Below are positions 1 to 34,578 of a stretch of 34,578 bases of DNA, piece after piece. This DNA is from an uncultured Chlorobiaceae bacterium (lineage in GTDB: Bacteria > Bacteroidota > Chlorobiia > Chlorobiales > Chlorobiaceae): the NCBI GenBank assembly GCA_903838025.1, contig CAILXB010000043.1:1-34578 (forward strand), written 5' to 3'. The notes under the pieces were generated by a model, which ran no database searches, was not told the DNA's origin, and saw nothing but the letters and a program-made list of their open reading frames with translations. Position numbers and translations under genes: made by a program. Within the stretch, counting starts at the first letter, position 1, and every line of letters starts with the position of its first letter.

Positions 1-1
1 A

Positions 2-495
2 GTTCGATATGAGTTGGGGTTTCCCAACAGGGAGGTGCAGACCAGTTTTAATGACTCTATCCTGCAATCTATGATCACCATTTCGGAAAAAGAGCTGCTT
101 CACGATGAGTTGCTTGATTTTATCGAAACCGGAGATGTGAACAAATTGGAGCCTGTTATCCTGCACCTTTTGCGAGTATCGCCTATAATAACTACACAAA
201 CAATCAAATTGATCGTTACGAGGGCTTTTATGCCAGCGTACTCTTTGCCTTTTTTGTCGGCTTCGGGGTGGACATCATCGCTGAGGATGTGAGCAACAAG
301 GGCCGGATTGACCTGACGCTGAAGGTCGGGGGGCGAACCTTTCTCTTTGAATTCAAGGTGACTGACGGGGAGCCGCTTGAGCAGATCAAAAAGATGAAAT
401 ATTATGAGAAATATAGTGGCGAGCGCTACCTGATTGGCATTGTTTTTGATCCGAAACAGAGAAACGTCAGCAAGTTTGAGGTTGCGAGGATGTGA
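2..495 (+). pseudogene. AAA-ATPase-like / PD-(D/E)XK nuclease family protein (DUF1703-type), C-terminal part, apparently frameshifted; 5' end outside window
   Basis: Frame 2 reads VRYELGFPNREVQTSFNDSIL...VILHL; frame 1 continues FASIAYNNYTNNQIDRYEGFYASVLFAFFVGFGVDIIAEDVSNKGRIDLTLKVGGRTFLFEFKV...FEVARM*. The frame switch is at the T run near 169-171. Confidence 0.75.
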
Positions 496-699
496 CATCA
501 GCCCCAATGAGTGGTTGAGAAGGGGGAACGTTGAGGAGGCTTTTTGCTTGAAACCAAACCTTGGCAAAGAGAGCAATCCACGAAGAGCTGAAAAATAGAG
601 GAACACAATAGCCGCGAAATTCTTATTTTCGACAAACAGTAAGGTTCTTGCTGTCGCCGATACGTTACCGATCGGGTCTCTTTTTTATTTCAGCGTTTC

Positions 700-1689
700 A
701 TGCTCAATTCATCAATTGTCGTCACCGGGGCTACCGGATATATTGGTTCGCAGGTTGTTCTTGCACTGCTTTCAAGGCTTTCTGGCGGGGGGCGCCTCAG
801 GGTGATTGCCCGGAACAGCTCGGACTGCTCTTTTCTTGAGGGGTTACCGGTTGATATTGTTCGTGCCGATATCATGGACTCTCTTGCCCTCCTTGAGGCT
901 TTCAGGGGGGCCGACACGGTTTTTCATTGCGCAGGGTTTATCTCCTACACAAGGAGTTCCCGTCGCGCACTCTATGACGCCAATGTGGTCGGTACGCGCA
1001 ATGTGGTTAATGCCTCTCTGTATAATAATGTCCGCAGGCTCGTCCTCACCAGCTCTATTGCGGCGGTTGGTGCTTCCCTGGATGGCTCCCCATCCAGCGA
1101 GTCAACCACCTTTCAGGAATGGCAACGACGGAACGGTTATATGGAGGCCAAGCATCTAACAGAACTTGAGGGGTTGCGCGGTGTGGCCGAAGGGCTTGAA
1201 GTAGTGATGGTCAATCCCGGTGTGGTCATTGGTATTGACCGCCAAAACCCTGCGTCACTCAGCTCTTCGAACAAAGTGCTGCGGCTCATCTCTAAGGGGA
1301 AAATCCCGTTTTTTCCTTCGGGATCGACAGGTTTTGTTGATGTCCGCGATGTGGCAGATGCCCTCCTTGCGGCGTGGGAAAAGGGGCGCTCAGGCGAGCG
1401 TTACGTTGTTGTGGGCCTCAATCTGAGCTTCCGGGAACTTTTTGACGCTCTTCGCACTCATGCTGGCAGCAGCATGGGGTTGGCGTTTGTGGTGCCCGGG
1501 GGCGTCGGGCTTCTTGCCGGTTTTGGCGGGGAGGTTTACTCTATGCTTTCAAGCCGTCCCTCTTTTATAAGTCTGGAGAGTATTCGTCTTGCCTCAAGGC
1601 CCCTTGTATACAGTAACAGAAAGTCACGTCAGGAGCTGGGCATGTCGTACCGGGAACTCTCTGAAACGCTCAAGACTCTTGTACTCTGA
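700..1689 (+). CDS. NAD-dependent epimerase/dehydratase (extended SDR family)
   Basis: N-terminal VVTGATGYIGSQVV Rossmann motif; YMEAKHLTE (YxxxK) catalytic motif; 329 aa ORF. Confidence 0.85.
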   Translation: MLNSSIVVTGATGYIGSQVVLALLSRLSGGGRLRVIARNSSDCSFLEGLPVDIVRADIMDSLALLEAFRGADTVFHCAGFISYTRSSRRALYDANVVGTRNVVNASLYNNVRRLVLTSSIAAVGASLDGSPSSESTTFQEWQRRNGYMEAKHLTELEGLRGVAEGLEVVMVNPGVVIGIDRQNPASLSSSNKVLRLISKGKIPFFPSGSTGFVDVRDVADALLAAWEKGRSGERYVVVGLNLSFRELFDALRTHAGSSMGLAFVVPGGVGLLAGFGGEVYSMLSSRPSFISLESIRLASRPLVYSNRKSRQELGMSYRELSETLKTLVL

Positions 1690-1725
1690 AGAGGACTTTT
1701 CCTTCAATTTTTTACATGCACAACA

Positions 1726-2778
1726 ATGGATACTCCGAAAATTGAAAAAAAAGCCGTGACGGTTGATCCGGCAAAACTCAAGCAACTGAACCTCGCGGTC
1801 GAAGCCCTTGAAAAACAGTTTGGCAAGGGTGCCATCATGCGCCTTGGTGACGATTCGGCGGGAATGAAGGTGCAGTCGATTTCAACCGGCTCTATGACCC
1901 TCGATTTTGCCCTCGGTGTTGGTGGCTTGCCCCGTGGCCGTGTCACCGAAATTTATGGACCGGAATCCTCCGGAAAAACAACCCTTGCCCTTCATGTTAT
2001 TGCTGAGGCACAGAAATTGGGCGGAATTGCGGCTATCGTTGATGCTGAACACGCCTTTGACCCCTCCTACGCCCGAAAGCTCGGTGTTGATATCAACGCC
2101 CTGCTCATCAGCCAGCCGGAATCGGGCGAGCAGGCGCTTTCGATCGTGGAGACGCTGGTAAGAAGCAACGCCATTGATGTGGTGGTGGTCGACTCTGTTG
2201 CGGCTCTCGTGCCCCAGGCTGAGCTTGAAGGCGAGATGGGCGACAGTGTGATGGGCCTCCAGGCGCGGCTTATGAGCCAGGCGCTGCGCAAGCTCACCGG
2301 TGCCATCTCAAAATCGAGCTGCGTCTGTATTTTTATCAACCAGCTCCGCGATAAAATCGGCGTTGTTTATGGTAATCCTGAAACAACGACCGGCGGCAAG
2401 GCGCTGAAATTTTATTCGTCAGTGCGTCTCGATATTCGTAAAATTGCCCAGATCAAGGATGGCGAAGAGATTACCGGCAACCGCACAAGGGTGAAGGTGG
2501 TCAAAAACAAGGTTGCTCCTCCTTTCCGCACCGCTGAGTTTGATATCCTCTACGGAGAGGGCATCTCGGCTATGGGTGAACTGATTGACTTGGCCGTTGA
2601 GTTCGGTGTGGTCAAAAAGGCTGGTTCATGGTTCAGTTACGGTACCGACAAGCTTGGTCAGGGACGTGAAACTGTCAAGAAGGCGTTGCGTGAAGATTCG
2701 GCTCTCTACAGCAAGATCCAGGCGCAGGTCAAGGTGCTGATGAGCGGGCCAGTCGAGGTAGTGAACGGGCAGGTATGA
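1726..2778 (+). CDS. recA: RecA recombinase
   Basis: [19 protein letters not shown] Walker [36 protein letters not shown]: unmistakable RecA. Confidence 0.98.
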
Positions 2779-3833
2779 AGATAGGAACCATTGAGATTGA
2801 CCGGCCGGTTATTCTTGCTCCGATGGAGGATGTGACCGACCGGGCATTCCGCCAACTTTGCAAACGGCACGGGGCCGATATTGTCTATACCGAGTTCATC
2901 AGTGCCGAAGCGCTGCGCAGGGGAGTCGAGAAGTCGCTCCGCAAGCTGAAGGTTGATGAAATGGAGCGCCCCTTTGCCATCCAGATTTTTGGCAGCACTC
3001 TTGAGTCGATGGTTGAGGCCGCAGTTATTGCCGAAGAGTATGGCCCCGACTATCTCGATATCTATTTCGGCTGCCCGACCAAGAAGGTTGCCGGTAAGGG
3101 GGCTGGCGCGGCGCTGCTCAGGGAGCCTGAAAAGATGGCCGCCATTTCTGAGGCGGTGGTTAAAGCGGTCTCCATTCCGGTGACGGCCAAAACAAGGATT
3201 GGCTGGGACATGGAGTCGATTAACATTCTCGATATTTTGCCCCGGCTTGAAGATGCGGGCATTCAGGCCCTTGCGCTGCATGGCCGTACGCGCAGCCAGA
3301 TGTATAAGGGAAAGGCGGACTGGAACTGGATTCGCCAGGCCAAAGAGCAGGCCCGCATACCGCTCATTGCCAATGGCGATATCTGGTCACCCGAAGATGC
3401 TCTGGCCATGTTTGCCGAAACGGGGGCGGATGGCGTGATGATTGGCCGGGGTTCCATTGGTAACCCCTTTATTTTTGAGGCGGCCAAAGAGTTGCTGAAA
3501 ACCGGCAAGCCAATGGCACTGCCCGATTTTCGTGCACGAATTGAGGTCGCCATTGAGCACTTGAAGCTCTCCGTTCAGTTCAAGGGCGAAAAGTATGGGG
3601 TGCTTGAGATGCGCCGCCACTATGCCACCTACCTGAAAGCGCTTCCGATGGTGTCGCGGGCACGCAACAAGCTGGTACGCGAGGATGGATGGGAGCAGGT
3701 GGTCGAGATTCTTCTTGACTACCGCGAGGAGTGCGAAGGATATGCAAGGGATGGGAAGATTCTTGAGTGTACGGAGTGCCTCAATGACCATTCCGATAGA
3801 TTGTCGTTAAATTATCAAGCCAATAATATATAA
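2775..3833 (+). CDS. dusB: tRNA-dihydrouridine synthase (DusB/NifR3-like)
   Basis: [63 protein letters not shown]; overlaps the recA stop by 4 nt (ATGA). Confidence 0.9.
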
Positions 3834-3839
3834 TAAGTT

Positions 3840-4865
3840 ATGAGTAGTCAGGATTCCCGTTGCCGTGTGGCAGTACTTGGTGCAACCGGTCTGGTCGGTC
3901 GCACCATGATCAAGGTTCTTGAAGAGAGAAATTTTCCCGCAACCGATTTTGTGCCGCTTGCTTCGTCAAGAAGTGCCGGTCAGACGGTGACCTTCAGGGG
4001 CAAGGAGTTCATCATTCGCGAACCCTCAGAAGAGGCTTTTCGTGATGTCGATATCGCCCTTTTTTCCGCAGGCGCAACTGCGAGTAAAGAGTGGGCTGTG
4101 GTTGCGGCGGCTGAAGGTGCGGTGGTTATCGACAACTCATCGGCATTCCGCATGGAGCCTGATGTGCCCCTTGTTGTGCCAGAGGTCAACCCCGAAGCCA
4201 TTTTCAGGGCCGACGGTCGCCCCGAACCGATTATTGCCAACCCCAACTGCTCAACCATCCAGATGGTGGTGGTGCTCAAGCCGCTGCACGACCGTTTCGG
4301 CGTCAAAAGGGTGGTAGTTTCGACCTATCAGTCGGTGACCGGTAAAGGAAAGATCGGGCGCGACGCCCTTGAAAGCGAGTTGGCCGGAGAGAGCCAGGAG
4401 CAGTTCACCCATTTTCACCAGATCGCCTTCAACGCCGTGCCGCAGATCGATGCCTTCACCGATAACGGCTACACCAAGGAGGAGATGAAGATGGTCAACG
4501 AGACCCGCAAAATCATGGGCGACAAGAGCATGAGCATCTCTCCCACCACCGTGCGCATTCCGGTTTATGGTGGCCACGGAGAGTCGCTCAACATCGAGCT
4601 TGAGCGCGAATTTGATATCGACGAGGTGCGTGAACTTCTTCGTACCTCACCCGGCATTATCCTCCAGGACGACCCTTCGGCACGCATCTACCCTATGCCG
4701 CTCACCTCCTACGAGCGTGACGAAGTTTTTGTAGGCAGAATCCGCCGCGACTACTGGCATCCGCAGACGTTGAACATGTGGATTGTCGCCGACAACCTGC
4801 GCAAAGGTGCGGCCACCAACGCCGTGCAGATTGCCGAGGTGATTGTTAATCAGAAAAAAGCGTAA
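3840..4865 (+). CDS. asd: Aspartate-semialdehyde dehydrogenase
   Basis: VAVLGATGLVGRTMIKVLEERNFP, ANPNCSTIQMVVVLKPLHD, VSTYQSVTGKGK. Confidence 0.96.
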   Translation: MSSQDSRCRVAVLGATGLVGRTMIKVLEERNFPATDFVPLASSRSAGQTVTFRGKEFIIREPSEEAFRDVDIALFSAGATASKEWAVVAAAEGAVVIDNSSAFRMEPDVPLVVPEVNPEAIFRADGRPEPIIANPNCSTIQMVVVLKPLHDRFGVKRVVVSTYQSVTGKGKIGRDALESELAGESQEQFTHFHQIAFNAVPQIDAFTDNGYTKEEMKMVNETRKIMGDKSMSISPTTVRIPVYGGHGESLNIELEREFDIDEVRELLRTSPGIILQDDPSARIYPMPLTSYERDEVFVGRIRRDYWHPQTLNMWIVADNLRKGAATNAVQIAEVIVNQKKA

Positions 4866-5730
4866 ACCTTTTTTGCCCGTCCAAAGCCATGAGTGCCAGG
4901 CTGATGGCTTTGATCGTCACGTTGGAAGAGAGTGAGCATTTATCAGGGTTCGTGATAAAAAGTGACGGAGGGATGCTGAGCGGTTTCAGCGTCATCGAGG
5001 TCTCTTTTTTGATAAGTCTTGTCATTGCCCTGTCGGCCAGTGTGCCGGTCAGTTGTACCCTGGTTTCACGGAAGAGCGGGTTTTCGACAAGCTCTTTGAT
5101 GGTGAAGTATTCGCTCTCCTTTCGGTTTTTTACCTCCCGGCATAACAATTGTCTTATCCGCCCCTCTTTTGATTCCGTCAGGAGGAGATAGTTCTTTTCA
5201 ATTTCAAGGATCGCCTGCCTCTCAGCAGTAAAGCTGGAGAGGTGAAGAAGAGGCAACTGCGGAGTGCTGCTGAAAATGAGGCGGCGCGAGGCTGTAAGCT
5301 GCTCTAAAACTTTTCTGCTGCTTTCGGCGGGATAGAAGAGCAGCATCTTTTTTTCATACGCACCGTTCTGGTTCATACCATAAGCGGTGCAGTCGCAATC
5401 GTACTGTTGGGGTTGGCTTAAAAAGTGTTGTGCTTCAATCCGGCAATACTCCAGGCACTTCTCTGCGCTCGAATTGGCGGGAAAAGAGGCGGGAAGGGGG
5501 AGGTAGTTTTCTGGTGTGATGCACAGCGCCAGCTCATCATTAGGCCACTCGTTGAGGTGATTGTCGAGCTTGTTCAGCAGTCGGATCCCTTTAACGGAAG
5601 CAAGGTGGTCAAGGTCGAATGGCAGAGTTTTGCATCGGTTCAGAGTATATTTGTTTTCAGCAAATTTTGTCATGCGTACTATGGCGCACTCTCTGGCATC
5701 TATGGCGCAGGCAATAAGGCTTGTGCTCAT
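4846..5730 (-). CDS. Hypothetical protein, possibly actin-like/PilM-like ATPase fold
   Basis: 294 aa ORF immediately downstream of the ComEA-like gene with a TAATG overlap; family assignment is weak. Confidence 0.6.
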   Translation of the reverse strand: MSTSLIACAIDARECAIVRMTKFAENKYTLNRCKTLPFDLDHLASVKGIRLLNKLDNHLNEWPNDELALCITPENYLPLPASFPANSSAEKCLEYCRIEAQHFLSQPQQYDCDCTAYGMNQNGAYEKKMLLFYPAESSRKVLEQLTASRRLIFSSTPQLPLLHLSSFTAERQAILEIEKNYLLLTESKEGRIRQLLCREVKNRKESEYFTIKELVENPLFRETRVQLTGTLADRAMTRLIKKETSMTLKPLSIPPSLFITNPDKCSLSSNVTIKAISLALMALDGQKRFTLFSD

Positions 5731-6245
5731 TATTCGAGTATGAAATATTTTTTGAGAGATTCAAGCTTTTTTTTGCCAATACCCTTGACGTCAAGAAAGT
5801 CCTGGAATTGCATCACTTTTCCCCCTTTTGATTTTCTGAAAGTAATCAGCCGCTCCGCCATGACCGGCCCTACGCCTGGAATTTTCTGTAACTGCTGGCT
5901 GCTCGCCTTGTTGAAAGAGAGGGTGCCATTAAAGACTTTTTTTCCTGATGAGCGTTGCTCCGGTTTTTTTTGAGCGTCAACGTCTTCTCCTTCGGTCTCA
6001 GCAGCCAGCAAAACATCTTCCTTGACGGATGCCTGCTGCACGGTGGCAAGGGAAATAAGGCTGTCGACCTCCGCTTCACGGTATCGGGCGCTTTCTGCTT
6101 TTTTGACAAGAAGATCAACCTCCTCTGATGAACGGAGCGTAACAAGGATGCCGCCCAGCAGTAGAAAGGCCAGAAGAGCCGATACCAGAGTAATTTCTGC
6201 CTTGGTGAGGCTGAGCTTCAGCGCCAGTTTTTCGAGGGGGTTCAT
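5730..6245 (-). CDS. ComEA-like helix-hairpin-helix protein with N-terminal TM segment
   Basis: TM segment ITLVSALLAFLLLGGILVTL; C-terminal FNKASSQQLQKIPGVGPVMAERLITFRKSKGGKVMQFQDFLDVKGIGKKKLESLKKYF tandem HhH. Confidence 0.85.
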   Translation of the reverse strand: MNPLEKLALKLSLTKAEITLVSALLAFLLLGGILVTLRSSEEVDLLVKKAESARYREAEVDSLISLATVQQASVKEDVLLAAETEGEDVDAQKKPEQRSSGKKVFNGTLSFNKASSQQLQKIPGVGPVMAERLITFRKSKGGKVMQFQDFLDVKGIGKKKLESLKKYFILE

Positions 6246-7393
6246 AAAAAGATGCGTTTTACCCTTGAAGAGACCGAACAGAGTATTTCATAGCTGATGG
6301 TGCCAGTCAGGTCGGCCAGGTACTCCGCCCCGACGCCCTCCCAACCAAAAAGAACCGCTTTGTCGCCAATGTTGACCTGGTGCGCAGTGCCGAGGTTAAC
6401 CATGATCTGATCCATGGTGACGGTGCCGACCTGCGGGTAAGCGTTGCCGTTAATCATGACGGTGGCTCGGCCTGAGAGCGCTCTTGCATAACCATCGGCG
6501 TAGCCTGCGGCTATGGTGGCGATGGTGCACGTTTCGGGCGCAGTCCAGGTTCGGTTATAGCTGATGGTGGTTCCTGCAGGGACGGTTTTGATAAAAATCA
6601 CTTTTGCCTCAACTTGCATGACCGGTTTGACGTCGAGGCGGCAAGGCGTGTTTTTTGCCGGATGGTACCCGTAGAGCAGAATGCCGGGGCGCACCATGTC
6701 GAGCCAGGAGTGGGGTGACGTCATAATGGCGCCACTGTTGGCCGCATGTTTGCACACGGTTCTGGATGAGGCATGTTCATATTCAGCAGTGAGCGTTGTG
6801 AAGGCATTGAGCTGCTCCTGGGTGAATCCTTCAGCGGTCGCGCTGTCGGCAAAGTGGGTGTAGATTCCTCTCAGCTCAAGGTGAGGGGAACGGTCGATTT
6901 GCCGCAAAAGTTCCATGGCAACTGACGGGTTGACGCCGAGACGCCCCATGCCGGTATCGACCTTGACCTGTACGGAAAGCGTTGTGTTCTCTGCGGCGGC
7001 AATTTCTTCTGCCGCACGGAGCGTCAGGCTGTCGCAGAGGGTCATTTCAATGCCGTGGTGCAGAAAAAAAGGAATTTGAGAGGGAAGCGGCGAAGAGAAT
7101 GCGAGAATGGAGGCCCGCTTTTTCAGCGCACCGCACTTTTTCAGTTCAATGGCTTCATGGATGTTGGCCACGCCGAAATCACTGATGCCTGATTTTTCAA
7201 GCGTTTCAGCAACCCTGTGGACGTTGTGGCCGTAAGCATTGGCTTTGACAATACCCATAATTCGCTTGCCCTCACCAACTCTCCGCGCAATTATGCGTGC
7301 GTTCCAGGCAAGGTTTTCGAGCGAGACCAGCGCCTCTGTCATGTTTTCAGGTAGAATTTCTCCTGCTGCAAACTCCCTGTTGTTTTCATCCAT
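6242..7393 (-). CDS. alr: Alanine racemase
   Basis: GIVKANAYGHNVHRVAETLEKSG PLP-lysine motif, KVDTGMGRLGV, GYADGYARALSGRATVMINGNAYPQVGTVTMDQIMVNLG. Confidence 0.96.
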   Translation of the reverse strand: MDENNREFAAGEILPENMTEALVSLENLAWNARIIARRVGEGKRIMGIVKANAYGHNVHRVAETLEKSGISDFGVANIHEAIELKKCGALKKRASILAFSSPLPSQIPFFLHHGIEMTLCDSLTLRAAEEIAAAENTTLSVQVKVDTGMGRLGVNPSVAMELLRQIDRSPHLELRGIYTHFADSATAEGFTQEQLNAFTTLTAEYEHASSRTVCKHAANSGAIMTSPHSWLDMVRPGILLYGYHPAKNTPCRLDVKPVMQVEAKVIFIKTVPAGTTISYNRTWTAPETCTIATIAAGYADGYARALSGRATVMINGNAYPQVGTVTMDQIMVNLGTAHQVNIGDKAVLFGWEGVGAEYLADLTGTISYEILCSVSSRVKRIFL

Positions 7394-7600
7394 AACCTGG
7401 AAGCCCTCTTTTGCTTTTACCCTGTTGCATTAAAACCTGTTTTCTTTTTCTCCTCCAGCATAGTCAGATGGAACTTCCTGTAAAAAAACATATTTTGTCC
7501 ATGATTTTCAAACCGGAAAGGCGCTTATTCCTTGTATATTTTCTCTTCAGCGTCACAGGGGCGTTGCGTTGTCATTTTAACTCATCTCTCAGTTGTTACC

Positions 7601-8974
7601 ATGTCGAACCACGATATTTTCGGGCTTGCTGCAGAAACGCCTATGGTACCTGTTCAACAGATGGCCCGTCAGATAAGGCCCAAGGTCATGGCCAAACTTG
7701 AGTATATGAATCCTGCGTGGTCGCATTACTACCGAGTGGCTTGTGCCATTGTAAAGGATGCTGAAGAGCGCAAGCTGATTCAACGGGGAATGACCCTTGT
7801 CGACTGGACTTTTGGCGACAGCGGAATTGCCCTTGCCATGGCCGGTGTGAGCCGTGGCTACAAGCTTTTGCTGGCCGCACCCGATAAAATATCGCGAGAG
7901 AAGCAGGATATGCTTCGTGCTCTCGGTGCAGAACTGGTGATTACCCCTTCGGACGCTTTGCCCGGAGAACCGCGCAGTTGCATGAATGTGGCTGAAAGCC
8001 TGGTGCGGAGTATCCCCAACGCCTTTTATGCTGGTATGTACGCCAACCCCCTCAGTTTCAAGGTTCACAGCGAATCGACGGGCAGTGAAATTTTTCGCCA
8101 GACGGAGGGGAGGGTTACCCACGTTTTTGTGCCGATGATTTCTGGTGCCATGGTTTTCGGGATTGCTACTTTTTTGAAAGCAAAAAATCCTGCCATTAAG
8201 ATTATCGGTGTTGAGTCGCAGGACTCAATCTATGCAGGGCTTTTCAGAAATGGAATGCCTGGCGCGCCCGTTTTTTCAGAGCTTGAAGAGATTGGTTCCC
8301 GGCAGCCCTCCGCCTTCTGGGAGCCCTCGCTGCTTGATGATGTGGTGCAGGTCAGTGATTATGATGCTTTTAACTGCGGCAGAGAGCTGTTGCGGATGGA
8401 AGCGCTGTTTGCCGGTGGAGCTTCAGGCGCGGCGATGGCTGCGGCGCTTCGTGCCGGTGTTGCATATCGTGAAGATGATTGTGTCGTCGTGGTTATGAAC
8501 GATTTTGGTGGTTATTATCTGAGCAAAATGTTCCATGACGAGTGGATGCGCAAGCGCGGCTTTTACCGCAAAGCAAAGTCAGCCCCTGAGCAAATCACGG
8601 CCGAAGATATTTTGCAGTTGAAGGCACGCCGGGATCTGATTTTTGCCTTGCCCGAAAATACCCTTGCAGAAGTGTTTCAGATGATGAAGCAGAACGATGT
8701 TTCACAATTGCCGATTGTCTCCTATAATGCTCCGATTGGCAGTATCAGCGAAAACAAGATTCTCTCCATTCTCATTGAAAACGATGATGCGATGAATGCA
8801 AAGGTCGTCGGATTTATGGAGCCTCCATTTCCGGTCTGCCGGCTCGATGCAACAATTTCCGAATTATCCGATAAACTGCAGCAAAGTGCATCGGGAGTGC
8901 TGGTAAGCCGCTCGGACGGGCGCCTTCAATTGCTCACAAAGTCAGATCTTATTGATGCCTTGACCCATAAGTGA
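7601..8974 (+). CDS. Cystathionine beta-synthase/cysteine synthase-fold protein with C-terminal CBS domain pair; PLP motifs degenerate (probable pseudoenzyme)
   Basis: CBS-like framework (LRALGAELVITPSDA, FAGGASGAAMAAALRAG, HDEWMRKRGF) followed by CBS domains (LPENTLAEVFQMMKQNDVSQLPIVSYNAPIGSISENKIL...). The ATG at 7601 is preferred over the upstream ORF start at 7532. Confidence 0.85.
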   Translation: MSNHDIFGLAAETPMVPVQQMARQIRPKVMAKLEYMNPAWSHYYRVACAIVKDAEERKLIQRGMTLVDWTFGDSGIALAMAGVSRGYKLLLAAPDKISREKQDMLRALGAELVITPSDALPGEPRSCMNVAESLVRSIPNAFYAGMYANPLSFKVHSESTGSEIFRQTEGRVTHVFVPMISGAMVFGIATFLKAKNPAIKIIGVESQDSIYAGLFRNGMPGAPVFSELEEIGSRQPSAFWEPSLLDDVVQVSDYDAFNCGRELLRMEALFAGGASGAAMAAALRAGVAYREDDCVVVVMNDFGGYYLSKMFHDEWMRKRGFYRKAKSAPEQITAEDILQLKARRDLIFALPENTLAEVFQMMKQNDVSQLPIVSYNAPIGSISENKILSILIENDDAMNAKVVGFMEPPFPVCRLDATISELSDKLQQSASGVLVSRSDGRLQLLTKSDLIDALTHK

Positions 8975-9076
8975 GTGCAGGTGCATTATCCTGTTGTTTA
9001 TTAGGGAGGATTTCTTTAACTAAGCATTCAAAAAACATTCCTCTTTTATTTCAGGTGCGATGCACTATATTGCGCC

Positions 9077-9724
9077 ATGAAGCCCGCAAAAAGAGAGTGG
9101 AGCGCAGAGAGAGATACGGAAATCCAGACGACTTTTGGTCGGGTTAATAACCAGCACTATGATATGAAGGTAGAGTCCAGAAAAAGACAGTTCATTTTGG
9201 AGGGCAAAATCAAGCCTTGCTTCTGTGAAGGATGTGGCCAGATTACAGAGAAGGTTTTTGTCGGCGAATGGATGCCGAGCGACAAGCCCAGAGAGGAGGA
9301 TCTTTTAACGACGGTTGCGGCCAAAAAGCCCAAAGGGAGTAAAAACGGCACGGGAGAATTGCCGCCTGCCGCCGAAAATCAGTATTGGGTTCGCTGTTCT
9401 GACTGCAACCAGGTTTACCTGCTCAAGGAGTGGCAGATACAGATTGATCGGGAAATCAGTCCCGATGAGTTGAAAGCCGAAGAGTGTCAGATTTATTCTC
9501 CGCATGGTATTTATGCCAAGGGTGACGCCCTCTATCACCAGGCGCTTGGTGAGGTTGGCGTGGTCAGAGAAAAACAGGCAACAGGAAGTGGTGCTTTTGT
9601 TATTATTGTGGAATTTTGCAAAAGTGGCAAAAAACAGCTTCTCGAAAATGTACAAATGAACCCCGCAAACGGGAAAAATACAGAGAGTGTTACGGATCTT
9701 ATTAAATTGAAACTTAGACGTTGA
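9077..9724 (+). CDS. Hypothetical protein with putative zinc ribbon
   Basis: 215 aa ORF with CFCEGCGQ and CSDCNQVY CxxC pairs; upstream of rpsU. Confidence 0.65.
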   Translation: MKPAKREWSAERDTEIQTTFGRVNNQHYDMKVESRKRQFILEGKIKPCFCEGCGQITEKVFVGEWMPSDKPREEDLLTTVAAKKPKGSKNGTGELPPAAENQYWVRCSDCNQVYLLKEWQIQIDREISPDELKAEECQIYSPHGIYAKGDALYHQALGEVGVVREKQATGSGAFVIIVEFCKSGKKQLLENVQMNPANGKNTESVTDLIKLKLRR

Positions 9725-9748
9725 TCTTTTAAAAGGGGGTGAATTACA

Positions 9749-9946
9749 TTGGTTAGTGTGCAGATAAATGACAATGAATCGATCGATAAAATGCTGAAAC
9801 GCTTCAAGAAAAAATATGAGCGTGCAGGTGTTTTAAAGGAGTTTCGTGCAAACGCATACTTCGTCAAACCTTCGGTGGATGGTCGTTTGAAGCGCTCAAG
9901 GAGCAGACGAAGAGCGCAGAGGGCAAATGAAGAACGCAATTCATGA
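9749..9946 (+). CDS. rpsU: 30S ribosomal protein S21 (TTG start)
   Basis: [66 protein letters not shown] Shine-Dalgarno just upstream of TTG. Confidence 0.95.
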
Positions 9947-9974
9947 TCGTTCCCGTTCGCAACAGTTATGTCCA

Positions 9975-10006
9975 GGCAGCTCCTTCACGGGAGTTGCCTT
10001 TTTTTT
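9975..10006 (+). terminator. Rho-independent terminator of rpsU
   Basis: GGCAGCTCC-TTCACG-GGAGTTGCC stem followed by a T run. Confidence 0.85.
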
Positions 10007-10032
10007 GTCAACACCAATCCATGTTTTGACTC

Positions 10033-11334
10033 ATGAGAGTGTTCAAAGGTGAAGTTACAGCGTTACCGCCCGACAAGTCGATCTCCCACCGAGCGGCACT
10101 TATTGGCGCATTGTCGGAAGGGACAACAGAGATTACCAACTTTTCCGCCGGATTTGATAATCAGTCAACCCTTGGTGTCCTGAAAAGTGCCGGAATCACC
10201 CTTCGTCAGGAAGAGGTGGATGGAGCCTACGGCCGCCGCATCCGAAAAGTGGTCATTGAGTCAAGGGGACTCTGGAGTTTTCAGCCCCCTTCCGATCCCT
10301 TGATGTGCAATAATTCGGGTAGCACCATGCGCATGTTTGCCGGTATTTTGGCCGCCCAGCCCTTTGCCAGTGAGTTAATTGGCGACAGTTCGCTGATGAA
10401 GCGACCGATGAAGAGAGTTGCCGACCCCTTGCGCCTGATGGGCGTTGATGTGCAACTGTCGCCATCAGGCACCGCGCCGATGCACATTAAAGGAACCAGA
10501 GAGCTGAAGCCGATCAACTACCGCTTGCCGGTTCCTTCAGCGCAGGTGAAGTCGCTCGTGGCCTTTGCCGCCCTCCATGCCGACGGCGAATCGAGAATTA
10601 TTGAGCCGCTGCTTTCTCGTGACCATACGGAAGTGATGCTTGGTCTCAAGAGTAGTGAGTGCGATGGAGAGCGGGTTATTGTGATACCGGGCCGCAAAGC
10701 TCTTGCCGCAAAGCCCTTTTTTATTCCTGCCGACCCGTCAGCCGCCTGTTTTATTCTTGCGCTTGGCCTGCTTGCCCGTGGCTCAGAAATTATCATCAGG
10801 GATGTCTGCCTCAACCCGACACGGGTAGCATTTCTCGCTCTTTTAACAGAAGCCGGGGCCGGTTTGACCATTGAAAACCAGCGGGTGATTGGTGGCGAAA
10901 CCATCGGCGATATTTTGGTAGAGAACCACACTGGGCTTGAACCTCTTGTGATCCGCGATCCGCAGCTTGTCTCCTTTCTTATTGATGAAATCCCGATGCT
11001 TGCCGTTCTTTCAGCCTTTGCCTCCGGTCAGTTTGAACTGCACAACGCCGCCGAGTTGCGAACCAAAGAGAGCGACCGTATTGATGCCCTTGTGGTCAAT
11101 CTTCAGCGTCTCGGTTTTGATTGCGAGCAGTACCCCGATGGTTTCATTGTCAAAGGGCGCAACATAACCCCGTCAGGAACGGTGGTGATTGAGAGTTTTG
11201 ATGATCACCGAATTGCCATGAGCTTCGCCATTGCCAGCAAGGCGACAGGGTGCCCTATTGATATTTCCGACGTTGACGTTGTCGGCGTCTCGTTCCCGAA
11301 CTTTTTTGAACTGATTGAAAGTCTCGAAGTTTGA
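10033..11334 (+). CDS. aroA: 3-phosphoshikimate 1-carboxyvinyltransferase (EPSP synthase)
   Basis: [72 protein letters not shown]. Confidence 0.97.
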
Positions 11335-11346
11335 TGAGGCAAAAAG

Positions 11347-11368
11347 GAGGTCAGGAGCGCCTGACCTC
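11347..11368 (-). terminator. Terminator hairpin of the alpha/beta hydrolase, containing its last codons and stop
   Basis: GAGGTCAGG-AGCG-CCTGACCTC, followed on the minus strand by CTTTTT. Confidence 0.7.
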
Positions 11369-12145
11369 TTCAAGATGGGCAAGCAGGGCGCTGTTGAAGG
11401 CTTGAGGCTGCTCCATGTTTGCAATATGAGCGGCTCCACTGAGCAGAAGGAGCTGTGAGCCCGCAGTGAGATCATGAATGCTCTTGGCTGTTTCAGGCGT
11501 CGTGAGCTTGTCCTCCTTTCCGTTCAATACCAGTACAGGGCAGTGGATTGAAGCAAGAAGTGGTGTTGCATCACGGCGCATCATGATTGCCCGCATAGCA
11601 GCGTTGATGACGGTGGCGCTCTGCCTTCGTATCATTGCGGCGGCCTCTGCAGCAAGTTCCGGCTTGTTGATGGAGCTCTCGACGGTAAAATAGTTCGGTA
11701 TCATGCGCCTGACCGCCTCTTCGGCACCCTCAGCCTCTACTGCACTAATGAACTCCTCCCGTACGGAGCGGGCCGCTGGCGCATCGGCCTCAGCCCGCGT
11801 GTCGCACAGTACAAGCGATGCAGTTTTGCCGGGGTAGAGCCGGTAGAACTCCAATGCCTGATATCCACCCATCGACAGCCCCACAACCGTTGCATGCTCA
11901 ATGTTCAGTGACTCAAGAAGTCTGGCAAGCTCATGAGCGTAATCGGTAAAGCTCCATCCCTCTTGCTCCCCGGATTCGGCAATACCATAAGCGTTTGGCG
12001 CTACGACGGCATAGCCAGCACTGCCAAGAGCCTTCAGTTGGGGCCGCCACATCGCCGCAGAGAGTGGAAAGGCGTGCAGCAAAAGAATTGCACCGTTTTC
12101 AATGCCATTCTTGGTCAGGTTTGCGCCGAGGTATGAGAGCATCAC
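11351..12145 (-). CDS. Alpha/beta fold hydrolase
   Basis: LLLHAFPLSAAMWRPQLKALGSAGYAVVAPN; GLSMGGYQALEFY nucleophile elbow; GKEDKLTTPE and GAAHIANMEQP acid/His motifs. Confidence 0.88.
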   Translation of the reverse strand: MMLSYLGANLTKNGIENGAILLLHAFPLSAAMWRPQLKALGSAGYAVVAPNAYGIAESGEQEGWSFTDYAHELARLLESLNIEHATVVGLSMGGYQALEFYRLYPGKTASLVLCDTRAEADAPAARSVREEFISAVEAEGAEEAVRRMIPNYFTVESSINKPELAAEAAAMIRRQSATVINAAMRAIMMRRDATPLLASIHCPVLVLNGKEDKLTTPETAKSIHDLTAGSQLLLLSGAAHIANMEQPQAFNSALLAHLEEVRRS

Positions 12146-12472
12146 TCAGTTTTCCTTCTCTTTAGGGTATCCCTTGATCTCCCTGATAATGCTGTTGGCC
12201 TCATTGAGGATTTTTTTTGCCTCATCACGTGCGGTGTCGATGATTTCCTGCGAGCGCGTTTTCGCTTCGTTGTTGTAGGCGGCATCGTTTTCATTGCTTT
12301 CGTAGAGGTCGGTGGCCTTGTCGAGCGCAACTTTTATTTTGCCGGAAATAATCTGCTGGGTCTCCTTCCCTTTGTGCGGCGCAAAGAGCAACCCCATAAT
12401 AGTGCCTGCGGCTGCGCCAAGCACAGCGCCAAAGAAAAGTCCCTTGTAAAATTTGTCCTGATGTTGTTCCAT
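12146..12472 (-). CDS. YtxH-domain protein
   Basis: MEQHQDKFYKGLFFGAVLGAAAGTIMGLLFAPHKGKETQQII; the internal ATG at 12472 is preferred. Confidence 0.75.
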   Translation of the reverse strand: MEQHQDKFYKGLFFGAVLGAAAGTIMGLLFAPHKGKETQQIISGKIKVALDKATDLYESNENDAAYNNEAKTRSQEIIDTARDEAKKILNEANSIIREIKGYPKEKEN

Positions 12473-12725
12473 GTGTGTCTTTGTGTGTTGTATGCAAGAG
12501 TGTTTTGTTCTCAAGAAATATAAGATAAAGTCGCCAATGACTGTGCCATTTTTTGAATTTTTACTTTTTTGGCGAAACCAGCCGCATCGATTTTTAAGTA
12601 ACGTTTAAGGATTCCTTCATAGTCCTTAAAGAATCCCGGGCGTACCTTGATTACCATGAACAGGATGGTTCCATTGAGCCAAAGAGAGCAAAAGTTTCGC
12701 TCACATTTTAATTCCAACAAATACG

Positions 12726-12917
12726 ATGAACACAAACGGTAGATTTAAGGCAACCCCTTTTGCAATCGGGGCATTTATCCTTTCCATTATGACCGGCCTT
12801 CTCTTATTTTTACAGAGTGTGGCCGCCGTGTCACAGCCGACCCAGGTGTGGCTAAGTTCTCTCTTCGTCATCGCAGTTGTGCTGCACACCGTTATCAACT
12901 GGAAGCAGTTTTCTTGA
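12726..12917 (+). CDS. Small two-TM membrane protein (DUF4405-like)
   Basis: 63 aa, two hydrophobic segments, VLHTVINWKQF C-terminus. Confidence 0.6.
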   Translation: MNTNGRFKATPFAIGAFILSIMTGLLLFLQSVAAVSQPTQVWLSSLFVIAVVLHTVINWKQFS

Positions 12918-12922
12918 TACCG

Positions 12923-14350
12923 TTAACGAAAGAGGTCAAGATCATTGGTGAGCATACGCATGATCTCCTCGCGTGATTCCACGATGCGCTCAACCAGGTC
13001 AGGGCGGCAAAGCACCCTGAATTTTTTGGTATAGCGCTCAAAAGCGAGAATGAAATCCGACTGAAAAACCGACTCGTTCAGCTCATCAAACCGCACATAC
13101 TCCGACTCGCACTGCAGAGCATAGTGGATGTGCTCCGAGCGGGTCGGGTAGACGCGAAGCTCTTTCAAATCGGCATAATCAAAAATATCCTTCTTTGAGG
13201 GTGGATCAATCAGTACCTCATGGCCGTAGAGGCCGAGGTGGTACCGTTGGTTGAGAAAGCGGCAGATCTCCACCTCCATGGCACGGCGCATTGAGCTGTC
13301 AGTGTTATAGATAAACCACCGTTCGTCCTCTTTTGCGGAGTGTGGCAGGTAGGGTTGTACGGTTATCGCCCTTTTGTAGACCCGGCGCAGAAGAATATCA
13401 TCAAGCAGGGCTGAGAGAGGATGCCCCTTTTCCGGCATTAACTGCTTCAGTTCATGCAGCACCCGGTCATCGGCATTGCCATAAAAGAGCTCGCGCAAAG
13501 CTTCCCCGGAGAGCATCCCGTCGCCCGCAATATCCTGTAGAAGCCTGCGGAGCATTGCCGACAGCGCCCTGCTGGTATGGTGCCAGTACACATTGCGCAT
13601 CATCATGTACTTTGCAAAAAGCAGGCTCTCAAGTGGCGCAATACCCTTTTCGGTGATGGCAAACCGCTCGCGCTGCGGGTCAGGCACAAACGACTCAATC
13701 AGCCGGTCGATATCAATGCTTCCGTAGGGGATGTTGCAGTGGTGGGCGTCGCGCATCAGATAGTCCATCTTGTCAGGGTCGAGCGTGCCGCTGATTAACT
13801 TGCTGAAACAGGTTCCCGCACTGCCAGTGATGAGTGCAATGACCGCTTCCGGCTCTACCTTCCACTCTACCTGCAATATTTCGGCAATTGTGGGAACCCC
13901 GGGGTTCTCTTCATAGATAAAGTGACGGCAAAGCGCCTCGTGGTGCAAAAATACCGGCTCGTTGCCGATGCGGGGAATCTGTTCCTCGATGATATGGGCG
14001 TGGGGAAAGTGGCCGATATCGTGCAACAGGGAAGCCGAAAGCAGCACCCGGCAGTTGTGGTCGTCAAACCGGAAGCGCTCATTTTGAAGAGTGAGGGCCA
14101 GAGGATTGGTCAACATGCGCTGCAGAATCAGCTTCATCAAATGATAGACCCCGATGGAGTGCTCAAAGCGGGTATGCGTGGCTCCAGGGTAGACCTGCTG
14201 CGAGAATGAGAGTTGCCGAATTCCTTTAAGTCGAAGAAAGGAGGGGTGCGACAGAATTTTTTTCAGCGCTCCGCCGAGAGGGATATGCCCCCATACAGGA
14301 ATGCGGATAAATCCGCCGTCAGATTGAAAAAGCAGGCGTTCGGCTATCAT
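12923..14350 (-). CDS. HD-domain phosphohydrolase (dNTPase/SAMHD1-like)
   Basis: TRFEHSIGVYHLMK, SASLLHDIGHFPHAH, GTLDPDKMDYLMRDAHHCNIPYG. Confidence 0.9.
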   Translation of the reverse strand: MIAERLLFQSDGGFIRIPVWGHIPLGGALKKILSHPSFLRLKGIRQLSFSQQVYPGATHTRFEHSIGVYHLMKLILQRMLTNPLALTLQNERFRFDDHNCRVLLSASLLHDIGHFPHAHIIEEQIPRIGNEPVFLHHEALCRHFIYEENPGVPTIAEILQVEWKVEPEAVIALITGSAGTCFSKLISGTLDPDKMDYLMRDAHHCNIPYGSIDIDRLIESFVPDPQRERFAITEKGIAPLESLLFAKYMMMRNVYWHHTSRALSAMLRRLLQDIAGDGMLSGEALRELFYGNADDRVLHELKQLMPEKGHPLSALLDDILLRRVYKRAITVQPYLPHSAKEDERWFIYNTDSSMRRAMEVEICRFLNQRYHLGLYGHEVLIDPPSKKDIFDYADLKELRVYPTRSEHIHYALQCESEYVRFDELNESVFQSDFILAFERYTKKFRVLCRPDLVERIVESREEIMRMLTNDLDLFR

Positions 14351-14764
14351 GGGGGTTCAGCATTTTGAAGATGGTTCTTTCGCACAAGATACGCAAGAAA
14401 GGGGGCGTGGGCAAATGGGTTGGCTCTGTTCGTATTATCAATTTCTCTATGACGCGCAAGCGCAATACTCTATAATTAGCAAGGCTTTTTAATTAATTAT
14501 AACGTATGTGTAAATGCTTTTTGGGGCATATATAAATCTTGTATTAATCAGGCCGGTTGTAATCATTACGACGGGTTTATTTATAAAAAAATATTACTTA
14601 TCGTTTGATTTAATGATTAAAAATTGTAGAATCTAAACCGAATGCTCTTTTTTAGATATCAGAAAGCAGATGCCAAATTTTGTGGTATTTGGTATGAGTT
14701 TTTTTGGAGAGTTGAATCTTTTTTGGGGTTAATTAACATACCTGTAACAAAATAATTAATTATC

Positions 14765-15250
14765 ATGAAACTCATTATAACTCTTTTTTTTGAAAGGCGA
14801 TGGATACTGCTTCTTCTTACTGGCTTGAGTATGGTTTCAGCTCCATCACTCTCCTCTGCAATAATAGTTGGTGAACACTACCGTGGAGGTATTGTTTTTT
14901 ATGTGGATAACAGCGGTGAGCATGGTCTTGTTGCTGCCCCAAAAAATATAGTGGGTAAATCGCATGGCAGGGCACCGGGGAACTTTACCTGGTATGATGC
15001 AAAATCGGCCTGTGAGAATTTTGCAAGCGATGGTTATTGTGACTGGTTTTTGCCGAACGCCTGGCAACTGGACCAGCTCTATTTGCAGAGAAATGTTGTT
15101 GGTGGTTTAGCCGACCACTTCTACTGGAGTTCTTCACGTGATGACGGCGAAAATGGAGAGGAGGGTTGGTACCAGAATTTCTTCAGTGGAGACCAGAATC
15201 ACGAAAACAAGATACTCGATGGTCGGGTTCGGCCTGTGCGCTCTTTTTAG
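14765..15250 (+). CDS. Secreted DUF1566/Lcl C-terminal domain-like protein
   Basis: N-terminal signal-like segment; GGIVFYVDNSGEHGLVAAP, FTWYDAKSACEN, DWFLPNAWQLDQLY, YWSSS, GRVRPVRSF. Confidence 0.75.
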   Translation: MKLIITLFFERRWILLLLTGLSMVSAPSLSSAIIVGEHYRGGIVFYVDNSGEHGLVAAPKNIVGKSHGRAPGNFTWYDAKSACENFASDGYCDWFLPNAWQLDQLYLQRNVVGGLADHFYWSSSRDDGENGEEGWYQNFFSGDQNHENKILDGRVRPVRSF

Positions 15251-15282
15251 CCTTGGCGGCGTTATTTTTCTCTGTTCAATTC

Positions 15283-15326
15283 AAAAAAGCCCCTGACCTT
15301 TTTGCGAAATCAGGGGCTTTTTTTTT
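15283..15326. terminator. Bidirectional-looking Rho-independent terminator
   Basis: AAAAAAGCCCCTGA...TCAGGGGCTTTTTTTTT between convergent genes. Confidence 0.85.
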
Positions 15327-15333
15327 GGTTGTG

Positions 15334-16068
15334 TTAATATCTCTCAAGGGTAAATTTTTCGCCGAGGTAGATTTCTCTGACCACGGGGTTTGCGGCAATC
15401 TCTTCCGGGGTGCCGTGCATGAAGATGCTTCCGTCAAAGAGCAGGTAGGCGTGGTTGGTAATGGAGAGGGTTTCGTGGACGTTATGGTCGGTGATAAGCA
15501 CGCCGATGCCTCGCTGGGCAAGCCCTTCAACAATCTGCTGAATATCCTCAACGGCGATGGGGTCAACTCCGGCAAAGGGTTCGTCGAGCAGGATGAATTT
15601 TGGGTTGAGCGCCAGGGCCCTTGCTATTTCTGTTCGCCGTCGTTCACCACCGGAGAGTGCGTAGCCCATGCTTTTGGAGATGGAGGTGATGTTCAGCTCT
15701 TCGAGCATCAAGCTTGTTCTTTCTTTGCGCTCTGTTTTGGAGAGGGCGGTGAATTCAAGGACGCTCAAAATGTTTTCTTCGACCGTCATGTTTCGGAAAA
15801 CTGACGCTTCCTGGGGAAGATAGCCGATGCCGAGACGCGCACGCTTGTACATCGCCATGGCGGTGATGTTTTCCTGGTCAAGAAAAACTTCGCCCCCGTC
15901 AGGTCGTACAAGTCCTACAATCATGTAGAAGGTGGTGGTTTTTCCTGCACCGTTTGGGCCGAGAAGCCCCACAATCTCTCCCCGTTGTACCTCTATGGAG
16001 GAGCTTTTAACAACTTCGCGTTTGTTGTAGATCTTTTGTAGCTTGTTACAGCTCAGTGTTGCTTTCAT
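15334..16068 (-). CDS. lptB: LPS export ABC transporter ATP-binding protein LptB
   Basis: [80 protein letters not shown]; start at MKATLSC. Confidence 0.93.
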
Positions 16069-16117
16069 GCCCGTACTGAAAAGGTAGTGTTGCTCTTGGA
16101 GGGGTGGGTCGTACAAT

Positions 16118-16146
16118 AAAAAACGAGGCTCGGAGCCTCGTTTTTT
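16118..16146. terminator. Rho-independent terminator
   Basis: AAAAAACGAGGCTC-GGAGCCTCGTTTTTT hairpin. Confidence 0.88.
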
Positions 16147-16158
16147 ACTTGATACCTG

Positions 16159-16413
16159 TCAGTCTTTGAACCGCTTTTCGATATCCTTGGTCGGCTTGGC
16201 ATAACCGGATTTTTTGGGAGATGAGCCCCTCAAAGATGAAGAAGATGATCCACCATAAATAAACGGATAGGCATTCTTCAACAGGCGCTTTGTAGATTTG
16301 CCTACATTCTCCATGTAATCACCCATGACCCACCAATGACCATCAATGAAGACCTCTACGAATCTGCCGTAGGCCCGTCCCCAGTTGGTAAAAACTCCAT
16401 TTATATTAACCAT
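16159..16413 (-). CDS. Small hypothetical protein
   Basis: 84 aa ORF MVNINGVFTNWGRAYGRFVEVFIDGHWWVMGDYMENVG...; terminator directly downstream; AT-rich leader upstream. Confidence 0.55.
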   Translation of the reverse strand: MVNINGVFTNWGRAYGRFVEVFIDGHWWVMGDYMENVGKSTKRLLKNAYPFIYGGSSSSSLRGSSPKKSGYAKPTKDIEKRFKD

Positions 16414-16611
16414 GGCTGTTTGTTTTTTTAGGTTTAACTACACTCTTGGCGAAATCTAATAAATCCACTCGTGAAAAAAAAATATTTTATCTTCAGTTGA
16501 TCATCTTTATAGCAATGAAATTGCAAGCGGCTTGGCTCGATTTTTTTTGTTCAGGGCCAGTTGTTGTGTAGTGACAAGTGTTGTAACAAGATGAGAGGAA
16601 GGGTTTTTATA

Positions 16612-17163
16612 ATGGTTGAGAAATTATTGAAAAAAATGGGCAAAGTAATGTCTTACAAGGGCCTCTGGCCGACGTTGCATGAAACGGTTTTTATGACAGA
16701 GGGTGCATTCGTTATTGGTGACGTCCACATTGGCGCACATTCGAGCGTCTGGTTCAATGCGGTGGTGCGGGGTGATGTTTGCCCAATCCGTATTGGCGAA
16801 AAAACCAGTGTGCAGGATAATGCGACGCTGCATGTGACGCACGATACCGGCCCATTGAATATCGGTAACTGTGTCACCATCGGGCATGGTGCAGTGCTTC
16901 ATGCCTGTACGGTACAGGATCATGTGCTGATTGGTATGGGTGCCGTGCTGCTTGACGACTGTGTGGTCGAACCGTGGTCGATTGTTGCTGCCGGTGCGCT
17001 GGTAAGGCAGGGTTTTACGGTGCCTTCCGGGATGCTGGTTGCGGGTGTTCCTGCCAAGGTGATGCGGCCGATAACCGAGGCTGAGCGGCGCACTATTGAG
17101 GAGTCACCCGAAAACTATGTGCGCTACTCGCAGAATTACCGGGAAGAGGAAAAAAAGGGTTGA
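16612..17163 (+). CDS. Gamma carbonic anhydrase family / left-handed beta-helix hexapeptide protein
   Basis: VIGDVHIGAHSSVWFNAVVRGDVCPIRIGEKTSVQDNATLHVTHD...IGHGAVLHACTVQDHVLIGMGAVLLD; start uncertain (16612 or 16648). Confidence 0.9.
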   Translation: MVEKLLKKMGKVMSYKGLWPTLHETVFMTEGAFVIGDVHIGAHSSVWFNAVVRGDVCPIRIGEKTSVQDNATLHVTHDTGPLNIGNCVTIGHGAVLHACTVQDHVLIGMGAVLLDDCVVEPWSIVAAGALVRQGFTVPSGMLVAGVPAKVMRPITEAERRTIEESPENYVRYSQNYREEEKKG

Positions 17164-17304
17164 GAAAAGCGGTCTTCTTCCCTGATTTCGTTAAATTGGG
17201 CCAGAAGTTTTTGATTGTTTCCCGGCAGGCTTGGCGTTTTGTGTGTGGTTGCCCGGCCTCTCCTGTTTTTTTTAAACGCATCTCACGAAACTCTATTTCC
17301 TTTT

Positions 17305-18498
17305 ATGATGCAAAACGATGTTGTTGTTATTGGCGGTGGCATAAGTGGCCTCAGCCTCTCTTATTATTGTGCACAGGCCGGGATGAAAACCACGCTGCTT
17401 GAAAAAAATGAGAGTGTTGGCGGCTCTTTTGCCTCCCCTCAGTACAGTTCCAATGGAAAGAAATTCTGGATGGAGCTTGGAGCCCACACCTGTTACAGTT
17501 CCTACAGGAATCTGCTTGATATTGTTGAGGGGTGTGGTCTGAAGAGTGCCATAATTGCTCGCGCAAAGGTTCCGTTCAGCCTGTTTGTTGATGGAAAAAT
17601 CCGCTCTCTTGTTTCCCGGCTTAATATTCTGGAGCTGCTTGTTTCAGTACCGAACCTCTTTACACTCAAGAAAACCGGCCTGAGCGTCCGCTCGTATTAT
17701 TCGAAAATTGTGGGGGAGCAGAACTATCAGGAGGTTATCCGTCATTTTTTCAATGCGGTACCTTCGCAGGAAACTGATGATTTTCCGGCCGACATGATGT
17801 TTAAAAGTCGGCAGAAAAGAAAGGATGTGTTGAAGAATTATACTTTCAAGAATGGTTTGCAGAGTGTTGCTCGTGCTATCTCCGCCAAAAGCGGTTTGAA
17901 TGTTTTTACCAGTCAGGATGTTACGTCAGTGGTCTACAAGGATGGCCTCTATGAAATCAGGAGTGCTGGAGGTGGAGAATATTCGGCCAAAACCATTGTT
18001 CTGGCAACACCCTCTTCGGTTGCATCAAGGCTTTTGAAGGATGTTGAGCCCGCCCTGGCAAGTCATCTTGGCCAGCTCAAGGCGGCTGATGTTGACTCCG
18101 TCGGGGTTATTGTTCGCAAGGAAAATGTCAAGCTCAAACCGGTTGCGGCCATTATTTCGCCCGATGATGTCTTTTTTTCGGTGGTATCCCGTGATACGGT
18201 GCCTGACGACAACTATCGCGGTTTTGTGTTTCATTTTCAGCCGGGTCTGGATGAAAAGACTAAAAGAAGCCGAATTACGGAGGTGCTTGGGGTCGGGTTT
18301 TCGAAGATAGAGCATACCGAAGCAAAGCTTAATACGGTACCAACGTTGCAGCTTAATCATCATCAATGGCTTGAAAAAACCGATCAACTGCTGAAGGATA
18401 AAAAGAGAGTGCTTTTGACGGGCAACTATTTTGGAGGTATGGCTATTGAAGATTGCGTGAGCCGTTCAAAAAGTGAATTTGCTCGACTGAAAGCGTAG
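17305..18498 (+). CDS. FAD-dependent amine oxidase / protoporphyrinogen oxidase-like
   Basis: DVVVIGGGISGLSLSYYCAQAGMKTTLLEKNESVGG dinucleotide-binding motif; C-terminal LLTGNYFGGMAIEDCVSRSK. Confidence 0.85.
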   Translation: MMQNDVVVIGGGISGLSLSYYCAQAGMKTTLLEKNESVGGSFASPQYSSNGKKFWMELGAHTCYSSYRNLLDIVEGCGLKSAIIARAKVPFSLFVDGKIRSLVSRLNILELLVSVPNLFTLKKTGLSVRSYYSKIVGEQNYQEVIRHFFNAVPSQETDDFPADMMFKSRQKRKDVLKNYTFKNGLQSVARAISAKSGLNVFTSQDVTSVVYKDGLYEIRSAGGGEYSAKTIVLATPSSVASRLLKDVEPALASHLGQLKAADVDSVGVIVRKENVKLKPVAAIISPDDVFFSVVSRDTVPDDNYRGFVFHFQPGLDEKTKRSRITEVLGVGFSKIEHTEAKLNTVPTLQLNHHQWLEKTDQLLKDKKRVLLTGNYFGGMAIEDCVSRSKSEFARLKA

Positions 18499-18506
18499 GG
18501 TTCCCG

Positions 18507-18518
18507 CCCCCCCCCCCC
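18507..18518. repeat. Poly-C homopolymer (12 nt)
   Basis: GCCCCCCCCCCCCGA, with GGGGGG at 18532-18537. Confidence 0.9.
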
Positions 18519-18552
18519 GACTCTTTTGTTTGGGGGGCAGTTTCTTGTGTGT

Positions 18553-18856
18553 ATGCCTATGGAGATGAGTGTTGGTTTACAGGATTTTTTTCAGAGCGCG
18601 TACCTGTTGCCGGTGATCGTTGTTCTGGTTTTTCTTGCTTATCACTTTGGCCCTGCTTCCCTCTTCTCTGCCACTCTCCGTGGAGATGAGGGATTTGCTT
18701 GGCCATATCCTTCTTATTGCGGCTATCATTGCTCTTACATGGTTTTTGATGAGGATGTTCATGGTCTTTGAGCCGTTTATCAAGAGCAACTATCCCGGAT
18801 GGTTGCCAAAACTGACGATGGAGATGGAACCGGGAAAAACGCCTCGTGAGATATAA
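18553..18856 (+). pseudogene. Small membrane protein, apparently frameshifted
   Basis: Frame 1 MPMEMSVGLQDFFQSAYLLPVIVVLVF joins frame 2 LLITLALLPSSLPLSVEMRDLLGHILLIAAIIALTWFLMRMFMVFEPFIKSNYPGWLPKL at the TTTTT near 18629-18633. Confidence 0.6.
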
Positions 18857-18987
18857 AAAAATGTGATTTTTGCCATTTTTTCCATAGTTTTGCCCACCCA
18901 TTACGATCGTTTTCAGCCTGTTCATTGATTGGCGCCGTCGTGGTTAAAGAGGGAGTTATTTTTTTATCAGTTAAAAAGGAGGAGCGC

Positions 18988-19416
18988 ATGGCGCAGGCAA
19001 AAAAAGGGGATACCGTAAGAGTGCACTACACCGGAACGCTTGATGACGGTACAATGTTCGATACATCAGTTGATCGCGAGCCACTTGAGTTTACCATTGG
19101 TGGTGGGGAAGTCATTGTCGGATTTGATATTGCAGTTCTCGACATGGCCCCCGGAGAGAAAAGGGTTTCGGTCATTGCGGCCACAGATGCTTATGGCGTG
19201 CACAGCAAAGAGCTGGTTACCGACGTTGACCGGGAGCATTTTCCCGCCGATATGGAGCTTGAAATCGGCCAGCAGCTTCAGGTGGGATTAGCCGACGACC
19301 AGCAGGCCATTGTGATGATTGTCGACTTGAGTGATACAGCCGTCACGCTCGATGCCAATCATCCGCTTGCAGGCCAGCAGCTCACCTTTGAAATTGAGCT
19401 TGTCGAAATTCTTTGA
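18988..19416 (+). CDS. slyD: FKBP-type peptidyl-prolyl cis-trans isomerase, SlyD-like
   Basis: [67 protein letters not shown] upstream of the ATG. Confidence 0.93.
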
Positions 19417-19427
19417 GCTGCCGCTGT

Positions 19428-20702
19428 TCAGTGTACCGAGCATGATATACAGGGGTCGTAGGAGCGCACCAGCATTTCGCAGAGCTTTGCGGTTTCCCTG
19501 TCATCTTTTCCCTCTTCAAGCGCCTGCCGGGCAAGGGCCCGCAGGTCGCTGTGGATGTTCCCGTTATTCTGTGTGGTAGGAATGACGCAGTCCGCTTTTG
19601 TCACCTTTCCTGCAGCATCAGTTTCCATAGAGTGGTAGAGTATTCCCCGTGGAGCTTCAACTGCTCCGGTGGCGGCGCCTGCTTTGGGTGAGTACGGGGT
19701 TTTTATTTCCCGGAGATCCATGTTGAGCAGTGAGTTGACAAGCTCTTCCGCCTCTTCAAGGATGTGGATGCATTCGACGAGCTGGGCGATGTTGTTCATG
19801 AAGGGGTTGTGGCAGATCGGCCTCAGCCCGAGCTGTTCGGCTGCCTTTTGTGCGTTTGGATGCAGCAGGTCGTGGTTGTTGTTGAATCGGGCGAGCGCTC
19901 CGGATACAGAGGAGTTGCGGCTCAGGCGGGTAAATTTTGAGGTCGAAAATTCACGGGTGTACTCGTTGGTCATGAGGAGATAGTCATTCTCCTCCCGGTC
20001 AATACCATCGGTTGAAACCAGGCGCCCGCCGATTGAGGGGTAGCTTGCGGCGTTGCGTAGCGAGATAAACTCGGTTTCGCGACTGAAATTGGGCATGACG
20101 AGGGAGCTGAAAAAAGAGCAGGCGATTTCAAGCGATGGTTTTCGCTCCACAATCATGGTGCGCAGTTGCTGGAGCCTTTGCTTGTCGGGGGCTTTGCTGA
20201 TTCCTCCAACTACAAGGCTGACCGGATGGGTGCAGCGCCCGGCGGTGATGCTGCTGATTTCGTTGCCAAGCTCTTTGAGTTGCAACCCCGCTCTGACCAG
20301 ATCCGGGTGGGATTGCATGAGCGGTAAAACGCTGGAAGTGCCTGCAAAATCGGGAGCAATGAGAAAAAAGAGGTGCAGGGCATGGCTTTGAAGGGTTTCG
20401 CCCTGCATAGCCAGCAACCTTGTTTGTTTTGCGGCCAGCGGTGGTGTAATGTTCATGGCTCGTTCAAGCGCCCTGATGCTTGCAAGGGCGTGGCTGATGG
20501 AGCAGATGCCGCAAATTCGCGAGGTGAGAAAAGGTACCCTTTCGGCGCTCATTCCCTTGAGCATGACCTCAAAAAAGCGGGGGGTTTCAACAACCGCCCA
20601 TTGGGACTCTACAAGTTGGCCCTCCCTGACGGTAATGTGGATGTTGGCGTGTCCTTCCACTCGTGAAAGGTGACGGATATCAATGGCATAGTCACGCTTC
20701 AT
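19428..20702 (-). CDS. hydA: NiFe hydrogenase large (alpha) subunit, group 3b-like
   Basis: [35 protein letters not shown] (N-terminal CxxC); [11 protein letters not shown] (C-terminal CxxCxxH). Confidence 0.93.
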
Positions 20703-21468
20703 GGCTCGGGAATGGTTCAAAGGCGTTATAACAGGCCAGTTTTTCATGCAGGTCGTCGAGGCTGAGCCCTCGCTCTTTAACCAGTTCAAAAAAGGCCGCC
20801 ATGTTGATCTCTTCTGCCGGGCCTCGGCAGCCGAGGCAGGGCGTGTTTCCGCTGGTGCAGATGGCATTGCATCCGGCACGGGTGAGGGGGCCGAGGCAGA
20901 TTTCGCCAAGTTCAAAGAGGCAGGTGGTGAGTTGTGCCTTGCATTCAACGCAGACCGGGTATTTCGGGAGTGTCACCCGTGAGCCGGTGACAAGACTCAC
21001 CATGACGCGCTCTACCTCTCCCTTGTCAACCGGGCATCCGGGAATGGAGAGGTCAACCTTCACCAGATCGCTGATTTTGCGCACCGGCAGGGTTTCGATT
21101 GCCATGCCGGGATAGACCTCATCAATTAAATTTTGTATGGAATGGTTGTTTTTGAGATTGTTGACCCCGCCAAAACAGGCGCAGGTGCCAAAGGCTACAA
21201 GGATTTTTGCCTGCTTCCGTATTTTAAGAAGTCGCTCCACCTCATCCGGACGGCTGATGCTTCCCTCAATAAGCGCAATATCGTAATCGTCGTGCCGCTC
21301 TGAAGAGATCTCTCTGAAATTGCGTACATCAAGCAGCCCGAGAAAGTCGGGAAGTGACGACTCGCGGTTAGTTAGTTGCAATTGGCACCCTTCGCAGCAG
21401 GTGAAATCGAACGAGGCGATTTTCAGCCGTTCAAAGGGAACTCCCTGTTGCGTTATCTTTTCTCCCAT
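20692..21468 (-). CDS. hydD: NiFe hydrogenase small (delta) subunit
   Basis: [56 protein letters not shown]. Confidence 0.93.
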
Positions 21469-21469
21469 G

Positions 21470-22387
21470 CTAAATGGCCTCCTTGAGATTCATGACACTC
21501 CAGTAATCGAAGACCGGGCCGTCAATACAGGTGAAGGTTGAACCAACCATGCAGCGGCAGCATTTGCCCATGCCGCAGTGCATCCGCCGCTCCAGTGAAA
21601 CGAACATGCGGTTCATTGGTATGCCGAGCCGGTCGAGCCAACTGCAGACAATCTTGAACATCACCGGCGGGCCGCAGACGATGGCGTAGGTGGTTGCGGT
21701 ATCAATGGAGATATCGTTGAAGAGATCGGTGATCAGCCCTTTTTTTCCTGGCCACTGCGGGTCGGCACGCTCCACAATGGTGTGCAGTTGAATATGGTTG
21801 ATCATCTTCCATTCGTCGAACTGCCAGGTAAAGAGGAGTTGCGAGGGCTCTTTTGCGCCATAGAGCAGATCGACATTCAAAAAGCGGTTACGATGTTCGT
21901 TGATCCAGGAGAGAGGAGCACGGAGCGGGGCAATGCCGAGCCCTCCGGCAATCAGAAGGATGTTGTGCCCGGCCATCTCATCCATGGGAAAGGAGGATCC
22001 GAAGGGGCCTCTTATGGCCACACGGGCTCCCTCTGTAATGGTGAAAAGTGCGGAGGTGACATGGCCAACTTTTCGGATACAGAGCTCCAGAAACTCATGG
22101 TTGCTGCTGGAGCCTGAAATTGAAATAGGCACGTCACCGTAGCCGGGAAGTTCCAGCATGAGAAACTGACCGGGTTTGAACCGGAAGAGCGAGCGCTCCA
22201 CAGAGTCAATAATATGGAGCTGAAAAAGCCTCTCCTGCTCCGTCAGGCGGACAATGTTGGTGACTACGCATTTGTACCCGAAATCGGTTTTTATGATGTC
22301 TGAACGGCGGTTGAAATCAGGCACCGATGAGGCAAAATCCTCGCGGTTTATATCTTGCGGGGAGATGACGAAACGCAAATCATGCAT
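21470..22387 (-). CDS. hydG: Sulfhydrogenase FAD/NAD(P)-binding gamma subunit
   Basis: [69 protein letters not shown] 2Fe-2S motif. Confidence 0.92.
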
Positions 22388-23427
22388 GATTCCTTCTCCA
22401 TTCTGAGATCGTTGATGACATCTTTCGGGTTAATCCCTGCAAGGCATGCCCTTCCGCACCGGTTGCATCCTACGCAAATCTGCTGGCTGGCGTTTTCGGC
22501 AAATCCCCGGTGCTGATGATAATAGCGATACTTCAGCCGATCGCCATTTTTTGGACGGAAATTATGCCCCCCGGCCACAACGGCAAAATCGACAAGGTTG
22601 CAGGAGTAGAGCTTTTTTTCGCGTGAAGCTCCCTTCAGGTTGGTAGTAAACGACTCCGTGAGCGCATAGCAGTAGCAGGAGGGGCAGACCATGGCGCAGG
22701 TGCCGCAGTTGAGGCATTTGTTGCCCCATTTTTCCCAGACAGGGGAGTCGAACTCAATGTCGAGAATAGTCGGCAGGGCGGTAACGTCAATGTCGGTTTG
22801 AAAACCGTTCTGGATAACTTTGCGCCGTTCAACGAGCATGCAGTTGTCGTCATCGTTCGGGTCGCGGGTTTCGAACTCACGGAGAAAGCTGAACGCTTTC
22901 GACGAGTTGATTGAGAGGTAGTAGTGGTCGCCGATATCTGAGCAGAAGAGGTTGAAGCCGGTTGTGACGGTGTGGTGGTTCATTGATTTGCAGAAACAGT
23001 CGGCCAGAGGCAGATGATCCATGCCGATGACAAAGCTGTTTTTGCGTCGGGCCAGATAGCCGGGAGAGGGAAAATGGCCATTGAGCAGCACATCGTCCAG
23101 AATGTTCAGGGCGCTGATATCGCACGCCCGCAGTCCGATCAGCACCACCGGATTTGCTTCGTAGCTTATCTGCTGTTCCCAGTCATTGCCGTGAAAGTGA
23201 AAGTGTGATAACTCTTCCTGAAAGGGAAGAAAAAAATGTTTGGCCGACGATGCTGTGGCGCTGTAGTCGAAGGCGATTTCATCAACGGAGTGAACAGGCT
23301 GGAACTGATAGATCGCGTCGCCCCGGAGGTCGGTAGCAACTTGCCTTGGCCCGAAAGAGCGGTTACTTTGCACGAGGGCGTCAATAAACCCCGCGAACTC
23401 CTTTTTGGAAATGACTTTGTAGATCAT
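22348..23427 (-). CDS. hydB: Sulfhydrogenase 4Fe-4S beta subunit
   Basis: [17 protein letters not shown] and [21 protein letters not shown] ferredoxin motifs. Confidence 0.9.
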
Positions 23428-23535
23428 TGCCCCCCCGGTCTCCTTTCTCTCTCTCTCTTGATTTCGAGAGCGTTTCCAAGTGAAAAAGCGAGCTGATGCT
23501 CTCTATCGTTTCAAATGCACAGGAAGTTACGCTTT

Positions 23536-24777
23536 TTATGGCCTTTTTTCAAGCCTGTAGACCTTGTCGTTTTTCTTTACCGTTGCGCATTTGACGGTGA
23601 CGTTGTCGCCCTTGGTCGCTTCTGTTGCTGGTTGGTCGTTGGCGTAAAAGGTTTCGGCAATACAGGTTACAACCCCTGTTTTTGGCCCGAGGATCGAGAG
23701 TTTGTTGCCGCTTTTGAGTGTTCCTGCGTACATCAAAAACTCAGCTACCCCTGCTTTTGGATAATATTTCTTTACCTCTCCGATATAGCTTTTTTTCTCT
23801 TCAGCCAGTGAGCCGTACTCACGGGTCCATGCGTCGAAGGGTTTGCCGAAATAAAACCCCTCCGAAAATCCCCGGTTGTAGACCAGGGCCAGCTCCTTTT
23901 TGAGCTTGATGGTCAGTTGGCTGTACTCACTCCTGAAGTTTGGGTCGCTGCGGTGAACGGTACAGAAGTCGAGCGCCGAGCGGTAGGCGGTGGTGGCCGT
24001 TTGCACATATTCAGGGCTGCGGCTTCTGCCCTCAATTTTGAAGGCGCTGATGCCCGCATCAACAAGTACATCAAGAAATTCAATAGCGCAGAGGTCTTTG
24101 GGGCTCATCACATAATCGGTACCCAGCTCAAGCTCTTCGTTCTCCTCCGGGTCGGTAATAATATACTGGCGGCGGCAGGGTTGTACGCACTCCCCACGGT
24201 TGGCCGAGCGGCCAAAGAGCTCCTGCGACATGAAGCAGCGCCCCGAAACAGCGACACACGTTGCCCCGTGCACAAAGCACTCAATGCGCAGGTTGAGTCG
24301 GTCACTCTTGATGTTGCCGATAATGTGGCGCACCTGCTCAAGGGTGAGTTCCCGTGCCAGCACAATCATTGTTGCACCAAGGTCAGCATAGAATTTGACC
24401 GCACGGTAGTTGCTGACGGAGGCCTGTGTTGAAACATGAAAAGGTATTTCAGCCTTCCTGGCCGCCTCAATGACTGCCATGTCGGAGCAGATAATGGCGT
24501 CAATACCCGCTTGGTTTGCCGCCAACACGGTCTGCGTCATCTTTTTCTGTTCGCCGTCATAGATAATGGTATTGTGCGCCAGATACCCCTTTGCCCCGTA
24601 TATTGTGCAGAGTCTTTTCAGTTCAGGAAAGTCTGCCGGAGTGAAATTGCTGCTCCCGGCTCGCATGTTATAGCCTTCGGCTCCAAAGTAGACCGCATCT
24701 GCACCACCTTTCAGTGCGGTGATCAGCCCGGTCATGTCGCCCGCAGGCGCAATCAGTTCAACCTTTTTTTCCTGCAT
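23536..24777 (-). CDS. Peptidase U32 family protein
   Basis: [74 protein letters not shown]; start at MQEKKVEL. Confidence 0.92.
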
Positions 24778-25172
24778 GTACAAGTTTTCTATTGAGAAAT
24801 CCACAACACCGCGCTCCCTGTTTGATGGCAGGAGTTGCACTTCATCGCTGCCGATAATGTACACAAGAGGCAACAATAATCATTCATGAATTGAGAGCTC
24901 CACGCCGGCTTGCCAGGGTGGCCCTATTTTTTGCGGGATCGTATGTTGTTGGTTCACCCAGGTTCTCATTTTGAAAAGCTAAAGATATCGCTCTTTTTTT
25001 TGCCTTTATACGCTCAATTCCTATTGCATGTACTGGGTAATAACCTGTAAGCTAAAGGGCAATGAAGGAAGAAGATAAGGGTGGTGGCTGTTGTCTTTAT
25101 TTTTTATATCTTTCTGTTAGTATTTGAGCAAGTAAAGGTCGTACTTTTTTTTGAACGTAAATGAGATGAAAA

Positions 25173-25781
25173 GTGAAAAAGAAATTATTGTTGTTGCCGT
25201 TGTTGTTTGCTGGTATGTGTGCCACGCCAGCGTTTGCCGCGCCTTACCTGAGTCTGTCGGGTGGTGTTGGATTCCCTAATGACGCCAAGCTATCCAATAC
25301 GAATGGTACCGCGAATACCAGCAGTCCGTTTGTATACAAAACGGGAATTCCGTTTGGTGGAGCAGTGGGTTATGCTTCAGACTGTTACCGTATTGAAGCA
25401 GCCGTTACTCTTCAGACCAACAAGTCGAAGAGTATTGGTGGAACAGCGTTTGTTGATGACACTACTGATATTAAAACAGTATCGTACATGGCCAATGGCT
25501 ATTATGATATCTGCATGGACGATTCCAACCTGTCACCATATTTGACGGCGGGTATTGGTCTTGCTTCAGTGAAAATCAGGATGGTTGCAGTGGATCTCGC
25601 AGATCAAAGCAAGTTCGCATGGCAGGTTGGTGCCGGTCTTGGCGTGAAGGTTTCCGATCAGGTCGTTGTTGATTTGGGCTACCGTTATTTTAAAACAGCA
25701 GATGTCACGAGCAAGGCGGGTGATTGGAAGGCAACTGTGGGTAGCAGCAACATTCTGGCTGGTGTCAGATACAACTTCTAA
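25173..25781 (+). CDS. Outer-membrane beta-barrel protein, copy 1 (GTG start)
   Basis: Signal peptide KKKLLLLPLLFAGMCATPAFA; glycine-rich beta-barrel strands; C-terminal NILAGVRYNF with terminal Phe. Confidence 0.85.
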   Translation: MKKKLLLLPLLFAGMCATPAFAAPYLSLSGGVGFPNDAKLSNTNGTANTSSPFVYKTGIPFGGAVGYASDCYRIEAAVTLQTNKSKSIGGTAFVDDTTDIKTVSYMANGYYDICMDDSNLSPYLTAGIGLASVKIRMVAVDLADQSKFAWQVGAGLGVKVSDQVVVDLGYRYFKTADVTSKAGDWKATVGSSNILAGVRYNF

Positions 25782-26170
25782 GGTTGTTTCTCTTTTTTTG
25801 CACCGATTTTTCCGGCAGGGGTTTACTCTTCTGCAGGTTTTTTTTTGCCCAGCGGGTCAGGTCGATAATCTTGCCAACCTTTTGGCCTGTTTCTGATGTA
25901 TACTGTGGGGGCCCCAGGGAAACTTCGGCCTGAGCGGTTCGTCATGCCATATTTTGAATATTGACATGGATTATCCACATTTCAGTTGTCGTATACGTTT
26001 TTTATCGTTTTTTTTTGGGCTTGGTACTGATAGAGATGCCTGAAAAGAGCGATGAAAAAAACAATTCATGGGACTTTTTTATCGATTTCTTTTGAAATCT
26101 CCCTATGAATTGGTAGTATAAAATAAGTGGAAGGTAGTTCTCTGTTTTTTGAACTTAAATGAGCTGAAAA

Positions 26171-26779
26171 ATGAAAAAGAGATTATTGTTGCCGTTGTTG
26201 TTCGCTGGAATGTGGGCCACACCAGCGTTTGCCGGAACTTATGTCAGTATTTCGGGCGGTGCGGGGCTGCACAATGATTCCAAGTTGACCAGTATTGCAA
26301 CTGGTGCTGCTGTTGCAAGAAGTCCTATTGCATACAAAACGGGGATTCCTGTTGTTGGCGCTCTTGGTTATTCGTCGGATAGTTGGCGTGTTGAGGCGGC
26401 CCTTGGCTACCAGCTTAACACAATTAATACCTTTGGTAATGGAGCCGCTGTCGCTGCCGACAGTCATACTTCAGTGCTTTCGGTTATGGCCAACGGGTAT
26501 TATGATGTTAACATGGATGATTCCAGCCTCTCCCCATATTTGACGGCAGGTCTTGGTGTTGCTTCAGTGACATTAAAGGAAGCGGGATTTACCAACATCG
26601 GTAGAAGCGAGTTTGCGTGGCAGGTTGGTGCCGGTCTTGGCATCAAGGCGTCAGATCAGGTTATCGTTGATCTTGGCTACCGTTATTTCAGAGCAACAGA
26701 CGCCAATAACAAGGCGGGTACTGAAAAGGGGACTTTTGCCACCAGCAACATTCTGGCTGGTATCAGGTACAACTTCTAA
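26171..26779 (+). CDS. Outer-membrane beta-barrel protein, copy 2
   Basis: Tandem paralog of 25173-25781, same length (202 aa): MKKRLLLPLLFAGMWATPAFA...FAWQVGAGLGIKASDQVIVDLGYRYF...NILAGIRYNF. Confidence 0.87.
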   Translation: MKKRLLLPLLFAGMWATPAFAGTYVSISGGAGLHNDSKLTSIATGAAVARSPIAYKTGIPVVGALGYSSDSWRVEAALGYQLNTINTFGNGAAVAADSHTSVLSVMANGYYDVNMDDSSLSPYLTAGLGVASVTLKEAGFTNIGRSEFAWQVGAGLGIKASDQVIVDLGYRYFRATDANNKAGTEKGTFATSNILAGIRYNF

Positions 26780-26808
26780 GGTTGCCTCTGTTTTTATACC
26801 GATCTTTC

Positions 26809-26841
26809 CGGCAGGAGTTCTCTCTCCTGCCGTTTTTTTTT
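26809..26841 (+). terminator. Rho-independent terminator of OMP copy 2
   Basis: CGGCAGGAG-TTCTCT-CTCCTGCCG followed by T9. Confidence 0.88.
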
Positions 26842-26843
26842 GC

Positions 26844-27659
26844 TCAGCGGGTCAGGTCACCGTAAACAAGATCTTTTTGAGGCCATGTAAACCCCTGTGT
26901 TTGTACACCTGTCAGGGAGTAATTGTAGAGATGGTTGTTGGTGCTCACATAAAAATCATTGTCTGAACCGGCTACAACTCCGCCGATTTCAAATTGCAGG
27001 GGGATATAGAGGTATTGGTTCAAGGTAACCAGATCCCTTACGGTTACGCCACGCTGTGAGCCGGAGTATGATGCGAGCAATTTTCCGCAGGTAACGGCCA
27101 CATCGGTATAGATAACGCCTGCATCAGGAAATGTCATGACTTTCAGAAGGGTACCATTGGTTCCATACCGGTACAGTTTGTTGGCGGATGCGAGGTAAAG
27201 GTCATTATTGGTGCCCGCTGCAATGCTATTGATACTGAAGTTGACAGGAAAAAAAGCGAGTTGATTCAGAGCCAGATCGCGGACAGTAAACCCTTTTTGA
27301 GATCCCGTATAGGAGGCATAGACACGCTCCCCCCGGACGGTAATGTCGGTATAGTTGACACCAGCATCAGGAAAATTCATGTCCCTGATCAGAGCGCCAT
27401 TGACCGAGTAGTTGTAAATATGGTTTTTGCACACCATGTAGAGGTCGTTGTTCGGGCCGGCGGCAATACCATTAACTGGATGGGGAGTCTGAATAAAAGA
27501 GAGCTGTTGCAAATGTAATGTTCGTACGGTAACACCCTGCTGGACACCGTTATATGCGGCAAAAAAATTATTTGCATGGGCAATCCCTGTTATGCTCAAA
27601 AAGAGGGCCAACAGGGCGGTAACCGTAAAGAGTCTTGTGAAATTAAATTTTTTGTCCAT
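26844..27659 (-). CDS. Secreted internal-repeat protein (propeller-like)
   Basis: Signal segment LFTVTALLALFLSITGIAHA; three ~80 aa repeats GxxxGxTVRxLxLxQ...IAAGxNNDLYxxxxNxLYxYxxxG...FPDAGVxYTD. Confidence 0.8.
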   Translation of the reverse strand: MDKKFNFTRLFTVTALLALFLSITGIAHANNFFAAYNGVQQGVTVRTLHLQQLSFIQTPHPVNGIAAGPNNDLYMVCKNHIYNYSVNGALIRDMNFPDAGVNYTDITVRGERVYASYTGSQKGFTVRDLALNQLAFFPVNFSINSIAAGTNNDLYLASANKLYRYGTNGTLLKVMTFPDAGVIYTDVAVTCGKLLASYSGSQRGVTVRDLVTLNQYLYIPLQFEIGGVVAGSDNDFYVSTNNHLYNYSLTGVQTQGFTWPQKDLVYGDLTR

Positions 27660-27859
27660 TTCCTCCCCCTTGTTTTAAAATTACAGATACTGGTTGCTCG
27701 AAATAGTGTTATGACTGTGTCAATGTAAAAAACGGATTCCGATTATTGAAAAAATAAGGAAGAAATACACTGTAATTTCATTTGGCGCGAGGTGTCTGGG
27801 GATATCTCATTGGGAAGAGTTAAATTCCCATCTGAATTGTCAACAAAGCCTTTGAATTT

Positions 27860-28429
27860 ATGAACGAACGTTTTTTTTTGAAGCTGCTGCTTGCTCTTTT
27901 TGTCGGGCTTATTGCGGCTGAAGTTTTTGTTGTTGCGCTCTTCGGCCTTCGCCTTGAGCTGATTTTGCTCTGCTTTATTGTTGCGGCGGCTTTGACTGGC
28001 AGTGCTTTTGTTGTGCGGCTTATTCTCGGAGAGCGCAGGGAGATTGAGACCGTTTCGATGCGGCGTGCAATGCAGAAGCGTGGTGGTGTCATGCAGGAAC
28101 GACTCAGTGAGTATGGTGTTGATGAGGAGTTCATGGGAGGAAAGAGGGGGCGGCGCGCTGGAGCGAGTGCTGCGCCATTGGCTGAGAATGGTGGCGGAAG
28201 TGATGGTGAAAAACCGACCATTCTGGTTCCCCATTCCATGGAGAGAGAGAGCTTTGATGACTATATCCGCCGCAGCATGAACGGGGCCGGAGAAGATTCG
28301 GAGGATGGTTTTTCTGTTGAGCTTGATGGTGCCGCTCTTGCACGGGGCACCGGTGTGCCTCCGGCAGATTTTTCCCATGATCCGAAATCGGTCATTGAAA
28401 GTTTGAAGAGGGCAGGAGGGCGCTCATGA
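27860..28429 (+). CDS. Hypothetical membrane-anchored protein
   Basis: Two N-terminal hydrophobic segments; stop overlaps the downstream methyltransferase start by 4 nt. Confidence 0.65.
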   Translation: MNERFFLKLLLALFVGLIAAEVFVVALFGLRLELILLCFIVAAALTGSAFVVRLILGERREIETVSMRRAMQKRGGVMQERLSEYGVDEEFMGGKRGRRAGASAAPLAENGGGSDGEKPTILVPHSMERESFDDYIRRSMNGAGEDSEDGFSVELDGAALARGTGVPPADFSHDPKSVIESLKRAGGRS

Positions 28430-29229
28430 GGCCTATGGAGATCACTGCTTTAAGCAAGGCGAAGCTCCGGCACTACGCCAGACTTCATCAGAAAAAGTTC
28501 AGGGATCAGGAGGGGCTTTTTCTTGCCGAGGGGCTTCGTACGGTCAGGGAGCTCTGCCTGAACTTGCCCCGGGAGGAGATGCTTGTTGCCTTGCTTGTCA
28601 GAGAGGGTGAGAGTGTCAGTTTTGCAGAAATCCATAAGGGAAAGCTCTTTTCGATCAGCGAAAAAGAGTGTTCACAGCTTACCGAGACTTCGACGCCGCA
28701 AGGGATTTTTGGCGTTTTTCGTCACTCTACCCCGGTTGCGGCTGACTGCAAGGCAGAATATTCAACGTCGGGGAGATCTTTTGTTGTTGCGCTTGATGAT
28801 GTTCAGGATCCGGGTAATGTGGGCACCATCCTGAGAACGGCAGTCTGGTTTGGGGCTGATGCAATGGTGTGTGGTTCCGGCACAGCCGACCGCTATAACG
28901 CCAAGGCGGTTCGCTCATGCGCCGGGAGCATCTATGCCCTCCGCCATTACGGTGTTGAGCGCCTTCAGGTGGAGCTCCTGCGGCTGCAGGAGCAAGGCTA
29001 CTGCATTGCCTGTTCTTCGCTTGAGGGAAAAGATTTCAGGGAGTTCAGCTCCTGGCCCGAAAAACTGGTGCTGGTGATTGGTAATGAAGCCAACGGTATC
29101 AGCGAAGCGGTAAAGGCGATGGCCGACCGGTTGGTGCGTATACCCCATGGAGGTGGGAGCGCGCGGGTTGAATCGCTCAACGCATCAGTCTCTGCGGCCA
29201 TCCTGATGGAGCGGCTGACGCTCTCCTGA
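28426..29229 (+). CDS. TrmH/SpoU-family RNA 2'-O-methyltransferase
   Basis: VALDDVQDPGNVGTILRTAVWFGAD, LVIGNEANGISEAV, VRIPHGGGSARVESLNASVSAAILM: SPOUT motifs 1-3. Confidence 0.94.
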   Translation: MRPMEITALSKAKLRHYARLHQKKFRDQEGLFLAEGLRTVRELCLNLPREEMLVALLVREGESVSFAEIHKGKLFSISEKECSQLTETSTPQGIFGVFRHSTPVAADCKAEYSTSGRSFVVALDDVQDPGNVGTILRTAVWFGADAMVCGSGTADRYNAKAVRSCAGSIYALRHYGVERLQVELLRLQEQGYCIACSSLEGKDFREFSSWPEKLVLVIGNEANGISEAVKAMADRLVRIPHGGGSARVESLNASVSAAILMERLTLS

Positions 29230-29230
29230 A

Positions 29231-29262
29231 GCCGCAAAAGGGGCAAGCTCTCCCCCTTTGCG
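29231..29262. terminator. Putative intergenic terminator hairpin between convergent genes
   Basis: GCAAAAGGGG...CCCCCTTTGC inverted repeat with a bulge. Confidence 0.5.
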
Positions 29263-29278
29263 CTCTCCATCACTCTCT

Positions 29279-30037
29279 TCAGGCTTCCCCGCCGTCAATA
29301 TTCATGGTTGGATGAAGATGAACGGGTTTCGCCGCTTTTTTGCGCAGACGGATGTTCAGCATTTCAACCGACATGGAAAAGGCCATGGCAAAATAGATGT
29401 ACCCTCTTGGAATTTCAAAACCGGCTCCTTCAGCAAGCAGGGTGACCCCGACAAGAATAAGAAAGCTGAGGGCAAGCATTTTGATGGTCGGGTGCGCTTC
29501 AACAAAATCGCTGATCGATTTGGCCGCAAGCATCATGATTCCAATTGAGATCATAATGGCAATGATCATTACTTCAACATCTTTGGCAAGGCCGACAGCG
29601 GTGATGACTGAATCGAGCGAAAAGACAATATCAATGATGGCAATCTGTACCATGGTGACGGCAAACGTTTTGGCGGAACCGCTTTTTTTTCCCTCCTCTT
29701 CAGCCCCTTCAAGGCTCTGGTGGATCTCCTGGGTACTTTTTGCAAGTAAAAAGAGTCCGCCGCCAATCAAAATGAGGTCACGTCCTGAAACCGCATGATT
29801 GAGCAGGGTAAAGAGGCCGGAGGTGAGCCCCATAACCCAGGTTATCGAGAGCAGGAGGGCGATTCTGCTCAGCATGGCGAGCCCCAGACCGAAAACTCGC
29901 CCTTTGCCCCGCTGCTCTTCCGGCAGACGCCCGACAATGATTGACAGAAAGATAATGTTGTCGATACCGAGTACAATTTCGAGAGCCGTCAAGGTTGCCA
30001 GGGCAATCCAGGCTTCAGGCTGTGTAATCCATTCCAT
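29279..30037 (-). CDS. TerC family integral membrane protein
   Basis: LEIVLGIDNIIFLSIIVGRLP, IAIIDIVFSLDSVITAVGLAK; multiple TM segments. Confidence 0.93.
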   Translation of the reverse strand: MEWITQPEAWIALATLTALEIVLGIDNIIFLSIIVGRLPEEQRGKGRVFGLGLAMLSRIALLLSITWVMGLTSGLFTLLNHAVSGRDLILIGGGLFLLAKSTQEIHQSLEGAEEEGKKSGSAKTFAVTMVQIAIIDIVFSLDSVITAVGLAKDVEVMIIAIMISIGIMMLAAKSISDFVEAHPTIKMLALSFLILVGVTLLAEGAGFEIPRGYIYFAMAFSMSVEMLNIRLRKKAAKPVHLHPTMNIDGGEA

Positions 30038-30247
30038 GATTGGGGTAATAAGGGTAACTGTTGTTGCAAAAGCGCAATTTCAGAGAGTAATGTACTGAAC
30101 GGTTTGTGCTTTGGCAAAAAATGAGGGATGATGAAAGTGGCAAGAGGTGCTGTTGAAGCTCTTTTTCGTTATATTGCGTTTTACTTTTTTTTCCTGAGAT
30201 CTCCCGTGAAGTTCAGCGCTTAATGATTTGCCATCTCTTTTTTTCTT

Positions 30248-31636
30248 ATGCAGAATGATCAGCGGTTTTCGGAGTTGGCGCTCTTGCGTGAGACTTTTGA
30301 GAGCGGCATAACCCGCGATCTGTCGTGGCGGATTTCGCAGCTTCACGCGCTTCGGACATTTCTCACTGAGCGCGAACGTGATATTGCTGCTGCCTTGCAT
30401 TACGATTTCAGAAAGTCGGCGGCAGAGACTTTTTTGACCGAAACAGGATTTCTGCGTGGTGAAATCCGCTTTGCACTGAAGCACCTCGCCTCATGGATGA
30501 AGGCTCGTCGGGCCTCTATCCCGTTCATTTATCAGCCATCAAGAGCTACTTATTCTCCTGAGCCTTATGGCGTTGTGCTTATCATCGGGGCATGGAACTA
30601 TCCTTTCAACCTCTCTTTGGGCCCCCTCATCAGTGCCATTGCTGCCGGAAATTGTGCGGTAGTTAAACCTTCTGAACATGCGCCTCGAAGCTCGGCACTC
30701 ATTGCCGAAGGGTTGGGCCACTATCTTGATCAAAGTGCGATCAGGGTGGTTGAGGGAGGTGTGGATGAGGCAAAGGCTCTGCTTGCTGAGCGTTTTGGCT
30801 ATATTTTTTATACGGGCAGCCCTGCAATTGGCCGCGAGGTGATGCTTGCCGCTGCACGCCATCTTACTCCGTTGACGCTTGAACTTGGTGGAAAATCTCC
30901 CTGTATTGTTGAAGAGAGTGTTGACGTCAGGGTGGCGGCACGCAGGATTGTCTGGGCCAAGTTTTTGAATGCGGGTCAGACCTGTCTTGCGCCCGATTAT
31001 GTGCTGGTGCATGAGCATCGGGAGGAGGAGTTGCTCCAGTTCATGCAGGAGGCCATCACCGACTTTTATGGTGATGAGCCTCTTCGGAGTCGTGATTATC
31101 CTCGCATTGTCACCATGGATCACTTTAATCGGCTTAAAAAGCTGCTTGATGGTTCTTCCGTCTGGTGCGGGGGTCAGAGCGATCCGGATGAGCGGTACAT
31201 TGCACCGACTATTCTCCGGGGAGTGAGCGTGGCCTCTCCGCTCATGCAGTTGGAGATTTTCGGACCTCTTCTGCCTGTTATTGCATACTCGGAGCTTTCA
31301 GAAGCACTCGATTTCATCCGTTCTCTGGATGAGCCTCTGGCGATCTATCTTTTTTCTTCTGATCGGGAGGTACAGCAGCACGTTGTGCACCACTCCCGTT
31401 CAGGTGGAGTGTGCATCAACGATGTCGTCTTTCAGGCGGCCCTTCATACGCTTCCTTTTGGAGGGCTCGGCAACAGCGGATTCGGAGCCTCTCATGGAAG
31501 GGCGGGGTTTGAAACCTTTTCTTTTCAGCGGAGTGTTTTGCGCCGGTCGTTGCATCCCGATCCTGACCTCCGCTATCCTCCGTATCGTTGGTGGAGGTTC
31601 AGGTTGCTCAAACCTTTTGTTACTTTTTTTCAGTAA
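30248..31636 (+). CDS. Aldehyde dehydrogenase family protein
   Basis: GVVLIIGAWNYPFNLSLGPL, FTGSPAIGREVM, LELGGKSPCIV, FLNAGQTCLAPDYVLV catalytic Cys. Confidence 0.94.
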   Translation: MQNDQRFSELALLRETFESGITRDLSWRISQLHALRTFLTERERDIAAALHYDFRKSAAETFLTETGFLRGEIRFALKHLASWMKARRASIPFIYQPSRATYSPEPYGVVLIIGAWNYPFNLSLGPLISAIAAGNCAVVKPSEHAPRSSALIAEGLGHYLDQSAIRVVEGGVDEAKALLAERFGYIFYTGSPAIGREVMLAAARHLTPLTLELGGKSPCIVEESVDVRVAARRIVWAKFLNAGQTCLAPDYVLVHEHREEELLQFMQEAITDFYGDEPLRSRDYPRIVTMDHFNRLKKLLDGSSVWCGGQSDPDERYIAPTILRGVSVASPLMQLEIFGPLLPVIAYSELSEALDFIRSLDEPLAIYLFSSDREVQQHVVHHSRSGGVCINDVVFQAALHTLPFGGLGNSGFGASHGRAGFETFSFQRSVLRRSLHPDPDLRYPPYRWWRFRLLKPFVTFFQ

Positions 31637-31687
31637 CGTTATCACTCTCCGGACGCTTGCCCGGGAACCCTTTATTATGAATTCAGT

Positions 31688-32476
31688 ATGAAAAAAATTG
31701 CTCTTGCACTCGGGGGTGGAGCCGTTCTTGGCGCGGCTCATGTTGGGGTGCTCAGGGCCCTGAGTGAACTTGACATTACGGTCTCGATGATCAGTGGTAC
31801 CAGCATAGGCGCTTTTATTGCTTCGCTCTATGCCTTTGGCAAAAGCTGGCAGGAGATACGCGACCTTGTTTTCGACCTCGACTGGCTCGACATGACCAGT
31901 CTGGCACTTTCGCAGTACGGCCTTCTTTCAAACCGAAAAATTGCCGGTATTGTAGGTGCTTTGCTGGGCGATAAAAATATTGAGGATGCCTCGATTCCGC
32001 TTGCAATAGTGGCTACTGACATCGGCACAGGAAAAAAAGTTATCCTTGGCAAAGGTGATGTGGCTCTCGCCGTGATGGCAAGCAGTTGTATTCCAGGTCT
32101 TTTCAAGCCGGTTGAGTGGGAGGGCTCACTGCTTGTTGACGGTATGCTCATGGAAAATGTGCCGGTTTCTCCACTTGTCGAAAGCGGTGCAGCATCGATT
32201 GTTTGTGTCGATCTTCTGGCCCGCCACGCTTTTAAAAAGCCTGAGCATATTATTGACCTTTTGCTCAATGCCTTCTACAGTACTATCACCAATATGACGG
32301 CATTGCAGACTGATGTGGCCGATCTTTCCATTTTACCCGACCTTTCGGCATTCACGCTGATTGATACGGCCCAGATTCCTGATATCATGGAGGCAGGCTA
32401 CCGGGCCGCCCTTCCTGCGCTGAAAGTATGGATGGAGGGAAAGAGTACGTTATCCGGCTTGGTCGAATTGCACTAA
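31688..32476 (+). CDS. Patatin-like phospholipase (RssA-like)
   Basis: [27 protein letters not shown] (GxSxG), [16 protein letters not shown] (catalytic Asp). Confidence 0.9.
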
Positions 32477-32592
32477 TATGTTACTTTATTGGGAATAATT
32501 ACATCATTGGTCTTTGCGTTGGCTCTGGGAGCCTGGTTTTGCTGACAAGCTGTTTTCTATTTTCTGGTCACAGTTTAACAAAGGGAGGTTGT

Positions 32593-33063
32593 ATGCCACT
32601 GCGTAAATTAAGGGAGTTTCTTGACAGTCACAGCGTCAGGTATTTTGTTGTGAGCCATTCTCCGGCCTATACTGCTCAGGAGATAGCCGCTGCTGCCCAT
32701 GTTCCGGGAAAGGAGCTTGCAAAAACCGTCATTGTTACTCTTGACGGAAGAATGGCTATGGTTGTTTTGCCAGCATCCCGTCAGCTCGATTTTGGGCTTT
32801 TACGTGCACTGACCGGAGCGGGGAAGGTGGAGCTTGCTGGAGAGAGAGAATTTGCCGGACTTTTTCCTGAATGCGAGATTGGTGCCATGCCTCCTTTCGG
32901 CAACCTCTATGGTATGGAGGTTTATGTATCGGAAGAGCTTGAAGATGATGATGAAATAGCCTTCAATGCCGGAGCCCATACCGAGTTGCTGAGGCTCTCC
33001 TACGAAAGTTTCAGGAGGCTGGTTAAACCGAAAGTAGCGAAACTCTCGTTGCAAATGAAGTGA
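32593..33063 (+). CDS. YbaK/EbsC-type aminoacyl-tRNA deacylase
   Basis: [45 protein letters not shown]; the ATG at 32593 with an AAAGGGAGG RBS is preferred over the ORF start. Confidence 0.88.
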
Positions 33064-33197
33064 TTGCAGTTACGGACTGATGGATTTTTCCGGGGAAATG
33101 TTACCTTTGGTTCAGGGTTGCTGACAGACCGGAAATTTTTTCCGGGATATCGGCAGCGAAAAAGCTGAACCACTATGGCTTTTCTATTTTGTCTCTT

Positions 33198-34358
33198 ATG
33201 AAGATTGCCTTATACTCGGGGACTTATGTCAGGGACAAGGACGGCGCAGTAAAATCCATTTATCAACTGGTTGCTTTATTCAGGAAGAATGGTCACGAGG
33301 TGGCTGTCTGGTCTCCGGATGTTTCAAGCGAGGATAACCACAACGGTTTGACTGTCCACAGGATGCCCTCTGTGCCGATTCCGCTTTATCCTGACTACAA
33401 ACTTGGGTTCTTTACGGATGAAACACGTTTGCAGCTTGAAGCGTTTGCGCCCGATATTGTGCATATCTCAACACCTGATATTATTGGTCGGGCTTTTCTT
33501 CTCTATGCCAGAAAAAAGGGTATTCCGGTAGTCTCCGCATTTCATACCGATTTCCCCTCCTACTTTAGTTATTACCGTCTTGGGTTTGCGGTGCAATATG
33601 CCTGGAAATATTTGACATGGTTCTACAATAACTGCGATATTGTTTTTGCCCCTAACGAGAGTGTCCGGCTGAAATTGGCGGGTTATGCTATCCGAAACAT
33701 TGAAATTTGGTCGAGGGGAGTCGACAAGGAGCTTTTCGATCCTTCTCGTCGTTCCGAAAAACTGCGTTCAGCGTGGAACGCAACAGGCAGAAGTGTTATT
33801 GTCTATGCTGGACGTTTTGTGCTCTATAAGGATATCGAGGTTGTGATGAGAGTTTACGATCGCTTTATGCAGGGCGAGTATGCTGATCGGGTGCGTTTTG
33901 TCATGATAGGTTCCGGTCCCGAAGAGGAAGCGATGAGGCGGAGAATGCCCGAAGCGTTTTTTACGGGCTATCTTACCGGGAAAGAGCTGCCTGAAGCCTA
34001 CGCCTCTGGAGATATTTTTCTTTTTCCCTCAACAACTGAGGCTTTTTGCAATGTTGCGCTCGAGGCCCTTGCATCAGGTCTTCCTGTTGTTGTTTCTGAT
34101 GCTGGCGGTTGCCGTGATATTGTTGACCGATCAACGGGCGGAGTGGTTGTTCATGAAGGAAGTGTTTGTGATTTTTATGCAAGATGCCTTGAACTGCTCG
34201 ACAATTTCTCTACCTATCAAAAAATGAAAGCTTCCGGACTTGCTTATGCGGAGACGCAGTCATGGTCGTCAGTCAATAGCTTCGTCATTGAGCGGTACCA
34301 GGAGCTTGTGGATAAAGTAATCAGTTATCAGTTATCAGTAGTCAGTGCTGATTACTGA
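33198..34358 (+). CDS. GT4-family glycosyltransferase (MgtA/SqdX-like)
   Basis: YVRDKDGAVKSIYQLVALFRKNGHEVAVWSPD, SAFHTDFPSYF, VYAGRFVLYKDIEV, PSTTEAFCNVALEALASGLPVVVSDAGG. Confidence 0.9.
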   Translation: MKIALYSGTYVRDKDGAVKSIYQLVALFRKNGHEVAVWSPDVSSEDNHNGLTVHRMPSVPIPLYPDYKLGFFTDETRLQLEAFAPDIVHISTPDIIGRAFLLYARKKGIPVVSAFHTDFPSYFSYYRLGFAVQYAWKYLTWFYNNCDIVFAPNESVRLKLAGYAIRNIEIWSRGVDKELFDPSRRSEKLRSAWNATGRSVIVYAGRFVLYKDIEVVMRVYDRFMQGEYADRVRFVMIGSGPEEEAMRRRMPEAFFTGYLTGKELPEAYASGDIFLFPSTTEAFCNVALEALASGLPVVVSDAGGCRDIVDRSTGGVVVHEGSVCDFYARCLELLDNFSTYQKMKASGLAYAETQSWSSVNSFVIERYQELVDKVISYQLSVVSADY

Positions 34359-34379
34359 CAACTGACAACTAATAACTGA
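34321..34379. repeat. Imperfect inverted repeat (about 26-nt arms) built from TCAGTTA/TCAGT-like units
   Basis: tcagttatcagttatcagtagtcagt / gctgatt / actgacaactgacaactaataactga; arms pair with about 3 mismatches. Confidence 0.85.
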
Positions 34380-34387
34380 TAAGTGTT

Positions 34388-34578
34388 ATGAACGCAGGAA
34401 TTATCGGGTTGGGAAAAATGGGGTTCAATATGGCGAAAAAGCGGCTTATGACTGTATCGAGCCCCTGCTGAGCGACCTCTGTGTGGAAAAGGGGTATGGC
34501 TATATGGGCCGATCTGGAGCGGGCCATTTTGCCAAAATGGTGCATAATGGTATTGAATATGGTATGATGCAGGCCATC
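34388..34578 (+). pseudogene. gnd: 6-phosphogluconate dehydrogenase with internal deletion; continues past window end
   Basis: Frame 2 [18 protein letters not shown]... (Rossmann N-terminus) is followed in frame 1 by [46 protein letters not shown] (mid-protein catalytic region); frame 2 hits TGA within 28 codons. Confidence 0.85.

Follow-up and report, generated by a model that had tools for sequence, protein, structure and literature searches.

The gene at 7601-8974 on the forward strand of the window, the whole 34,578-nt contig CAILXB010000043.1 (GCA_903838025.1) of an uncultured Chlorobiaceae bacterium, encodes a protein with the domain organization of cystathionine beta-synthase (CBS) in which the PLP-anchoring lysine and most of the other PLP contacts have been replaced. 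Our preferred explanation, to which we assign a probability of roughly 0.6, is that the PLP chemistry of a CBS-type enzyme, passed on by vertical descent, disappeared on the Chlorobiaceae stem, and that the protein was kept as a regulatory pseudoenzyme. As far as could be checked, pseudoenzymes gain a new form with this PLP-less protein, which bears a CBS-domain pair and is fixed throughout a bacterial family; a literature search recovered no paper on the Chlorobiaceae PLP-less protein.

Domain architecture and structural relatives

The gene is complete: its frame is open from 7601 to 8974, as the earlier note had read it, and specifies 457 aa, with an ATG start and a length common to its homologs. 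The product begins with a fold-type II core of the PALP superfamily (residues 5-320; 7613..8560), recognized by the Pfam PALP profile PF00291 with 192.8 bits against a cut-off of 35, and ends with a CBS-domain pair or Bateman module (residues 331-457; 8591..8971), the best-conserved part of the protein. The first repeat of this pair matches the CBS-domain profile PF00571 with 48.7 bits against a cut-off of 24, and the second was aligned to Rv1077, the Mycobacterium tuberculosis CBS. This succession of a fold-type II core and a CBS-domain pair is the domain order of cystathionine beta-synthase, and Rv1077 is the closest solved protein by sequence match. It is also the best PDB match (7xnz) of an AlphaFold2 model built from the family alignment, which has a mean pLDDT of 75.5 with high values in the core and low values in parts of the CBS pair; the modelled core fits isolated CBS and cysteine-synthase cores at ~3 A with TM scores by target of 0.87-0.90, while the placement of the CBS pair relative to the core is unreliable in this model. 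Rv1077 (MtbCbs), whose CBS activity is raised by SAM, has the domain order, fold and CBS-pair contact positions in common with the window protein; however, it possesses Lys44, the PLP loops and PLP absorbance (PMC9232105), whereas the window protein is devoid of the lysine and most PLP contacts.

Replacement of the cofactor site

Residues were counted in 55 aligned Chlorobiaceae copies and compared with 19 PLP-keeping relatives, using the PLP contact list of Rv1077 (PMC9232105) and human numbering derived from alignments; all positions given below are on the forward strand of the window unless stated otherwise. In place of NPGGS(V/I)KDR the core reads NPAWSHYYR (residues 37-45; 7709..7735), with Tyr43 (7727-7729) at the position of the Schiff-base lysine (human K119, M. 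tuberculosis K44). The substrate/PLP loop TSGNTG has become TFGDSG (residues 70-75; 7808..7825), and the phosphate loop GTGGT has become ISGAM (residues 180-184; 8138..8152). At three further positions, whose roles are those generally assigned in CBS structures, Met146 (8036..8038) stands for the substrate-binding glutamine (human Q222), Glu230 (8288..8290) for human G305, and Phe302 for the serine at the PLP ring-nitrogen contact (human S349), in a segment that reads NDFGG and is followed by Tyr305 where relatives have arginine (8504..8515). The contact list (PMC9232105) adds Ala274 (8420..8422), which replaces the PLP-contacting serine of the GGS loop (M. tuberculosis S269). The tyrosine codon at the lysine position, TFGDSG, the altered phosphate loop and NDFGG had all been pointed out in the earlier note, and each reads as described there; aligned with solved CBS structures, these sites all fall into place free of gaps. 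Misalignment of the lysine site is ruled out, as the alignment is gapless against many PLP enzymes.

These replacements are family-wide and mostly identical across species. The Schiff-base lysine is tyrosine in 53/55 copies and the GGS-loop serine is alanine in as many; GTGGT is never present in the 55 copies, in which one phosphate-loop threonine is serine throughout (Ser181; 55/55), a glycine is alanine in 51/55 and a threonine is methionine in 51/55. The substrate glutamine, found in 19/19 PLP-keeping relatives, is Met or Leu in 55/55 copies, and the G305 position, glycine in 19/19 relatives, is Glu or Asp in 55/55. Phe302 is likewise present in 55/55 and Tyr305 in 53/55, and Ser74 and Asp68 are each found in all 55. 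The serine beside the loop asparagine is substituted throughout the family (Phe/Tyr in 50, Cys in 4 and Val in 1 of the 55). Asp73 is a peculiarity of the window genome: the loop asparagine itself is retained in 44/55 copies, as are Ser41 in 55/55 and one phosphate-loop glycine in 51/55. Against the TIGR01137 equivalog profile (curated cut-off 510.25) the window protein scores 315 bits and a Chlorobaculum copy 329, although the PLP-keeping orthologs of sister families, at 459-470 bits, also fall under this cut-off. Judging from these residues, CBS activity of the Chlorobiaceae protein is very unlikely, and the label 'cystathionine beta-synthase' carried by its genes is probably wrong.

Distribution in the Chlorobiaceae

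A scan of contigs recovered 56 loci, all from Chlorobiaceae (Chlorobium, Pelodictyon, Chlorobaculum and metagenome bins). The Schiff-base site could be read at 105 loci with more than 60% identity, again all Chlorobiaceae and representing fewer species, as some are one genome reached via two collections: it is Tyr in 102, Asp in two, Ser in one and Lys in none, and an error confined to one genome is thus ruled out. A lysine at this site and truncated homologs were among the observations that the earlier note had named as speaking against its reading; the only partial copies found lie at contig ends. In an order-wide search the gene was present in 79/86 Chlorobiaceae genomes; the remaining seven also lack its neighbour, the gene at 9077, which indicates assembly gaps.

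Chlorobiaceae have CysK-like enzymes, but the only PLP-keeping enzyme with a CBS pair found in this family belongs to genome G212, and hence Chlorobiaceae probably lack the first reverse-transsulfuration step. Inferring this pathway from the 'cystathionine beta-synthase' annotation of Chlorobiaceae genomes is likely to mislead. The G212 enzyme, in a Chlorobiaceae bin (L126:5001-6269), is a second PALP+CBS protein that keeps the lysine and lies directly upstream of a PF01053 gene: the two are likely an acquired or contaminant reverse-transsulfuration pair.

Sister families and ancestry

Orthologs from two sister families of the order (L107-L116), with 42-46% identity, keep NPGGS(I/V)KDR, TAGNTG and GTGGT. 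They preserve the lysine, the phosphate loop, the loop asparagine and the substrate glutamine, whereas the lysine, GTGGT and glutamine are replaced in the Chlorobiaceae protein; from their residues, the sister-family enzymes are apparently alive. A third family of the order, represented by two genomes, has no ortholog. In further families of the phylum, the one phylum covered by the lysine survey, 20 loci keep the lysine, all with at most one Thr/Ser change in the phosphate loop. Retention in the sister families and at these 20 loci places the loss on the Chlorobiaceae stem.

The window gene is followed by a gene of an uncharacterised family (9077..9724) that is linked to it across the order, and by an aroA-like gene (10033..11334); upstream lies an alanine racemase gene (6242..7393, reverse strand), its divergent neighbour in Chlorobiaceae. 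The order CBS gene, 9077-type gene, aroA is common to most sister-family loci, so that these genes represent one locus with vertical inheritance; horizontal replacement is ruled out by this conserved synteny. Chlorobiaceae and sister sequences group together in the tree with support 100, the former as one clade with support 89. In a tree of the core only the sisters do not form one clade and the support of the Chlorobiaceae clade is low (56). Sister orthologs also share Trp69 and an altered PD(S/G) motif with the Chlorobiaceae protein, so that changes in the pocket had started ahead of the loss of the lysine. The sisters score 368-379 bits with the profile of cysteate synthase CapA (cut-off 600), and neither CBS nor CapA is therefore certain as the ancestral activity. 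The locus offers a clean natural experiment, with an enzyme apparently alive in the sister families but dead throughout the Chlorobiaceae.

The product of the gene at 9077 (215 aa) has paired Cys motifs resembling a zinc ribbon and no Pfam match. Although it is conserved order-wide beside the CBS gene and aroA, it is present also in the family without the CBS gene and its occurrence does not follow that of the latter, which argues against an operon partnership. In a sister-family genome a PF01053 enzyme (L116:6978-8168) comes after the PLP-keeping CBS ortholog, as expected of an active transsulfuration pair; PF01053 enzymes occur throughout the order, however, and hence have no discriminating value.

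Shift of constraint to the CBS-domain pair

Within Chlorobiaceae the Nei-Gojobori method gives pairwise dN/dS values of 0.086 (core) and 0.039 (CBS pair), which are rough, as the median dS is near 1. This is purifying selection, in place of the relaxed selection that the earlier note had also held to be contrary evidence, and together with intact frames in 54/54 full-length homologs among the 56 loci it bears out the view that the gene is not in ordinary decay. With catalytic residues lost from a protein under purifying selection, the gene product has the sequence hallmarks of a pseudoenzyme.

In the sister-family orthologs the core is the conserved part and the CBS pair evolves faster; in Chlorobiaceae this is reversed. 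The core/CBS-pair substitution ratio is 2.0-2.3 in Chlorobiaceae and 0.5-0.65 in PLP-keeping groups, the latter being small (10 and 9 sequences). Tree length per leaf in Chlorobiaceae is 0.163 for the core and 0.048 for the CBS pair, that of the CBS pair in the sisters being 0.242. Measured from the window protein, mean identity of the CBS pair is 90.2%, versus 90.8% for RecA. Constraint in Chlorobiaceae now bears on the CBS-domain pair more than on the core, and this reversal, with the sister-family comparison, strongly supports the earlier proposal of a PLP-less scaffold selected for another role. Dead cofactor chemistry combined with a regulatory half conserved at about the level of RecA makes sensing or regulation the protein's most likely present role. 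Such movement of constraint from a catalytic to a regulatory half makes enzyme-to-regulator evolution directly testable, and for green sulfur bacteria it is a pointer to an unrecognised regulator.

Ligand contacts and a proposed mechanism

Adenosyl-contact residues are kept in the CBS pair. Gln369 (8705..8707), corresponding to the human SAM contact Q445, is invariant, and Thr446-Lys-Ser-Asp449 (8936..8947) corresponds to the human contacts T535...D538 (PMC9232105), with Thr in 52/55 and Asp in 55/55 copies; Thr446 is Asn in three Chlorobaculum copies. These residues suggest an adenosyl ligand for the pair, either SAM or adenine nucleotides. Of the roles that the earlier note had put forward, both an adenylate- or SAM-sensing regulator and a partner of an active cysteine synthase are candidates. 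The human SAM contact F443 is represented by Val, and it may be that the ligand is not SAM.

On our preferred reading, the old cofactor pocket would be shut by the bulky Tyr43, Tyr44, Phe/Tyr71, Met146, Met184, Phe302 and Tyr305, and the dead core would serve as a dimerising body and interaction surface. Binding of an adenosyl ligand to the CBS pair could then alter the shape of the dimer, and this change might switch a partner, which may be an enzyme in the metabolism of sulfur amino acids. A more far-reaching version, which we offer tentatively as possible though doubtful, is that a core gene of all Chlorobiaceae encodes a stand-alone adenosyl-ligand sensor derived from a dead CBS enzyme, which controls sulfur amino-acid or SAM metabolism in these sulfide-dwelling bacteria, the PLP pocket having been remodelled into a new site. 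No riboswitch turned up when the window was searched against Rfam (0 hits).

Several known systems offer partial parallels to this proposed role. The TSB-like protein of core eudicots is likewise a fold-type II protein that has lost catalysis and is reported to act allosterically, as an activator, on another protein; it differs in deriving from tryptophan synthase beta, in coexisting with active TSB and in having no CBS pair (PMC12727527). C. elegans CYSL-1 is similarly a cysteine-synthase-like regulator, but one whose binding to EGL-9 is modulated by H2S and which is without a CBS pair (PMC10942545). AcuB parallels our proposal as an energy sensor with a Bateman module that acts on a partner; it is described, however, as an energy-charge sensor of the acu operon, and the abstract mentions no connection with a fold-type II core (PMC13121692).

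Alternative explanations

The strongest alternative, in our estimate an unlikely one, is that the core has acquired a new small-molecule site or a PLP-independent activity, with another ligand in the altered pocket and modulation by the CBS pair. Fixation of the replacements themselves speaks for it (Ser74, Ser181, Phe302, Asp68 and Glu/Asp230 in 55/55; Tyr43 and Tyr305 in 53/55), and the old pocket residues vary less than the remainder of the core (entropy 0.43 vs 0.71, P=0.03), a result that also speaks for our preferred explanation; yet most replacements are bulky, hydrophobic residues, which suggests that the cavity is filled, and overall the core is changing more quickly than the CBS pair. 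We regard as less probable still that an active PLP enzyme, for instance the single CysK-like protein, has the PLP-less protein as its dedicated non-catalytic subunit, in mixed oligomers that relay the CBS-pair signal. The genome does retain a CysK-like enzyme whose site is intact, and precedents exist in plant TSB-like with TSA (PMC12727527) and CYSL-1 with EGL-9 (PMC10942545); but CysK sits at another locus and is general, whereas the PLP-less protein is restricted to Chlorobiaceae.

Continued PLP enzymology, through another lysine or unanchored PLP, is highly improbable: despite the loop asparagine and the phosphate-loop glycine that most copies keep, the near-site motifs of the Chlorobiaceae protein have no lysine, most other PLP contacts are gone, and in the M. 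tuberculosis enzyme K44A abolishes the 412 nm peak (PMC9232105). A pseudogene, frameshift or sequencing/assembly error would account for the missing key residues but is rejected on the family-wide intact frames, dN/dS well below 1 and identical replacements in cultured and metagenomic genomes.

Other features of the window

The cluster at 19428-23427 reads as a four-subunit hydrogenase/sulfhydrogenase, with large, small, flavin reductase and iron-sulfur subunits. Two adjacent, similar 202-aa proteins with the look of outer-membrane beta-barrels are encoded at 25173-25781 and 26171-26779, and are likely the product of a tandem duplication.
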